Origin: Chitinophaga agri
GTDB taxonomy: Bacteria > Bacteroidota > Bacteroidia > Chitinophagales > Chitinophagaceae
Direction of reading: 5' to 3'
NCBI RefSeq assembly: GCF_010093065.1
Contig: NZ_CP048113.1
Location: forward strand, 7,768,001 to 7,832,000
Length of the DNA: 64,000 nucleotides
The position numbers were made by a program, and so were the translations under genes. The notes beneath the pieces are model-generated. The model searched no databases. It was not told the origin of the DNA and saw nothing but the letters and a program-made list of their open reading frames with translations. This document shows, piece after piece, positions 1 to 64,000 of this stretch. Each line of letters opens with the position of its first letter. The stretch's first letter is position 1.

Positions 1-317
1 GTATATTTATGATGCACCTCTATCTGTTCCTCCAGCGCGATCTGCCTGAGTAATTCCTCCTGTAGCCGGATCACAATGGTCTGATAAATTCCCCCTTCCG
101 CAGGAACTTTCGTGATTTCTCCCAGTTGATTTTTCTGTACCAGCAGCATTTCCCCCCGCTGAATAGAAATGTGCTGTGTGGCAGTCTCCAGGTGAAAAGT
201 ACCAGAGACCTGTAAGATCAGCGTGTTGTGCTCCATGAATGCTATTTTCTCCTTCCTCATGGACGAGTGATAGGAGAAGAAGAGCACGCCGGGAATTATT
301 TCGGAACGATTGATCAT
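1..317 (-). CDS. AraC-family transcriptional regulator, N-terminal part (cut by window edge)
   Basis: The frame opens at the ATG complementary to 315-317 and stays open to base 1, giving about 105 residues of a gene that continues outside the window. The visible part begins MINRSEIIPG and contains a beta-rich segment (LILQVSGTFHLET, then RGEMLLVQKN). This resembles the cupin-like N-terminal domain of AraC regulators such as the ExsA type. The DNA-binding half is not visible, so the family call is by N-terminal resemblance only. It lies 43 bp downstream of the aldo/keto reductase on the same strand and may be co-transcribed with it. Confidence 0.6.
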   Translation of the reverse strand, partial: MINRSEIIPGVLFFSYHSSMRKEKIAFMEHNTLILQVSGTFHLETATQHISIQRGEMLLVQKNQLGEITKVPAEGGIYQTIVIRLQEELLRQIALEEQIEVHHKY

Positions 318-360
318 AATGTAAAGATAGGAAAGAGAAGGGGCTTGTAAGCCCCCCTCA

Positions 361-1332
361 TTATCGCTGAAGGTAGGTGCCTCCGAGTATCGCGTTTTGA
401 GAAAAATGGGTGTTAAGCGTATGCATTTCATCAGGCGTAAATACTATCTCCATTGCCTGTATGTTTTCCGGCAGCCTTGATCTCCGGCTCATACTGACCA
501 GTGGCATGATATGATCGCCCTGTGCATTTACCCAGGCAATCGCCAGTTGTGTCGGCGTAAGTCCTTTATCCTTTGCCATCTGCTTTAATACTTCCACTTT
601 TTCCAGGTTCTTTACCAGGTTGTCCCCCTGAAAGCGGGAGAAGTGGTGGCGATAGTCATTTTCAGGAAGTGGGGCTTTTAAATCGCCGGTCAGTAAGCCT
701 TCTGCGGTATTCGCAAATGCCACAACGCCTATTCCCAGTGCTTTGGCCGTGGGAAGCAGGTCACTTTCTATCTGGCGGTCGGCCAGCGAGTAGCCTATTT
801 CCAGTGCTGCTACGGGATGAATACTATGAGCTTTACGCAGCTGGTCGGCAGTTATTTCCGAGACGCCGAGATGACGCACCTTTCCCTCTTTTATCAGATC
901 GGCGACAGTGCCGATCACATCTTCAACAGGAACACTGTTATCCAGCCGGCAGGGTTGGTAGAGATCGATGGTATCCACTCCCAGTCGTACCAGGGAGTAA
1001 TTAATGAAGTTTTTGATAGCGATAGGACGGAGGTCTAATCCGAGTACCTTGCCACCGTAAAAGATCGCACCAAACTTAACACTGATAAAAGCGTCATCCC
1101 TTCTGCCTTTGATCGCTTTACCCACCAGCATTTCATTGTGCCCGCTGCCATAAAAGTCGCCTGTATTCAGGAAATTGATGCCGCTGTCCAGCGCCATTTC
1201 TATTGTAGCAATACTCTCGTTCTCGTCGGTTGCGGCGCGTCCCCAGGTAGAGGACATACGCATACAGCCCAAACCCAGTTTAGACACGAGTGGCCCGTTA
1301 TTGCCCAGGGCGATCTTTGTTATTGTTGTCAT
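361..1332 (-). CDS. Aldo/keto reductase
   Basis: A soluble NADPH-dependent oxidoreductase of the aldo/keto reductase superfamily, expected to reduce carbonyl groups of small molecules. The N-terminal strand reads VSKLGLGCMRMS. The catalytic Asp/Tyr pair lies in NTGDFYGSG and the Lys in ISVKFG. The segment that usually holds the active-site His reads DLYQPCRLD, with Cys in that place; a YQPxR-type segment is known in some subfamilies. I chose the ATG at 1332 because the frame's first start is a GTG nine codons upstream and homologues begin near MTTITK. The substrate cannot be read from the sequence. Confidence 0.85.
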   Translation of the reverse strand: MTTITKIALGNNGPLVSKLGLGCMRMSSTWGRAATDENESIATIEMALDSGINFLNTGDFYGSGHNEMLVGKAIKGRRDDAFISVKFGAIFYGGKVLGLDLRPIAIKNFINYSLVRLGVDTIDLYQPCRLDNSVPVEDVIGTVADLIKEGKVRHLGVSEITADQLRKAHSIHPVAALEIGYSLADRQIESDLLPTAKALGIGVVAFANTAEGLLTGDLKAPLPENDYRHHFSRFQGDNLVKNLEKVEVLKQMAKDKGLTPTQLAIAWVNAQGDHIMPLVSMSRRSRLPENIQAMEIVFTPDEMHTLNTHFSQNAILGGTYLQR

Positions 1333-1422
1333 TGCCATTATTAATTGATTTGATGACACAAAGATCCACTTTTGATAGCGGTCCTATTTTCCTTAATGGC
1401 TCAAATTACTTGCCTGGACGGC

Positions 1423-1530
1423 TCACCCGTCTTTATCCGTTTGGTTATAATGGCTCCTGATCCGGCTTAGTGTTTCGCGGGTTAGTCCCAGGTAAGAGGC
1501 GACCACCATAACGAGATAACGGAACTGCAT
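1423..1530 (-). pseudogene. Remnant of a Crp/Fnr-type regulator (C-terminal helix-turn-helix)
   Basis: Reading the complement gives about 35 codons ending in a stop at 1423-1425. They include VVASYLGLTRETLSRIR, which matches the recognition-helix region of Bacteroidota Crp/Fnr regulators (IASYLGxTPETLSRIR). No cyclic-nucleotide-binding domain or proper start precedes it, so it is a 3' remnant. The adjoining bases to 1735 show nothing else recognisable. Confidence 0.55.
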
Positions 1531-1735
1531 TTTTTCTAACGTGTTGATTAGGGCGCCATAAACATAACAAGTATTTGAGTCTTTTTATGTTTATTGTCCG
1601 GCGGCTGAAAATCAGTATACGAAGGATGCCGTTTCGTTATAAAGAGATATTCAACAGGGAACCCATCGCCAGCCTATTGTATAACCTGAATAATTCCTTA
1701 ACTTATGCCTCTAACAATAAAACCTATATTTTCCT

Positions 1736-1984
1736 ATGACCACCAGGAAGCCCACAGAAATGAGCAATGACGAATTGCTGAAGAACGAAAAAACAGCCAA
1801 AATAGGGTTCACACTGTCACTCGTCGCGGTGTTATTGATGCTGGCAACTGGCATATACCTCACGCTGACAGATAAGAAGTTCAGTACTATGATCGCTATT
1901 GGCACCTCATTAAGTGTCATTGCAATAGTAAACGGTAAGAACTTAAAAGCTTTACAACAGGAGAAAAAAATCAGAAATTTATAA
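1736..1984 (+). CDS. Small two-helix membrane protein
   Basis: An 82-residue protein with a charged N-terminus (MSNDELLKNEKTAK), two hydrophobic segments at about residues 25-46 and 52-66, and a basic tail (NLKALQQEKKIRNL). It resembles small Bacteroidota membrane proteins that databases sometimes label redox-active disulfide protein, but it contains no cysteine, so that name would mislead. Start at 1736 or the internal ATG at 1760; both are plausible. Function unknown. Confidence 0.6.
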   Translation: MTTRKPTEMSNDELLKNEKTAKIGFTLSLVAVLLMLATGIYLTLTDKKFSTMIAIGTSLSVIAIVNGKNLKALQQEKKIRNL

Positions 1985-1990
1985 CCCTGC

Positions 1991-2092
1991 TCACTGAGGC
2001 AATACCGGCCTCACCACATGGAGCGGTTGTGCTGAAATAGCATGGAGAAAAGCAACCAGTGCGCTTTTCTCCTCAGCTGTCAGCTGTAGGTG
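1991..2092 (-). pseudogene. C-terminal remnant of a di-haem cytochrome c peroxidase
   Basis: The complement reads HLQLTAEEKSALVAFLHAIS and about 13 more residues before a stop at 1991-1993. LTxEEKxxLVAFLxxLS followed by a Pro-rich end is the usual C-terminus of MauG/CcpA-type cytochrome c peroxidases. An in-frame TGA lies immediately upstream and no haem motif is nearby, so only the tail is left. Confidence 0.45.
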
Positions 2093-2110
2093 TCACATTT
2101 ATCAGCTTGC

Positions 2111-2141
2111 TTTGATAAGCCACAAATTTAAATTACCTTTC
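2111..2141 (+). promoter_or_regulatory. Bacteroidota-type promoter for the ECF sigma factor
   Basis: TTTG at 2111-2114 is followed after 19 bases by TACCTTTC at 2134-2141, one mismatch from the TAnnTTTG -7 element of the Bacteroidota primary sigma factor. A start of transcription near 2148 would leave a short leader before the ATG at 2165. By eye only. Confidence 0.35.
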
Positions 2142-2164
2142 GATATATATTTCCCGTTCCGATA

Positions 2165-2737
2165 ATGCAGCCTGATAACTATACCAACCAAGAATTGCTG
2201 GGCCTTCTCAGGGCCGGTGAGCATAGGGCATTCAACGAGATCTACCATCGTTATTGGGATAAACTCTTCTATATTGCTGCCAAAAAGCTGGAGGAATACG
2301 GAGAAGCGGAAAGTATTGTACAAGACGTATTCGTAGATCTCTGGCGCCGCCGTGAGGAACTGGATATATATGAGACGCTGGAAGGTTACCTCGTAGTGGC
2401 GGTCAAATACCGCATCATTAACTACCTCGCCAGACAGGACCGTATCAGAACGTATGAGCAATACCTTATCAGCCAGTTAAATACAACACACTCCGGTACA
2501 GAAGAATGGATCAGCTTTGAAGAACTGCGCCGGTGGTTGATGAAGATGGTCTCGGGGCTCCCTGAGAAATGCCGTATGGCTTACCAGTTACGTGAGGAAG
2601 GGTATACGCAAAAAGAAATAGCGCGACAGATGCAGATTTCTGAAAAGACCGTAGAAACCCATATCAGCCGCGCTTTAAAAACTATCCGGGCCAGTATCAG
2701 TCAGCTTTTTTCTTCCCTGTTATCACTTCTTCTCTAA
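2165..2737 (+). CDS. ECF RNA polymerase sigma factor, FecI-like
   Basis: A 190-residue extracytoplasmic-function sigma-70 factor. Region 2 spans roughly residues 15-90 and includes AESIVQDVFVDLWRRR and a promoter-melting segment ending KYRIINYLARQ. Region 4 is at about 125-175, with the helix-turn-helix GYTQKEIARQMQISEKTVETHI. Such factors in this phylum pair with FecR anti-sigma proteins and STN-containing SusC receptors to induce polysaccharide utilisation genes. Here the gene converges on the GH2 gene, at the opposite end of the locus from fecR, so its partnership with that FecR is an inference. Confidence 0.9.
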   Translation: MQPDNYTNQELLGLLRAGEHRAFNEIYHRYWDKLFYIAAKKLEEYGEAESIVQDVFVDLWRRREELDIYETLEGYLVVAVKYRIINYLARQDRIRTYEQYLISQLNTTHSGTEEWISFEELRRWLMKMVSGLPEKCRMAYQLREEGYTQKEIARQMQISEKTVETHISRALKTIRASISQLFSSLLSLLL

Positions 2738-2839
2738 TAGCTGAAAGCATGGAAGACAAACAACACGTTTGCCTTCCATACATGCTCATCTGCTGACACG
2801 CATATTTGAAATACACTGTGCCTGCTATAGTTACCTCGC

Positions 2840-6442
<3,603 letters not shown>

Positions 6443-6458
6443 CTAAATCTATAATGTC

Positions 6459-7427
6459 CTAAAAAGCGCCCAGTTCAGCAAGGTGTGTATACGGTACATT
6501 ACCAAAGTTGCTTAATATGGTTATTTTAAAATAACGTCCTTCGGGGAACGTTGTTACAAAAAAACGTTGTACTGCGTTCACATTTTGCAACGTAAATGTT
6601 CCTGCATCTGTCCAGGTAGTGCTATCATCACTTACCTCCAGCTTTACCTGGTTGGGTTTACCACTGTTGGTACTCTGTCTGCCAGTCATCACCAGACCAT
6701 GAATGGTTTTCTTTTCTCCCATATCAATGGTCATCCAATGTGGGGGCGGTGCAAAGCCTCCATCCCACTTCGTGTGCCAGAATGTAGCGGTGTTTCCGTC
6801 TATTGTGTGCATGCCCAGTCCACCGTTAGCTCCTTCTGCCGGTTCTTCAGATGAGATGCCGGCGACTGACCATTGCGTACGGTCATAATCGGTAAAATCA
6901 GTAAAGTCGAGAGATGCGCGTATAATGTAGTAAGCCGTCTGTAAGGCCGTGTTCAGCTTCACGTTATTACTCACCTGTTTAATAGAGACAGCCAGCAGAT
7001 AATCTTTGAACAGTACCATCCCTTTCGTGGGATTGATGCTGATCGCCAGGGGCGCTGTTGACATTTCTCCTGATGGGATAACGCTGCTCAGTGTTTCCAG
7101 CTGATAGCAGCTTTCTGGTAACACCGCATAATTGGTTCCATACTGTGTATTATAGGTGGCCACTTTAGCTACGTCATTGATGAATTCAACGCTGATCGGT
7201 TGTGCAGGTTTCTGGAACCCGCCATAGCTCGCGCCATACGTGATCTTGTAGGTAGTATCCGCCATACGGAGTACCGGTGTGTTCATGTTCCTGGCCGCCG
7301 CTGCCATGTATACCTGACTCGAAGCGGCAACCTGATCTTCCTTTGGAATTTCGATCTTCTCACAGCCGGTTATGAAAAGTAGTAACACCGGTAACAGGAG
7401 AGAAGCTGTTATATATCTGAATGTCAT
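6459..7427 (-). CDS. Surface glycan-binding lipoprotein (DUF1735 plus F5/8 type C domain)
   Basis: A 322-residue lipoprotein with lipobox FITGC (Cys22). Residues about 35-165 resemble the DUF1735 (BT_3987-like) domain. Residues about 180-322 form a discoidin/F5-8 type C carbohydrate-binding domain (TIDGNTATFWHTKWDGG, HWMTIDMG, GRYFKITIL). In SusE/SusF position, directly after susD and before the GH2 gene, it is expected to sit on the outer-membrane surface and capture glycan for the SusCD importer. Confidence 0.85.
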   Translation of the reverse strand: MTFRYITASLLLPVLLLFITGCEKIEIPKEDQVAASSQVYMAAAARNMNTPVLRMADTTYKITYGASYGGFQKPAQPISVEFINDVAKVATYNTQYGTNYAVLPESCYQLETLSSVIPSGEMSTAPLAISINPTKGMVLFKDYLLAVSIKQVSNNVKLNTALQTAYYIIRASLDFTDFTDYDRTQWSVAGISSEEPAEGANGGLGMHTIDGNTATFWHTKWDGGFAPPPHWMTIDMGEKKTIHGLVMTGRQSTNSGKPNQVKLEVSDDSTTWTDAGTFTLQNVNAVQRFFVTTFPEGRYFKITILSNFGNVPYTHLAELGAF

Positions 7428-7457
7428 GTTTTATCGTGATTGTAGTGATGAATGTTT

Positions 7458-9206
7458 TTACCAACCCGGATTCTGTACGAGTTTAAGACCGCGGTCCATT
7501 TCATACTGTGATAGCGGGAACCAGTAATAAGCGTCTTTCCACGCGCGTGTATCGGCTATCACCCGCTGATAGAATTCCGTACCATCTTTATTTACGTTCA
7601 TACCATGGAGGTCTGTCATGATGGATTTTACGATCTTCCATCTCCTCACGTCAAACCAGCGATGACATTCGAACGCCAGTTCAATACGTCGCTCAGCCCG
7701 GATCATTTCAATCAGTTCCGCGCCATGCAAGGTCGGCATCTCACCACTGCCATATTCGATAATACCCGCTCTCTTGCGGATCAGGTTAAGGTATTTCAGT
7801 GCTTCTGCATCATTGCCGCCATATTCAGCCAATGCTTCTGCATAGTTGAGATAGATCTCACCCAGACGTATCAGCACATAGGGACGACTGTTACTAATGC
7901 CTGCCAGCCTGTTGGTCTCGGGAGACACATTTTTCGCCACCAGGTAACCGGTGTGGGAATAATCTTCGCCTCCGTTTTTCTTCCCGTCCTTACCGGAATA
8001 GGTCATGTCAACGGTGATAGAATCCTGTGTAATGGCACCACCTTTATATTTCGCACCATTGTACAGGATGGATGCATAGAAGCGTGGCTCCCGGTTCAGG
8101 TACATATTATGCACGCCATTGGTAAAGCCTGTTTCCGTGTAGAGCGGTGATTTTGAAATGGGCAGTCCATCTTTCATGAAATAGGCGTCCACCATTTCCT
8201 GCACAGGAGAGATGCCATTCCATCCGCCGGCGGAGCGTAGCGAACAGTTGTAATCCCAGTTCCACAGGTCATTATCTTTACGCACGAAAATACATTCGTC
8301 ATTCCATGGCATTAAATGAATACCCCGGTAAGACTTCACCGGGTCGCCGGAAGGGTCTTCATACAATCTATACAGGTTAAGGTCAATGACTGCTTTTGCC
8401 GCATCTGCCGCTTTTTTCCAGCGCTCCCGGTCAGGCGCCTGAGAGATGAAAGGCTTTCCCGCTGTATTCACAAATGATGCAAATGCGGTGTTCCCGTTAT
8501 ATTCCGGACTTGCGGCATACAACAGGAGTCTGGACTTGATCGCCAGTGCTGCTCCTTTGGTCGCCCTGCCATAATCGCGGTCGCTGGCTGGTACCAGGGG
8601 TAATGCAGTTGCTGCCTTATCCAGTTCTGCTGCGATGTAGTCGACACATTCATCGAAGGTATTGCGTGGCAGCATCATATCTGCTGATGGGGCATCTGCC
8701 GGGAGCTCATTATCTCCCAGCAGTACTGCCGGCCCATACTGACGTATGATCATGAAATAGAACCACGCACGCAGGAAGCGCGCTTCTCCTTTATACTGGT
8801 CGATCAGCTTTTGACCATCCAGCGCCAGTATTTCTTTATTCCCATCAATATGATTAATAAAATACGTAGCCGAACGTATGCCATTGTAGTAAGACTGCCA
8901 CGTGTAGAATGGCGCTGTACCCGGACTGAAGTTGCCGATATTCACCTGGTAGATAGTCCATTTAGCCCAGGCCACATTGATCTCATCACAGTTGCCCGTC
9001 CACGGATTCCCGTTCCATTGGTCACTTTCATCGCGGACGTAGTTGTAGATATTCGCCAGGTATTCTTCAGAAGGTCTTTTCTTCTGAAATACTTCTTCGA
9101 TGGTTTGTCTGTCATTGGGGACCTGGTCCAGAAATTTAGAGCAGGACGATACAAGTATTAACAGCAAACAGATGCTTATATATTGAAAGGTGGTATTTTT
9201 TTTCAT
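7458..9206 (-). CDS. SusD/RagB-family glycan-binding lipoprotein
   Basis: A 582-residue outer-membrane lipoprotein with lipobox LVSSC (Cys22). It has the RagB/SusD core with TPR-like helices (GEARFLRAWFYFMIIRQYG; LRLGEIYLNYAEAL; ERRIELAFECHRWFDVRRW) and the usual C-terminal QNPGW. It acts as the lid and binding protein of the neighbouring SusC transporter. susC ends 18 bp upstream and the DUF1735 gene starts about 30 bp downstream, indicating one operon. Confidence 0.95.
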   Translation of the reverse strand: MKKNTTFQYISICLLLILVSSCSKFLDQVPNDRQTIEEVFQKKRPSEEYLANIYNYVRDESDQWNGNPWTGNCDEINVAWAKWTIYQVNIGNFSPGTAPFYTWQSYYNGIRSATYFINHIDGNKEILALDGQKLIDQYKGEARFLRAWFYFMIIRQYGPAVLLGDNELPADAPSADMMLPRNTFDECVDYIAAELDKAATALPLVPASDRDYGRATKGAALAIKSRLLLYAASPEYNGNTAFASFVNTAGKPFISQAPDRERWKKAADAAKAVIDLNLYRLYEDPSGDPVKSYRGIHLMPWNDECIFVRKDNDLWNWDYNCSLRSAGGWNGISPVQEMVDAYFMKDGLPISKSPLYTETGFTNGVHNMYLNREPRFYASILYNGAKYKGGAITQDSITVDMTYSGKDGKKNGGEDYSHTGYLVAKNVSPETNRLAGISNSRPYVLIRLGEIYLNYAEALAEYGGNDAEALKYLNLIRKRAGIIEYGSGEMPTLHGAELIEMIRAERRIELAFECHRWFDVRRWKIVKSIMTDLHGMNVNKDGTEFYQRVIADTRAWKDAYYWFPLSQYEMDRGLKLVQNPGW

Positions 9207-9224
9207 GTCTTGAAGGGTTTGTTG

Positions 9225-12200
9225 TTAGAACCGGCAGTCGATGCCAAAGCTGTATGTTTTCAGCAAAGGATACTGCGCGCCTTTACCATCTCCGAGCTCC
9301 ACGTCCCACAGCTTGAAACTGCTGAAGGTAGCGGCATTATAGCCTACTGCATAGACCCTGAAGTTGCTGATGCCATGATTGTTCAGCCAGCGTTTGTTTT
9401 GTAGCGTATAGCTAACTTCCACATTCTGTAAGCGCAGAAATGCCCCATTTTTGATCCACCAGGTGCTGTTGGAATAGTTGGAGTTTGAGGTGGAAGGGTA
9501 GGTGAGCCGCGGGTACCATGGGTGTCGGTTATCACCATCCGGTGTCCAGCGATCGGTGATGTTACTGTAGAGATTCCCTCTGGAGCCTTCTTTCTGAAAT
9601 GGTTGTAACCCCTCACCATTAAGTGATATATCTACATTGCTGATACCTTTGATCCAGGTGCCAACACTGAACCCCTTATAGGTGAAAGATGGGCCGAAGC
9701 CATAGACGATCTCAGGAATAGAACCATAACCAATAGGTCCCTGGTCATAGTTGTCAATACGACCATCGCCGTTGAGGTCCTGGTACCTGATATCACCGGG
9801 CTGTATATCGCCTGTCTGAACCGGGCTGTTGGCAATTTCCTCTCTGGACTGGAACAGTCCTAAAGCCGTTAATCCGAAACGTTGTCCCAGTTTGCGTCCT
9901 ATCACCTGCTGCCAGGAGTACGGCCAGCGTGCATTAGCATCTTCCTTCACAATAGCACGGTTCCATACGAAGTTGCCACGGAATTCGAAGTACAGGTCTT
10001 TGGTCAGTTGTTTATTGAATGTAATGGTCGCGTCTACCCCCTTGTTCTTTACCGCACCGAGGTTACCATAGGGTGCCCGCTGAATGCCTGAATAGTTAGG
10101 CAGGTCGCCACGTTGACGGAATATGCCGTCCCGGTTTTCCATGAAGAGATCGGCAGTGACGGATAATGCCTCCTTCAATGTACGCAGTTCTACGCCCACG
10201 TTGGTCTTCTTTGCACGTTCCCAGGTTACATCGACAGCATAGTCGCCCACATCGAGCCCGCCGTAATTGTTGTTGGTATTCTTACCAAAGGAGTATCCTG
10301 TCGTAGTCGCCACGGTTGAAATGTACGCAAAACGACGACCGCCAATGCTGCTGTTACCCACGATGCCATAGGAACCACGGAACTTCAGGAACTGTATGGT
10401 CTGTTTGATGGGCTGAAAGAAACGTTCATTGGAGGCTACCCATCCTACACCATAAGAAGGGAAGAAACCAAAGCGGGCGTTCTTACTGAATGTCTCAGAG
10501 CCATTATAACCGAGGTTCAGTTCCAGTAGATAGCGCTCATCATATCCATAGGTTGCTCTTGCAGCAACGCCCTGGTAGCGGTAGGGAATGGCATCAATGA
10601 AGTTGCCGGCAAATGCGTCGGTACGATCGCTCTGGTTGTATAATAACATGCCGGTCACATCGTGTTTGCCGAAGGAGCTGTTATAGTTAATTGCCGCTTC
10701 AGAATAGAACTGGCGGCTGCCGTTGTTGTTCCTGGTGTAGCCGAGGTAGCTGGAGCCAACGCGGGTTTGCTCGAATACCAGGTTTCCGGCAGCATCGCGG
10801 TTGGTCGCAAACCACGTATCCACTGTTTTAGTGCGGGAGATCTGGTGATAGTTGTAGTTGTCAAAAGAGAACATGCCGTACATGGACAGGCCTTTCAGCA
10901 GCGGACTTAAATCCTGTGTGATGCGTGCGTTTGACCACAGCTGGCTGTTTGTATTGTTGACATAACCGCTTTGCGTGAGCATGTCGTAGGGATTCGCTTC
11001 TTCACCGCGTACCTGAGGAATGAGACCATTGGAATATTTGACGGGGATGATGGTCGGCGGCATGATATAGGCAGCATTCCAGATATCGCCGGTCCCTTTG
11101 CCGGGATAGTTGCCGTCGGAGATCCAGCCGGAGGCGCCAAAATCTACTTTTGTATTTTTAAATACCTGTAAGGTGAGGTTACTGGTAAAGTTGTAGCGGG
11201 TAAATCTGATGGCCGAATTATACTGTGCCAGTTCATCTGTTTTATATAAACCGGTTTCGTTGTAATAGCCTGCAGACAGATAATAGGTAGCTCTTTCTGA
11301 TCCACCGCTGGCATTCAGGTTGACCCTTCTGTTATACCCGTATTTGTTAAACATTTCCTTCATCCAGTTGACGTTCGGATAAAGATCCGGATCACTGCCG
11401 TCGGCAGTCTTCTGTATTTTCTCTTCCGAATAGAGCGGAGTGGCACGTGGGTTGGTATTGGCATAGGCTTCATTTGCCATGCGGAGGTAAGTGACACCAT
11501 CTGCGAACTGCGGTGTTTTCGTGAACTGGGTGATACCCTGGTTCAACTGCACATTGACCTGCGGTTTGCCCTGTTTACCTTTTTTAGTTTCGATCAGGAT
11601 AACGCCGTTGGCGCCACGCACGCCATATACCGCCGTAGCGGAAGCATCTTTCAGAATGGTAAAGCTGGCAATGTCTTCCGGGTCGATATTATTGAACGTC
11701 CTTTCCACGCCATCTACGAGTACCAGTGGACTGCTGTTGGTAAAAGTAGAGATACCCCGGATGTATATCTGCGAACCATCGTAGCCTGGTTCTCCGCTAC
11801 GTTGTACACCAATGACACCTGCTACACGGCCGGCGATGGCATTGGTCAGGTTGGCCGATGGGATCTTCAGGTCTTCCGCTTTAATGGAAGACTGTGCGCC
11901 GATCAGGCTGATCCTCTTCTGGCGCCCATATCCGACCACGACGATATCTTTCACACTACCACTTTTTGCTTCCAGTACGATGTTAATGGTCAGCTGGTCG
12001 CGGATAGCGATGGTTTGCTGGGAGTAGCCGATATACGAGAACTGTACAGAGTCGCCAACGTTGGCCCCGATACTGTATCGTCCCTGGTCATTGGTGGGCA
12101 CGACCTTCCCGCTTCTTTTGTTCAGGACCGTGGCGCCGGGTAGTATTAAGCCTGCGGCATCTACTACACGACCGCTGATAGTCAGTCTGGGCGTATCGGC

Positions 12201-12551
12201 GACAGGCGGCAGCGACGCGTGACTGACAGCGCGGAGTCTGATAAATACGTTCCCCCCTTCCAGCGAATAGCTGACAGGCTGATCCCGGGTGAGCAGGTCC
12301 AGGACCTCTGTTAAACTGGCACCGTTCACCTGTATAGTAACAGGCGAGGTATGCTTCATAAGCACTTCTTTATAGAAGATAGAAATGCCTGTCTGTCGTG
12401 TCAGCTCAGGAAATATTTCCTGGAGGCTTTTGTTGCGGACAGAGAGTGAGACCTTTTGCGAATAGCCTACCGCATTGACGTGCAGGAAAGTCACAAGGAG
12501 TAAAAAAGCCGTTAACTTCATTATCAGCCATATTTTGGTTGATGACTTCAT
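9225..12551 (-). CDS. SusC/RagA TonB-dependent receptor with STN signalling domain
   Basis: An outer-membrane TonB-dependent importer of about 1108 residues. It has a signal peptide, then an STN domain of the FecA/secretin type (KSLQEIFPELTRQTGISIFY). A carboxypeptidase-regulatory domain (TISGRVVDAAGLILPGATV), plug (VVGYGRQKR; YIRGIST) and beta-barrel follow, ending in FGIDCRF. The STN domain predicts signalling through the adjacent FecR to an ECF sigma factor when substrate binds. Three starts are in frame: 12587, 12551 and 12521. I prefer 12551 because the longest adds a polar segment ahead of the signal peptide. Confidence 0.93.
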   Translation of the reverse strand: MKSSTKIWLIMKLTAFLLLVTFLHVNAVGYSQKVSLSVRNKSLQEIFPELTRQTGISIFYKEVLMKHTSPVTIQVNGASLTEVLDLLTRDQPVSYSLEGGNVFIRLRAVSHASLPPVADTPRLTISGRVVDAAGLILPGATVLNKRSGKVVPTNDQGRYSIGANVGDSVQFSYIGYSQQTIAIRDQLTINIVLEAKSGSVKDIVVVGYGRQKRISLIGAQSSIKAEDLKIPSANLTNAIAGRVAGVIGVQRSGEPGYDGSQIYIRGISTFTNSSPLVLVDGVERTFNNIDPEDIASFTILKDASATAVYGVRGANGVILIETKKGKQGKPQVNVQLNQGITQFTKTPQFADGVTYLRMANEAYANTNPRATPLYSEEKIQKTADGSDPDLYPNVNWMKEMFNKYGYNRRVNLNASGGSERATYYLSAGYYNETGLYKTDELAQYNSAIRFTRYNFTSNLTLQVFKNTKVDFGASGWISDGNYPGKGTGDIWNAAYIMPPTIIPVKYSNGLIPQVRGEEANPYDMLTQSGYVNNTNSQLWSNARITQDLSPLLKGLSMYGMFSFDNYNYHQISRTKTVDTWFATNRDAAGNLVFEQTRVGSSYLGYTRNNNGSRQFYSEAAINYNSSFGKHDVTGMLLYNQSDRTDAFAGNFIDAIPYRYQGVAARATYGYDERYLLELNLGYNGSETFSKNARFGFFPSYGVGWVASNERFFQPIKQTIQFLKFRGSYGIVGNSSIGGRRFAYISTVATTTGYSFGKNTNNNYGGLDVGDYAVDVTWERAKKTNVGVELRTLKEALSVTADLFMENRDGIFRQRGDLPNYSGIQRAPYGNLGAVKNKGVDATITFNKQLTKDLYFEFRGNFVWNRAIVKEDANARWPYSWQQVIGRKLGQRFGLTALGLFQSREEIANSPVQTGDIQPGDIRYQDLNGDGRIDNYDQGPIGYGSIPEIVYGFGPSFTYKGFSVGTWIKGISNVDISLNGEGLQPFQKEGSRGNLYSNITDRWTPDGDNRHPWYPRLTYPSTSNSNYSNSTWWIKNGAFLRLQNVEVSYTLQNKRWLNNHGISNFRVYAVGYNAATFSSFKLWDVELGDGKGAQYPLLKTYSFGIDCRF

Positions 12552-12676
12552 TCCATACGAAGCCCGTGCATTACTTTGAAAATGCATAAATTTGCAATGT
12601 TTGGTGGTTCTAAATCAGATTTCACCCGCTTTGCGGATGGAACCCAGTTACATGATTTTGGCTTTCCAGACATTTG

Positions 12677-12703
12677 AACGGGGGTGTTCCCAGCACCTCC
12701 GTT
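12677..12703. repeat. GC-rich hairpin between fecR and susC
   Basis: AACGGGGGTG and CACCTCCGTT form a 10-bp stem with one G-T pair around a 7-base loop. It sits in the 230-bp gap between the end of fecR and the start of susC, with no clear T-run on either strand. It may damp read-through from fecR into susC or stabilise an RNA end. Confidence 0.45.
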
Positions 12704-12784
12704 TCTGCTGGTAATTGTTTACGTGGTCAGTTACGATACATACATGTCCTGCATGTGGATTTTTGTTTTATAATCAGATACTTA

Positions 12785-13906
12785 TTAAGGCAAAATGGTC
12801 ACCTGTCGTCCTTCGGTTTTAAAATGCAGTGAGCTGGCTGTTGACAGTAGTTTTAATACATCCGATAACTTTGCATTTCTGCTGATACTTCCCCCATATA
12901 GTTCGTTGCTATTTCCTGCCAGATTGATAAATTCAATATCGTACCATCGGGAGATCTCCCTGAGGACTCCTTCAAAGTCTGCGTCGTTGAAAATGAAAAG
13001 GCCATTTTTCCAGGCCAGCGTTTTGTCTATGTTACCTGTTTTCACAGCGAGTGTCCCTGTATTCAGATCAGCAACCGCCTGTTGCTGAGGTTTTAGTTGT
13101 TTTATTGCAAGGCCGTTGATCACCTGTACGCTGCCGGTGACAAGTGTGGTGTTAATATGCTTTTCATCAGGATAGGCCATAATATCGAAACTGGTGCCCA
13201 GTACCTTGATATGTAATCCGCCCGCTTTCACATGAAAGGGCTGATTGGCCATCTGTGCCACTTCGAAATATGCCTGGCCGACCAGTTCCACCGTTCTTTC
13301 GTTTTTGTCAAACGCAGTGGGGTAGGTCAGTTTACTGGCAGCGTTCAGCCATACACGGGTGCCATCCGGTAACGTGATGGTGAATTTTCCGCCCCGTGGG
13401 GTAGCAAGTGTATTGATCTGCACAGTGGCGGAGGTGGTATGCTGATAGGAGAGCATGCCACTGTCTTCTTTAATGGCCTGATCGAGCCGCGCGCCGGTTG
13501 CCATATCATCCAGTATGACCTGGTCGCCATTCCCGAGCGTAAGTACGGCCTTGTTGCCGGCAGGCAGCGGGTCCGTTACAGCGATGCTGGTCTTTTTATC
13601 AACAATGGCGGAGGGAGTGAATAGCTGATATGCGATCATTGCGACCAATAAGACCGCTGCGGCGGCTGAAGTAATGATCAGGCGTCTTTGTGTCCTATTG
13701 GGTCTGATCCTGTCGGAAATGGCCTTTTTAATGCGTTTTTCGTGGATCTCCCGGCTGGCGGCAAAATCAGCGGGAATATCCAGCGTCTCACCATCGTCGT
13801 GGTTCAGCCACCGGGTCAGTTCTTCCTCCTCTTTTGGGGAGATCGTACCTTCCATTAGCTTACGGGAGAGTTCCCGGATACGTATGTTAGCATGTTCGTT
13901 GGCCAT
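12785..13906 (-). CDS. FecR-family anti-sigma factor
   Basis: A 373-residue inner-membrane regulator. The cytoplasmic N-terminus (about 1-70) would hold the sigma factor. One transmembrane helix lies at about 74-93 (LIITSAAAAVLLVAMIAY). The periplasmic FecR domain contains TPRGGKFTITLPDGTRVWLN, and a DUF4974 domain ends the protein. I start at ATG 13904-13906 (MANEHANIR); the longer frame adds 38 residues with no family resemblance. It precedes susC on the same strand and should read the STN domain of that receptor. No sigma gene lies next to it; the nearest is at 2165-2737. Confidence 0.92.
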   Translation of the reverse strand: MANEHANIRIRELSRKLMEGTISPKEEEELTRWLNHDDGETLDIPADFAASREIHEKRIKKAISDRIRPNRTQRRLIITSAAAAVLLVAMIAYQLFTPSAIVDKKTSIAVTDPLPAGNKAVLTLGNGDQVILDDMATGARLDQAIKEDSGMLSYQHTTSATVQINTLATPRGGKFTITLPDGTRVWLNAASKLTYPTAFDKNERTVELVGQAYFEVAQMANQPFHVKAGGLHIKVLGTSFDIMAYPDEKHINTTLVTGSVQVINGLAIKQLKPQQQAVADLNTGTLAVKTGNIDKTLAWKNGLFIFNDADFEGVLREISRWYDIEFINLAGNSNELYGGSISRNAKLSDVLKLLSTASSLHFKTEGRQVTILP

Positions 13907-14165
13907 GTCAGAGATGTCTTTGCTTATAACAAGGTCAAACGAAAAGGCATGCACCCTGAACGGGGAGCAAAATATTTTTGTAGGAAGAGGGAGGGCATAG
14001 ATTAACCAGTCGTGCTTCATAGGGCATACGAAGGCATTACCCCTGGCGTTCCAATGGTTTTATAAATTCCTGCATTTATTAATGCGAGCGAAGAGCGGCG
14101 TTACGGCCGACCGTAATACTGCCTCACCCCGGATGATAGGGTCCTGTATGCGGCGGAGTCTTCTG

Positions 14166-14705
14166 TTACAGCAATAGTAATTCTCTGACTGATCTGTTAC
14201 CCGGCAGATCAGCCACTACCACAATGATCTTTCCGCCTGCAGGCAGCGTGGTTGGGTGATAGCGCCAGTCTATCCCGTTACGGCCTAAGACAGCGGGTCC
14301 GCTTTCCTTGATGACACCGTCAGCATCAACTACCTGCACCTGCACTTCCGCTACGCGAAATTCATCCTGCGTTGTCACAACCACTTCAGTTCCTTCCAGC
14401 CGGAGTTGCTGCACTTCCAGAGAGCGATACGCATCTTTTACCGCCATATTATAGGCATTCTGTCCCGGACCTGCGAGTGAAGCATAATAGGCCTTTATCG
14501 CAGGATCATTCATCATGTCCCTGGCCAGATCGGCCGCGACACGCATTTTGTGCCTGGCTTCCAGCTGTTTCTGTGTTGGTTTTCTGTTAGAAGGGCGGCG
14601 TTTCTTTGCCATGATGATCTGCCCGTTCCGTTCGTAAATAGTGAGTTGTTTTCCAATCGTGCCCCGCACGAGTTGCAGGAGGATATTATCCTTAACAATG
14701 GCCAT
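14166..14705 (-). CDS. Unrecognised 179-residue protein, basic centre and beta-rich C-terminus
   Basis: No signal peptide or membrane segment. The first 30 residues (DNILLQLVRGTIGKQLTIYER) look beta-rich. A Lys/Arg-rich helical stretch (MAKKRRPSNRKPTQKQLEARHKMR) follows and ends near an alanine/tyrosine-rich segment (DPAIKAYYASLAGPGQNAYN). The C-terminus from about residue 100 alternates Val and charged residues, suggesting a small beta-domain. Similar anonymous proteins occur in Bacteroidota genomes, but I cannot assign a role. It is upstream of fecR on the same strand, 260 bp away, and has a long inverted repeat in its own upstream region. Confidence 0.7.
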   Translation of the reverse strand: MAIVKDNILLQLVRGTIGKQLTIYERNGQIIMAKKRRPSNRKPTQKQLEARHKMRVAADLARDMMNDPAIKAYYASLAGPGQNAYNMAVKDAYRSLEVQQLRLEGTEVVVTTQDEFRVAEVQVQVVDADGVIKESGPAVLGRNGIDWRYHPTTLPAGGKIIVVVADLPGNRSVRELLLL

Positions 14706-15056
14706 AAATGTCAGTTTTGAGGTTTATAGGTACAAAGCTATTTGTATCCTTCTGAAAAGCATGTGGTATTCATATAAAATAAGTACTAATACTGCATATA
14801 AAGGGTACTTATATATCCTGTTGATATTGAAGTGCCCTTTATATGATATTCCGGTGACCGGAAAATAAGCAGACCAGATAGTATACAGCAGATAGTTGCA
14901 CAGGTATCTTACGCTATATCACCTGATCGTAGGCACAAGGTAAAGTGTGACCGGCCCCGGCGACTGCGTGTAGGTTACAGCCATGTCTGCTTACCTTTTC
15001 AGCGATATTCTGTCGCCTTTTACGATAACCCTTTTGTTAACTTAAAACTATCCCTC
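14706..15056. other. Intergenic region with inverted repeats, no gene seen
   Basis: This gap separates two divergent genes. It contains the inverted repeat at 14795-14845 and an incomplete related copy (CATATAAAATAAGTACT) at 14771-14787. No coding frame with family resemblance, tRNA or known riboswitch pattern was recognised. Confidence 0.6.
14795..14845. repeat. Long inverted repeat upstream of the 179-residue gene
   Basis: CATATAAAGGGTACTT (14795-14810) and AAGTGCCCTTTATATG (14830-14845) pair over 16 positions with one G-T/A-C difference around a 19-base loop. It lies about 90 bp upstream of the start at 14705. It could be an RNA hairpin or a binding site for a dimeric regulator. No T-run follows, so it is not a typical terminator. 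Confidence 0.6.
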
Positions 15057-16883
15057 ATGAGCAAACATGTCTACCTGGTTGTTATTGCCTGGTTTATTGG
15101 TGTGAGCATTACCCACGGACAAAATGCGGATCAGCAGTACTATAATGCGTTCGCATTGCAATTCCACTACAAAGCAGCAAGTTTCGTCGTAGACACGCCA
15201 TTCTCTGCTTCTGCTCCGCAGGCATTTTTGTTATGGAGCGCTAATGTTTACCAGGATTCCACGAAAAGTTCTTTATCACTCGACCAGTTTGATGCCAGCG
15301 GTAATTTCATTTCCGAGCATGTGGTGCCGCAACCAGGCAAAGGGCTGCCGTCGCTGTTGCCCAAGAAGATCTTCCGGATGAAGAACGGTCAGGGTTACTA
15401 TCTGTTAGGTTATGTGATCCAGTCCACTAACCTGGTCAATGGCATCCCTGTGTATTCGACGCCGGTAATCGTTCGTCTGAATCCGCTACTGAACCCTGTC
15501 TGGGTACAGAAGCTGCATTTCAGCTCAGTGAGCACTGCCAACGCGAATGCGCTCATTGAGTACAATGATCTGATCGAGGCAGTGAATGGGGATGTGATCA
15601 TTGCAGGGCGTTACAGTCCCGTGCCAGCCGGTCAGCAGATCAATGTGCTGGCGACGCGTCTCACCAATGGTGGTACCATCGTATGGAACTACCAGTACTC
15701 GACTAACTTCACCTGTAACGCAAATGCGTTGTCGCTGACAGAGGCGACTGATAACAACATTATCCTGACAGGTTATGTAGAGCTGTGTACCAATGGATTT
15801 GGTGGTCCCCGTCAGGCACTTTTCCTCCGTCTTCAGCCTGGCGGTGTGCCGGTTACCGGTTTCGCCTATATTGGCGCTACTACGGAATCGGCAGGTACCA
15901 AGATCGTGAAGCGTACCAGCATTGCGGGTAATGATGCCTTCTTTATATCCGGTTTTACGGATGTTACAGCAGCTACAGGTGCGGTGAACAGGCAGGTACT
16001 GATACTGGACGTCAGGGAAACGGGCGCCATCATAGGGGCTTTCCATGTAGGCGATGCCGGTACAGAGGAGTCTAATGATCTTGTTATCCGCGATCTGGGT
16101 AATCAGAACTATCTGCTTTACCTGACAGGGTTCACCACCAGTTACTACACTGCTGTGAGTAAAGAGGTGTTCTTCCTGCAACTGCGCTATCTGCCTGGTA
16201 CGCTCGGGCTTGTGGAGTTCAGTACTTTTCCGCAAACGGCCAGCTATACGGAGCGGTATGGTGTGGAAATAAAAGCTGCCGGCAAAGACAGGTTTGCGAT
16301 ATTGGCCAACGCCAACTACATCATTAGTAGCGCCAGCAATACCAGTACATTCACCAATGTACTTATCCGTGATCTATCCACCACTAACCAGCAGTGTATA
16401 AAAATACACCAGCCACCGGTAAGTAGCCTGAACCTGAGTCCTAAACAGCTCACGGTATCACCGGTCGCACTTTCATTTAAACCGTATGCAGAGAAGTATA
16501 CACTATTCCAGAAGGTATATCCGAAGGCACTCTGTGGTCAATTTAAGGTAAATGCATATGATGCACTCAGCAGTGGTGTGATAGAACAGCGGGTGGCTGC
16601 ACCTGGTGTCCTGCCAAACAAGCTGGCGCCGGTGACCAGACAGGAGACAGTGAGTGTCTATCCGAATCCGGCCAGCAACTACGTATTTATCCAATACAGC
16701 AAGCCTATCACCGGTAAGGTGCAGGCGCGCGTATTTGGTGCAGATATGCGTTTGCTGAAAACGGTAGAGATCAGTGACAACAGCAGGAAGACATTGTCAC
16801 TGGATGGCCTGCCAGCCGGTTTGTATTTTATACAGGTTGGTAATGACAGTAATAAAGAGATCTTTAAAATAATGAAGAACTAA
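15057..16883 (+). CDS. T9SS-exported protein of unknown function
   Basis: A 608-residue secreted protein with a signal peptide cleaved near ITHGQ. Its repeated blade-like segments (NGQGYYLLGYV, NGDVIIAGRYS, NNIILTGYVE, NYLLYLTGFTT) are spaced by about 60 residues and suggest a beta-propeller or delta-60-like repeat fold. The last 75 residues (VSVYPNPASNYVFIQYS to GLYFIQVGN and a basic end) are a type A T9SS sorting domain, so the mature protein should reach the cell surface or medium. There are no catalytic motifs that I recognise. It is a single-gene unit with a strong terminator 43 bp downstream. Confidence 0.85.
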   Translation: MSKHVYLVVIAWFIGVSITHGQNADQQYYNAFALQFHYKAASFVVDTPFSASAPQAFLLWSANVYQDSTKSSLSLDQFDASGNFISEHVVPQPGKGLPSLLPKKIFRMKNGQGYYLLGYVIQSTNLVNGIPVYSTPVIVRLNPLLNPVWVQKLHFSSVSTANANALIEYNDLIEAVNGDVIIAGRYSPVPAGQQINVLATRLTNGGTIVWNYQYSTNFTCNANALSLTEATDNNIILTGYVELCTNGFGGPRQALFLRLQPGGVPVTGFAYIGATTESAGTKIVKRTSIAGNDAFFISGFTDVTAATGAVNRQVLILDVRETGAIIGAFHVGDAGTEESNDLVIRDLGNQNYLLYLTGFTTSYYTAVSKEVFFLQLRYLPGTLGLVEFSTFPQTASYTERYGVEIKAAGKDRFAILANANYIISSASNTSTFTNVLIRDLSTTNQQCIKIHQPPVSSLNLSPKQLTVSPVALSFKPYAEKYTLFQKVYPKALCGQFKVNAYDALSSGVIEQRVAAPGVLPNKLAPVTRQETVSVYPNPASNYVFIQYSKPITGKVQARVFGADMRLLKTVEISDNSRKTLSLDGLPAGLYFIQVGNDSNKEIFKIMKN

Positions 16884-16925
16884 AGACCTCTTGGTCATCG
16901 TCAGGAGCGTATCTCCTTACAAAGT

Positions 16926-16960
16926 AAGAACGTGCTGGTGTCGGCTGCCAGCACGTTCTT
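16926..16960. terminator. Bidirectional rho-independent terminator
   Basis: AAGAACGTGCTGG and CCAGCACGTTCTT form a perfect 13-bp stem with a 9-base loop. It lies between two convergent genes ending at 16883 and 16965, with TTCTTATTAT on the plus side and a short T stretch on the minus side. Confidence 0.85.
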
Positions 16961-16964
16961 CTTA

Positions 16965-17924
16965 TTATACGGTAATACCTTTATATACCAGTTTCGTGAA
17001 GAAGTCTGGTCCGATAACGAAATTACCCCACTGTGCATCGAAGTCACGCGTTGGTTTAGCCGCTACTACTTCTTTCATTGACATACCACTTTTCTTCAGC
17101 TTGATCACTTTTTCATTGATCGCCACCAGCATGTCCCTGTATGCGGTGAGTTGTTTTTTATCGCCTACCGGTCCATGCCCGGGAACGATCAATGTTTTGT
17201 CGGTAGTGACGCTGATATTATGATTGGCTGCTTTGATCATGCCCGCAATACTTCCGCCGGTGTTATAGTCTATAAAAGGATAGTAGCCGTTCCACCAGGT
17301 GTCGGCCACATGTAACACATCTGCATCAGGGAAATATACCGAAATATCCGAGTCAGTATGTGCAGGTGCATAGTGCCATAACCGGATGGTTTCTCCATCG
17401 AATTTCAGCGTATGTTCTTTTTCGAATACAGTAGTGGGAAGAGCGCCGGCAGGGGCAGGAGGGAAGGTGTAATTCCAGTCATCTACCCGGACGGTTTGCG
17501 AGAGCCGCTTGCGCGTGTTGGTATGTGCAATGATCTTAGCGCCTTCCTGGTGTACCCACTCGTTGCCACTGGCATGATCAAAATGCCAGTGAGTGTTGAT
17601 CAGGTATTGTAAAGGGGCCTGGTTAATAGCGTTGATCTGTGCTTTCATTTTATCTTTTGACACATCTATTCCTGCATCTACCAGCAGATTGCCTTCCTTG
17701 CCGGCAGCCAGGATAATATTGCCCCCCGAGCCATCTAGTAAGGTGAGGTTACCACGCAGTTTGGTAGCTACAACAGGCGACTTTTTAGCTTCGCCGATGA
17801 TCATTGTCACCGGGCTTTCAGACTGTGCGAATACCGATTTCGGGGACAGCATGAAGGCGCCGGCCAGCACGCCCACGGAGGAAAGGAAATTCCTGCGGTC
17901 TATAAAATGTTGTTGTGTTTTCAT
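16965..17924 (-). CDS. Tat-exported metallo-beta-lactamase-fold hydrolase
   Basis: A 319-residue periplasmic enzyme. The N-terminus has a twin-arginine motif (DRRNFLSS, Arg10-Arg11) and a hydrophobic stretch, indicating Tat export of a folded metalloprotein. The dinuclear zinc motif is HWHFDH at residues 112-117, with further ligands expected in YAPAHTDSDISV and IVPGHGPVGD. The fold includes class B beta-lactamases, glyoxalase II-like enzymes and quinoprotein relay hydrolases. The sequence does not decide among them, although the PGHG motif favours the general hydrolase group. No partner gene is adjacent. Confidence 0.88.
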   Translation of the reverse strand: MKTQQHFIDRRNFLSSVGVLAGAFMLSPKSVFAQSESPVTMIIGEAKKSPVVATKLRGNLTLLDGSGGNIILAAGKEGNLLVDAGIDVSKDKMKAQINAINQAPLQYLINTHWHFDHASGNEWVHQEGAKIIAHTNTRKRLSQTVRVDDWNYTFPPAPAGALPTTVFEKEHTLKFDGETIRLWHYAPAHTDSDISVYFPDADVLHVADTWWNGYYPFIDYNTGGSIAGMIKAANHNISVTTDKTLIVPGHGPVGDKKQLTAYRDMLVAINEKVIKLKKSGMSMKEVVAAKPTRDFDAQWGNFVIGPDFFTKLVYKGITV

Positions 17925-18312
17925 GTCAAAGTATTAATGTTCAATGAATGGATTATATCAATTAAGGCTGCTGTATATACCAGCAGCTACGCAGGCAGGG
18001 GCATGTATGCACCTTCCGCAGGTTGCTTTATGGAAACCGGGGCATGTCTCTTTTTTAGGTTCTGGTAAAAGAGGAATCTTGTCGTAAGGAGAAATTCAAT
18101 TAGAATGCCAGAGCTACAACATGATGATTATTAATTTATTATGAGAAATGTTCCCTGGAAGTCGACAGCGATATTTCGCTAAATAGCTGATTGAAGACAC
18201 CAATAATAGCGACATGTAAATAGAGGTATATCAGCATGCGGAGACTGGTACTTTATCTGATAGTCAATAGGGGGCAGGATTAGGTTAGTACAATACTTCC
18301 CTTTAGGAAACT

Positions 18313-18329
18313 ACTATACTTTGTATAGT
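18313..18329. promoter_or_regulatory. Operator-like dyad ACTATAC-TTT-GTATAGT
   Basis: A perfect 7-bp inverted repeat with a 3-bp spacer lies just upstream of the -7 element at 18340 and covers the expected -33 region. The ACTAT...ATAGT form resembles sites bound by HxlR/YodB-type repressors. No such regulator is encoded in the window, so the binding protein is unknown. Confidence 0.4.
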
Positions 18330-18339
18330 GATTTATAGT

Positions 18340-18347
18340 TAGCTTTG
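18340..18347 (+). promoter_or_regulatory. Bacteroidota -7 promoter element TAGCTTTG
   Basis: A perfect TAnnTTTG match on the plus strand upstream of the luciferase-like monooxygenase. A TTTG at 18320-18323 could serve as the -33 element, but the 16-base spacing is shorter than usual. Confidence 0.4.
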
Positions 18348-18514
18348 TCTATTATTTAATAAACAATGTTCTGGCTTCATAGGTGTCATTACCCTATGAA
18401 CTCATTAACACGCCGGTGTTCAGCTATAATATTCCCGGGGGAATATGAACTGGAGGAAATGAGAAGAGACCCTGTATGTCAGGATCTGCGGGACAGGAAA
18501 AAGATACGATCAAT

Positions 18515-19528
18515 ATGGAGCAGAGACACATCGCATATTCTATTTTGGAGCTGGCGCTGGTGCCGAAAGGAAGCACCATAAAACAGGCATTGAACAACTC
18601 GCTGGTATTAGCGAAGGAAGCGGAAGCATTGCATTATCGCCGGTTCTGGTTTGCAGAACATCATAATGCGGATCACCTTGGCAGCAATGCACCTTCGCTG
18701 CTGGCAGGGTATATAGCGGATAATACGCAATCTATCAGGGTGGGCTCAGGCGGGATCATGCTGCCTAACCACTCGCCCTTAGTCATTGCAGAGCAATTCG
18801 GCACATTAGCACACTTATATCCGGGCCGTATTGATCTGGGCCTGGGAAGAGCTCCAGGTACCGATCAGCAGACCGCTCATGCGATCCGGTCAGATTTCAT
18901 GCAGGCGGCACATTCATTTCCGCAGGAGGTAAGTAAAATACAGCAGTATTTTTCCACGGACAATAAGACCTCAAAGGTGAGGGCCACCATTGCAGAAGGA
19001 ACCAATGTACCACTCTACATATTAGGATCAAGCACAGACAGCGCTCACCTGGCTGCGCAGAAGGGATTACCTTATGCCTTTGCAAGCCACTTCGCGACCA
19101 CACATTTACTAAATGCACTGAGGATCTACAGGGAAGAATTCAGGCCATCTGCATCACTTGAACATCCGTATACCATAGCGGGGGTGAATATTTTCGTTGC
19201 CGATACGGACGAAGAAGCGGAGATGCTTTTCACCTCATTGGTGAGGATGTTCATTGGTGTACTTACAGGTGTAAGCGATGCGTTGCAACCGCCGGCTGAA
19301 ATGACGGAGGATCTCCGGAATACAATGGGGCATCCGGCATTGAGTCAGATGCTGAAATACTCCTTCTTCGGCAGTAAAGAGACGGTGAAAAAGCAGATCA
19401 GTCAGTTCCTCGATGAAACGAAAGTAGATGAACTTATCTGTGTGTCTCCGACCTATGCTATTGAAGACAGGTTGAAGTCGATCCGGTTGTTTGCTGAGGT
19501 AATGAATGAGATAAACGGGAATAAATAG
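18515..19528 (+). CDS. Luciferase-like flavin-dependent monooxygenase (LLM class)
   Basis: A 337-residue TIM-barrel flavoprotein of the bacterial luciferase-like family, YhbW/MsnO8-like. Diagnostic segments are YSILELALVPKG, RRFWFAEHHN, RVGSGGIMLPNHSPLVIAEQFGTLAHLYPGRIDLGLGRAPG and LGSSTDSAHLAAQKGLPYAFASHF. It probably uses reduced FMN; the substrate is unknown. The ATG at 18515 is preferred over 18476 because family members begin close to this point and an AGGAAAA stretch lies upstream. Confidence 0.9.
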   Translation: MEQRHIAYSILELALVPKGSTIKQALNNSLVLAKEAEALHYRRFWFAEHHNADHLGSNAPSLLAGYIADNTQSIRVGSGGIMLPNHSPLVIAEQFGTLAHLYPGRIDLGLGRAPGTDQQTAHAIRSDFMQAAHSFPQEVSKIQQYFSTDNKTSKVRATIAEGTNVPLYILGSSTDSAHLAAQKGLPYAFASHFATTHLLNALRIYREEFRPSASLEHPYTIAGVNIFVADTDEEAEMLFTSLVRMFIGVLTGVSDALQPPAEMTEDLRNTMGHPALSQMLKYSFFGSKETVKKQISQFLDETKVDELICVSPTYAIEDRLKSIRLFAEVMNEINGNK

Positions 19529-19572
19529 CGGGCTGGTGACGGGATCGTGCCGGATCGGCAGTCACTATCAGC

Positions 19573-20199
19573 TTATAGCCACGTGTGCAGCCAATAGTGA
19601 ATCAGCGGTTTGGTAACAGCACGCTGGTACAGGTTCCGTGCTTCCTGATAGTCGAATTCAAACATATCTTTCACTACCACGACCTGTTGTCTGGTCTGGC
19701 TTTTTTTCATCGTCTCCTTCATTCTGAAGGGGCCTGTATACTGTGGCGTCTTCGGAAGCTGCTGTGTATGGAAAACACTGATGATATCATCTACCAGGGC
19801 TTTCAGATAAGGCTCTCCCTGCTCAGCTGCAAAGCATTCAGCAGCATATGTATCATTTACCGGGTCTACCAGTAAATACCCATGGGGCATTCCACTGATG
19901 AGATGATGATAATCTGCTGAGCTGACGAGTTCCACATCCCAGTCCACATAGTAACCGGAGTAGTGGTAAACGATCAGATACCTCGCAATATCTGATGCTT
20001 CTGCAAAGTTCCTTGCCTGCAGGAACGGAGCGAGTGCCAGCGGGTAATGTGTAGCAATAAAATCCCGGGTGGTAAGATAGTCCCATTGCTTTATCCCGAA
20101 ACCGTAGTGCTTCATTTTGTTCCAGGAAGTCACGCATCTCCAGATCGTGGAGTTAGTGATATCAGTTAACAGAACCTGATGAATAACAGGTGCCACCAT
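19573..20199 (-). CDS. DXD glycosyltransferase (Gly_transf_sug / OCH1-like)
   Basis: A 208-residue glycosyltransferase. The conserved block EASDIARYLIVYHYSGYYVDWDVE places the DXD metal/nucleotide-sugar motif at Asp86 and Asp88. This is the hallmark of the sugar-binding-region DXD family, which includes capsular and OCH1-type transferases. It is short, close to the minimal catalytic domain. As the last gene of the RiPP cluster, 19 bp after the beta-barrel gene, it may glycosylate the peptide or an attached sugar. That role rests on context only. Confidence 0.8.
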   Translation of the reverse strand: MVAPVIHQVLLTDITNSTIWRCVTSWNKMKHYGFGIKQWDYLTTRDFIATHYPLALAPFLQARNFAEASDIARYLIVYHYSGYYVDWDVELVSSADYHHLISGMPHGYLLVDPVNDTYAAECFAAEQGEPYLKALVDDIISVFHTQQLPKTPQYTGPFRMKETMKKSQTRQQVVVVKDMFEFDYQEARNLYQRAVTKPLIHYWLHTWL

Positions 20200-20218
20200 T
20201 GTAAACTATTTATGATGC

Positions 20219-22609
20219 TCAATACGCCCTTTGCTTTTCCTTCTCATTCATGAAGTTCCTTTGTCTGGGCGAAACTTTCGTACTGCCGAATCTGTAAGAT
20301 AAGGTCACTCTCAGGTTCCTGGTATCGTAGTAATTATCATAATGCTGCTGCACACCATTGACAACGGCATGAAGCTTTGCCTGGGTGGTCTTCAGTATAT
20401 CGCTTGCCAGTATTGCAGCATCCCACTTGTTACTGATTTTGTACCTGACAGCCACATTCACGTTATATCTTGGCGTTCTGCGAAATATGCCGGTGATCTG
20501 TGGTGAATAGTAGAAGAACGATAGCTGTGAACTGATCTTTTTACTGATCTTAAACGTATTATCCATGCTGAAATAGGCCACATAAACTTCATAGTTAGGT
20601 ACGATAGATGTGTCTCGCTGCCTGATATTTCTGTGATAGCCAGTAACGATAAAATTAGATTCGAGCCAGCTTACCTTACGGAAGGTATACACAGCAGTCA
20701 GGCCCACCGTGGATGTGTTGTAGAAATTCTGCATGGTATCTACCACTATCTTCGAGTTCTCATATGGTATCGCTGTCTGCGCTATCTGATCGTTACCAAA
20801 GTTTGTATATAGGGATAAATTCAGATTATTGTTATTGGAGTAGTTCAGCTCCAGATTGTGTGAAAAGGAAGGTAACAGATAAGGATTGCCTACAGCGTAA
20901 TAATACTGTGTGATATATCTTTCAAAAGGATTCAGACTGAGATAAGCTGGCCGGTCTATCCTGCGTCCATACCCGATTGAAAATATATGCTGGTCATTCA
21001 GTCTGTAAGATGAGTAAAAGGTCGGGAAAAGCTTCAGGTAGTCGTTCTTATAGGTACTTTCCAGTGTGTTGGAGATACCTTTGGTATGGGTGTTTTCTAT
21101 TCGCAGCCCACCTTTAAGCTCAAATTTTTCGCCCAGGGCCCGGCTTACCGAAACGAACACGGCGCCTGTATTCTCGGTGAATTCAAAGCTGTCTTTGTAG
21201 TCAAACAAGGTATCCGTTTTTGCGGCTACAGCTGCTGCGGATAGTTCATTCCTGTTATGCGAACTGGAATAACTTACACCATAATTCACTTCAAACTGTT
21301 GTATCTTATGTTCAACGTCGATGTTCAGTGATGTATTTCTGAACTGATTATCGCCTATATTCCGGGAGAACCATTCCCTGCCGCTCATGGGTAGTTCATC
21401 CGGACCATAGGTGCCTGAATTGAAATCCCTGAAGTTATTATTGTGGCTCCGGTAATAGTCCAGGTCTACGACAATGCGCTGACCATCCTTTCCGAGGGAA
21501 TAGGTTGAATTGAGGTTCAATGCCAGATTTTCTGTTTCAGCATGCTGGTGCCCGCTTCCGATAAGAGAGGAGTCTATATGTCCGCTTGTTTTTCCTTCTA
21601 TTCTTGTGGAAGTCTGATCATTGGCATGTGGACGGCTGTTATTGTAGAAGGCCTGTGCGCCAATGGTAAGCTTATCCGACATAGTATAGTCAGCCTGCAG
21701 CCTTGCATTATATAGTTTCGTATAATTTCTTCTGTTACTTTTGCTTTCCCAGTTTTGTGTGGCATAGAGGATCCGTGGTCGTTCTATGGAAGCACTTGAA
21801 CCTTCGGTCATGCTGGCATTTGTGGAAAGGGACAGTTTTCTTTTCTGATAGTTAAAGCCAAGGCCCAGGTTCCCGGTTGCATAAGTTGCCTGTGTATATA
21901 CTGACCTTATCGAAGCGCTCCAGTAGTCGTTGACCACCTTTTTCAGCTTTATATTCAGTAAGCCCGAATTGCCTTCCGCACTGTATTTGGAGGGCGGCAT
22001 TGTGATCACCTCTATACTTTCTATGTTGCCGGATGGAATACTTCTGAGGTAGGCAGCCAGGTCCTCACCGGATATCCGCAGCATCTTGTCGTTGACCATG
22101 ACCGAAACGCTCCCCTTGCCGATTATACCCAGTGCGCCGTTCTCTGCCATCACCATTGGCGTTACTTTCAGTACGTCCAGCGCATCACCACTTAAGGATG
22201 CCATACTATTATTTACATTGAAGACCAACCTGTCCACCTTACGTTCTATCAGGGGCTTTCTGCTATTGATTTCCACCTGTTTTAGTTCGGTCACGCTATG
22301 ACGCATGGTGATAACCAGTTCGCCTGCACTACCGGCACCCAGTGTCGTGTCAACGCTTTCAAAGCCGGTAAAGCTGCATTGCAGGCGGTACGTCGTGTTT
22401 GCTGGCAGGTCCCTGAATGCAAACACACCATTCTGATCTGACAAGGTATACTGCAACATCGCTGAGTCCCGGAATAGCTTAACAGTGACATATTCGAGCG
22501 GGCTATTTTCAGGGGTAACGATGCGCCCCTGAATACTTTGAGCGAGCAGGGAATCCGCCTGGAAAAGCAACAACAGCATGATAACAGAAACGTTTGCTAA
22601 AGTCTTCAT
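20219..22609 (-). CDS. Outer-membrane beta-barrel protein (TonB-receptor-like) of the RiPP cluster
   Basis: A 796-residue outer-membrane protein. A signal peptide ends near LLAQS, then comes a carboxypeptidase-regulatory domain (IQGRIVTPENSPLEYVTVKL). A degenerate plug (DALDVLKVTPMV; IRISGEDLAAYLRSIPSGNIESIEVITMPPSKYSAEG) and a barrel of the OMP_b-brl_3 type follow. It is much smaller than SusC and has no SusD partner. Its place behind the exporter and maturases suggests that it moves the finished peptide across the outer membrane, or takes it back up. Inference from context. Confidence 0.85.
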   Translation of the reverse strand: MKTLANVSVIMLLLLFQADSLLAQSIQGRIVTPENSPLEYVTVKLFRDSAMLQYTLSDQNGVFAFRDLPANTTYRLQCSFTGFESVDTTLGAGSAGELVITMRHSVTELKQVEINSRKPLIERKVDRLVFNVNNSMASLSGDALDVLKVTPMVMAENGALGIIGKGSVSVMVNDKMLRISGEDLAAYLRSIPSGNIESIEVITMPPSKYSAEGNSGLLNIKLKKVVNDYWSASIRSVYTQATYATGNLGLGFNYQKRKLSLSTNASMTEGSSASIERPRILYATQNWESKSNRRNYTKLYNARLQADYTMSDKLTIGAQAFYNNSRPHANDQTSTRIEGKTSGHIDSSLIGSGHQHAETENLALNLNSTYSLGKDGQRIVVDLDYYRSHNNNFRDFNSGTYGPDELPMSGREWFSRNIGDNQFRNTSLNIDVEHKIQQFEVNYGVSYSSSHNRNELSAAAVAAKTDTLFDYKDSFEFTENTGAVFVSVSRALGEKFELKGGLRIENTHTKGISNTLESTYKNDYLKLFPTFYSSYRLNDQHIFSIGYGRRIDRPAYLSLNPFERYITQYYYAVGNPYLLPSFSHNLELNYSNNNNLNLSLYTNFGNDQIAQTAIPYENSKIVVDTMQNFYNTSTVGLTAVYTFRKVSWLESNFIVTGYHRNIRQRDTSIVPNYEVYVAYFSMDNTFKISKKISSQLSFFYYSPQITGIFRRTPRYNVNVAVRYKISNKWDAAILASDILKTTQAKLHAVVNGVQQHYDNYYDTRNLRVTLSYRFGSTKVSPRQRNFMNEKEKQRAY

Positions 22610-22653
22610 AACAGGATATAGTAATTGTAGGGTTTTTCTTCGCTAGACAATTA

Positions 22654-22677
22654 TACTATTTTGAATATAAAGTAGTA
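22654..22677. promoter_or_regulatory. Operator-like dyad TACTATTTT-n6-AAAGTAGTA
   Basis: Nine-base arms match at eight positions and lie 45-68 bp upstream of the beta-barrel gene. The outer ACTAT/AGTA halves resemble the dyad at 18313-18329. It suggests a separate control point inside the cluster. Confidence 0.35.
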
Positions 22678-22706
22678 AAAAAATCTGATTCGGACATAAA
22701 AACCTA

Positions 22707-23027
22707 TCATATACCCTTTCTGTACTTTGCCAGTTCTTTCTCTTTATGTGTGGAAATGACACTATCTGAAGTGATGTAGGCGGAGCAGGCAAGCATGTAG
22801 CCTTCATTCAGTTCAGTTTCACTTAGTACGGTTTGTGGCGTGTGTCGTACGGAGCCTGAGGAAAGCTTGCATACACAGCTGGAGCAATCGCCTGTGCGAC
22901 AAAGGAACGGTAGTGTAACATCCGCATCTGCTGCGGCATTCAGAATAGATGTTCCATCGGCTACGTCAATCGTCAGATTGAGCCCCTTTTTATCATTGAC
23001 GAGCGTTAACTTATAAACTGTTGACAT
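22707..23027 (-). CDS. Plant-type [2Fe-2S] ferredoxin
   Basis: A 106-residue soluble electron carrier. Cys43, Cys48, Cys51 and Cys81 follow the C-x4-C-x2-C...C pattern (FLCRTGDCSSCVCK, YMLACSAY), as in chloroplast-type ferredoxins and reductase domains. In this cluster, 27 bp after the GlcNAc-transferase gene, it is well placed to donate electrons to the two radical SAM enzymes, whose [4Fe-4S] cluster must be reduced to cleave SAM. No ferredoxin reductase is encoded nearby. Confidence 0.9.
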   Translation of the reverse strand: MSTVYKLTLVNDKKGLNLTIDVADGTSILNAAADADVTLPFLCRTGDCSSCVCKLSSGSVRHTPQTVLSETELNEGYMLACSAYITSDSVISTHKEKELAKYRKGI

Positions 23028-23054
23028 GTTATAAAGCGGTTTAAGCGATTATGT

Positions 23055-24356
23055 TTATAGTACATGACATTTTTTAATGGCGAAGTTACCCAGACCGGCT
23101 ACAAAGTAAGGCATCCGGCCCCTGACCTTCCTGTTCCATCCGCCGGATGCGGAATGTAAAGACAGGCACCATGTGTCAGGCAGATGGCTGCAGGAAAAAC
23201 TAATGTCGAGCATGCAGTCGTCGGTCTGGGAATGTAGCATGCCGGCAATGTCATTTGCATCCAGGGACCTTTGATATACTTCCTGTTGATTGGCCACAAA
23301 TGTGATGGTGGCAGCATCATAATCATCTTTGACGAAAACGCGGCGGGGAATGCGCAGTACATTGTTGACACAGCAACAGAAACTTTCCTGCCATTCTTCC
23401 TGCGTATGGTATACCTGCGGATTGGGTGGAGGTAAGTGCTTCAGTGTATATTGCTGTACCTGTTTTTTGCACAGTAATATCCCGGCATAATGTTCATAGT
23501 CGCTCAGGGACCGTACGTTGCCGAGACCATATACACCCCAGTCATAATAGGATGATTGTTCCCCGCTTTCAAAGAATTTCCTTAACCTGTCCATGGCATG
23601 AATTTCAACGGCCTCGGTAGCCGCATGATCCTCCCAGTGCTTAGGGCTTTCCCGTCTCGAATAGTAGTGCCAGGTGATATTGAGATGTGGATGGAACAGG
23701 TCATACCCATGTGTATAGGCACGGACGGCCAGGTTAATTTCTTCTCCCATGAAATATAAGTGCGGGTCGTCGAGTATCTCCTGACAGAAGGCGCCAATCG
23801 AAAAGGTGAAGCCGCCGGCAAGGAAGCGTGCCGGCACAGGACCAGTAAGTGTTTCCCAGTCAGGGATCTGGGCTGGCCAGCCGATAGGAAAGACGCCGCT
23901 CCTGTCGAATTCCCGGAAAATGATCTGGTTTGGCGGTACATCTTCGTACTCAAAGCCGGCCGGATCAAAGTGAGGCGGATAAGTAGTCAGCACCGGTTTG
24001 GGATAACCCTGCTGCTGCAGGGACAACAGCATGTCTATCAATACCGTGTCCCAGTTCCGGATGAACCGCATATGAGAGTCAACCTGTAACGTGTATTCCT
24101 CTCCTTTATACTGCTGTTGTATAAGGTTCCTGGCCCAGCAAAGTCCGCCAGACTCATTGTAGGGGACATCGATGATATTGAACCGGCTGTCTGCGCGGTA
24201 CACGTCCAGTTCAGCATTAAAAACATCATCGGGGTGGTACTGATGACAGATCGTTATGCGCAGATTATCGGGCCGACCGGCTTTTTCCAGCAGGTCCCGA
24301 AGAGTGGAACCGAGCAGGAAATCCCTGTAAGCCGCGATTTGAACAAATATTAGCAT
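23055..24356 (-). CDS. GlcNAc-transferase of the Skp1-hydroxyproline type (PF11397-like)
   Basis: A 433-residue cytosolic glycosyltransferase. Marks of the family are the N-terminal MLIFVQIAAYRD and the ESGGLCWARNLIQQQYKGEEY segment. The metal-binding DSH triplet is Asp93-Ser94-His95 in QVDSHMRF, and the acceptor region includes GEEINLAVRAYTHGYD with a following HYYSR. The founding member adds GlcNAc to hydroxyproline of Skp1 in Dictyostelium. The neighbouring precursor core contains Pro-Pro plus many Ser, Thr and Tyr. The likely role here is glycosylation of that peptide; sugar and acceptor residue are not known. Confidence 0.82.
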   Translation of the reverse strand: MLIFVQIAAYRDFLLGSTLRDLLEKAGRPDNLRITICHQYHPDDVFNAELDVYRADSRFNIIDVPYNESGGLCWARNLIQQQYKGEEYTLQVDSHMRFIRNWDTVLIDMLLSLQQQGYPKPVLTTYPPHFDPAGFEYEDVPPNQIIFREFDRSGVFPIGWPAQIPDWETLTGPVPARFLAGGFTFSIGAFCQEILDDPHLYFMGEEINLAVRAYTHGYDLFHPHLNITWHYYSRRESPKHWEDHAATEAVEIHAMDRLRKFFESGEQSSYYDWGVYGLGNVRSLSDYEHYAGILLCKKQVQQYTLKHLPPPNPQVYHTQEEWQESFCCCVNNVLRIPRRVFVKDDYDAATITFVANQQEVYQRSLDANDIAGMLHSQTDDCMLDISFSCSHLPDTWCLSLHSASGGWNRKVRGRMPYFVAGLGNFAIKKCHVL

Positions 24357-24395
24357 TTTTATCCTTTTCTATGGTAAACAGCTCATTTCTCTGTC

Positions 24396-25697
24396 TTACG
24401 CTTCAATGATCAATTCATTCATACGCGTTTTCTGGTTCAGGTAGCTTAATATCAGCCGGTCCTCCATGTTATATTTAAAGGCAGGACATCCGCTTTGACC
24501 TTCCGCCCATTTTAAGCGGCAGCCACCACCGCAGACGGGCAGGAGATTACAGGTGTAACAGTCGGTATCGCCATTTTTTATTTCATGGACCCAGTTCCGG
24601 AATTGCGTATCGTGGGAGCGGAAAGGCTGACCTTCCAGCAGGTTACCCAACGTATTTGCACCTATGATAGCCGCAGTTGCAGCCGGCAGTGCGTTGCAGG
24701 AAAACAGATTACCCTGGAGGTCAACGGCAGCAGCTCCCTTGTCCACCGCTGCACAGGCTGTGAAAGTCCGGGCAGGTAGGATGCCCAGTATGAATCCCTG
24801 CTGAATAGCATAAAGCACGTATTCGATCTCGTACTCCGCTAACAGCGCTGCATCGGTCTGTCCATCTTCTGTCATCCCAAAGTGGAAGGTGACACGGTTT
24901 TGGGCATGGGCAGCAGCCAGTTTGTCGATGATATCTACCACCGCTTCCTGGCTGAATGTGTTAATATTGATCCGTATTTCGAAGATGATCCCCTCCTGTG
25001 GGAGGAATGGAAAACTGTTCAGAATATCCACGATGTTGGCGATCACCAGATGAGCGTTGGATGGCTGATCGTTTCCGCCGCCGTCCAGTGCTACATGATA
25101 GTTTTTGATGTTACAGCGGTAGAATAGTGTCTCAAATATCTCTTTGTGAAGGGAGGCGCCGTCACAGATCATAGCAGCGGTATACAGAACGGCGTAGCGG
25201 TCGGCCAGCATGCGGTTTAAGTCGGATAAATGAGCGATTGCCGGCAGATCCCTGGCGGGATCGCCCACATTCCAGATCACATTAAAAGCTTTGTATTTTT
25301 TAGAACGGAGCTGATTTTCGGTATAATGGGCCAATGCTTCCCTGACCGGGTCGCCCATCGATTCATTTCCCTGCTTTGGTGTACAGGAGGAACAACCGGA
25401 CCGGCATGCCGCTGAAGTATTTATAAACAGGGAAAAGTTATCATGATACAGATCATTCCCGTCTAATATAGCTGCGAGTTCATCCCGTTCCGGCGGTACA
25501 AGTATGCTGACATGCTCCAGTTCTTTTCTGATGCCGTTATCCACCCGGTCAATGCAGCCATTCACCAGGTGGTGGAAAATGGATTCGCTCACCACAACGG
25601 TAACATTACTGATACATGAATAAATAATCCTTTGCGCGTCTGCACCTTCTTCACCATCATTCAGTGAGGTGCTGATGATATATTTTGAGAGCTTCAT
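24396..25697 (-). CDS. Radical SAM/SPASM protein, second paralogue with degenerate GGEP motif
   Basis: A 433-residue protein related to the maturase at 29480-30850 along its length, with similar N-termini (KLSKYI) and SPASM ends. The SAM-cluster cysteines are kept as C-x3-C-x2-C (Cys98, Cys102, Cys105), but the aromatic residue before the third Cys is Ser. The GGEP motif that binds the SAM amino group reads VGDP at 144-147. All seven SPASM cysteines remain: 315, 334, 380, 383, 389, 393 and 404. It may be a weakly active or specialised maturase, or a non-catalytic partner like the pseudo-rSAM proteins of GG-Bacteroidales systems. Its start overlaps the HlyD-like gene by ATGA. Confidence 0.85.
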   Translation of the reverse strand: MKLSKYIISTSLNDGEEGADAQRIIYSCISNVTVVVSESIFHHLVNGCIDRVDNGIRKELEHVSILVPPERDELAAILDGNDLYHDNFSLFINTSAACRSGCSSCTPKQGNESMGDPVREALAHYTENQLRSKKYKAFNVIWNVGDPARDLPAIAHLSDLNRMLADRYAVLYTAAMICDGASLHKEIFETLFYRCNIKNYHVALDGGGNDQPSNAHLVIANIVDILNSFPFLPQEGIIFEIRININTFSQEAVVDIIDKLAAAHAQNRVTFHFGMTEDGQTDAALLAEYEIEYVLYAIQQGFILGILPARTFTACAAVDKGAAAVDLQGNLFSCNALPAATAAIIGANTLGNLLEGQPFRSHDTQFRNWVHEIKNGDTDCYTCNLLPVCGGGCRLKWAEGQSGCPAFKYNMEDRLILSYLNQKTRMNELIIEA

Positions 25698-26206
25698 CGT
25701 TTGATCAGTTTTCTAAACATGGATACGAATACCTTTTCTTTAGCTGTTGTGACGTCGATGCTTACCTGCATTCCTTCCGAAGGATGTAACAGCCTGTTGT
25801 TGTGCAGGCGCAGATCTTCGCCGCTACCGGCTACCTTCAGCGACAGAAGCGTGGCGTTACCGGCAGTCCATAGAGAGTCGATGGTCGCCGCTAGTGATCC
25901 GGCGCTGACAGCGTTGTTTCCCAGGATAGTCACAGATGCCTGGTTACCACGCTGCAGGCTATGTTGCGGCGTTATATTCAGGGAGAATACCAGTAGCTGA
26001 CTATCGTGTTGAGACCGCCGGGATACAAATGCTGCCAGCAGCTGCTCCTTTGTTTGTAACTGGATCCTGTTCATTAGGATCAACGCTGCGGCGATGATCA
26101 GCACAATGAGGGTATTGCCCCAGTTCACAATGAAATGGGGAGGTTTGTTCATTACTTCCTGAACTTCATGACTCCTGACTTCGTACTTTGTTTTCAGTTC
26201 TGACAC
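25694..26206 (-). CDS. Short HlyD-like membrane-fusion adaptor
   Basis: A single-pass inner-membrane protein with a transmembrane segment NTLIVLIIAAALILMNRI preceded by YEVRSHEVQEVMNKPP. That prelude is typical of HlyD-type adaptors beside C39 exporters in this phylum. At about 170 residues it is far shorter than usual (over 400): the long periplasmic coiled coil is missing and only a barrel-like part (GNQASVTILGN) remains. The best start is GTG at 26204-26206, 10 bp after the exporter stop; an ATG at 26254 would overlap the exporter by 38 bp. It should link the ABC exporter to the envelope. Confidence 0.72.
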   Translation of the reverse strand: MSELKTKYEVRSHEVQEVMNKPPHFIVNWGNTLIVLIIAAALILMNRIQLQTKEQLLAAFVSRRSQHDSQLLVFSLNITPQHSLQRGNQASVTILGNNAVSAGSLAATIDSLWTAGNATLLSLKVAGSGEDLRLHNNRLLHPSEGMQVSIDVTTAKEKVFVSMFRKLIKR

Positions 26207-26216
26207 GATAAATATT

Positions 26217-28439
26217 TTAATCTCCCAATTCGAGTTGATTCCGTACCAGCTCAAAATATTTGCCCTTCGCCTTTGTCAGTGTTTCGTGATTCCCTATTTC
26301 GGCTATTTCACCTTTATCCAGCACTACGATCTGATCGGCCTGCTTTACTGTACTTAGGCGATGCGCGATAATGACCACGGTTTTATTTTTGAAAAACGCA
26401 TGCAGGTGGTCCATGATGACCTTTTCATTATTTGCATCCAGGCTGCTGGTGGCCTCATCAAAGAAGAGGTAATCAGGATTTTTATACACAGCGCGTGCTA
26501 TCAGGATACGCTGTCGTTGTCCGCCACTGATACCCACCCCGGACAATCCGATCTTGGTAGTATATCCGGAAGGCGTACTTTCGATGAAATCTTTCAGATT
26601 GGATACCCTTACAGCCAGTTCCATTTTAGTTTCGTCTATCTCATTTCCATCCAGGGCAATGTTCTTGGCGATGGTATCGTGAAAGATATAGCCGTCCTGC
26701 ATTACGGTGCCGCATTGTCCGCGCCACATTCGTGGAGAAAGCTCCGCCAGGTCCTTACTACCCACTGATATATTTCCGGTGACCGGCTGATAGAAATTCA
26801 GCAGTAATTTCATCAGGGTCGTTTTCCCGCTGCCACTGGTGCCAACAATGGCAGTCACCTTCGCTTTCGGTATACAGAGATTGATGTTTTTCAGTACAAA
26901 AGGGGAATTAGGTCCTTCGTACTGGAATGAGAGGTTGCGAAGGTGCAGGTCTTCCTGCAACATGTACGCGCCGTTTTTCTTGTCTTTGACAATGTCTTCC
27001 TCATCCTGTTTGCTGTGTATTTCCTGCAGCCTGCCCATGCTGAGCTTCGCATCCTGGGCGGCCCGAATGAGGCTTACCAGCTGTTCGATCGGTGAGGTGG
27101 TTTGTCCGATGATGTAGGATATACTGAGTAACTGGCCGATAGTCATATTGCCTTTTATCGCCTCGCTGGCTGCAAAGAAGGAGATGAGTATATTTTTCAG
27201 GTGCATGACGAAGGCCATCCCCGTTCGCTGATACTGTTCGAGCGCCAGGCTCTTTATATTCAGTTTAAAGTCTTTTACCTGCAGTTGTTCCCATTCCCAG
27301 CGTTTGGGTGTTTCGCTGCCATAGAGTTTTATTTCCTGCATACCAGTGATCATCTCATACAGTTTGTCCTGGTTTTCCCGGCTGCGGGCGAACCGCTTAT
27401 AATCCATGTCCCTTCTTTTTTTCTGAAACAACAATATCCACAGGATACCGGCCATACTGAAGGAAAGGAACAGCAGGAGGATCTTAAGATCATAGATCGC
27501 CAGCACGACTGTGAACACAATAATGTTGATGAGCGAAAACAGTGATGTCAGGACGTTCCCTGTGAGGAAGTTTTCGATGCGATGGTGGTCGTTGATACGC
27601 TGTGCAATATCACCGACGGCCTTTGAATCGAAATACCTGATTGGCAGCTTTAGCAGTTTGACGAGGAAATCGGAAATAATGCTAAGACTGATGCGGGTGT
27701 TAATGTGTAGTAGCAGCCATGAACGGACCAGCTCTATACCAATGTTTCCCATAGACAGGAAAAGCTGTGACAGCAGTACGATATATATCACCGATATGTT
27801 TTTCTCAGCGACACCCTGGTCGATGAGGATCTGCGAAGCAAAGGGAAGAAGCAGTGAAATAAAGCTGGCGGCCATCATACCCAGTACCAGCTGGGCAATA
27901 TGCCGCCTGAAGGGCGTAAGGTAACGCAGCAGGAATCCATACCCTTCCTTATTTTCACTGACTGCTTCACGGGAATAGAAGTTAGGGGTGGGCTCCAGTA
28001 ACAGGGCCAATCCTCTTTCATTGTAGGTGGACACCCAGCCTTTGTAAAAAGTATCATGGTCGATCTTCACAATGCCATGTGCAGGATCCGCGATCACGAA
28101 TTCATCGGTTGTCGCATTTTTCCGTAGCTGGCTGATAATAGAATTCCCTTTCGGTTTCACATCTGACAAGACAACGAAATGATCATGGTTCCAGTGAAGG
28201 ATGCAGGGGAGTGGACAATCGGACACGAGTTTCTTATAGCTGAGCTTTACCATCAGCGTTCTAAAACCCAGTTTTTCTGCCGCATCATTTATACTGAGCA
28301 GGCTTACACCGTCTTTCCCCAGATAGCATATCTCACGCAGGTACTCCAGGGAATAACTTTTGCCATAGTAGTCCGCCACCATTTTCAGGCAGGCAGGTGC
28401 ACAGTCCATTATATCATGCTGCATCGAAAATTTAAACAT
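26217..28439 (-). CDS. Peptidase-containing ABC exporter (C39 bacteriocin-type)
   Basis: A 740-residue inner-membrane protein that should cut the leader after Gly-Gly and export the core. The N-terminal C39 peptidase has Cys13 in MQHDIMDCAPACL, His87 in HWNHDHFVVL and Asp118 in IADPAHG. A six-helix ABC membrane domain follows (about 165-460). The nucleotide-binding domain has Walker A GTSGSGKTTL from 533, signature SGGQ at 638-641, Walker B YLFFDE ending at 662 and His693 in IIAHRLS. It starts 6 bp after the helical protein. The precursor's double-glycine leader fits this peptidase. Confidence 0.95.
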   Translation of the reverse strand: MFKFSMQHDIMDCAPACLKMVADYYGKSYSLEYLREICYLGKDGVSLLSINDAAEKLGFRTLMVKLSYKKLVSDCPLPCILHWNHDHFVVLSDVKPKGNSIISQLRKNATTDEFVIADPAHGIVKIDHDTFYKGWVSTYNERGLALLLEPTPNFYSREAVSENKEGYGFLLRYLTPFRRHIAQLVLGMMAASFISLLLPFASQILIDQGVAEKNISVIYIVLLSQLFLSMGNIGIELVRSWLLLHINTRISLSIISDFLVKLLKLPIRYFDSKAVGDIAQRINDHHRIENFLTGNVLTSLFSLINIIVFTVVLAIYDLKILLLFLSFSMAGILWILLFQKKRRDMDYKRFARSRENQDKLYEMITGMQEIKLYGSETPKRWEWEQLQVKDFKLNIKSLALEQYQRTGMAFVMHLKNILISFFAASEAIKGNMTIGQLLSISYIIGQTTSPIEQLVSLIRAAQDAKLSMGRLQEIHSKQDEEDIVKDKKNGAYMLQEDLHLRNLSFQYEGPNSPFVLKNINLCIPKAKVTAIVGTSGSGKTTLMKLLLNFYQPVTGNISVGSKDLAELSPRMWRGQCGTVMQDGYIFHDTIAKNIALDGNEIDETKMELAVRVSNLKDFIESTPSGYTTKIGLSGVGISGGQRQRILIARAVYKNPDYLFFDEATSSLDANNEKVIMDHLHAFFKNKTVVIIAHRLSTVKQADQIVVLDKGEIAEIGNHETLTKAKGKYFELVRNQLELGD

Positions 28440-28445
28440 ATAGTA

Positions 28446-29474
28446 CTATATTATTGCAGATAACGGCCTTAAGGCATCGATCTGTGCAACTGATAGCTTC
28501 AGTGCTTTTTCCTGATATATTCTGATATTATCTTTTAGTGATGCCGATAGCAGATCACCGGCATTTTGATGGTTGAGTAAAGCCGACAGTACAAAATATT
28601 GAAGAGATGCCGGGACTTCTTCATGGAATATGTTGGCATTAATGGCCATGTCCAGTCCTTCTTCTTCTTTCCCTTCAGATATCAGCAGGAAAATTTCCAG
28701 TGCCTTCACCGTATCAGGTGCTATTAGCTCGTTATAGGCGATGTCCATATTCGCGAAGACGGACAGCAGGAAAGGATGCTGAAAGAAACTACCACTTTCG
28801 GGATTGGCCAGCGCTTTAAAGATAAGTCCGTTGAAGAACAGGTCCAGGATGGAACGGAGCTGGTTTTGTGAAGCCAGCACGTCAGAGAACGGGAACTCGA
28901 AAGTTTCTTTCGCGTTACTCAGCAAATAGCGCATTACTTCCCGTCCATAGCGGGCTGACTCGTCGTATCTGCCGGCATTGAAATACACGCGGGAGGTGTT
29001 CAGATATTGTTCGATCTTCATAAACATGCCGTCGCGGAAACCGTGACCGATGAGAAAATCTATATTGTCCAGTAATACCAGCATGTATTTCTCCGCATTG
29101 TCATAATCATGCCGGAGATAGTAATGGTAGTAGGCCATTACGGGATTGAATATGCTTTGCAGGGAATGATATTCCAGCGCAAGGTCTTGATTCAGCCGGT
29201 TATATTGTTCCCCGATCTTATCAACGAAATAGGTAGCCACATTGTGTTCTTTTGCCCTGCATACCCTTAGCAGCTTCTGGCTGATGCAGTAGCAGTAGGT
29301 ATAGTGTTCCCTTTCCGGCAATTCTTTGATAACATATTCGAGGAGTGCATAGAATATGTGCCCATTGTCGAAGTTATTACTTTTGGAAGCAACCTGGCCC
29401 GGAGGCTCTTTTTCCGGCGCAGGGGCATAGTCTTCGAAAAGTTGCAGATAGTCTACGATTCTGGATGCGTTCAT
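28446..29474 (-). CDS. Unrecognised helical (TPR-like) protein of the RiPP cluster
   Basis: A 342-residue cytosolic protein, almost entirely alpha-helical by composition, with repeated helix pairs (NAEKYMLVLLDNIDFLI; TSRVYFNAGRYDESARYGREVM). No signal peptide, membrane helix, cysteine cluster or catalytic motif was found. It lies 5 bp after the first radical SAM gene and 6 bp before the exporter, so it is tightly coupled to both. A role as scaffold, leader-binding or substrate-delivery protein is conceivable, but nothing in the sequence proves it. Confidence 0.75.
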   Translation of the reverse strand: MNASRIVDYLQLFEDYAPAPEKEPPGQVASKSNNFDNGHIFYALLEYVIKELPEREHYTYCYCISQKLLRVCRAKEHNVATYFVDKIGEQYNRLNQDLALEYHSLQSIFNPVMAYYHYYLRHDYDNAEKYMLVLLDNIDFLIGHGFRDGMFMKIEQYLNTSRVYFNAGRYDESARYGREVMRYLLSNAKETFEFPFSDVLASQNQLRSILDLFFNGLIFKALANPESGSFFQHPFLLSVFANMDIAYNELIAPDTVKALEIFLLISEGKEEEGLDMAINANIFHEEVPASLQYFVLSALLNHQNAGDLLSASLKDNIRIYQEKALKLSVAQIDALRPLSAII

Positions 29475-29479
29475 AGTTG

Positions 29480-30850
29480 TTACATTAAAGTTGTCAACGT
29501 TGACTTGTCCATTAAATATTGCAATACCAACTTATCTTCTATATTAGCCTTAATAGTAGGGCAGGTTACTTCGCCATTGTACCAGTCCTTGGGACATCCG
29601 CCGTTACACACGGGGAACAGGTTGCATTTGGAGCATTTCGGAGAGACGTTACAGGCGGCAAGATCATCATACCAGCCGCGCACCTGTGTTTTGTCGTTGT
29701 AGGTGGATGTATCTTCCAGCAGGTTCCCGATGATGTATTTCTCATCGTTATATTTCGGCGTATAGGGGAATTCGTAACAAGGCGTGATGTTGCCGGTTGC
29801 ATCGTATACTTCGCTGGCTTCGTTGACGACCATGCATACATCATAGTTTCTAAGGGGCAGGATATATTCCATGGGAAATCCCTGTTCCTGCAGGTACATC
29901 AGCCATTCTATTTCGAGTTCGGCAAATTCGTTGGTGGTGAGTCCCTGTTCGTCACCTGCTGTTTTGTCGCCCCAGTTGGTAATTGGAGAAAAGCCCAGTT
30001 CTACTTTTTCCCGCAGACCTAATGAAACGATGTAATCTATAAACTCGGTTACGTGCTGATAGTTGGATTCGTCGATATTCATGCGTATGAAGATCGGCCG
30101 TTGTACAATTTGCTGATAGTGTTCGAGTGAACAGATCTCCACGATATTCTTCATGATAATGTCGAAGGTCGATTCACCTTTTTTGGTGATACGCCGTTTA
30201 TCATGGTGTTCTTTCATGGTATCTACGGTGATCTGAAACCTGTTTATTTTGTGATGCAGATACAGTTCAGTGAAAATATCTTTTTTCAGGCTCAGTCCAT
30301 TGGTGATCATGGAGGCACTATACCGGATGCCGCGGTCTTTTGCGATCTCCTGCATCCTGTTACTGAGGTTGATGATAGCGCTGTAACCCATTAAAGGCTC
30401 TCCACCGTACCAGGTGGTGTGTATGAGTTCAGCATCGTCCTTTCGGTCTAATTGCCAGAGCAGGCGCTGTAGGATTTTTTCCTGGATATCGGCACCCATA
30501 GTTTGCTTGGAATGGACCTGACCACAATAGAAGCATCCCAGCTGGCAGTTGGCGGTGGGCTGGATGGTTAAAGAGATACATTTTGTATCCTTGACACCAA
30601 GTTTATTCAGCTTCAGGATCTCCTGAAATTCGTCTTCGTGGCTATTGACGATGATCTCATAATCCATAAACCTGGACAGCAGGTTATTTCCCAGTCCCAT
30701 AAAGTCACCGTTCAGCAGTTGCTGATAGACGCTGTCTTCGATCACGGCGGATATCCCGCTTCTCGTAGAGAAAAGTATGCGTTGGAGGGGGACACTGTTG
30801 GGGTCCAACACATCGGTTATCACTATGTATTTTGATAATTTGAACATCAT
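29480..30850 (-). CDS. Radical SAM/SPASM peptide maturase
   Basis: A 456-residue enzyme expected to modify the precursor through SAM-derived radicals. Counting from the ATG at 30848-30850, the [4Fe-4S] motif C-x3-C-x2-C is Cys102, Cys106 and Cys109 (NCQLGCFYCGQ), and GGEP is at 149-152 (TWYGGEPLMG). The C-terminal SPASM domain is complete: GNITPC, then CSKCNLFPVCNGGC and a last Cys, binding two auxiliary clusters. N-terminal residues 1-90 may bind the leader. A longer frame adds 30 residues without resemblance. Reactions in this family include thioether, C-C or C-O cross-links and epimerisation; I cannot say which applies. It follows the precursor gene. Confidence 0.93.
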   Translation of the reverse strand: MMFKLSKYIVITDVLDPNSVPLQRILFSTRSGISAVIEDSVYQQLLNGDFMGLGNNLLSRFMDYEIIVNSHEDEFQEILKLNKLGVKDTKCISLTIQPTANCQLGCFYCGQVHSKQTMGADIQEKILQRLLWQLDRKDDAELIHTTWYGGEPLMGYSAIINLSNRMQEIAKDRGIRYSASMITNGLSLKKDIFTELYLHHKINRFQITVDTMKEHHDKRRITKKGESTFDIIMKNIVEICSLEHYQQIVQRPIFIRMNIDESNYQHVTEFIDYIVSLGLREKVELGFSPITNWGDKTAGDEQGLTTNEFAELEIEWLMYLQEQGFPMEYILPLRNYDVCMVVNEASEVYDATGNITPCYEFPYTPKYNDEKYIIGNLLEDTSTYNDKTQVRGWYDDLAACNVSPKCSKCNLFPVCNGGCPKDWYNGEVTCPTIKANIEDKLVLQYLMDKSTLTTLM

Positions 30851-30946
30851 GATGGTAGGGTTTGTTGTTATCCCATGCAGCGATACTTGTACCTGATTGC
30901 AGAGGAACCAGCGTAAAAGGGGAGCGTCAAATCGGCCCATAAAAAG

Positions 30947-31008
30947 CCATTAACAACATGTAGGTTTCCACCCACATGCTGTTAATGGACAAGACGTAAT
31001 CTGTCTTG
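30947..31008 (-). terminator. Hairpin pair after the precursor gene (attenuator-like)
   Basis: On the minus strand a 15-bp stem (arms 30974-30988 and 30947-30961, CCATTAACAGCATGT with ACATGTTGTTAATGG, one G-U pair) is followed by CTTTTTATGG. A smaller CAAGAC/GTCTTG hairpin (30990-31008) lies between it and the precursor stop. This looks like a leaky terminator that lets the peptide gene be transcribed more than the maturase and export genes. Confidence 0.65.
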
Positions 31009-31028
31009 CGGTGGGCATAGTTATAGCA

Positions 31029-31247
31029 TCAGGTATAGCTGCTACCGCCGTCACAGGTACAATCAGGTGGTTTTGTACTATAGGTTGAACCGTTGTTGCA
31101 GGTACAACCGGCGAGATTGCCTCCACGGGTAGAAGATGCCTCGTCGAGGTTCATTACTTCAAATCCATCCTCTAAACCGCCTTCTTTTTTGGCTTCGCTG
31201 AATTTTTGCAGCGCCAGTTGCAAGCGTTTTGACTTCATTGAAAACAC
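31029..31247 (-). CDS. RiPP precursor peptide with double-glycine leader
   Basis: A 72-residue peptide. The leader (1-43) is helical and charged (LQLALQKFSEAKKEGG) and ends DEASSTRGG. Gly42-Gly43 is the expected cut site for the C39 exporter. The 29-residue core (44-72) has four cysteines in two near-copies of one motif: CTCNNGSTY (48-56) and CTCDGGSSY (63-71), separated by STKPPD. Cys, Thr, Ser, Tyr and Pro in the core are candidate sites for cross-linking or glycosylation. It is first in the maturase-exporter operon. The ATG at 31238 would shorten the leader by three residues. It resembles GG-leader natural product precursors known beside radical SAM genes. Confidence 0.88.
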   Translation of the reverse strand: MFSMKSKRLQLALQKFSEAKKEGGLEDGFEVMNLDEASSTRGGNLAGCTCNNGSTYSTKPPDCTCDGGSSYT

Positions 31248-31600
31248 ATTTTGTTTTGAGAAATCTGCTAAAGTTTTACATTATTAAGCATGCGTTGAAT
31301 GGCATAATTGCTCTTATGCAAAGTTTCAATTACAGATGGCCACTATATGAAAGACGTATAGATAGTTTCCCTCAATTTCATTCAGGCTGAAGAAAAGATT
31401 AATAAAGCCTGCCATTGCGGGATGTTTCTATTCTGGTGATTGTAACAATAAAGAATAAACGATTTAGTCTGCAAATCCGGGTTAAGACTGGCAATAGAGA
31501 TCCATTCGCGTCACAGCTGTGTCCGCGTGAGGGCCTGCAGGAGATAGTCAGCGCTATGACAAAGTCCGTACAGATATTCAATAAACCAGTTAACTAGAAA
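31248..31600. other. Upstream region of the RiPP operon
   Basis: About 350 bp, A+T-rich, between the precursor start and the end of the GT2 gene. On the minus strand AAACTTTG (complement of CAAAGTTT near 31320) is one mismatch from a TAnnTTTG element and would give a leader of about 65 bases. No second precursor-like small gene or other feature was found on either strand. Confidence 0.4.
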
Positions 31601-32377
31601 TCAAAACATTCGTTTCAGAGACGGGCGGTTTCGGATATCATGCAAAGCCTCCAGTTGCAGTTTCCTGCCACTGTCTGTAGCATGGTCGTTATCCGGATGG
31701 AGCCTGTAACAGTAAACGATATTAGGAACAGAGACAATGTTCTCATAGCCGGCCACTTCCATCAATGGCAACATCAGCGCCTGGTCGTAAGTGGACATGT
31801 AGAACCTGTCATCATTATATACGCCATTACTATACCTGAAATTATCTACATTAGGATCCTGTTGCAAAAAAGCCTTGAAGAGTTTATACTTAAAGGTTTT
31901 CAGATGAGATGCTTTCCAACTTGCCTTTCTCAGATTTTCAAACTCCGCTGTTGTGTAGGGTGGACATGGATCAAGAAATCCATAGTTAGTGATATATTGC
32001 CCATAGGTGAGCAATGTATTGTCATTATATTTACTGTTTACGATCTGTAGGGCAAATTCTCCGAAGAGATAGTCGTCACCATCCAGTATTACAACTATAT
32101 CATCGTCATCAAGTGTCAGTTTGACGAGTGCCCGGTATATATTTTCGAGTGAGCCAAGCCGCTCTTTATTTCTTATGAAATGGAAATTTTCAAGGTCTTC
32201 ATCTATTAAATCAAGGGTGCCATCGTCTGAAGCATCATCCAGCAAATAAACTACGTAGTTTCTGTATTCCTGTCCCAGCAAAGAGCTCACACAGTCGATA
32301 ATATAATTACCGGCGTTCCTGAAGGGAACAAGCACCACCATTTTGTGAAATGTCTTTGGGTTATCTGGTATTAACAT
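31601..32377 (-). CDS. Family 2 (GT-A) glycosyltransferase
   Basis: A 258-residue glycosyltransferase with the GT2 nucleotide-sugar-binding start (MVVLVPFRNAGNYIIDCVSSLLGQ) and LLDDASDDGT. The metal motif is DGDD at 99-102. The acceptor region includes YMSTYDQALMLPLMEVAG, and the protein ends in a Tyr/His-rich segment (YCYRLHPDN). It lies on the same strand as the RiPP operon, upstream of the precursor, and is the third glycosyltransferase in the area. It may act on the peptide or its glycan. The 353-bp gap means it could also be independent. Confidence 0.88.
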   Translation of the reverse strand: MLIPDNPKTFHKMVVLVPFRNAGNYIIDCVSSLLGQEYRNYVVYLLDDASDDGTLDLIDEDLENFHFIRNKERLGSLENIYRALVKLTLDDDDIVVILDGDDYLFGEFALQIVNSKYNDNTLLTYGQYITNYGFLDPCPPYTTAEFENLRKASWKASHLKTFKYKLFKAFLQQDPNVDNFRYSNGVYNDDRFYMSTYDQALMLPLMEVAGYENIVSVPNIVYCYRLHPDNDHATDSGRKLQLEALHDIRNRPSLKRMF

Positions 32378-32759
32378 ACTGAATCATTGAGTGCATTTGC
32401 GTGAAATTACGGTCTGGCGTTGGGTTGTATATTCAGATTCGAGGGAATGGAACAACAGTGTATTAAGTATGTAAAATGGGATATTAAGCGTTTAACAAAC
32501 TGTTGGCCAACAAACTATTCATTTAACCTTAACTAAAGTAATACTAAATTATTTGAAAAACAAAATTTTCCTTTCAATTTTTATTGTGCCTGGTCAAAAA
32601 AAATATGCTTAAACATAATTTTGTTTACACTTAATTGTGTAATGGTTTTGGGATGATGTGAACAACCTGATGAGATGGATTTCTGCTACCAGTTTTTTCT
32701 TACTTCGTTGGTAATGGGTCCGGATCTGCATGCGTTAAGCAGCCATATTAAGAGGTTGT
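32378..32759. other. A+T-rich intergenic region without a recognised gene
   Basis: About 380 bp with long A and T stretches. A plus-strand TAATTTTG at 32616-32623 matches a -7 element, but no plus-strand gene follows. No structured RNA or coding remnant was recognised. Confidence 0.5.
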
Positions 32760-33545
32760 TCAGCTATCCGCTCCCGGCGGCGTCTGACCAAAGATCCGGC
32801 TCATCTGCGCATACATTTCAGGATGATGCTGTTTGAATTTCTCAGGTTTCTGGAAGAAATATTCCGAAGTCACTGCCAGAAACTCCGCTTCGTTTGTTAC
32901 TGCATAAGGATTAATATCGGACCGGCCCTGCTCAATAGCGCGCATTTCTTCATGCATCATTTTCAACCAGGGCACTGCATATTCATGTCGCATCAGATTT
33001 TCAGGCACGCCATCGGTTGCACCGTCTGACATGTCCAGCAGATGTACGAATTCATGAATCGCCGTATGTTCGGTGCCCGATGACGTGGAAAAGGCCTTGA
33101 TCAGCGCGGCTCTCGATAGCAACATCTGACCGTTCATATAGCCGGAGCCAACCATACCCAGTATATTCCTCTCGTCACCTTCAAACTGGAAGTTATGATC
33201 AAAGGTATCCGGGTAGAGGATAACGTTTGTAAGGTTACGATATTTCCAGTCAGGAAAACCGAAGATGGGGACCACGGCACTGGCCGCAATGTAGACTTTG
33301 TCCAGGTCAGTGACATCTGTGCCAACGCCTTCAATACGCACGTACTGTAAGAACTCGTTCACCAGTTTTTCGAAGCGGCCTTTTTCGTTGTCATTCAGGA
33401 GCTGATAATACCGGATATGTTCGTTGAGTAAATTTTTATAAATACCTGCCATGGCCTGGTTCTGCGTCTGATTTTTCTTTTTGCGGCGCATGTATAGTAT
33501 GATGAACAGGCAACATGTTAGTAAGGCGATTGTATATAGCTCCAT
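32760..33545 (-). CDS. mtfA: MtfA-like zinc metallopeptidase (M90)
   Basis: A 261-residue protein with one N-terminal transmembrane helix (ALLTCCLFIILYM) and a cytosolic or periplasmic MtfA domain. The zinc motif is HEFVH at residues 164-168, with the downstream acidic ligand expected in TNEAEFLAVTSEYFF. SGYMNGQMLLSRAAL is also typical of the family. In E. coli MtfA is linked to control of the glucose transporter via Mlc; that pathway is not expected here, so the substrate is open. A tiny reading frame lies 22 bp upstream. Confidence 0.88.
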   Translation of the reverse strand: MELYTIALLTCCLFIILYMRRKKKNQTQNQAMAGIYKNLLNEHIRYYQLLNDNEKGRFEKLVNEFLQYVRIEGVGTDVTDLDKVYIAASAVVPIFGFPDWKYRNLTNVILYPDTFDHNFQFEGDERNILGMVGSGYMNGQMLLSRAALIKAFSTSSGTEHTAIHEFVHLLDMSDGATDGVPENLMRHEYAVPWLKMMHEEMRAIEQGRSDINPYAVTNEAEFLAVTSEYFFQKPEKFKQHHPEMYAQMSRIFGQTPPGADS

Positions 33546-33567
33546 ATGCTAAATGTAAGCAAAATAG

Positions 33568-33639
33568 CTAATCAGCCGCCGCATACACAGTCAGTATGAC
33601 ATAGATTGCCATAAATATAACCAGAAAGAAAGTGATCAT
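33568..33639 (-). CDS. Possible 23-residue membrane micropeptide upstream of mtfA
   Basis: An ATG at 33637-33639 opens 23 codons (MITFFLVIFMAIYVILTVYA plus three residues) ending at TAG 33568-33570. It is one uninterrupted hydrophobic helix. It sits 22 bp upstream of mtfA on the same strand, directly after the hairpin behind susD, and could be a small membrane protein or a translated leader. Nothing beyond composition and position supports it. Confidence 0.35.
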   Translation of the reverse strand: MITFFLVIFMAIYVILTVYAAAD

Positions 33640-33648
33640 GGTTTTTTA

Positions 33649-33681
33649 GGGAGGCGTGTAAAGATAGTTTACGCGCCTCCC
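33649..33681. terminator. Hairpin after the second susD
   Basis: GGGAGGCGTGTAAA and TTTACGCGCCTCCC form a 14-bp stem with one mismatch and a 5-base loop, 20 bp past the susD stop. A T-run follows on the plus side; on the minus side, the direction of susD, an A-run follows. It is GC-rich enough to end or stabilise the susCD transcript. Confidence 0.6.
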
Positions 33682-33700
33682 TTTTGAGTGCTATAATATG

Positions 33701-35482
33701 TTAATACCCTGGATTCTGAACGATCCTTGGATTGCGGTCTATCACATCCTGTGGAATAGGGTTCAGGTACATTTTGGGGATGAACACATGCGGATGGTTC
33801 AATGGTACAGGTTCATATTGCCATACGCCGCTGTTATTACCCGGAATACTGTTGGTGATCTTCATGCCATGCCTGTCGTGGATGAGCAATTGTTCCGCCG
33901 TTTTCCAGCGAATAAGGTCATAGAATCGTTTATTTTCGAAGCATAACTCTACACGCCGCTCGTGGTGAATAGCAGTACGCATCTCCTCCTGACTGAGAGC
34001 CGGCGGCAGATCCGGCACTCCTGCACGGGCACGTAACTGGTTCATAGCAGCATATACGGAGGCATCCGGGCCCACGGCTTCATTCTGCGCTTCAGCATAT
34101 CCCAGCAGGACCTCTGCGTAGCGGTAGTAAATAAAATTTGCGCCACTGATAGTTCCTCCGCCGGGTCTTACGAGTGGGTTCAACCGTTTCTTAAAATAAT
34201 ATCCTGTATTGCTGACGTCATCAGTACCGAAATCGATCTGATTTTTTGAAGGCCGTACTTTGTCTATGCGTGTGTAAATGGTGTCCTGTTTGTCCATCCA
34301 GGTCATTTTGTAAGGTGCGCCGTCATAAACGATCCATTGGTAGAACCTTGGTTCCCTGCCAACATAGGGGTTTTGGGGGTTATAACCGGACGCCGGATCC
34401 TGTATGCTTTTGCCATTTGCCATCTGAAACTGGTCTACCAGTTCCTGTGTAGGATTATAATTGCCCCAGGTGTAATAGGCGCCATTGATCCATACGGGGC
34501 CACCATATTGTTCAAAGGAAGAACCCATAGTGACCGCTACAACCTGCCGGTCCCAGACTATTTCACTATTGTACTCATTCGCTTCATACCACAAGGCTGA
34601 CAAGTCAGCGAACAATCCATAGGGATGGCCGTTCCCAAACTGGTCCAGGAATTGTCTGAAGGTAGCGGCAGCAGCGCCCCATCTGTTTGGATCAAACTGG
34701 CCGTAGCCGGCCACATGATGCGGATCTGCACCCGCGGCTGGTTGTGCCGCGTTGAAGGCAGGGCTGGCGGCATATAGCTGTATCCAGCCTTTTAAGGCCA
34801 ATGCTGCGCCTAATGTGGCCCTGCCGGCATCAGCATCGCCCCGGTTATATTTAACAGCCAGACGGGCATTTGAAATGACCGTATCGAGGTCGCTGGTTAT
34901 AAAATCCACTGTTTGGGCAAACGTGCTTCTTGGGTAATACAGCTGACTGCTGTCGGCGGTACTGCGGTCAGGTACGGTAGTGATAATGGGAAGTCCGCCG
35001 AGGTGCATCCAGAGTTCGCTATAAAAGAACGCGCGAAGGAAGCGGGCTTCATCCAGCCGTCTTTCTCGCCAGGTATCCGAAAAGTTGGCAGCATATGTCT
35101 GGACCTTTGTCATGAAGGTGTTGCATTTCCTGACAGCAATAAATGTGGCGGGCCAATTGGTCAGCGCACCTGATCCCGTAATGCCACCCCACACCGTGTA
35201 GTCTGTGCCTGCAGGGGATACGATGCCCTGTTTCCAGTTGTAGGAGGTGTAGTAGAACCCTGCATCATTGTCGTCGGTGAAATTATCCAGGTTTTCAGGT
35301 TGATTCCAGTAGTTTGGCAAGCTGCCATAAATATCATTCAGAAAGATATCGGCATCTCCTTCTGATGCCCATTGCGTTTCGTCGGTTAGTTGTGTTTTAT
35401 TCGTATTCTCGAGAAAATCTTTGGTGCAGGCGGAAAAGGGCAGGCAGCCGGCGAGCAGCACGAAGTATATAATATGTTTCAT
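33701..35482 (-). CDS. SusD/RagB-family lipoprotein (second pair)
   Basis: A 593-residue outer-membrane lipoprotein with an N-terminal lipobox near LPFSAC (Cys19). SusD helices include RRLDEARFLRAFFYSELWMHLGGLP, YYRYAEVLLGYAEAQNEA and RRVELCFENKRFYDLIRW. It ends NPRIVQNPGY. It forms the binding lid of the SusC transporter encoded 23 bp upstream. No glycoside hydrolase follows, so the ligand cannot be guessed; some such orphan pairs import peptides or other oligomers. Confidence 0.94.
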   Translation of the reverse strand: MKHIIYFVLLAGCLPFSACTKDFLENTNKTQLTDETQWASEGDADIFLNDIYGSLPNYWNQPENLDNFTDDNDAGFYYTSYNWKQGIVSPAGTDYTVWGGITGSGALTNWPATFIAVRKCNTFMTKVQTYAANFSDTWRERRLDEARFLRAFFYSELWMHLGGLPIITTVPDRSTADSSQLYYPRSTFAQTVDFITSDLDTVISNARLAVKYNRGDADAGRATLGAALALKGWIQLYAASPAFNAAQPAAGADPHHVAGYGQFDPNRWGAAAATFRQFLDQFGNGHPYGLFADLSALWYEANEYNSEIVWDRQVVAVTMGSSFEQYGGPVWINGAYYTWGNYNPTQELVDQFQMANGKSIQDPASGYNPQNPYVGREPRFYQWIVYDGAPYKMTWMDKQDTIYTRIDKVRPSKNQIDFGTDDVSNTGYYFKKRLNPLVRPGGGTISGANFIYYRYAEVLLGYAEAQNEAVGPDASVYAAMNQLRARAGVPDLPPALSQEEMRTAIHHERRVELCFENKRFYDLIRWKTAEQLLIHDRHGMKITNSIPGNNSGVWQYEPVPLNHPHVFIPKMYLNPIPQDVIDRNPRIVQNPGY

Positions 35483-35505
35483 AAAAGGTACTGTTAAAGC
35501 GTGAA

Positions 35506-38500
35506 CTAAAAGGTTACATTTAATCCCATCACATACACTTTCTGATTAGGATAGGCGGTTTCACCATCGGTGTAACCCACTTCGGGGTCGATGAAATTCA
35601 ACTTGCTGATGGTAAATACGTTCTGACCAGATACATACATCCGCACGGACTGCATTTTCCAGCGTTGCGTGAGTACGGCAGGTAGCGTGTAACCCAGTAC
35701 CGCTGTTTTCAGGCGTAGCAGTCCGGTGTTTGCCATCCAGAAATCGGAGGTCTGTGTATTATTTGCGTAGGGAGACTGATTAGCTCTTGGATACTTTGCG
35801 CGCTGACTGGCAGGTGTCCAGCGGTTATTATAATATTCATATGCAGAATTACTGTTGTTGTTATTAAAGGGGATCGTCTGGAAGCCAGCGATGTTAAAGC
35901 TGGACAAGGAAGAACCCTGAAAGAACAGGCTGAGATCCAGTCCTTTCCAGGAGGCGGATGGCGTGAAGCCATAAGTGATCAATGGATAGGTTGGATAACC
36001 GATATGCGTTTCATCGTGTGCATCGATCTTTCCATCCGGCTTTCCGTCCGGTCCGCTGAGATCAGCGTATTTTATATCACCGGGATGCAGGTTACCAAAC
36101 TGTATCACGTTATAACCGTCTGCTGGATTAATGATACCGTCATTGTTCTTATCATCGGCAGTACTGAAAAGTCCGAGCGCATGGTAGCCGAATGGTGTAC
36201 CCAGCGCCCTGCCCGTCCGGCTTCTGTTAGGATTGTTACGTGTAGCGGACGTTTCGAAGATCTGCAGCATTTTGTTCCGCGCATAGCTGAAGTTCCCGTT
36301 TAAACTGAGGCGCAGTCCATTTGTGAATTGATGTGTCGTACCAGCCGTGATCTCTATGCCACTGTTTTCCATGACACCTTCGTTCTCGTCCGATAGATTA
36401 AGACCATATTCAATAGGGATAGTTACCGCAGGCGGCAGCAGCATGCCAGTCCTTCTTTCCCTGAAATAATCCACCTCCAGATCTAATAATCCCTGCCACA
36501 ATGAAGCTTCAAACCCAATGTTTGTCTTCGTAGAGATCTCCCAGGTGATATTGCGGTTGGCCTCACGTGGTACGAAAGATCCTTGCACCATCGTGCCATT
36601 GCCCCAGGCATAGGCATTACCATACAGGGAATAGCCCTGTAAATACTGGAAGGACGTTCCGGCAAGATTACCTGATTTTCCCCATGATCCTCTTAATTTC
36701 AGATAATTGACAAAGGGGATACGCTGCATGAAGCGCTCACCTGAAGCCACCCAGCCAAGAGACACCGCAGGGAAGTATCCCCAGCGTTTGCCTGGTGCGA
36801 AATAATAATGGCCATCATAGCGGCCAGATGCTTCTACCAGGTATTTGTTAGCATAACTATAGCCGATCCTGTAAACAAATCCGATCTGACTACCTGTAGA
36901 GGATGATCCGCTGTTATCAAAGTCATTTTTATTGGAGCTACCCATGCTGAGCTCATCGATGTTTACGCCAAAATTGTTCCTGCGTGCAGAAAAGGCGCTT
37001 GAGTCGCTGTCCCGTGCTTCTGCCACGAGCAAGCCGGTGATGTCATGTTTACCGAATGTGCGTTTATAATTCAGATATCCCTGGTAGGTATAGGTTCGCT
37101 GCTGTGCGTATTCCTGTTCCAGCCATGTATAGGTAGCGGCGCTTCCCTCAGAAGTGGATATTTGTCTCGTGTAGGTATATGGTGTGGTGGACAGATCCTG
37201 CGAATAAAAATAAAACGGTGTATGCCATCCTTTACTGGTGGTTTGCATCGGGTCGAAGCTGAAAGTGGCCTTGAGGCTCAACCCGGGTATGAACGGCAGT
37301 TCCTGGTTGACAGAAAGCGTTGATAGCATTGTGCTCTTGTTATCACGCTGGTATCCCGCATTAAGGACGCCGATAGGGGAGTTGCCTGCAAATTCGCCCC
37401 ATAGACCATTGCTATATCTCAGGTTAGCAATGGGGACGAATTTATAGCCGCTGCGGAACAGGTTGCCTACCGTTGTGCCGGCATCCACAGAGCGGGTCTG
37501 CTGCCAGGCGCCGATCAGCGAAACGTTCACCGTAGTGGTTTTGGTAGCTTGTACGTCCAGATTGACAGTGTAGTCATATCGTTTATATTTAACCGGGTCA
37601 AACATGCCTGTCTGGTTCAGATAGCCCAGCGCAACGAAGTATTTTACTGATTGTGAGCCGCCGGTCAACTGAAGGCTATAGTTCTGCATGGGTGCATGCA
37701 GCTCCACGAGATCTTTGGTATTGCTGATGGGGTAACGGTCAGGGTCTTTTGCATGTAGTGCAGGATAATCGTCGATCAGGCTTTGGGCATAAGGCAATTG
37801 TGTGCCGTTGGGATTTTCATTGAGATAGGCTTCATTGTGGAGGCGCATATAGTCCTGCGCATTCAGCATATCAGGATAATACGTAGGCGTCTGCAGACCG
37901 TAGTATGCGTTCAGTGATAATTGTGGTGCACCACTCGCTCCTTTTTTGGTAGTGATCAACAATACGCCATTGGCGCCACCAAGGCCATAAGGGGCTACCG
38001 CAGCCGCATCTTTCAGCACGGTGACGGAAGCAATGGAGGTGGCAGGTATTTCGTTGATGTTGTTACGGATAATACCGTCGACTACAATAAGTGCGCCGTT
38101 GTTGCCGGTAGTGGCGATGCCACGGATGTGAATGTCTGGGTTATCGGCACCTGGCTGACCACCGTTGGGTCGCATACTTACACCGGCTACTCTGCCCGCC
38201 AGTGAGTTTGAGATGTTGGGGACGGCTGCTTTCGCCAGTTCTTTGCCACCAACTGATGATATGGCGGCTGTAGAAGATACTTTCTTTTGTGTGCCATATC
38301 CGATCACGAGTACTTCATTTAATCCGCTGGAGCTTTCCGCCAGAATGACCTCCATGGTGGCACGGCCTCCGATTGCAATTTCCTGCGACTGGTATCCCAT
38401 GTAGCTGATCTCAATTACAGCTTTATCCGCTCCGGAGACCTGTAATTGAAAAGTGCCATCCTCTCTGGACACAGTTCCCGTATTGCTACCTTTTACTTTT

Positions 38501-38691
38501 ACTGTGACGCCGGCAAGCGATTCACCTTTTACGTTTTTCACAATACCCTTTAACGTGGATGACTGCTGTTGCGAGACGTTAGTTGCATTGTACCGGGCAA
38601 ATACAGGGACTACTTTGCCAGTCAGCAATAAGGACATGAGAAGTGTGGAGAGGCCCTGGCATAGAGAGGCTCTCCAGTTTCCTGGTTTCAT
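35506..38691 (-). CDS. SusC/RagA TonB-dependent receptor without STN domain (second pair)
   Basis: A 1061-residue outer-membrane importer: signal peptide, carboxypeptidase-regulatory domain (LKGIVKNVKGESLAGVTVKV), plug (EVLVIGYGTQKK; IHIRGIATTG; VLKDAAAVAPYG) and barrel ending VMGLNVTF. Unlike the receptor at 9225-12551 it has no STN domain and no FecR partner, so it is not expected to signal to an ECF sigma factor. Transcriptional control may involve the palindrome at 38808-38821. Confidence 0.94.
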   Translation of the reverse strand: MKPGNWRASLCQGLSTLLMSLLLTGKVVPVFARYNATNVSQQQSSTLKGIVKNVKGESLAGVTVKVKGSNTGTVSREDGTFQLQVSGADKAVIEISYMGYQSQEIAIGGRATMEVILAESSSGLNEVLVIGYGTQKKVSSTAAISSVGGKELAKAAVPNISNSLAGRVAGVSMRPNGGQPGADNPDIHIRGIATTGNNGALIVVDGIIRNNINEIPATSIASVTVLKDAAAVAPYGLGGANGVLLITTKKGASGAPQLSLNAYYGLQTPTYYPDMLNAQDYMRLHNEAYLNENPNGTQLPYAQSLIDDYPALHAKDPDRYPISNTKDLVELHAPMQNYSLQLTGGSQSVKYFVALGYLNQTGMFDPVKYKRYDYTVNLDVQATKTTTVNVSLIGAWQQTRSVDAGTTVGNLFRSGYKFVPIANLRYSNGLWGEFAGNSPIGVLNAGYQRDNKSTMLSTLSVNQELPFIPGLSLKATFSFDPMQTTSKGWHTPFYFYSQDLSTTPYTYTRQISTSEGSAATYTWLEQEYAQQRTYTYQGYLNYKRTFGKHDITGLLVAEARDSDSSAFSARRNNFGVNIDELSMGSSNKNDFDNSGSSSTGSQIGFVYRIGYSYANKYLVEASGRYDGHYYFAPGKRWGYFPAVSLGWVASGERFMQRIPFVNYLKLRGSWGKSGNLAGTSFQYLQGYSLYGNAYAWGNGTMVQGSFVPREANRNITWEISTKTNIGFEASLWQGLLDLEVDYFRERRTGMLLPPAVTIPIEYGLNLSDENEGVMENSGIEITAGTTHQFTNGLRLSLNGNFSYARNKMLQIFETSATRNNPNRSRTGRALGTPFGYHALGLFSTADDKNNDGIINPADGYNVIQFGNLHPGDIKYADLSGPDGKPDGKIDAHDETHIGYPTYPLITYGFTPSASWKGLDLSLFFQGSSLSSFNIAGFQTIPFNNNNSNSAYEYYNNRWTPASQRAKYPRANQSPYANNTQTSDFWMANTGLLRLKTAVLGYTLPAVLTQRWKMQSVRMYVSGQNVFTISKLNFIDPEVGYTDGETAYPNQKVYVMGLNVTF

Positions 38692-38807
38692 ATGTTTTTC
38701 ATTAAACGATGGAATAATACATTTGGTAGCCCGTGCAGGCTGCCAGATGTTGTTTCGGGTTTCGGAAATGCTGGTTGGGCGATTTCCTCCATAATGTGGA
38801 ATTAGTT

Positions 38808-38821
38808 AAGTGATATCACTT
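38808..38821. promoter_or_regulatory. Palindrome AAGTGATATCACTT upstream of susC
   Basis: A perfect 14-bp palindrome 117 bp upstream of the susC start. Its symmetry suggests a site for a dimeric regulator of the second susCD pair. No regulator is identified. Confidence 0.4.
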
Positions 38822-39197
38822 CATGACATTGATTTTGGTTGTTGAGTTATTAAATAACCAGTATCGGGTATCAGGATGTGTGGTCTGAATAGGGCTCGCT
38901 GGGCTGCTGGTGAGTTGTTATCTTCGCCGGGTCTTTGAATGTCTTCCTGTTTAGGTTAAACCGGATACCAGGGTTGTATAATAAATTCGAAACTTAATGG
39001 GAGCCTGTCATACCATGCTATTAGATAATCAGTACGCGCTTGTGACAGCTAATATAAGTCATTAAATCTAATAATTGTCAGCTGTACAAGTATAGGATTT
39101 TGTGTAATCGATTCCTTTTTTTGAAATACAGCATCTAAAGCAACGGAAAGGTGTGGGAGGTGGTGGGAAACTTAGTATGTAATTTTTTTCAAACAAC

Positions 39198-39229
39198 GAA
39201 CGCCTCAAGTTCGACGACTTGAAGTGTTC
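39198..39229 (+). terminator. Hairpin with T-run on the plus strand
   Basis: GAACGCCTCAAGT and ACTTGAAGTGTTC pair over 13 positions with one G-U and one mismatch, and ATTTTTG follows on the plus strand. It looks like a terminator for a plus-strand transcript from the upstream non-coding region, although no gene is seen there. Confidence 0.35.
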
Positions 39230-39437
39230 ATTTTTGCTACAGGCATCTACACATTTGAGTCGCTCATTTTTCCTGACAGAGGCCAACCGGTGATATGAAC
39301 TGCTCAGAGCGGGCTTTATCGCCGATTGGATATAAGAACGTTCTTTATGCCTGGAGAAAGCAAAATAATATAATAAAAGTTCGAGGTCTGTACTTTGTCA
39401 TTAGACAAATCCCAGTAATTATCAGACTAAGTCTTGA

Positions 39438-40340
39438 CTATTTCAAATTTAATAACCTGTATTCAGTTGGTGTCTTCCCCGTTTTTTGTTTAAACAGTCG
39501 GGTGAAATGCTGTTGATACTTAAAACCCAAATGAAAAGCCACATCGCTAATAGATCTATCGCTATGAAATATCATGGACTTTGCTATATCAATCACTTTG
39601 GATTGTATATAGTCTAACGCTGTATTACCCGTTTCTTTTTTGATAAGATCTCCAAAATAATTGGCTGAAAGATGCAACTGGTTTGCACACCAGGTTACCG
39701 TTGGCAGGCCCAGTGTCTGGCACTTATCGGACTGAAAATATTCATTTAGTAGGCTTTCAAGTCTTGCCAGAACATCTCTATTGGCATTGCTTCGGGTAAT
39801 AAACTGGCGGTCATAGAAGCGCATGCAATAGTTTAGGAGTAATTCAATATTAGATACAATAAGTGTTTTGCTATGCTTGTCTATATTCTGATCTATTTCA
39901 TATTTAATCTTTTCGAAGCAATCGTTTACAATTGCCTTTTCTTTTTTGGACAGGTGTAGGGCCTCATTGACTTCATAAGAAAAAAAAGTATAGTCCTTGA
40001 TCTTTCTGCCAATATCTGTGCCTACTATAAGGTCAGCGTGAAACACAAGTGCCTTACCCATGGGCTTGATTATCTTTCCCTTGCTATCAATTCCATAAAC
40101 TTGTCCTGGTGAAATAAACACCAATGTCCCATCTTCATAATCGTATGGTTGGCAACCATATTTCATATCGCCACATTTGACATGTTTCAGAAAAACAGCA
40201 TAAATGCCCATATATCTCCTAAAATATTGATAAGCCGGCATGGCATCGAAGTCAACAACACTTACAAGTGGATGTAAGGTGTCAACTCCTAATGTATCAT
40301 TGTATTGTTTAACAGAATCAATTCTTTCAACTTGCTTCAT
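39438..40340 (-). CDS. AraC-family transcriptional regulator of the A+T-rich island
   Basis: A 300-residue activator with an N-terminal effector domain and a C-terminal AraC/XylS helix-turn-helix pair (WCANQLHLSANYFGDLIKKETG; ISDVAFHLGFKYQQHFTRLFKQKTGKTPTEYR). I start at ATG 40338-40340. A frame 13 codons longer exists, but a perfect -7 element at 40361-40368 lies inside that extension, so the longer start would be upstream of transcription. Divergent from the cupin/CMD/ABM genes, it is their likely regulator. Codon use is more A+T-rich than in neighbours outside the island. Confidence 0.88.
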   Translation of the reverse strand: MKQVERIDSVKQYNDTLGVDTLHPLVSVVDFDAMPAYQYFRRYMGIYAVFLKHVKCGDMKYGCQPYDYEDGTLVFISPGQVYGIDSKGKIIKPMGKALVFHADLIVGTDIGRKIKDYTFFSYEVNEALHLSKKEKAIVNDCFEKIKYEIDQNIDKHSKTLIVSNIELLLNYCMRFYDRQFITRSNANRDVLARLESLLNEYFQSDKCQTLGLPTVTWCANQLHLSANYFGDLIKKETGNTALDYIQSKVIDIAKSMIFHSDRSISDVAFHLGFKYQQHFTRLFKQKTGKTPTEYRLLNLK

Positions 40341-40360
40341 GGCCGGGTCTTTTGTACATA

Positions 40361-40368
40361 CAAATTTA
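40361..40368 (-). promoter_or_regulatory. -7 promoter element TAAATTTG of the araC-type gene
   Basis: A perfect TAnnTTTG on the minus strand, placing the transcript start around 40354 and leaving a leader of about 14 bases before the ATG at 40340. It decides the start codon choice. Confidence 0.45.
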
Positions 40369-40443
40369 GTAAAATCCATACGTTTCAGATTGACTTAAAG
40401 CAATAACAGTGAAAGTGGTAAATAAATCTGTGCTTTGTATAAA

Positions 40444-40471
40444 TCCGTACTACGGATAGTGGATAATTTTG
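40444..40471 (+). promoter_or_regulatory. Dyad and -7 element facing the cupin/CMD operon
   Basis: TCCGTA-C-TACGGA (40444-40456) is a perfect inverted repeat, followed by TAATTTTG (40464-40471), a perfect TAnnTTTG. Ten bases later comes the ATG of the decayed cupin gene. The dyad sits where an activator or repressor could touch RNA polymerase. The divergent AraC protein is a candidate. Confidence 0.4.
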
Positions 40472-40480
40472 TAGCACTTA

Positions 40481-40774
40481 ATGAATAATATCACGTTCGA
40501 GCCAGGCTGCCGCAATAACTGACACAGCCATACTGGTGGGCCGATCCTCATTGCGGTTGGCGGTGTGCACTGTTACCGGGAGTGTGGAAAATCTGCCGTC
40601 CGTATTGAGTCGGGCGATGTTATCGAGATTGCTCTAAATGTGGAACATTGACATGGCGCAGTACCAGACAGTTGATTTTCGCACCTTGCTACAGTCTGTA
40701 ATCCACAGACCAACCAAAATAACTGGCTGGAGCCTGTCAACGATGAGTAGTATTTGGAAGTATATAAGCAGTAA
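40481..40774 (+). pseudogene. Broken cupin-domain gene with four in-frame stops
   Basis: Reading from ATG 40481 gives one unshifted frame of 98 codons that matches small cupins found with carboxymuconolactone decarboxylases (TFEPGCRNN, SHTGGPILIAVGG, ESGDVIEIALNVEH, HGAVPDS, WLEPVNDE). It has internal stops at codons 14, 57 and 65 (all TGA) and 90 (TAG). The three TGA fall exactly where the family has Trp (NNWH, EHWHG, DSWF). The N-terminal 30-50 codons of the family are also missing. It ends 12 bp before the CMD gene, so it was once part of that operon. Confidence 0.7.
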
Positions 40775-40786
40775 AAAACTCGCGAA

Positions 40787-41512
40787 ATGCACAGATACAA
40801 ACTTATAGATTGGATTTTATCATTCTTCTTGATCTTAAATACAATAAATATGAACGCACAAAATAATGGAGAGGGAGAACAGCCTTTAAATGCTCGTCAG
40901 CAAAGCCTTGCCGCTATTTCGGCATCGACGGCGGCTGGAAACATTGAAAAACTAAAAATACAGCTTAATGTCGGGCTGGATGCCGGGCTTACCATAAACG
41001 AAATAAAAGAAGCATTGGTACAGTTATATGCCTATTGCGGTTTTCCGCGAAGCCTTAACGGTATCAGCAGCTTCATGCAGGTATTGGAAGAAAGGAAAAA
41101 GAAGGGTATTACCGATGTAGCAGGTAAGGAAGCAACGCCCTTAAAAGACAGTCTGGAGACCTATGAACGTGGAAGAAAAACGCTTGAAAACCTGACCCAA
41201 ACGCCTCAGGCAAAACCTGCACCGGGCTTCGGTGAGTTTGCTCCGCGTATTGATGCTTTCCTGAAAGAACACCTCTTTGCCGACATCTTTGACAGCGATG
41301 TACTGAATTACCAGCAAAGGGAACTGATAACAATTTCTGCTTTGGCTGCCATGCATGGGACAGAGGGACAATTACAGGCACATATTGGAATGGGCATGAC
41401 TACTGGGATTACAGCAGATCAGGTGAAAGCGGTATTCAACATCATTGAAAAGTTGGTAGGCAAAGAACAGGCTGAAAAAGCAAACACAGTTCTCTCAAAC
41501 ATAAAAAAATAA
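40787..41512 (+). CDS. Carboxymuconolactone decarboxylase family protein, two CMD domains, exported
   Basis: A 241-residue protein with a signal peptide (ILSFFLILNTINMNAQ) and two CMD repeats at about residues 40-110 and 150-235. Each has the helical core with the conserved region (IKEALVQLYAYCGFPRSLNG; LITISALAAMHGTEGQLQAHIGM). The first keeps a Cys and the second a His; the CxxC pair of AhpD peroxidases is absent. Together with a cupin and an ABM-domain gene this is a recurrent set in Bacteroidota. The reaction is not known. Confidence 0.85.
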   Translation: MHRYKLIDWILSFFLILNTINMNAQNNGEGEQPLNARQQSLAAISASTAAGNIEKLKIQLNVGLDAGLTINEIKEALVQLYAYCGFPRSLNGISSFMQVLEERKKKGITDVAGKEATPLKDSLETYERGRKTLENLTQTPQAKPAPGFGEFAPRIDAFLKEHLFADIFDSDVLNYQQRELITISALAAMHGTEGQLQAHIGMGMTTGITADQVKAVFNIIEKLVGKEQAEKANTVLSNIKK

Positions 41513-41531
41513 GAAAATCGATACCAGTAAT

Positions 41532-41972
41532 ATGAACAAGTATATATTTCAATACTGCATTTCCTTTAAACGTCCCTTTCGGGCTATCCTGGCTATAATA
41601 ATGTTTTTTTGTATGAATAACATTGCCCACGCACAACAACAGGAAGTGATGGTGCGCATTTCAGAAATTGAGATACTCCCACAGCAATTGGAGGAATACA
41701 AAACAATACTAAAGCACGAAGCAGAAGCATCGGTAAGGATGGAAGAAGGGGTTATTGCCATCTTCCCTATGTTCCAAAAGGAAAATCCAACACAGGTGAG
41801 GATACTGGAAATTTATAGAGACCTGCAGGCATATCAGTCACATCTGAAAACCGAGCACTTTCTGAAGTACAAAACCGCTACACTCAATATGGTCAGATCA
41901 TTGAAATTGGTGGATATGGACGCACTGGATCTGGAAGCGGCAACACGTATTTTCATAAAACTAAAACAGTAG
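41532..41972 (+). CDS. Exported ABM-domain (antibiotic biosynthesis monooxygenase-like) protein
   Basis: A 146-residue protein with a signal peptide ending near NIAHAQ and a dimeric alpha/beta-barrel ABM domain (VMVRISEIEILPQQLEEYKTIL; EASVRMEEGVIAIFPM; VRILEIYRDLQAYQSHLKTEHF). It lies 19 bp after the CMD gene, in the same operon. ABM proteins are cofactor-free monooxygenases or degradation enzymes; the substrate is unknown. Confidence 0.85.
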   Translation: MNKYIFQYCISFKRPFRAILAIIMFFCMNNIAHAQQQEVMVRISEIEILPQQLEEYKTILKHEAEASVRMEEGVIAIFPMFQKENPTQVRILEIYRDLQAYQSHLKTEHFLKYKTATLNMVRSLKLVDMDALDLEAATRIFIKLKQ

Positions 41973-41977
41973 GCAAC

Positions 41978-42118
41978 ATGGATAACGGGAAATTTTCAAC
42001 ATTGGAACTAAAACTTATCAAAGAAGCGAACGATTTGAAAATATAACCATTCCGTTCAGACGGAGTTACTTTTGGTACGCCTACATGGATTTGGGAGGTG
42101 TTGGTGGATGGGAATCTT
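41978..42118 (+). pseudogene. 5' remnant of a DUF2255 gene
   Basis: From ATG 41978 the frame reads FSTLELKLIKEANDLKI, a TAA stop (42044-42046), then PFRSDGVTFGTPTWIWEVLVDGNL in the same frame. Together this is the N-terminal half of DUF2255 proteins. After VDGNL the resemblance ends abruptly and a recombinase tail begins in another frame. The gene is thus both interrupted by a stop and truncated. Confidence 0.6.
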
Positions 42119-42279
42119 ACCTGGAAAAATACATTGAAGTTGCTACTGAACATGTCACAAAATCCGCTCTCATGTGCGATCTTAGCAGCTATCAGGAAAA
42201 ACAAAGATTGCAGAAAATGATATTCGCTGAAGGAATCTATTATAACAAAGAAATGACCAATCTCGAACCACAAAAATAA
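42103..42279 (+). pseudogene. 3' remnant of a serine site-specific recombinase
   Basis: About 58 codons (SYLEKYIEVATEHVTKSA; YQEKQRLQKMIFAEGIYYNK) resemble the C-terminus of large serine recombinases of this phylum, where KQRLQxLxFPEGIxYN precedes the end. The catalytic N-terminal domain is absent. It is fused out of frame to the DUF2255 remnant and lies about 100 bp from the 3' end of tRNA-Lys, marking an old integration or excision event. Confidence 0.5.
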
Positions 42280-42333
42280 ACCCATTATTTTCTCTAGTTG
42301 CAGACCTGACGCGCACTTCATACAAAGAAGAAA

Positions 42334-42367
42334 CCCGACCTTTTGAGAGTATTCTCAAGAAGTCGGG
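42334..42367. terminator. Hairpin terminator behind tRNA-Lys
   Basis: CCCGACCTTTTGAGA and TTCTCAAGAAGTCGGG-type arms form a stem of about 15 bp with two mismatches and a 4-base loop. TTTCTTCTTTG follows on the minus strand and CTTTTTG on the plus strand. It ends the tRNA transcript eight bases past the mature 3' end and may stop island transcripts as well. Confidence 0.75.
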
Positions 42368-42374
42368 CTTTTTG

Positions 42375-42447
42375 TGATCCCGCTGGGACTCGAACCCAGG
42401 ACCCATACATTAAAAGTGTATTGCTCTACCAACTGAGCTACGGAATC
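42375..42447 (-). tRNA. tRNA-Lys(UUU)
   Basis: A 73-base cloverleaf on the minus strand. The acceptor stem is GATTCCG/CGGGATC with one wobble. The D arm contains AGCTCAGTTGGTAGAGC, the anticodon stem ATACA/TGTAT encloses loop CTTTTAA with anticodon TTT, and the T arm reads CTGGGTTCGAGTCCCAG. CCA is not encoded. Confidence 0.95.
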
Positions 42448-42510
42448 ATTCCCGTTGAATGGGCTGCAATATTACATCACATATTTATAAACTCCAAACA
42501 AAAAATAAAA

Positions 42511-42536
42511 AAAGCTGCCTCTTATGAGGCAGCTTT
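42511..42536 (-). terminator. Rho-independent terminator of the sugar dehydrogenase gene
   Basis: AAAGCTGCCTC and GAGGCAGCTTT form a perfect 11-bp stem with a 4-base loop. On the minus strand it is followed by TTTTATTTTTTG, 22 bp past the stop of the gene. Confidence 0.9.
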
Positions 42537-42557
42537 AAAGTACAACCCGCTACAGTG

Positions 42558-45500
42558 CTATATCTTCACGAATTTTTTTGTTACTGGTTTTCCATTGTTG
42601 CTGAACTTCAGCACATACACACCTGCAGGAAGATTGCTCACATCAAGTATGCCATTGGTCGCCTTGATGATGATCGTCTGTGAGGTAGCAACGTTCGTGA
42701 TGGTAAACAAGCCATCGCCCTTTACATTACCTACCGTCAGCAGATTCACTACAGGGTTCGGGTACATCCTGATGCTCGGCTCCTGTACTACAGCGGCAGA
42801 TCTGGCGGCCTGCTGGTCAGCAGAGAATTCAATCCAGTTCAGGTTGAAGTCTGCATGAGACGCATATACGCGTAGGGTTTGTTTGCCGGCGGCAAGTGTT
42901 ATAGTCCTGGTGACAGTCGTCCAGGCCTGCCATCCGCCTGTAGCGGCTACGTCAGCAGTGGTCAGGACGTTATTGCCTGATTGCAGCTGTATCTGACCTC
43001 CGCCTGGAGCGCTGGCCACACGGAAGGACACGTTGTAGGTACCTGCAGCTGTTACGTTAACAAAATAATCCATCCAGTCACCAGTGTCCACCCATCCGAT
43101 GTTCTCTCCACCGCCAGTGTCTCCGCAACCTTCTGTCTGTATACCGAACATAGCATCGAAGTCTTCTGCTTCGATACGGCCCGGGATATTTTTCTCAACC
43201 GGAGCAGCTGATACATTGATAGCAACAGGAGAGGAGGTCGCTGTCATCTGTGTGTTGTCAGTTGCTTTTGCAGTGATGTTGTAGGCACCTGCAGCTACAC
43301 CTGTCCAGAGGAACTGGTAAGGGCTGGTTGTGTCTTCTCCGAGTTTTGTCGCACCCTGGAAGAACTCTACTTTCCTGATAGTACCGTCTGAGTCTGCAGC
43401 ATTTGCTTTCAGCAGGATATCGCCGTTGCTGACGAAAGTCTCCCCGTTCAGCGGAGCTGTAAGGCTCACCGTTGGTGCATTGCCAATGGCAAGATCGAAA
43501 GTGAAATAGTTGACGTTGAAGTCATTCGCTTCCAGTACGATGCGGAACACATGTACGCCTGCTGGCAGTGCCTGTGTGGTCGTAGCTGAAACGGTCTGCC
43601 ATGCCTGGAATCCGCCGGTTGTAGGAACTGTTACAGTACCGGTGATGTCCGTACCATCCATTTCTATATGGAAGCTTTTTGCAGCTCCCGGATTCGCTAC
43701 GCGTACAGAGATAGTGTATTTACCGGTGATGGTAACATTTGCGCTATACTCCAACCATTCTCCGTTTACGACATAACCGATATTATAACCGCCTTCTGAG
43801 CAGTTTTCAAGGTCTACGCCTTCATTTGTACGGTATTGATTACCCTGGTTAGCGGTGCTTTCATCATGGTAGGCAATGCCTTCTCCGCCTGAGTCGAAGT
43901 TTTCAATCTCGATCTTACCCGGGATGGTCGCTGGTGTGCTGGCATCCGGGAAAGGCGTCTGACGGGAAGCGCCTGCTTTGTAAGTGGCACGGAACACGGT
44001 ATCTTTCGCTGGTACACGGATAGACTGTAATGCGTCTCCGCCGTGTGCCCATGATACAAAGTCGTAAGTAGTGTCACCGAGTAACTGTGGGGTTACGGCC
44101 TGCAGGGTGGTCAGTGAGTTCACCACCATTGTTTTTGTAAGTGGAGTTACACCTCTTGCACCTAACACCAGGTTGATACCGGTGATATTTGCTACTGCGG
44201 ATACCGTCACCTTATTGGGATAGACGTCAACCGAGTCAACGCCCGTACGTCCTTTAGAATCTTTTACTGTCAGCATCAGTCTGAACCAGATGTTAGGAGA
44301 GGACTCTCCCAGGTTATCTGCGGTGAAGCTGCCTGACTTTACGCCTTTCGGCAGGGTCGGACCCGGATGCCAGTGTTCACTGGTCGGACTGTCCTTATGA
44401 TAAAAACGTGCTTCCCATGAATAAGCGGAGTCTGGCAATGTTCCATCTTCTGCATCTGTTGCACTTGCAGAGAAGTTCACCACTGTGCCGACATTCCATG
44501 TCAGCGTGCTGGCTGGTGTCAGGATCTTTGGCACTGGTCTCGCATTGAATGGTAATACGGTCAGTCTGGCCGCATTACTATTCACCGTACTGATCGGATT
44601 CGTCACCACACAACGGTACTGACCTGAATCTGCCTGCGTGGTTTGTGCAATGCTATAGGTAGCTGCTGTTGCACCATTGATGTTAACCCCATTCTTCTGC
44701 CATTGGAAGGAGATAGGTGTGCCTCCGGATGCTGTTACAGAGAATGATACTGCATCACCCGCGGTCACTGTCGCATTTTCAGGCTGGTTCACAATAGAGG
44801 GAGCCTGGTTGTTGTTGTATTCCACTCTGTACAGACTACCATCACCTGCATAGGCAATGTAGTAGATGTTACCGTCGATGCCTACACTGGTGCCCAGTAT
44901 CCTGGTGAAGTTCTTCGCAGAGAACTCGGTATAGGCTGAACCGGGCGTCAGACCCGTCACATCCACAAAGCGGTACCAGTCACGGCACCAGTCGGAGAAG
45001 AAGAACTTGTTCCTGTACTGTGCCGGGTAGTTGGTGGCAGGTGGATTGAAAAACAGTCCGGATGTAATCGCACAACCTCCTTTGTCATCACTGTGATCGT
45101 AGAAGTAGACTGCCGGAATGGTGGTCGTAGTATCCTGCTGATAACCAGTTTTGTGTTGCTGATCCCAACCATAGTTGTACCCTCTGTTTGGATCAGGATT
45201 GGTGACATCATTGATCTCTTCATAGTCACCTCCAACGTCCACTACGAAGATCCTTTCTGATACCGGATCTAATGACATCCTCCACGGATTTCTCAGACCG
45301 CGTGCCCAGATGCTTCTCTGCTGGCGGCTGGCGCCTGGTGTGTCATAGTAAGGATTACCCGGCGCTGGCTGACCTTCTTCTGTCAAACGCAGGATCTTAC
45401 CGCGATAAGTAGTTAGTTTGGGTGATTCGATGGCCTCGTTACTTTCTCCGATAGCCACATACAATAATCCTCTGCGGAATAAAAGGGCGCCACCGTTGTG

Positions 45501-45953
45501 CGCTCCATTGATGATCGGATCGAATTCCATCACTCTTCTGACAGAATCGACACCGTTAGCCTGATTAATAAAGATAATGTCCAGGTAGTGACGTGTCATT
45601 TCCTTATTGGTGTAGAAAATGTAACAACGTCCATTGGTGGAGAATTGAGGGTGCAGGGTAATACCCAGTAACCCCTGTTCGGCGTCGGTGACTGTTTGTG
45701 CCGTATACACGGTAGATACAGTCCCGTTCTGATACACTTTCAGTGCGCCTCCGCGTTCTGCCATAAAGATCCTGCCATCTGCAGCATGCGCCATGGCTGT
45801 GGCTTCCCGGATAGAGTTATCTGTTAGTTTCTTCAGTGTAAAGCCAGCAGGCACCTGGCTGTAAGCACGATCTGTGCTCGCTGCGAGCATGGTTATTCCA
45901 AAACAGGCTGTAATAAACCGCTTCTGGAATGTAAGCAGCAGGTTTTTCTTCAT
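42558..45953 (-). CDS. Secreted PQQ-type sugar dehydrogenase with Ig and two CBM6 domains, T9SS
   Basis: An 1131-residue exported multidomain protein. After a signal peptide, a glucose/sorbosone dehydrogenase-type beta-propeller (about 30-375) contains GLLGITLHPQFSTNG, ARGLRNPWRMSLDP and YNYGWDQQHKTGY. An immunoglobulin-like domain (about 380-465, DSGQYRCVVTN), a PKD-like segment, a CBM6 (about 665-805), another Ig-type linker and a second CBM6 (about 910-1040) follow. The final 75 residues are a T9SS sorting domain (IRMYPNPVVNLL). It probably oxidises sugars while tethered to beta-glucan or a similar polymer. It follows GH16 in the same orientation. Confidence 0.88.
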   Translation of the reverse strand: MKKNLLLTFQKRFITACFGITMLAASTDRAYSQVPAGFTLKKLTDNSIREATAMAHAADGRIFMAERGGALKVYQNGTVSTVYTAQTVTDAEQGLLGITLHPQFSTNGRCYIFYTNKEMTRHYLDIIFINQANGVDSVRRVMEFDPIINGAHNGGALLFRRGLLYVAIGESNEAIESPKLTTYRGKILRLTEEGQPAPGNPYYDTPGASRQQRSIWARGLRNPWRMSLDPVSERIFVVDVGGDYEEINDVTNPDPNRGYNYGWDQQHKTGYQQDTTTTIPAVYFYDHSDDKGGCAITSGLFFNPPATNYPAQYRNKFFFSDWCRDWYRFVDVTGLTPGSAYTEFSAKNFTRILGTSVGIDGNIYYIAYAGDGSLYRVEYNNNQAPSIVNQPENATVTAGDAVSFSVTASGGTPISFQWQKNGVNINGATAATYSIAQTTQADSGQYRCVVTNPISTVNSNAARLTVLPFNARPVPKILTPASTLTWNVGTVVNFSASATDAEDGTLPDSAYSWEARFYHKDSPTSEHWHPGPTLPKGVKSGSFTADNLGESSPNIWFRLMLTVKDSKGRTGVDSVDVYPNKVTVSAVANITGINLVLGARGVTPLTKTMVVNSLTTLQAVTPQLLGDTTYDFVSWAHGGDALQSIRVPAKDTVFRATYKAGASRQTPFPDASTPATIPGKIEIENFDSGGEGIAYHDESTANQGNQYRTNEGVDLENCSEGGYNIGYVVNGEWLEYSANVTITGKYTISVRVANPGAAKSFHIEMDGTDITGTVTVPTTGGFQAWQTVSATTTQALPAGVHVFRIVLEANDFNVNYFTFDLAIGNAPTVSLTAPLNGETFVSNGDILLKANAADSDGTIRKVEFFQGATKLGEDTTSPYQFLWTGVAAGAYNITAKATDNTQMTATSSPVAINVSAAPVEKNIPGRIEAEDFDAMFGIQTEGCGDTGGGENIGWVDTGDWMDYFVNVTAAGTYNVSFRVASAPGGGQIQLQSGNNVLTTADVAATGGWQAWTTVTRTITLAAGKQTLRVYASHADFNLNWIEFSADQQAARSAAVVQEPSIRMYPNPVVNLLTVGNVKGDGLFTITNVATSQTIIIKATNGILDVSNLPAGVYVLKFSNNGKPVTKKFVKI

Positions 45954-46090
45954 TGTCTAAAATGGTTTTTTGTTGAATACTAGGTTTCCCAGGTTGTACT
46001 GTTGTTGTTCTGTAGATGCTAATCTATAGGGAGTGGCCGACTAAATTTTCAAGGATAAGGTTTTCAAATAAAATTATCGGATGGAATTTA

Positions 46091-46098
46091 CAAACATA
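46091..46098 (-). promoter_or_regulatory. -7 promoter element TATGTTTG
   Basis: A perfect TAnnTTTG on the minus strand in the gap upstream of the sugar dehydrogenase gene, giving a leader of about 130 bases. It lies just after the terminator of the GH16 gene, consistent with separate transcription of the two genes. Confidence 0.4.
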
Positions 46099-46184
46099 AG
46101 TTGGATACTCCTATCATCTACTCATATTAATTTTCCGTTATACTCACACAAGTACCTTTATTGCTATAATATCATCATAGAAAA

Positions 46185-46229
46185 CAGCCGGTACGGTTAT
46201 CTAACGTCGATAAATAAACGTACCGGCTG
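46185..46229 (-). terminator. Rho-independent terminator of the multidomain GH16 gene
   Basis: CAGCCGGTACG and CGTACCGGCTG form a perfect 11-bp stem around a 23-base loop, followed on the minus strand by TTTTCTAT. It starts 17 bp past the stop codon. Confidence 0.8.
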
Positions 46230-46245
46230 ATTAATCACCTGATTG

Positions 46246-49200
46246 TTACTGCTTAACAAACTTCAATAACAGTGTTTCCTGTTTTTTATTCACCAGCTGG
46301 ATAAAATAAATCCCTGCTGGTAAACGACTTACATCCACACTGTAGGTTGACGCCATCTTTCCTTCCTGAGACAGATGCTGTGTTGACCGGGTGCGCCCGT
46401 TCAGGTCAATCACCCTTGCCTGCCTGATCGCTTCCGTACTACGTACCTGCACCCTGTCGCTGACCACCGGATTAGGATATACCTGCGCACTCCATACGGG
46501 TAATACTGGTTGTGTAACGGCTGTTGAACTGCTGAGCAAAGTGTTCGTCCGTAAACTGCCATATGCTTCCAACTCAAAGATGGAATAACCGTACACCGTA
46601 GTCCTTGCCGTTCCATAAATACGCAGGTAGCGTCCATGGCCTGATAAACCCGTAAAGTCATTCACCAGTGTACTGTTGTTCGTCACAGTATATAATGGTG
46701 TCCAGTTTACCGAATCAGTAGATACCTGTATCAAATAATCTTTTGCGGCTGCTGTTTCCCACGTGATCTTTACCCGGTTCAGGTTGTAGTCTGCTCCGAG
46801 ATCAACCCTGATAGACTGCGGATCACTGAACGTACTTGACCAGCGTGTATTGATGTTTCCATCCACCGCATACTTTCCTTCAAATGCAATATTCTCGTAA
46901 GAGGTGGTAACAGTCGGTTTGTTCAGCGCCAGATTCGTCTGTACGACCGCCGTATCCGGTGTGACATAATAGATGTTGTCAATGTAGAAACTGGCCGCTG
47001 TTGCCGGCGCATCTCCTGACATTGTAAAGGCCTGCGTCATCGTCGTCAGATTGACACCTGTCAGCGAACTGACCGGTATCGTCACCTCATGCCATTGCCC
47101 ATCTCTGATGAGGCCTAGTTTCTGTTCACCCGCGGCAAAGTTGATCACCTGCTCACCGTTCTGTGAAATAATGCTGAAGCGGAACTGTCCCTGGTAAGCT
47201 GTCTTAAAGTGGAACTTCAGGAAGCCATTACTGAAATGACTCAGGTCACGCACGTCATGTGCGACTCCCAGTCCAAACCAGCTGCCGGCAGCAGCGGTGA
47301 CGCCTATCACCTGTGACCCCTCGTAAGGAGCCGCCCCACTGATGGTGGACAGGTTATTCCATATATACAGGTTCGCATCCAATCCGTAGGTGACTTTATC
47401 TGTGATCGATATATCTTCACTATAGATACCCCATTTATTAGACAGGATCTTATTGTCCTGTACCGAGATGGTCACCGGTGCCGATGTTGTACTCAGCTTA
47501 CCATTGTCAGTCGCTTTTGCCGTAATGGTATACGTTCCCTGCGGTACATTCTCCCAGGTAAATGTATAGGGTGCTTTCGTGAGCGTACCTAACAGTGTGC
47601 TGCCATTGAAGTATTCCACTTTGTAGATCATACCATTGTCAGTAACATTGGTGTTGATGATCACCTTCGCCGGCTTACGGTAGGGGGTGCTGGCAGTCGG
47701 AGAGGTGATGCTGATCTGTGGCGGGGTATTACCTGGCGCCGATACCAGTACGGTCACCGGTTTGGAGGTACTCGTTTTGTTCTGATTGTCGGTTGCTTTT
47801 GCGATCAGCTGATAGATACCTGGCGCCGGATTCTGCCAGGTGTAGTTGAAGGGTGAAGTCGTTGTAGTACCCAGGTAGTAGGCGCCATTATAAAAATCTA
47901 CTTTACTGATGCTGCCGTTCGGATCACTGGCATTCGTGTTAATAGCGATGGATGCCGGCGTTGTATATACCGCCTCATGCGCAATATTGGTGATCGCTAC
48001 TGTCGGTGCCGGATTCGCAGACACACCACCTGTATAATAGATGTTATCAAAATAGAAATCAGCCGCAGCTGCCGGTGCATCCCCGGAAAACATAAATAGT
48101 TGTGTGACCTGCATCAGGTCCAGTGCGCCGAACTCACTGACCGGTATGGTGACTTCATGCCATTGTCCATCCCGGACCAGTCCATGCTCATTGCTGCCAT
48201 TGAAGTTGATCCAGCCTTCTGCGCCATCAGCGGCAATTCCCACTTTAAATACAGCAGTAGATGTCGTTTTCATATGGAACTTCAGGCTACCGCCTGCGTA
48301 GTTGCTCATATTCTTTACATCATTTGCAACACCCAGTCCATACCAGGCACCTGCGTTAGCGTGAAAAGCCCATACATTGCTGCCTTCAAATGGTACCGGT
48401 GTTGGCGTAGTGATGTTGGTAATGTTATTCCAGAGGTAGAGATCCGCCCCCTGTCCGAAGGTCACCCTGTCACTCACTGTCGTATTATCGGTGAAAATGC
48501 CATAATTGCCTTCCGGGGCATTGTTAGTGGCCAGTATCAGCTCTTCTCCCTGTCGTGCGTCCTGATAGAGTCTGATATAATCTACTTCCATCCGTCCGGG
48601 TAGGGGTGCCGTAACTCCTGCTACGGAATGAATGCCCGGATAGTTACCGCCTACTGCAAGGTTCAGCAGTATATAAAATGGTTGGTGAAAGGCTTCAAAT
48701 CCATTCCCGCCGTTAATTGCAATTCTGTAATAGGGACTGTTGTCCAGGAAAATGGTCAGGTACTGGGTATCCCATTCCAGCTTGTATAAATGATAGTCGT
48801 CACTCAGGTCAACGCCTGTCGTAACGGTATCTTTTGCATAGGTGGCATGCCCCGTATAACCGCCCGGGTTTTCCGTCCACCAGTGTGTAGCTGCACTGAC
48901 GGTGTTGTTCGGTCTTCCGGCAGCGATTGCGCCTGCAAATCCCATTTCCAGGATGTCTACCTCGCCATTATGCGGCCAGGTGCCTCCTGTTGCTCCTAGC
49001 ATCCAGAATGCCGGCCAGAGGCCATTGCCGACCTTAGGGACTTTAATACGGGCTTCCAGTGCCCCATACCGGAAGGTAACCCTGCCGGCAGTCTTGATAC
49101 GGCCGGAAGTAAATGGCTTACCGCCCATGTCCTCCCGTCTGGCTTCAATCACCAGATGCCCGTTCTCAATACGGACATTTTCCGTGCGGTTTGTGTAGTA

Positions 49201-49419
49201 TTCCATTTCCGCATTGCCCCAGCCACAGTTCCCCTTGGCACATCCATCGCCTGTCTCATAGGTCCAGGTCAGCGGATTTAAGGTGGCTGTGCTGAAGTTT
49301 TCCTCCCAGACAAGCTGTCGCTGGGCAGATGTAATAGATGGTAAGAGTGACAAACAGACCATGGTCATCAGCCAAAGCCGCTGTTGCACCCGGATCGTTG
49401 GGTAAACCGGTTTTTTCAT
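46246..49419 (-). CDS. Multidomain GH16 beta-glucanase, T9SS-exported
   Basis: A 1057-residue secreted enzyme. The GH16 domain (about 35-290) has the catalytic E-x-D-x-x-E as Glu153, Asp155 and Glu158 in NGEVDILEMG, with GLWPAFWMLG before it, as in laminarinases. Then come a carbohydrate-binding beta-sandwich (about 300-470), two Ig-like domains (YTITAKATDN-type ends), a second copy of the beta-sandwich (about 650-820), an F5/8 type C domain (about 830-960) and a T9SS tail (VYPNPVVSDRV). It should cleave beta-1,3 or mixed-linkage glucan outside the cell. The regulator gene lies upstream. Confidence 0.92.
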   Translation of the reverse strand: MKKPVYPTIRVQQRLWLMTMVCLSLLPSITSAQRQLVWEENFSTATLNPLTWTYETGDGCAKGNCGWGNAEMEYYTNRTENVRIENGHLVIEARREDMGGKPFTSGRIKTAGRVTFRYGALEARIKVPKVGNGLWPAFWMLGATGGTWPHNGEVDILEMGFAGAIAAGRPNNTVSAATHWWTENPGGYTGHATYAKDTVTTGVDLSDDYHLYKLEWDTQYLTIFLDNSPYYRIAINGGNGFEAFHQPFYILLNLAVGGNYPGIHSVAGVTAPLPGRMEVDYIRLYQDARQGEELILATNNAPEGNYGIFTDNTTVSDRVTFGQGADLYLWNNITNITTPTPVPFEGSNVWAFHANAGAWYGLGVANDVKNMSNYAGGSLKFHMKTTSTAVFKVGIAADGAEGWINFNGSNEHGLVRDGQWHEVTIPVSEFGALDLMQVTQLFMFSGDAPAAAADFYFDNIYYTGGVSANPAPTVAITNIAHEAVYTTPASIAINTNASDPNGSISKVDFYNGAYYLGTTTTSPFNYTWQNPAPGIYQLIAKATDNQNKTSTSKPVTVLVSAPGNTPPQISITSPTASTPYRKPAKVIINTNVTDNGMIYKVEYFNGSTLLGTLTKAPYTFTWENVPQGTYTITAKATDNGKLSTTSAPVTISVQDNKILSNKWGIYSEDISITDKVTYGLDANLYIWNNLSTISGAAPYEGSQVIGVTAAAGSWFGLGVAHDVRDLSHFSNGFLKFHFKTAYQGQFRFSIISQNGEQVINFAAGEQKLGLIRDGQWHEVTIPVSSLTGVNLTTMTQAFTMSGDAPATAASFYIDNIYYVTPDTAVVQTNLALNKPTVTTSYENIAFEGKYAVDGNINTRWSSTFSDPQSIRVDLGADYNLNRVKITWETAAAKDYLIQVSTDSVNWTPLYTVTNNSTLVNDFTGLSGHGRYLRIYGTARTTVYGYSIFELEAYGSLRTNTLLSSSTAVTQPVLPVWSAQVYPNPVVSDRVQVRSTEAIRQARVIDLNGRTRSTQHLSQEGKMASTYSVDVSRLPAGIYFIQLVNKKQETLLLKFVKQ

Positions 49420-49570
49420 TTGGTTAATTTTAAGGTAACGTGAACGTGGTTTTAAAAACGATTTTTCAGGATCGGTATTAAGACTTACAAATATCCTTAT
49501 AACCGCTGCATTAGTGTCTCTCTGTATCAGATGTCAGTAGTTTTCAGCAGCGGGGTGCATTGCTGGAAGT

Positions 49571-52465
49571 TCAGGACTGTATTGGTTTTTCAGATTTTTC
49601 AGCCACCGCGAGCAGAAAGTCGTACAAGGTCACTTCCGCAGGTATCTCCAGCTTCTTCCGCAACCTGTATCTGCTGGTTTCCACACCTCTTACCGAGATG
49701 CCCAGTGACTGCGCGATCTCTTTGGTGGTCAGGTTGATCCGTAGATAGGCGCATAGTTTCAGGTCCGTCGTACTCAGTTCCGGATACCGGCGCTTGAGTG
49801 TGAACAGGAAGTTGTTATGCACTTCATCAAAGTGTCTGGAGAACTGCTCCCAGTCTTCTTCATTGTTCTCCGCTTCCTCAAATAATCGCAGTACTTTCTT
49901 GAACAGCCCCTGCTGTGGCTCGATCTTTTTCATGGCCGATAACAGCTCCTCCTTGATGTTGGACAATACCTTTCCCCGGTGCAGCAGGTACATCGTGGCG
50001 GTGGCCAGTTCCCTGTTCTTAAACTGGACTTCCGACGTAAGTTTTTCATTCTGCAGACTGATCAGCTCCTTCTCCCGCTGCTCTTTCTCAATATGATGCC
50101 GTAGTATCAGTTGCTCCTGTTTCTGCTGATAGCGCTTCCGCTGCCGGATGAATTTTTTCTTCTGACAGATATATCCGCCGCACAGTAATGCCAGTCCTGC
50201 AAATAGGTATATGCCCCTGGCCAGCGTGGTCTGATACCAGGCCGGTAAGATGCGGAAAGCGTAGACTGCCGGTCGTGATACATTACCGAGGTTATCCCTG
50301 GCGCGGACTGAAAACGTATAATAACCGTAAGCAAGGTTGGTATAGTCTTTTTCTGTCTTCGGCGACCAGTCACTCCATCCCTGGTCGAATCCGGCCAGCC
50401 GGTAGCTGTATTCGATCGTATTACCCTGACTGTATATCGGAGCGGCATATTCAAAGTGAAAACCGGAATAGGCATGGGGCATTGCTTTACATGAATGATT
50501 TCCCGGGGAATGATACCCGCCGAAGAGCAGACTGTCTTTTTTACCGTGGGCGGTCACCTGACCGATCAGCACCACCGGCAGGTCCCGTGCATGACGATAG
50601 TGCCGGTAATTAATGTGATACATTCCCTTCTCCGCACCCACGAAAATATTCTCGTCATTGTAAGGGTAGAGGAATTCAAATCCGCTGACCACCTGGCCTT
50701 TTAACTCAGGAAAGTACACGATGCTGTAAGGATGTTCCGCCACTGGTTTATGGAAGTCTATGACACCCGGCATTTTATCTGATACAAACCAGATATTGCC
50801 ACCTGCGTCTTCGGCGAGATGCTGCAGCGGAATGTCTTTCAGCACGGGGTATAACCAGGGAGAGGGCGTAAACTTCTTCCGCCCGGCATCATATTCATAT
50901 ACCCCCGCCTGTGTGGCCACTAGTGTCTTATTCCGGATACGGAATACAAAATTATTGTAGTCTGACGGGAGTCCGTCTTTACTGGTGAACAACGTGAACT
51001 GTAACAGACTATCTTCCTGTATGTGCATGCGGAAAACCCCTCTGTATGGATGTGACGCCCAGACAATGCCATCATCCTCCACGGTAATAAAACGCAGCGA
51101 TTCAAACAATCCCCTGACCCGCTCGGCGCCGGCCAGTGTTTTACCGTCACTGTGTATCCGTTGCAGACCGGTATAACCTCCTGCGAGAATATGATCGGAC
51201 AACGGCCTGAATAACCAGCAACCAGTCATCTTTGATACCAGCCTCGCCTCTCCCTCACTGATCTCAAACGCCCCTTCATGATGCCCCATCAGTAAATGAT
51301 CGCCTATCTGGCTCAGGTTCCACACCTGCCCCTGTGTATGTTCGATCCTTCGGAAATGACCTTCCAGGAAACTCAGGTCTTTTTGTGTGCCGATAAGTGT
51401 ACTGAATACACCATCCGATGTGCCGATGTACAATTCATTCTTGAAGATCGTGGCCGTGTAAGACGTAAGGTACCGTTTGCCATCGGGCAATATTTGTTTA
51501 ACCGCTGTATTATACCGCACCAGGTCAATACCATTATCCAGCGTCAGCCAGATATTCCTGGCCGGATCAGTAAAGATCTTCAGGACACTGTTATGTTGTA
51601 GTCCCTCATCAACCGTAAATCGCTGGATGATATGCCCGGTCTCCCGGTTGATAATATAACAGCCGCCATAGGAGGTGCCTATCAACAGTTGTTTATCCCC
51701 CCATGTCTTTGCACAATAGATCTGTTTATCCCTGAATATATCGTCGGCCGATGTCCGGAAGGGAGATAACTGTCCGCCACATAATTTAAAAATACCCTGT
51801 TTTAATGTACAGATCAGCAGTGTGTCCCCACCACCATCCATTACCTCCCTGACCAGTAGCTTTTTGTCCGCTATCTCTGTGCAAACAGATTCCCATTTTC
51901 CGTTCCGGTATTGTAACAACCCCTGGGCTGCATCCTGTGCAAATACGCCCTGCCGGGTATGACTTAACAGTCGCCATTCTGACACTGCCTGATACACATG
52001 GAGTGTATTCCGGTCATAGTGGAATATCTTATTGGTACCCCGGAAAAAGACACCATTGTCATGTATGACAATGTCCCAGATATCAGCAAACTGATCTTTC
52101 CGGTTCCGGACCTCTGGCTTCAGTGATGTATACCGCAATATTCCATCCGCATCGGCGAGGTAATAGCCGAAGTCATCCTGGGCGCCTATGTAAATGCGTC
52201 CATCAGTATCCGTTTTTACGGCCCGTAAGCGGGTATGATTAGGCACGGGGAGTATTTGCCAGGAGTGACCATTGAACGTCATCAATCCTTCATTGTTTGC
52301 GAAATAAAGGATGCCGTTCCTGTCCATGTCCAGGTCCCAGGTTTGTCCGCCACCTGGATATTGCTGGCGTGTATAATTAATAACCGGCGGCAGCCCGATA
52401 ATTTGTTGTGCGATAGTAACGGATGTGCACAGGATAGACAGCACAAGCAGGGTGAGCTTGTTCAT
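49571..52465 (-). CDS. Membrane-spanning propeller sensor with C-terminal LuxR-type DNA-binding domain
   Basis: A 964-residue one-protein signalling system. A signal peptide is followed by periplasmic two-component-regulator propeller repeats (about 25-620; DRNGILYFANNEGLMTFNG, ARNIWLTLDNGI) and a Y_Y_Y domain (IEYSYRLAGFDQGWSDW). There is one transmembrane helix (about 750-767), a coiled coil (770-840) and a LuxR-type helix-turn-helix near 895-940 (LTTKEIAQSLGISVRGVETSRYRLRKKL). There is no histidine kinase or receiver domain, unlike hybrid two-component sensors. It lies between two GH16 genes and likely senses glucan fragments and controls them. Confidence 0.9.
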   Translation of the reverse strand: MNKLTLLVLSILCTSVTIAQQIIGLPPVINYTRQQYPGGGQTWDLDMDRNGILYFANNEGLMTFNGHSWQILPVPNHTRLRAVKTDTDGRIYIGAQDDFGYYLADADGILRYTSLKPEVRNRKDQFADIWDIVIHDNGVFFRGTNKIFHYDRNTLHVYQAVSEWRLLSHTRQGVFAQDAAQGLLQYRNGKWESVCTEIADKKLLVREVMDGGGDTLLICTLKQGIFKLCGGQLSPFRTSADDIFRDKQIYCAKTWGDKQLLIGTSYGGCYIINRETGHIIQRFTVDEGLQHNSVLKIFTDPARNIWLTLDNGIDLVRYNTAVKQILPDGKRYLTSYTATIFKNELYIGTSDGVFSTLIGTQKDLSFLEGHFRRIEHTQGQVWNLSQIGDHLLMGHHEGAFEISEGEARLVSKMTGCWLFRPLSDHILAGGYTGLQRIHSDGKTLAGAERVRGLFESLRFITVEDDGIVWASHPYRGVFRMHIQEDSLLQFTLFTSKDGLPSDYNNFVFRIRNKTLVATQAGVYEYDAGRKKFTPSPWLYPVLKDIPLQHLAEDAGGNIWFVSDKMPGVIDFHKPVAEHPYSIVYFPELKGQVVSGFEFLYPYNDENIFVGAEKGMYHINYRHYRHARDLPVVLIGQVTAHGKKDSLLFGGYHSPGNHSCKAMPHAYSGFHFEYAAPIYSQGNTIEYSYRLAGFDQGWSDWSPKTEKDYTNLAYGYYTFSVRARDNLGNVSRPAVYAFRILPAWYQTTLARGIYLFAGLALLCGGYICQKKKFIRQRKRYQQKQEQLILRHHIEKEQREKELISLQNEKLTSEVQFKNRELATATMYLLHRGKVLSNIKEELLSAMKKIEPQQGLFKKVLRLFEEAENNEEDWEQFSRHFDEVHNNFLFTLKRRYPELSTTDLKLCAYLRINLTTKEIAQSLGISVRGVETSRYRLRKKLEIPAEVTLYDFLLAVAEKSEKPIQS

Positions 52466-52531
52466 TTTCCATAACGTTTTTCTAAAAATAAGGATAATAT
52501 GCCTGGAAGTAGCGGTGACGTAAAGAATGTT

Positions 52532-52546
52532 TATTGATAATCAATA
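52532..52546. promoter_or_regulatory. Palindrome TATTGAT-A-ATCAATA between divergent genes
   Basis: A perfect 7-bp inverted repeat in the 182-bp gap between the propeller regulator (minus) and the GH16 lipoprotein (plus). It is a candidate binding site for the regulator's LuxR domain, acting on both promoters. A near -7 element CATCTTTG lies at 52611-52618. Confidence 0.45.
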
Positions 52547-52647
52547 TGGTATCTTGTAGTTGTAGTAGAATAGACGTACCCCTGAAAATGACCCGGATAG
52601 AAATTAAGCACATCTTTGCGCTTATTCATTAATCCTATCTCTACGTT

Positions 52648-53871
52648 ATGTCAAAGAAAACCTTTTCCACGTTCGTGAGTATGCTGCTACTCACCGCTGC
52701 TGTAACTTCCTGCACAAAAGAAAACAAGGCTGATCAGTCGCCGAAACTCTCTGTTGAAGATAAAACCGTTGGCGCGGTAGCGGCGGCGAAGTCTTATCAG
52801 CTGATCTGGTCAGATGAATTTGATGGCACGAGCCTGAACACCAGCAAATGGCAATATGAGAATGGCAACCTGGGTGTTAACAATGAAAAACAGTTTTACC
52901 AGACCCAGAACGTATCCGTAAGTAATGGCAACCTGGTCATCACGGCACGTAAAGAAACTGTCGGCGGACAGCCATATACCTCCGGCCGTATCAACACCAA
53001 TGGCGGCAAGTTCTCGACCACCTATGGCAGGATAGAATCCCGTATCAAGCTGCCCGCTATACAGGGCTTATGGCCTGCTTTCTGGATGCTGGGTTCCAGT
53101 ATCAGCACCGGCACAGGATGGCCTGCCTGTGGTGAAATTGATATTATGGAACATGTGAACACCGGAAACACGATTCTCGGTACAATTCACTGGTTCAACA
53201 CCGTGTATTCCTATTATGGCGGGAATACTACCACCACGCCGACCGACTACCACATATATGCGGTAGAATGGGATGCGTCAGCCATCCGCTGGTATGTGGA
53301 CGGTGTACAGTTCCACGAGGCAAATATCCTCAACAACATCAATGGCACCGAAGAATTTCACAAACCGTTCTTTATTCTCCTGAATTTAGCTGTAGGGGGT
53401 AACCTGCCGGGTAATACCATTAATGACAATGCCCTGCCGGCATCCATGCTGGTGGATTATGTAAGGGTATATCGCATTAGTGAGACGACGGGCACTGCGC
53501 CGATTGGCGCTGTTATCACGATCAAAGGCAGTAATGGCCTGTTTGTAAGTGGTGAGAACGGTGCACAGGCAATGACCTGTAACCGCACGACGGCACAGGG
53601 ATGGGAACAGTTTACTGTAGTAGATGCAGGCGGCGGAAAAGTAGCCCTGCGTAGCCAGAGCAAATATGTATCCTCCGAAAATGGCGCACAGGCCATGACC
53701 TGTAGCCGTACCACTATCCAGGACTGGGAAAAATTTGACTGGATAGATAATGGTGACGGCACCTTCTCCCTCCGTGGCAGTAACGGAGCTTACGTTTCCA
53801 GTGAAAACGGAACACAGGCGATGACCTGTAACCGTACCTCCATACAGGGCTGGGAAAAGTTCACCCGCTAG
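52648..53871 (+). CDS. GH16 glucanase lipoprotein with C-terminal beta-trefoil
   Basis: A 407-residue lipoprotein (lipobox VTSC, Cys22). The GH16 domain (about 50-275) has GLWPAFWMLG and the catalytic Glu163, Asp165 and Glu168 in GEIDIMEH, pointing to beta-1,3-glucan cleavage at the cell surface. Residues about 290-407 are three repeats of a fascin-like or ricin-like trefoil unit, each with ENGxQAMTCxRTxxQxWEKF. This is likely a carbohydrate-binding module. The repeats are so alike that recent internal duplication is plausible. Confidence 0.93.
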   Translation: MSKKTFSTFVSMLLLTAAVTSCTKENKADQSPKLSVEDKTVGAVAAAKSYQLIWSDEFDGTSLNTSKWQYENGNLGVNNEKQFYQTQNVSVSNGNLVITARKETVGGQPYTSGRINTNGGKFSTTYGRIESRIKLPAIQGLWPAFWMLGSSISTGTGWPACGEIDIMEHVNTGNTILGTIHWFNTVYSYYGGNTTTTPTDYHIYAVEWDASAIRWYVDGVQFHEANILNNINGTEEFHKPFFILLNLAVGGNLPGNTINDNALPASMLVDYVRVYRISETTGTAPIGAVITIKGSNGLFVSGENGAQAMTCNRTTAQGWEQFTVVDAGGGKVALRSQSKYVSSENGAQAMTCSRTTIQDWEKFDWIDNGDGTFSLRGSNGAYVSSENGTQAMTCNRTSIQGWEKFTR

Positions 53872-54085
53872 ATGAGGCGGCTCTCTCCATTACCTTGATC
53901 ATGACCTGAAGCTCCCATTATGCCCTGATTATAGCTGTATTATGCCCTTAACGCTCTCTTCGTGAAGGGAGAAATAAAGGTGTCATACAGGTGTAGTAAG
54001 GGTGTAATGTGAGCAACAGGCACTCAAACGTTACCACATGACGTTTTGCGACTGACAGTGATCGCGGTTGTCAGTGCATAAAAAA

Positions 54086-54105
54086 GTGCCGGCTGGCACC
54101 GGCAC
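54086..54105 (-). terminator. Rho-independent terminator of the GAF-domain gene
   Basis: GTGCCGG and CCGGCAC form a perfect 7-bp GC-rich stem with a 6-base loop. On the minus strand it is followed by TTTTTTATG, about 30 bp past the stop codon. The rest of the gap from 53872 holds nothing recognised. Confidence 0.85.
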
Positions 54106-54133
54106 CTGTGACGTAAGGTTAATTGCTGTGTAC

Positions 54134-56407
54134 TTAATGCAGGATCTTAATCCGGAGGGCTTTTAACCCCGATACCCCCTGCAGGTCTTCTACATCAAAT
54201 TTCTCAATCTCATGGTCCAGGATGGATTGCGCCTGTAACTGCTCAACATACCCCAGGTACTCTGTTTCCTCGATACTATTGGAATAGACGATCGTGATCT
54301 TACCCAGCTGCGTGATGCGTTCAGACGTGTCTTTAATGAATGCCTTGTCAATACGTTTCTTGACGATCTCAAAACGCGCGTTATAACTACCATCCACATC
54401 GAACCTTTTCTCGTCCATCCGGAAACGAATAGAGATCGGAGAGTTGTATACCAGTATCAGGGTGGTCACTTCCAGTGGATAGGGTAGTTGTGGCTTCAGC
54501 GCATGGTGCGCGATCTCCATTTTACACAGCGTCCGTAACTGCCACAGACGCAGCTCATATAAATGCTGCATCTCAAACGTCTTTTTAGGCGCTATCGAAT
54601 GTCCAATGTACAGGTTATGCTCTACCCCATCTGTTTTGAATCGTTCAAAATAGTGAGGATAGACCCGCTGCGCGGCTGCCTGTGCCTTATCTATAATGGC
54701 GGTCACCTTCTCATTGATGGCGGCTATGGTAGACTCGTATTTTCTTCGTTGCAGATGGAATTTTCCATATGTCTTGTCATTGCCAGCAAAATAGTCCTGC
54801 ACAGCGGTATCGGCACCAAATGAATGCAGCACCGGATGTACATCATTGACAAGATAGGCATTGATCTGCTGCTCTGTCCCGGCCCGTAACGGGAAGGAAA
54901 GGTCAAACAGGAACTGACGTAACTGCTCCTGTATTCCTTCAAAAGGGCCGAATTTTTTTAATAACTGTGACAGGGTCTTTACCTGTAATAGCAGGTCTTC
55001 CTGGACACTGCTGTTGCGTACTTCAGAAGAACCCTTGATATCGATCTGTCCATACAGCGGATATACATCGCGGAAGACTATTTCATGCGGGTTGTATTCC
55101 TTTCCCGCATGATGATGTACGATCAGGCGTTCTGCCTCTTTACGGAATTTCCAGTATACGCTTTCATGTATGGAGGTGTAATTATTCTGGATCACCGCCT
55201 GCACTTCATTCTGCATTTCTGCCAGCATCCTTTCTACCGTATCTGTCAGGAACGGCATGACCACTTCCAGCTTGTTGGCGTTGATGCTGTTCAGTTCCTT
55301 TGCGCGTATGGACACCATTTCCAGTACCCCGAGCAAATGTCCGTTCTTTACGACCGGCGCGAGGATGAAACTTCTGATCCCTTTTTTATAAAAGTACCCG
55401 GCCAGTTTGTTCTCCGGATCAGCCGCCAGGAATTCATCCAGGTCAGATACGGCGAAATATTGTTTGTTCTTCACCACACAGGCATAGGAAGTGCTGCATA
55501 ACAGTTTGTTTGCGGCATTCTGTTTATGTCCCTGCACGATAAAGCTATTCATCTGTTGCAGTCCGAAGGGATCAGTGGTGAAATGATCGTCATCCGGGTT
55601 ATAAAGTGTAAAACCGACTTTAATATCCGGAATGCGGTAAATAGAGCGGAAGATCGACTGTATCTTGTCTTCAAATCCATCCGTGTTCAATCCCAGCAGC
55701 TTCTCCTTAAAGATGGATACGGCATTTTCCACGGTGGCATCGTATAATGTCATAATGGCGAAGCCTTTCAGTATCCAGCTGTCCGGCGGGAATTTCGTCT
55801 TCCATAGTGCCAGGTCATCGTAGTTATTCAGCAGCAGGTCAATATCATCCTGCGTGAGCGGCACGGCCTTTTCTGTCGGGAAGATGTCCAGAAAGTCCGC
55901 ATTGTATAAGATCCTGTAGTGTTTGATCACGCCATCCGCCGTAGGGATGTCATAGAACAATGGTCTGCTGAAATCCAGCGAGGTGCCATAGAACTCATTA
56001 AGGATAATACAGCAGCTGAGCACATAGAACTGATGTTCATCAAAATCCCGGATGCTGAAGGAAAAACCAGGTCCAGCGGCCTTCAGGATGTTTTTGAAAC
56101 GTTCTGTATGATTAAAGATGAGATCTACATAAGGCAGATTAACGGCTTTGATCTCGTTCATTGTCAGCGCAGAGGGGAAAAAGTCCGTCAGTAGACGGCG
56201 GATCAGTCCCTCGTTCTTCTCAATATGATCGGTAGAGTGAATACCATCTACCAGCTCAGGGCACTGAGCTACTTCTTCCAGCAAGGCGCGGGCACGGTTA
56301 GATGCCTCACTTGCGGGGCCTGCTGCCTGTTTTTCCAGTTGAGCAACTAACTGGTAAAAACTGAGTTGAATCTTAAACGGGCTGTCCGGAAACGAATGCA
56401 GGTTCAT
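54134..56407 (-). CDS. GAF-domain protein of unknown signalling role
   Basis: A 757-residue cytosolic protein without signal peptide or membrane helices. A GAF domain lies at roughly residues 260-410 (VKNKQYFAVSDLDEFLAADP; GIRSFILAPVVKNGHLLGVLEMVS). The N-terminal 240 and C-terminal 340 residues are helical and conserved-looking but match no enzyme or DNA-binding domain that I recognise. Such long GAF proteins are common in Chitinophaga-like genomes. It has its own terminator and no operon partner. A role in sensing small ligands is inferred from the GAF domain only. Confidence 0.8.
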   Translation of the reverse strand: MNLHSFPDSPFKIQLSFYQLVAQLEKQAAGPASEASNRARALLEEVAQCPELVDGIHSTDHIEKNEGLIRRLLTDFFPSALTMNEIKAVNLPYVDLIFNHTERFKNILKAAGPGFSFSIRDFDEHQFYVLSCCIILNEFYGTSLDFSRPLFYDIPTADGVIKHYRILYNADFLDIFPTEKAVPLTQDDIDLLLNNYDDLALWKTKFPPDSWILKGFAIMTLYDATVENAVSIFKEKLLGLNTDGFEDKIQSIFRSIYRIPDIKVGFTLYNPDDDHFTTDPFGLQQMNSFIVQGHKQNAANKLLCSTSYACVVKNKQYFAVSDLDEFLAADPENKLAGYFYKKGIRSFILAPVVKNGHLLGVLEMVSIRAKELNSINANKLEVVMPFLTDTVERMLAEMQNEVQAVIQNNYTSIHESVYWKFRKEAERLIVHHHAGKEYNPHEIVFRDVYPLYGQIDIKGSSEVRNSSVQEDLLLQVKTLSQLLKKFGPFEGIQEQLRQFLFDLSFPLRAGTEQQINAYLVNDVHPVLHSFGADTAVQDYFAGNDKTYGKFHLQRRKYESTIAAINEKVTAIIDKAQAAAQRVYPHYFERFKTDGVEHNLYIGHSIAPKKTFEMQHLYELRLWQLRTLCKMEIAHHALKPQLPYPLEVTTLILVYNSPISIRFRMDEKRFDVDGSYNARFEIVKKRIDKAFIKDTSERITQLGKITIVYSNSIEETEYLGYVEQLQAQSILDHEIEKFDVEDLQGVSGLKALRIKILH

Positions 56408-56626
56408 GTTCTTGTTATCTTACCAGCATAAAAGTAATCATATTTTACCTGGTTTCCGGTATATCAGCACATGACAGGTACCTGTTGCTGTCCGAAGCAC
56501 CGGTAAGCCCGATCGATCTGCACGTGAAAGCAAGGGGTGGAGTATGCCCTGCTGAAATATAGTTTTTATTACCACGAACAGCTACTAAAAATAGTACGGT
56601 CTGTCCGGTAGTGCCGGACATGTTAT

Positions 56627-57373
56627 TTAATTACCTTTTTCATTCCAGTAATACGCATCCGGATATTGTCGTTTGCCAAAGATGGAAGTACCTACTCTGA
56701 CGATGGTTGCTCCTTCTGCAATGGCCGTTTCGAGGTCTCCGCTCATCCCCATACTAAGTGCAGCTCCATCTTTTGAGAGCAGACCATCACGCAGCGCGGC
56801 ATCTCTTATTTCACGGAGTAATCTGAAGGAAGGTTTAACTTTCTCCGGATCAGCGTCAAACAGACCTATCGTCATTAATCCTTTGATACGCATTGTACCA
56901 TAGGACCGGATCTTCTCTATCAGCCGGATGGCTTCATCGGGATGTACGCCGAATTTGCTTTCTTCGAAGGAGGTATTCACCTGGACGAATATATCCAGGA
57001 AGCGGTTTTCGTATTGTAATCTGCTGTCCAGTTTCTCAACGAGATCGGGGCGGTCAACAGATTGAATACAGTGCGCGTACTTCAAGACATCTTTGATCTT
57101 ATTGGTTTGTAAGTGACCGATAAAATGCCTTTGTATGGGCAGTGTTCCCAGCAGATAATCTTTCTCTTTTAGTTCCTGTACTTTATTCTCACCGATCAGT
57201 GTTTCACCGGCATCAATGACAACTTTCACTTTTTCTGCGGAAACGGTTTTAGTGGCGAGCAGGAGTTGTACATCCTCCGTAGATCGTCCGGCCATTTTAA
57301 CTGCGGACTGTATCCGTTGTTTAACCAGGTTAAGGTTGGCGAGGATATCGGCAGTATATGTTTCAGTGGTCAT
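56627..57373 (-). CDS. yggS: YggS/PROSC-family pyridoxal phosphate homeostasis protein
   Basis: A 248-residue PLP-binding TIM-barrel protein. The PLP lysine is Lys42 in LLLATKTVSA. Other family marks are IGENKVQELKEKDYLL, RHFIGHLQTNKIKDVL and LSMGMSGDLETAIAEGATIVRVGTSIFG. It buffers free PLP and affects amino-acid and vitamin B6 balance. It has no catalytic activity of its own in studied cases. A short GTCCGG/CCGGAC hairpin lies just past its stop (56603-56619). Confidence 0.95.
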   Translation of the reverse strand: MTTETYTADILANLNLVKQRIQSAVKMAGRSTEDVQLLLATKTVSAEKVKVVIDAGETLIGENKVQELKEKDYLLGTLPIQRHFIGHLQTNKIKDVLKYAHCIQSVDRPDLVEKLDSRLQYENRFLDIFVQVNTSFEESKFGVHPDEAIRLIEKIRSYGTMRIKGLMTIGLFDADPEKVKPSFRLLREIRDAALRDGLLSKDGAALSMGMSGDLETAIAEGATIVRVGTSIFGKRQYPDAYYWNEKGN

Positions 57374-57462
57374 GACATGCAGTTAATAATGAATGGATAT
57401 ATATTGGCTATAACCGTTTAGGTGAGATGCACAATGGCAGGAGAAGACAGCATGCCAGCAGT

Positions 57463-58080
57463 TTAGCCTTGCTGTTGTACATGTTCCGGGCAATCCAGTC
57501 GTAAGGTGTCTGGTACGAGTGGTATGTTCAGCAGGTTACAGAAATGTTTGCTTCCATTGCCGGAGTAGTGTGTACAGGAAAAGCACATACGCTGCATGCT
57601 GATAATATTTTCTTTATGCAGGCTGAATATGAGGTCCAGCAGGATGGTTTTCAGACCAGTTTTCTGGGCGTTCGTCAGCTGACTGACCTGTTTTAATAAG
57701 GTATTGGCAAAGCCACCGGCAGATTCAGCCGTCTTCTTTCCCTGGGCGGTCAGTTTGAGCACAGAGGCGCGGCTGTCAGCAGGATGCTCTTTCTTGATCA
57801 CCAGCTTTTTCTCGGTCAGCACTCTGATCACGTCACTCATCGTTGCCTTGGTTACATTGAACTCCTTCGACAGGTAAGTGACGTTTGCTCTGCTATCGTC
57901 GTGCGTATGCAGGAAGATGATGGACTGTATCTGTATGGGACTGAGACCAAGTTCTTTTGACTGTTCCCATAGCAGTACGCGGAAGGATTCACCTACGCGT
58001 TCCAGCGCAGCAACGATCAGTGCATCGTTGGAGGAGTTCTGTGTGTCCGGATTGAACGGAATTGTGTGTATGTTGCTCAT
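57463..58080 (-). CDS. MarR-family regulator with a C-terminal four-cysteine tail
   Basis: A 205-residue winged-helix regulator. The MarR core (about 10-140) contains LGLSPIQIQSIIFLH, VTYLSKEFNVTKATMSDVIRVLTEKKLV and the wing KKEHPADSRASVLKLTAQGK. The tail after residue 150 has four cysteines as C-x2-C-x12-C-x15-C, likely to bind a metal or [Fe-S] cluster, which is not part of the classical fold. I start at ATG 58078-58080; the frame's earlier start is GTG. It probably controls the two upstream genes on the same strand. Confidence 0.87.
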   Translation of the reverse strand: MSNIHTIPFNPDTQNSSNDALIVAALERVGESFRVLLWEQSKELGLSPIQIQSIIFLHTHDDSRANVTYLSKEFNVTKATMSDVIRVLTEKKLVIKKEHPADSRASVLKLTAQGKKTAESAGGFANTLLKQVSQLTNAQKTGLKTILLDLIFSLHKENIISMQRMCFSCTHYSGNGSKHFCNLLNIPLVPDTLRLDCPEHVQQQG

Positions 58081-58161
58081 TGTCTGTATAACTGTTAACC
58101 TGCCTGAATGCACCTGATCTAAAGCACGACGGTCGTTGATCGTATTGATTTTATCCGCCGG

Positions 58162-58192
58162 CAGATCAGGGGCGTAAGATGCCCCTGACCTG
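58162..58192. terminator. Hairpin between the DUF2024 and MarR genes
   Basis: CAGATCAGGGGC and GCCCCTGACCTG form a 12-bp stem with one wobble and a 7-base loop, about 30 bp after the DUF2024 stop. No clear T-run follows, so termination may be partial. Confidence 0.55.
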
Positions 58193-58219
58193 CTTCCCGG
58201 AGGGATAAAAATACGTTCT

Positions 58220-58486
58220 TTAGTTATTACATCCCTGCATTTCTATGATAGCATATCCCTGACGGTTAATATCGGCTACTACATCGGCGTCAGCTTCCTC
58301 AATATGACAGAAACGGCATTCACTGGTGGTCAGTGGCTGACCTTCCTGGCCTTTTTGTGCGATGTATTCACGACCGAAAGCATGGATCTTGTTTTCGTCT
58401 TTCAGGTCAGCAGGAACCAGTATATCAAAGTGCATGACAGCACCATTCTTTTTGGAGACATAAGTGTCAAAAACTGAAACTTTCAT
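58220..58486 (-). CDS. DUF2024 family protein
   Basis: An 88-residue soluble protein that matches DUF2024 in length and motifs (MKVSVFDTYVSKKNG, MHFDILVP, TTSECRFCHIEEA, GYAIIEMQGC). The CxxC-H segment could bind metal. It lies between the secreted 254-residue protein and the MarR gene, in one likely operon. Function unknown. Confidence 0.9.
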   Translation of the reverse strand: MKVSVFDTYVSKKNGAVMHFDILVPADLKDENKIHAFGREYIAQKGQEGQPLTTSECRFCHIEEADADVVADINRQGYAIIEMQGCNN

Positions 58487-58549
58487 ATATTATATTTTTA
58501 GGTAGATCCAAAGGAGAAGGTAATTCTACCCGGACCTGGTTTGTATGAT

Positions 58550-59314
58550 TTATTTTGTCTGATAAGGAAGAGAAAGGTTTTTAGACAGTACACTGTAGAC
58601 CTTGTACACACCGAGCATGGGCATGCTGCCACCCTGCGGATGTTCTCCGCCTTCGCCAGTCACTACCTGCATGTAGGCGGCTACGGCGTCGTATTTAAAG
58701 TTTGTGTTGAAACGTACTCTGTAGTCAGGAACGACGATCCTGATCGCATTGCCTTCAGTAACTACCTGGAAGCCGGGAGAGTCCATATACATCGGCATAC
58801 CTGGATTGGTCTTAGGCAGCACTACTGATTTATCAGCAGGGTCAAATTCTTTTACAGCCAGGCCACCGGGAACACGCTTGTCTTCTGTGAGCACTACCCA
58901 GTGCGGATGCCATACTATCTTATCATTTGCGTAGTTACCATCGCCATTTTCATCCCATAATGGCGTGTCATCGAAGTCAGGGTGGGCGGTAATGGCCAGT
59001 GCGAGAATGCCGGCTGTTTTGCTGAAACCGACGTCTTCAGGACGCAATGTGGTAGGAAATACGTACCCATCTACAGGGGCGCCATTCATCTTTCCTGCGG
59101 GTTTGGAAGTACTTTTTCCAGCCTGTCCTTTTACGATGATCTCAAACTCCAGCTGGCCCCATTTCTTATTATGTGTTACGCTAGCGGATACGATTTGATA
59201 ATCGGCTTCATTGACTGTGGACTTTGGCTTTTTACAGGAATCGCAATCCGGTCCGGCGAAGGCGGACAAAGTAAAGGAAAGTGCCAGTACTAGTAGTATT
59301 GCTATGCTTTTCAT
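58550..59314 (-). CDS. Exported protein of unknown function, first gene of the MarR-linked operon
   Basis: A 254-residue protein with a signal peptide cleaved near SAFA, then GPDCDSCKKP, which could form a CxxC pair. The mature part is beta-rich and contains DENGDGNYANDK, a calcium-binding EF-loop-like stretch, near HPDFDD and HPHW. It ends with repeated YxVYS-type strands. No known family was recognised. A perfect -7 element with an overlapping dyad (59350-59372) lies 36 bp upstream, so its expression looks repressible. Confidence 0.75.
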   Translation of the reverse strand: MKSIAILLVLALSFTLSAFAGPDCDSCKKPKSTVNEADYQIVSASVTHNKKWGQLEFEIIVKGQAGKSTSKPAGKMNGAPVDGYVFPTTLRPEDVGFSKTAGILALAITAHPDFDDTPLWDENGDGNYANDKIVWHPHWVVLTEDKRVPGGLAVKEFDPADKSVVLPKTNPGMPMYMDSPGFQVVTEGNAIRIVVPDYRVRFNTNFKYDAVAAYMQVVTGEGGEHPQGGSMPMLGVYKVYSVLSKNLSLPYQTK

Positions 59315-59642
59315 GATGATCAGATTTGATGAATAATGATTTGATACATCAAATATAGGTAGGAATCCTAACTAATAAAATTTTTCTTTTTTCGGGTTGA
59401 TTTTAAGGAGATGAGAAAGTAGCGATACTGGATGGTTTATCGGGGTAGGGTAAAAAACTTTTTGCTTTTGAAAACCATGGGAAATAAATAACCGTATCTA
59501 ATCATGTATCGGTTTTAGATCATAGGTAAACATCGCGCAAACCCGCTAAGACCGTATAAGGAAGCAGATATAGTATAAATGCCATTCATCCTGTCAGTGC
59601 ACATGTACAGGTATGTTGCGTTCATTAATCCACATCTTTTTT
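59315..59642. other. Intergenic region with the MarR-operon promoter
   Basis: About 330 bp between divergent genes. Apart from the promoter/dyad at 59350-59372 and a T-rich stretch beside it, no coding remnant or structured RNA was recognised. Confidence 0.5.
59350..59372 (-). promoter_or_regulatory. -7 element TATATTTG with adjacent dyad GGTAGGA-A-TCCTAAC
   Basis: On the minus strand TATATTTG (59357 to 59350) is a perfect TAnnTTTG, giving a leader of about 30 bases to the ATG at 59314. Immediately upstream, 59358-59372 is an inverted repeat with six of seven positions matching, occupying the spacer between -7 and -33. This is where a MarR-type repressor would block polymerase. Confidence 0.5.
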
Positions 59643-60068
59643 ATGAATAGAAAATTGAAGCAGATCCTGCTATGGGGCGGAGGTATATCCTGTTGTCTGA
59701 TAGTAATGCTTGCGGTCCACATCTACATGGTGACACGACCCAAGCCGCCAGGTGCTAATACCCGCATCATGGCCAGAATTGACATCCGCGAGGATATTAC
59801 CCAGCAGGATGCGGATAAGATATCGGGATGGTTATATAAGCAGGAAGGCGTAGACAGGGTGATGATCAACCCCGTAACTAACATCGTGGTCTTCACGTAC
59901 TTTCCTGTGAAAACAGATGCTACCCGTATTGTAACCAGTTTTCAGGCCGCATTTCCTTATTCTTCAAAACGGTATATGCCCAGTCGGGAAGAAATGCAGC
60001 AGGGTTGTCCTGCTATGGCACAAACATTTACCGCAAAGCTTACAGGCGTATTCAGACATTTATTTTAA
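59643..60068 (+). CDS. Membrane-anchored HMA-like small protein
   Basis: A 141-residue protein with one N-terminal transmembrane segment (LLWGGGISCCLIVMLAVHIYMV). A periplasmic ferredoxin-like domain follows (ARIDIREDITQQDADKISGWLYKQEGVDRVMINPVTNIVVFTYF pattern, about 45-100), resembling heavy-metal-associated domains but lacking their CxxC. The tail contains one Cys (QQGCPAM). The ATG at 59643 is preferred over 59613, since it starts with MNRKLKQ directly before the helix. It precedes the globin lipoprotein gene by 130 bp and may be functionally linked. Confidence 0.72.
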   Translation: MNRKLKQILLWGGGISCCLIVMLAVHIYMVTRPKPPGANTRIMARIDIREDITQQDADKISGWLYKQEGVDRVMINPVTNIVVFTYFPVKTDATRIVTSFQAAFPYSSKRYMPSREEMQQGCPAMAQTFTAKLTGVFRHLF

Positions 60069-60200
60069 TGCTGCGGTCCGCTTAGTGTATCCTTAACCGG
60101 CCCATCAATGGATGCGATATGTGTTGAGTAACATATATCATGGGCTTCTTGTGTCCGGCACTCTCAATCAATACATCATAATTTCTAATTAACATCTCGT

Positions 60201-60758
60201 ATGAAAAAATTAACGTGGTTATTTATTCTCGGCCTTATTGCTACTGGAGGATTTATGAGTTCCTGTAAAAAAGACGACGCGCCTGTTGTGACAAAAATGT
60301 CTTTGTACGATTCTCTTGGTGGGTCTGCAATGGTCAATGACCCTGCGAATAGCGGTATGAAGATAGAACAGGGCCGACTGGGTCTCCGTTCTGTAGTGGA
60401 TAGTGCCATTTTTGTGATTGCAGGTGATGCCAGGATCAATGGTTTCTTTACGGTATTACTGACAGAGGTGACCAGCGGAAATACCAGTGGATTTGAAGCG
60501 TTGAGTAAGAATCTGACTGATTTCTTTTGTGTGGCTACAGGTGGTAAGGGCTTTACCTATGGTGGATTGAATATGAAGGATGCACATGATCCGGCAAAAA
60601 ATACCCGCATGAATGGTATGGCTTCCAACGCAGATTTTGATGCATTTATTGCTGATCTGGTAGTAGCTGCAAAGAAGAATGGTTTATCTGATCAGCTGAT
60701 AGGCCAGGTAGGCGCGCTGGTGGAAACACTGAGACCGGTGGTTGTGCAGAAGAGCTAA
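60201..60758 (+). CDS. Truncated-haemoglobin-like lipoprotein
   Basis: A 185-residue lipoprotein (lipobox FMSSC, Cys22). The rest fits the group 1 truncated haemoglobin pattern: LYDSLGG at the start of helix A, a DARINGFF helix, LTDFFCVATGG, then MKDAH with the proximal His near residue 129, and DFDAFIADLVVAAKKNGL. Truncated globins are usually cytosolic; this one should sit in the envelope, where it might handle oxygen, NO or haem. The haem ligation is inferred. A strong terminator follows. Confidence 0.75.
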   Translation: MKKLTWLFILGLIATGGFMSSCKKDDAPVVTKMSLYDSLGGSAMVNDPANSGMKIEQGRLGLRSVVDSAIFVIAGDARINGFFTVLLTEVTSGNTSGFEALSKNLTDFFCVATGGKGFTYGGLNMKDAHDPAKNTRMNGMASNADFDAFIADLVVAAKKNGLSDQLIGQVGALVETLRPVVVQKS

Positions 60759-60823
60759 ATATGGTGGACAGAGCGCTGTAATTATATGTGGAACAACAGC
60801 GACCTATATTTATGACAAGAAAG

Positions 60824-60855
60824 AGGTCTTCGCTTTTAGCGGAGGCCTTTTTTTC
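60824..60855 (+). terminator. Rho-independent terminator of the globin gene
   Basis: AGGTCTTCGCT and AGCGGAGGCCT pair over 11 positions with two G-U pairs and a 3-base loop, followed by TTTTTTTCTTTT. Confidence 0.88.
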
Positions 60856-60971
60856 TTTTCCAGTTAGTTAAGTGATAGTAACGGCATAACGAATGACGTC
60901 TATCAGTTGCAGTACTGTTATTTATTTTTTTCGAATAGCTGCTGATGTACTAAATTCGCACATCATCAAGA

Positions 60972-62375
60972 ATGAATATGCACTTACATTTGTTTGATAA
61001 ACTCGTTTACAGTAAACGCAGAAAGCAGCTCACTGCAAATGTCGGAAAGGGTCTGATCCTCCTTATGGGAAATGAAGACAGCAGTATGAACTATGCCGAC
61101 AATACTTATCCGTTCCGTCAGGATAGTACTTTCCTTTACTACGCAGGTATCGATATAGCCGGACTGGCACTTGTACTGGATACTGAATCCGGAGAGGAGA
61201 TCCTTTTCGGCAGGGAAGCTGGTATAGACGATATCATCTGGACAGGGCCATTGCCTTCACTGCAGGACCTGGCAGATATGGTAGCTGTCGGAAAGACACG
61301 TGCATATGCGCAACTGGGAGATGTGCTGAAGCAGGCGAAAGCGGCTGGCCGTCAGATACATATTTTACCACCGTACCGTCCTGAGAACAAGATCAAACTG
61401 GCTGAATGGCTGGACGTACCCGTGGCTGCATTAACCGGAGTTGTATCTCTGGAACTGATAAAAGCAGTGATCGCACAGCGTGAGTGTAAGGACGCAGATG
61501 AGATAACAGAGATGGAGAGAGCGGTATCCGTGAGTGTGGACATGCATATGGCTGCGATGAAGTATACAAGGCCGGGCATGAAGGAGTATGAGATCGCTGC
61601 GAAAGTAGAAGAGGTGGCATTGGCGGCAGGAGGAAGACTATCCTATCCGACGATCCTGACGATCAATGGGCAGGTACTCCATAACCATTCTTACGGCAAT
61701 ACCGTGCAGGAAGGACATATGATCCTGTGTGATGCCGGTGCGGAAACAGCTATGCATTATGCGGGTGATCTTACGAGGACATTCCCCGTGGGCAAACAGT
61801 TCACTAACCGTCAGCGGGAGATGTATCAGGTGGTACTGGATTCGCTGGACCATGCGGCAAGTCTGCTGAAGCCAGGTATTCAGTATAAAGAGGTACATAC
61901 ACAGGCATCTATCAAATTAATAGAAGGCCTGAAGACACTGAACCTGGTAAAAGGTGATCCCGCAGAGGCAGTAGCAGCTGGTGTACATACCCTGTTCTTC
62001 CAGTGTGGTCTTGGACATATGATCGGACTGGATGTACATGATATGGAGGACCTGGGTGAGCAGTATGTTGGTTATTCCGAGACACTGAAAAAGAGTACCG
62101 CGTTTGGCTGGAAGTCCCTGCGGCTGGGCCGTGAACTGAAGCCAGGATTTGTACTGACAGTAGAACCGGGCATTTATATTATACCAGAGTTAATAGATCG
62201 TTGGGTCGCTGAGAAGAAACTCAGTAACTTTGTTGATTATAACACGCTTGCTACTTATCGTGACTTCGGAGGTATCCGTATAGAAGATAACTTCGTGATT
62301 ACAGAAACAGGCAGCAGAAGGCTCGGAAAAGATCTTCCGAAAACAATTGCTGAAGTGGAAGCAGTGAGACAGTAG
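60972..62375 (+). CDS. Xaa-Pro aminopeptidase (M24B)
   Basis: A 467-residue metallopeptidase that releases N-terminal residues next to proline. An N-terminal creatinase-like domain (about 1-170) precedes the pita-bread domain. The metal ligands are Asp254 and Asp266 (LCDAGAE; AGDLTRTF), His349 (CGLGHMIGLDVHD), Glu398 (TVEPGIYI) and Glu438 (GGIRIEDNF). It has the standard length for the family and no signal peptide, so it is cytosolic. Single-gene unit with its own terminator. Confidence 0.95.
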   Translation: MNMHLHLFDKLVYSKRRKQLTANVGKGLILLMGNEDSSMNYADNTYPFRQDSTFLYYAGIDIAGLALVLDTESGEEILFGREAGIDDIIWTGPLPSLQDLADMVAVGKTRAYAQLGDVLKQAKAAGRQIHILPPYRPENKIKLAEWLDVPVAALTGVVSLELIKAVIAQRECKDADEITEMERAVSVSVDMHMAAMKYTRPGMKEYEIAAKVEEVALAAGGRLSYPTILTINGQVLHNHSYGNTVQEGHMILCDAGAETAMHYAGDLTRTFPVGKQFTNRQREMYQVVLDSLDHAASLLKPGIQYKEVHTQASIKLIEGLKTLNLVKGDPAEAVAAGVHTLFFQCGLGHMIGLDVHDMEDLGEQYVGYSETLKKSTAFGWKSLRLGRELKPGFVLTVEPGIYIIPELIDRWVAEKKLSNFVDYNTLATYRDFGGIRIEDNFVITETGSRRLGKDLPKTIAEVEAVRQ

Positions 62376-62398
62376 ACTAACCCATTTATTATAATAGA

Positions 62399-62425
62399 AA
62401 GGCGTCCGCAGTTTGCGGGCGCCTT
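62399..62425. terminator. Bidirectional terminator
   Basis: AAGGCGTCCGC and GCGGGCGCCTT form an 11-bp stem with one wobble and a 5-base loop between two convergent genes (ending 62375 and 62454), followed by CTTCATT on the plus side. Confidence 0.8.
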
Positions 62426-62453
62426 CTTCATTACAGGTGATAGAACGGCCGTA

Positions 62454-63011
62454 TCATGAACGTGCCAGCGAGGCTATGGGTGCTGTAGCCGGCGCCGGAC
62501 AAAGACAGGCGACGATGACAAGCACCAGTGTTATCACGCCTGCTACTGTACGGATAGTATGCAGATATACCCATGGCTGTTCAAATCTCGCGCGCATCCT
62601 TGCGATGTCCTGCAGAGAAGCTGTAGTTAGCGGAAACTGATCCAGCATATCATTCAGTGGTACATTGCCGAAGGCAGTCACACCAAATGTCCCTGTGAGA
62701 TAGATGATGGTGGCTGATAATAACAGCCAGAAACGTGCGTTGAAGGTGGGGCTATATTGTATGTAGGTGCATAGTGGCAATAACAACGCTGCGCCTATGA
62801 AGCTCATGAAGAATACAGGATTGAGGATGGCCCTGTTGATCTGTTGCATGCTTTCCAGGTAGGTGTAGTCACTCACCTTTGATAGTCCGGGAATAACGGA
62901 GCATGACCATGCATAGAACAGTCCACTGATCAGGGCGGTGGTGACTGCGGCAGATACTATTATGATGTTGGAAAATGTAAGCATCTTGCTGGTGTTTGAG
63001 TGTATCATCAT
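62454..63011 (-). CDS. DUF1772 (anthrone oxygenase-like) membrane protein
   Basis: A 185-residue inner-membrane protein with four hydrophobic helices. It has the DUF1772 pattern: GLFYAWSCSVIPGL in the first helix, MQQINRAILNPVFFMSFIGA, GTFGVTAFGNVPLNDML and a last helix near 155-178. Some fungal relatives oxidise anthrones; the bacterial role is unknown. Its start overlaps the stop of the cytochrome c gene (ATGA), so the two are co-translated. Confidence 0.87.
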   Translation of the reverse strand: MMIHSNTSKMLTFSNIIIVSAAVTTALISGLFYAWSCSVIPGLSKVSDYTYLESMQQINRAILNPVFFMSFIGAALLLPLCTYIQYSPTFNARFWLLLSATIIYLTGTFGVTAFGNVPLNDMLDQFPLTTASLQDIARMRARFEQPWVYLHTIRTVAGVITLVLVIVACLCPAPATAPIASLARS

Positions 63012-63310
63012 TTATATTTTCTTAAACTTTTGATATAGGTAGATATGGCATAGATCTGATCAGCAGAGATACGTTTTCTGAAAGAAGGCATGATCCTTTT
63101 GCCATTGCTGATCTGTTGGATGATGGCACTATCGGACAGACCGCTCTGCCGTAAATTTTTAGCCCCGAACAATCCTCGGGTACCGTCATTACCATGGCAG
63201 CGGGCACAATAATGCTCATACAGTTGCTTTCCCTCATCAGAACGGGTGGAGAAGGCCATAGTAATGATCACATAGAGGAGAGCTGCGATGAATATGATGT
63301 TCGTCTTCAT
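63008..63310 (-). CDS. Small class I cytochrome c
   Basis: A 100-residue exported or membrane-anchored monohaem cytochrome. An N-terminal hydrophobic segment (IIFIAALLYVIITMAF) precedes the haem motif CARCH (35-39), and the axial Met lies in KRIMPSF. ATG 63308-63310 is preferred; a longer frame adds 27 residues that would bury the signal segment. It overlaps DUF1772 by four bases. Confidence 0.9.
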   Translation of the reverse strand: MKTNIIFIAALLYVIITMAFSTRSDEGKQLYEHYCARCHGNDGTRGLFGAKNLRQSGLSDSAIIQQISNGKRIMPSFRKRISADQIYAISTYIKSLRKYK

Positions 63311-63392
63311 CCTTTTTTTACTACAAAGTAAGCACGGGAGAGCAGGGAAAAATAGAACAAAACCGTCAGTATTGGCATCCTCAAACACCAAA

Positions 63393-63417
63393 GGCAGCCC
63401 CGATAAGCAGGGCTGCC
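63393..63417 (-). terminator. Hairpin upstream of the cytochrome c gene
   Basis: GGCAGCCC and GGGCTGCC form a perfect 8-bp stem with a 9-base loop. On the minus strand TTTGG follows. It should end transcription from the minus-strand frame at 63454-63687. Confidence 0.6.
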
Positions 63418-63453
63418 GACAGATCGTCAGTTAGAATGTGGATCGGTTACCCG

Positions 63454-63687
63454 CTATGAAACTTTTATCTGAGGGTACCTTTGACAGTAACCCCAGCGTT
63501 GTTGTGTTTCACGGGTTTCGTCCAGTGTGTAAATCGCAAATTTAAAAACGAAGTTTTCAGTGCCTTTACGCGCAACTCCCGTATGATAAGCGCAGAAGGT
63601 TTGGTCTTTGGTGATAGCAGGCAACCCGTCAGGACTTTTTAAAATGGTGTTTCGACTCCTGCACGGGTGCTTGTCAGAATATGTGAT
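63454..63687 (-). pseudogene. Unrecognised coding remnant without a start codon
   Basis: A minus-strand frame of 77 codons runs from an in-frame stop (63688-63690) to TAG at 63454-63456. It contains DKHPCRSRNTILKSPDG, TFCAYHTGVARKGTENFVF and QQRWGYCQRYPQIKV. Composition and the hairpin behind it suggest once-coding DNA, but no ATG, GTG or TTG lies near the start. I do not recognise the family. Confidence 0.3.
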
Positions 63688-64000
63688 TTAAGTGGTGTGA
63701 TAAATTACCTACGCTGTTCCGGCTTTTCGGTTTCCGGCATGAAAAAGGTATGAAGGCTGCCCTCCGGCAGACCAGCAAAAGAGATTGTAATATTGTCGGC
63801 GGACAATAATAAGTAGTGCAGCACGTATGAACAGGGTATCCGGGCATAATGGACATGCCGGTGACGTGCCCGTTAAAGGCCTTAGTACATCATATGGTCT
63901 TATGATGTACCCGGAGGTAAATATATGTTCATGATCGTCCTGGTGCCAGGAGTGAAGTAATGAAGGTCCGTATAAGACAGGTTATTTGAGTTCAGTCAGC
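63688..64000. other. Window end without a supported gene
   Basis: About 310 bp containing the perfect inverted repeat at 63885-63910. A short minus-strand frame just below the window edge (SYTDLHYFTPGTRTIMNIYL) is open for about 31 codons but is too short to assign. Confidence 0.4.
63885..63910. repeat. Perfect 10-bp inverted repeat
   Basis: GTACATCATA and TATGATGTAC enclose TGGTCT. No T-run follows on either strand. It could be an operator or an RNA hairpin; there is no adjacent gene to judge by. Confidence 0.45.

Follow-up and report, generated by a model that had tools for sequence, protein, structure and literature searches.

The window analysed here is a 64,000-nucleotide stretch of Chitinophaga agri DNA (contig NZ_CP048113.1, positions 7,768,001 to 7,832,000). 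An earlier note on this DNA described a minus-strand run of ten genes at 19573-31247 as a RiPP cluster with radical SAM enzymes and glycosyltransferases, possibly of a new class. We found all ten open reading frames in the order claimed, but the inventory had overlooked an eleventh member, a GT2-family glycosyltransferase gene at 31601-32377. The spacing is mostly as tight as described (-4 to 39 nt), except between ferredoxin and barrel (97 nt), precursor and rSAM1 (178 nt), and GT2 and precursor (362 nt). The precursor start, which had been placed at GTG 31247, was replaced by ATG 31238, giving a 69-aa peptide that matches its relatives; rSAM1 starts at ATG 30850, not 30940, and the HlyD-like gene at GTG 26206. 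No immunity gene was recognised in the cluster. The features are as follows.

31601..32377, minus strand: GT2-family glycosyltransferase, the cluster's first gene (PF00535, 59.9 bits)
31337..31342, minus strand: TGGCCA box, 17 nt upstream of the two-hairpin RNA element
31264..31319, minus strand: two-hairpin RNA element, 25 nt upstream of the precursor ATG (scored at 80.4 bits by model R1, whose training set includes it)
31029..31238, minus strand: precursor peptide, 69 aa, with GG-type leader; core NLAGCTCNNGSTYSTKPPDCTCDGGSSYT
30947..30988, minus strand: terminator-like element in the precursor-rSAM1 gap, a 19-bp hairpin and then a T run
29480..30850, minus strand: rSAM1, radical SAM/SPASM peptide maturase, with CX3CX2C and GGEP intact
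28446..29474, minus strand: TPR-like all-helical protein, probable peptide-binding accessory (AlphaFold pLDDT 84.3)
26217..28439, minus strand: C39 peptidase/ABC exporter (PF03412, PF00664, PF00005)
25694..26206, minus strand: short HlyD-like membrane protein, modelled with one membrane helix and a beta domain
24396..25697, minus strand: rSAM2, predicted degenerating pseudo-radical-SAM/SPASM protein (GGEP replaced by VGDP; SPASM TIGR04085, 38.7 bits)
23055..24356, minus strand: PF11397 (Skp1-type GlcNAc-transferase) glycosyltransferase (220.8 bits, gathering cut-off 21)
22707..23027, minus strand: [2Fe-2S] plant-type ferredoxin (TIGR02008, 92.6 bits, cut-off 81.15)
20219..22609, minus strand: PF14905 outer-membrane barrel with a carboxypeptidase-regulatory-like N-terminal domain (273.3 bits)
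19573..20199, minus strand: PF04488 DXD glycosyltransferase, the cluster's last gene (32.7 bits)

These profile scores, together with 104.4 bits to PF03412 for the exporter, bore out the earlier annotations of the C39 exporter, the Skp1-type GlcNAc-transferase, the ferredoxin, the barrel and the DXD glycosyltransferase. The helical protein is all-helical and TPR-like in its model, as had been expected, and Foldseek matched it weakly to TPR proteins that bind peptides (best E 0.038). The HlyD-like label stood in part, as the modelled membrane helix and beta domain (pLDDT 71.6) fit it but no convincing family match was obtained; the model has no coiled coil, and eight sister loci have an alignable short protein at the corresponding position.

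The precursor, which matched no Pfam or NCBIfam family, has relatives in four other clusters (57-87% identity, 69 or 71 aa), and in all five clusters it carries a TRGG or ARGG cleavage site and two CTCxxGSxY repeats in its core. A short precursor with a GG site thus lies beside a C39 exporter, as in other GG-leader systems with C39 export. The maturase rSAM1 has the motifs of a working radical SAM enzyme, with CQLGCFYC and WYGGEP kept in 5/5 clusters, and it matched PF04055 (37.6 bits) and the SPASM model TIGR04085 (42.9 bits, cut-off 27). Among the 25 NCBIfam families listed for rSAM1, the SPASM domain model alone scored above its cut-off; the top maturase family, TIGR04463, reached 214.7 bits against a cut-off of 525, and the PapB profile 99.7 bits against 340. 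Because rSAM1 falls below the cut-off of every maturase family listed, the type of bond that it forms cannot be read off from these profiles.

The eleven genes occur in identical order in the window, in C. fulva (L023) and in two Sphingobacterium genomes (L066 and L067), and eight of them are present at a C. oryziterrae locus (L024); the cluster spans two genera belonging to different families. At the same place in L023, L066 and L067, the GT2 protein is 82%, 71% and 70% identical to that of the window, and the DXD transferase 74%, 61% and 60%, while the motif D(S/A)HMRF of the PF11397 transferase is kept in all five clusters. The 19 kb covered at the C. oryziterrae locus yielded no ferredoxin, GT2 or DXD transferase, indicating that these three are dispensable. 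The ratio dN/dS, which is rough, since many dS values exceed 1 and only genes with unsaturated dS were counted, was measurable for 10 of the 11 genes and lay between 0.04 and 0.24 (precursor, 0.11 and 0.07; C39 exporter, 0.05 and 0.04; rSAM1, 0.049 from one pair). This selection, the same gene order in three other genomes and the eight genes in a fourth argue that the arrangement is not due to chance. In all eight shared genes the window is closer to Sphingobacterium than to C. oryziterrae, suggesting that the block moves between genera.

Within the genus, the precursor was found in 3 of 79 Chitinophaga genomes and the PF11397 protein (E up to 1e-10) in the same three, to which rSAM2 relatives of at least 40% identity were also confined among the 60 genus members searched. 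The precursor did not go missing where the other genes persist, being present in all five clusters that contain rSAM2 and PF11397, and GG-leader precursor, SPASM maturase, C39 exporter, barrel and glycosyltransferases hold together as one conserved unit, as first proposed. PF11397 was absent from all five named genomes in which an rSAM1-type cluster occurs outside Chitinophaga, and other rSAM clusters of Chitinophaga are related but have different glycosyltransferases. The scan of named genomes comprised 17 loci, with ten distant rSAM proteins (at most 28% identity, L048-L057) left out, and a plasmid search returned 106 records, all below 60% identity (best listed, 33.7%). Two candidates were dropped with no cluster gene in the stretch around them, G395 (phylum search with the precursor, E 0.007) and G606 (Sphingobacteriaceae search, E 0.004).

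The second rSAM/SPASM protein retains the SPASM domain for which it was named, but its motifs do not fit the working maturase that had been assumed. GGEP is lost in 8/8 relatives, CX3CX2C is lost or shifted in four of the eight, with the window copy among the four keepers, and window rSAM2 gave no match to PF04055. In the family tree rSAM2 forms one clade of eight (support 100/100, stem 1.17), and W(Y/F)G(G/A)EP, which the remaining 24 family members in the tree all have, occurs in none of the eight. TIGR04463 was the best profile for rSAM2 too, at 98.1 bits against the cut-off of 525. The pseudo-rSAM family IPR026418, which we take to be TIGR04150, was absent among the 16 matches of window rSAM2 (E<=1) and among the matches of L024, L066, P0007 and P0008 (E<=0.001), on the assumption that the profile library includes its model. 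An apparent lack of rSAM2 in Sphingobacterium was an artefact of a word-based search, and the gene is present there (43% and 42% identity); L035 gave a weak rSAM2-like match (20% identity) and no NCBIfam family at E<=0.001. We rejected a normal maturase as the main reading on account of the motif loss. Judged by its motifs, rSAM2 is a degenerating pseudo-enzyme, in which weak activity is possible, as the window copy keeps CX3CX2C.

Upstream of the precursor, the two-hairpin element consists of a P1 hairpin, a CRTTCAA linker and a P2 hairpin with a 17-nt loop (window sequence, UAAUAAUGUAAAACUUU). Besides the five clusters, where it always precedes the precursor start by 23-31 nt, it occurs in some related rSAM clusters and ahead of two class II LanM precursors. 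Over 16 sequences its arms were 98.4% paired, with a covariation of 0.979 against at most 0.25 for slid pairs. A gathering scan of the window with Rfam 15, which covers the element, returned one tRNA and no match to it, and at E<=10 the region 31200-31480 gave a single 13.8-bit Phe_leader on the opposite strand. A first RNA model, based solely on rSAM clusters, pointed to the two LanM lanthipeptide precursors; the model that succeeded it brought up three more rSAM clusters (one at E 1.3e-6, two amid noise-level matches). We treated as noise the weak matches that had no RiPP precursor (L088, L089 and L090 with R1; L091-L093, L101, L103-L107 and L109-L111 with R2; and L123). With R2 at E<=1, 10 of 24 RiPP loci, L142 excluded, were unmatched (L025, L028, L029, L031, L032, L033, L044, L045, L046 and L047), L025 having the second hairpin alone; L043 was matched at E 0.1 only, and L034, L035, L037 and L038 gave nothing better than E 0.5 in the R1 search. 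A third genome with LanM over the cut-off (G013), in which a one-strand filter found no precursor, counts neither for nor against. Downstream of the precursor, a strong hairpin lies in the gap before rSAM1 in 5/5 clusters (z -3.3 to -5.6); in the window, 1 kb contained three terminator-like sites against 0.9 expected, of which 30947..30988 has the longest stem and is possibly an attenuator. Among the matches listed, the literature on RNA elements of RiPP genes and that on FlmE/OhkG held nothing relevant.

The suggestion of a new class proved too strong because RiPP clusters with rSAM and glycosyltransferase genes, some with pseudo-rSAMs, have precedents in Bacteroidales (PMC10352776, in the portion available) and because other Chitinophaga rSAM/glycosyltransferase clusters exist. 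As far as that portion describes them, the Bacteroidales clusters BGC1-BGC9 share rSAM/SPASM proteins, GG-leader precursors, the C39 exporter (PCAT) and an outer-membrane protein with the window, and BGC2 and BGC9 also a TPR-like protein; it places glycosyltransferases in BGC3 and BGC9 and pseudo-rSAMs in BGC3-5, and it makes no mention of a PF11397 transferase or ferredoxin, both present in the window (PMC10352776). Unlike in the window, LanC-like proteins accompany BGC3-5, a C39 exporter is missing from BGC3 and BGC5, and the pseudo-rSAM of BGC3-5 belongs to IPR026418 (PMC10352776, same portion). The matches listed for rSAM2 include no pseudo-rSAM family. The scores of both rSAMs make them relatives of the TIGR04463 maturases rather than members. 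The closest solved structure to rSAM1 is the SCIFF/ranthipeptide maturase in PDB 5wgg (E 4.3e-10), which we take to be CteB; compared with that system, the window core has four Cys in two CTC pairs. Glycocins have two disulfides and a single GT2 and are not known to involve a radical SAM maturase; in the accounts available a glycosyltransferase likewise adjoins a small exported peptide, whereas the window encodes an intact rSAM1 together with three transferases, each from a different family. The class II lanthipeptide clusters of Chitinophaga (L086 and L087) share the 5' RNA element and its distance from the precursor but differ in their LanM chemistry and mersacidin-type leader. Among the matches listed from the open-access literature, no described product had such a gene set.

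Surface-glycan glycosyltransferases are abundant in Bacteroidota, and the transferases encoded here could act on something else than the peptide. It is improbable, however, that they serve a cell-surface glycan or the outer-membrane barrel while the peptide is merely cross-linked; the GT2 gene does stand 362 nt from the precursor, but all three transferase genes are part of a single block that is transferred as a whole, and PF11397 in the genus is confined to the genomes with this precursor type. We also consider it quite unlikely that both radical SAM proteins are working maturases that install one cross-link each, one after the other, as reported for thuricin CD and ruminococcin C. Sactipeptide systems with two rSAMs are known (PMC12093266 and PMC8188230, in the parts available), and the CX3CX2C and SPASM cysteines are kept by rSAM2 of the window and three relatives; against this stand the motif losses described above and a dN/dS of rSAM2 (0.16 and 0.187) nearly four times that of rSAM1 in the single pair measurable for both (0.187 vs 0.049).

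An interpretation of the 5' element as a DNA site (a promoter or transcription-factor operator) draws on the TGGCCA box, itself a palindrome, which lies at most 80 nt upstream of the element in the window and in 7 of 10 other loci (not L066, L067 or L124). This too is unlikely, since the sequence of an operator should be conserved, whereas the arms vary freely yet stay complementary; moreover, the spacing to the ATG is held at 23-31 nt in 13 loci and the second hairpin is repeated before a second tandem precursor in two loci. A signal or surface-bound factor, rather than an antimicrobial, is a plausible though somewhat less than even proposition for the peptide: the lack of a recognised immunity gene, the dedicated barrel that 15 of 19 other rSAM1-type loci have close to the precursor and the resemblance of the helical protein to TPR sensors that bind peptides, Rap and NprR among them, are in its favour, but that resemblance is weak and the data favour neither role.

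We therefore consider it likely that the cluster is a mobile biosynthetic unit for a radical-SAM-modified, glycosylated and exported RiPP; its product is probably a small exported peptide, cross-linked and decorated with sugars. The precursor mRNA would carry the structured 5' element and, because a terminator-like hairpin follows the precursor, may be expressed above the enzymes. As its family suggests, rSAM1 would bind the leader and use its iron-sulfur clusters to cross-link Cys of the two CTCxxGSxY repeats, with electrons perhaps supplied by the ferredoxin. The role of rSAM2 may be that of a partner without catalysis; in the simplest case it would bind the leader as an adaptor and bring the peptide to rSAM1 or the PF11397 transferase. 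The latter would attach the first sugar to Ser, Thr, Tyr or Asn in the repeats, which the GT2 and DXD transferases might then extend or diversify; we propose this order because PF11397 alone of the three was seen at the C. oryziterrae locus. The C39 exporter would cleave after GG and export the peptide together with the short HlyD-like protein, and at the outer membrane the barrel may serve as its export channel or its receptor.

We give an even chance to the broader proposal that a new cis-acting RNA family marks RiPP precursors in Chitinophaga and Sphingobacteriaceae whatever the modifying enzyme (rSAM or LanM), coupling unrelated peptides to a common RNA-binding regulator, small RNA or translational control, and that here it governs a peptide made with a retired rSAM kept as an adaptor for PF11397. 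If our reading is true, both radical cross-linking and as many as three types of sugar transfer go into the making of the peptide. The pseudo-rSAM relatives form a natural series from a nearly intact to a deleted active site, which makes the role of pseudo-rSAM partners testable. The RNA element would offer a way into the question of how RiPP genes are turned on in Bacteroidota, and a means of finding precursors that is independent of their chemistry.

All ten open reading frames of the earlier note were recovered at 19573-31247 on the minus strand, in the order described there (precursor, radical SAM/SPASM maturase rSAM1, helical protein, C39 exporter, HlyD-like protein, second radical SAM/SPASM protein rSAM2, Skp1-type GlcNAc-transferase PF11397, ferredoxin, outer-membrane barrel and DXD glycosyltransferase), and with the domains that it had named. 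Three of its gene starts were moved, and their reading frames checked: the precursor (69 aa) now begins at the ATG at 31238, where homologous proteins start, rSAM1 at the ATG at 30850, and the HlyD-like protein at the GTG at 26206. The gaps between cluster genes range from -4 to 39 nt, except those between the ferredoxin and the barrel (97 nt) and between the precursor and rSAM1 (178 nt). Three further features are used below:

31601-32377, minus strand: eleventh gene, a PF00535 glycosyltransferase (GT2)
31264-31319, minus strand: two-hairpin RNA element 5' of the precursor
30988-30947: 19-bp hairpin with a T run, between precursor and rSAM1

The GT2 gene lies 362 nt upstream of the precursor, and is a member of the cluster, since three further genomes have it at the corresponding place (82%, 71% and 70% identity); given its distance, it may be transcribed separately from the precursor. 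The cluster glycosyltransferases thus number three, from three families (PF00535, PF11397 and PF04488). The helical protein was modeled as a TPR-like solenoid (pLDDT 84.3), for which Foldseek gave no match at E 0.001; its matches, to kinesin light chain TPRs and the peptide-binding Rap and NprR, were all weak (best E 0.038). The model of the HlyD-like protein has a single membrane helix and a beta domain without a coiled coil (pLDDT 71.6), so that this protein would hardly reach a TolC-type channel unaided, a role that the neighboring barrel might take over. No immunity gene was recognized in the cluster.

The cluster is present once in its own genome (7.97 Mb, one contig). Searches with rSAM2 against 99 genomes, and with the precursor and the PF11397 protein against 79 genomes of the genus, converged on three genomes: that of the window, Chitinophaga fulva G-6-1-13 and C. 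oryziterrae JCM 16595. When the precursor was searched against 399 genomes of the Sphingobacteriaceae, the family of Mucilaginibacter, two strong matches were obtained, both in Sphingobacterium (genomes G658 and G760); a third, weak match was dropped. All eleven genes are present in identical order in C. fulva and both Sphingobacterium genomes. C. oryziterrae has the precursor, rSAM1, helical protein, exporter, HlyD-like protein, rSAM2, PF11397 transferase and barrel, the last on the opposite side; no ferredoxin, GT2 or DXD transferase turned up within 19 kb. Each of the 8 shared genes of the window is nearer to its Sphingobacterium counterpart than to that of C. oryziterrae (80% versus 65% identity for rSAM1; 78% and 76% versus 57% for the precursor), and the rSAM1 tree agrees with this closeness, so that the gene block has moved between genera.

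Nei-Gojobori dN/dS was 0.04-0.24 wherever dS was unsaturated in two pairs, the window with C. fulva and Sphingobacterium with Sphingobacterium; these ratios are rough, as dS exceeded 1 in many cases. Saturation of dS affected four genes in the first pair (GT2, rSAM1, ferredoxin, DXD transferase) and one, the DXD transferase, in the second. The precursor, with ratios of 0.11 (window and C. fulva) and 0.07 (Sphingobacterium pair), is a real gene. Its core past the GG site is NLAGCTCNNGSTYSTKPPDCTCDGGSSYT in the window, with variants in the other four clusters, and contains CTCxxGSxY twice in all five. The four Cys and the Ser, Thr, Tyr and Asn of these repeats are plausible targets of cross-linking and glycosylation. 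The peptide may serve either as an antimicrobial or as a signal.

In the earlier note, rSAM2 was listed as a second radical SAM/SPASM protein. The window copy lacks a PF04055 match, and the motif W(Y/F)G(G/A)EP, present in all 24 other family members in the tree, is lost in all eight rSAM2 proteins. These eight form a single, fully supported clade, whose stem is long at 1.17 changes per column. CX3CX2C, found in 23 of the 24 other members (P0012 has an insertion within it), is retained in rSAM2 of the window, C. fulva and both Sphingobacterium; its third cysteine is displaced by one in C. oryziterrae and in the relative P0007, and the entire stretch is missing from P0008 and P0009. The proteins still have the N-terminal K/LLS(K/R)Y region and the C-terminal SPASM cysteines, except that part of the SPASM region is gone from P0008 and P0009. 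In these two proteins (343 and 365 aa), whose frames are open, the deletions of the radical SAM motifs and within the SPASM region have common borders. Both motifs are intact in rSAM1 of all five clusters, and in the sole pair measurable for both proteins dN/dS of rSAM2 was nearly four times that of rSAM1 (0.187 versus 0.049). We interpret rSAM2, from these sequence features, as a probable pseudo-enzyme in the making.

Because rSAM2 adjoins the PF11397 gene in all five clusters (a count that does not extend to P0007-P0009), and because its clade was seen in none of 19 other rSAM1-type loci surveyed (L035 contains an unplaced 20% match), it is a fair guess that rSAM2 would act as an adaptor for the PF11397 transferase. 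Shared descent of the five clusters would, however, be enough to explain this pairing. The locus L035 (3359-10446) has an rSAM1-like gene, near which lie a helical protein and the 20% rSAM2-like protein, the latter without an NCBIfam match.

The stretch upstream of the precursor ATG is, in all five clusters, far more conserved than the nearly saturated synonymous sites. It comprises a hairpin P1, a CRTTCAA linker and a hairpin P2 with a 17-nt loop, and ends 23-31 nt before the ATG (13 loci); Rfam gave no match to the element of the window. A covariance model built from six rSAM-cluster sequences (R1) had 8 matches at E <=0.02 in the 79 genus genomes, all directly ahead of RiPP precursors: four had been used in training, two were rSAM clusters omitted from training but earlier spotted by eye (L026 and L027), and two (L086 and L087) stand before mersacidin-type precursors of class II lanthipeptide (LanM) clusters. 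Three of eight weaker matches were checked, and none had a precursor. Both L086 (4377-4713) and L087 (13024-13368) are Chitinophaga clusters in which LanM scores over its cut-off and the precursor has a mersacidin-type leader.

A second model, R2, was built from ten sequences, including both LanM ones, and separated the same 8 (E <1e-8) from 9 others (E >=0.1) in the genus genomes; weak matches are lost in these genome searches, which for both models used Infernal's stricter filters. Among 379 genomes of the Mucilaginibacter family, R2 had three matches at E <=0.001: the two Sphingobacterium clusters, both used in training, and a match in genome G875, new to the analysis, before the precursor of an rSAM1/C39/barrel cluster. 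Of eight more matches, with E of 0.006-0.05, two (L102/L125 and L108/L126) stand before precursors of this type of cluster, and the other six do not. Phylum-wide (395 genomes), the window alone matched at E <=0.01, and another match, at 0.04, had no precursor. Since 10 of 24 RiPP loci had no R2 match at E up to 1, the element is common among RiPP loci but not universal. A Sphingobacteriaceae rSAM1/helical/C39/barrel cluster to which the RNA model led (L124, 4690-9623) has a Cys/Trp/Gly repeat core, CGTWGGACTTWGGSCGTWG. P2 precedes the second tandem precursor too in L125 and L043; in L126 (12431-13467), one rSAM1 cluster has four tandem GG precursors, with P2 found only ahead of the first. A TGGCCA box lies at 31337-31342, 17 nt upstream of the element, and is upstream in 7 of 10 other loci, including both LanM loci.

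Evidence that the element folds as RNA comes from its pairing: in the ten-sequence alignment, whose fitting to the model favors pairing, 97.8% of 90 cells were paired, 7 of 9 pairs had changed on both sides, and a slid partner reduced pairing to 17-38%. For P2 alone, 16 gap-free sequences, hand-picked for showing the hairpin and seven of them unused in any model, had 98.4% of 64 cells paired and a covariation of 0.979, versus <=0.25 for slid pairs; two of five measures (both-side changes and further pair types) were no better than in shuffles. This set excludes L067 (same letters as L066) and L025 (loop one base longer), and does not count L028, L029, L031-L033, L038 and the later precursors of L025 and L126, which lack the hairpin. 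The element keeps a steady place just beyond the stretch that an initiating ribosome covers, going by the known footprint size, and it is used with rSAM and LanM precursors alike; this suggests that a shared factor controls translation or stability. As for the hairpin between precursor and rSAM1, terminator-like sites numbered 3 in 1 kb versus 0.9 expected; a strong hairpin occupies this gap in all five clusters (z -3.3 to -5.6, 60 shuffles each), the T run having been looked at in the window alone. Its usual reading is a predicted attenuator, which would yield more precursor than enzyme.

Sister clusters with an rSAM1-like maturase, a C39 exporter and a PF14905-type barrel occur in Chitinophaga, Mucilaginibacter, Flavobacterium, Empedobacter and Chryseobacterium, and exporter and barrel occur together in 15 of 19 other rSAM1-type loci. 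Galactosyltransferase-like and LanC-like proteins are encoded in five Chitinophaga loci (L026-L030), and four of these have (L027-L030) additionally a Core-2/I-branching-like protein, with direct Pfam matches for L026, L030 and the galactosyltransferase-like protein of L027 and the rest assigned by similarity to L030; these loci are candidates for further glycosylated rSAM peptide clusters. The possible new class proposed in the earlier note is not upheld, because PMC10352776 describes Bacteroidales RiPP clusters with varying sets of rSAM, pseudo-rSAM, LanC-like, glycosyltransferase, C39 exporter and TPR proteins, so that this kind of cluster is already known; the same paper hypothesizes that pseudo-rSAMs work as partners of rSAM. 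The present gene combination, and PF11397 within such a cluster, were not found in the literature searched (including passages of PMC10352776 and PMC9576775). Most novel are the RNA element and the pairing of pseudo-rSAM with PF11397; as such, neither was part of the original finding. The cluster is real, conserved and mobile, and its product is most likely a glycosylated rSAM RiPP.
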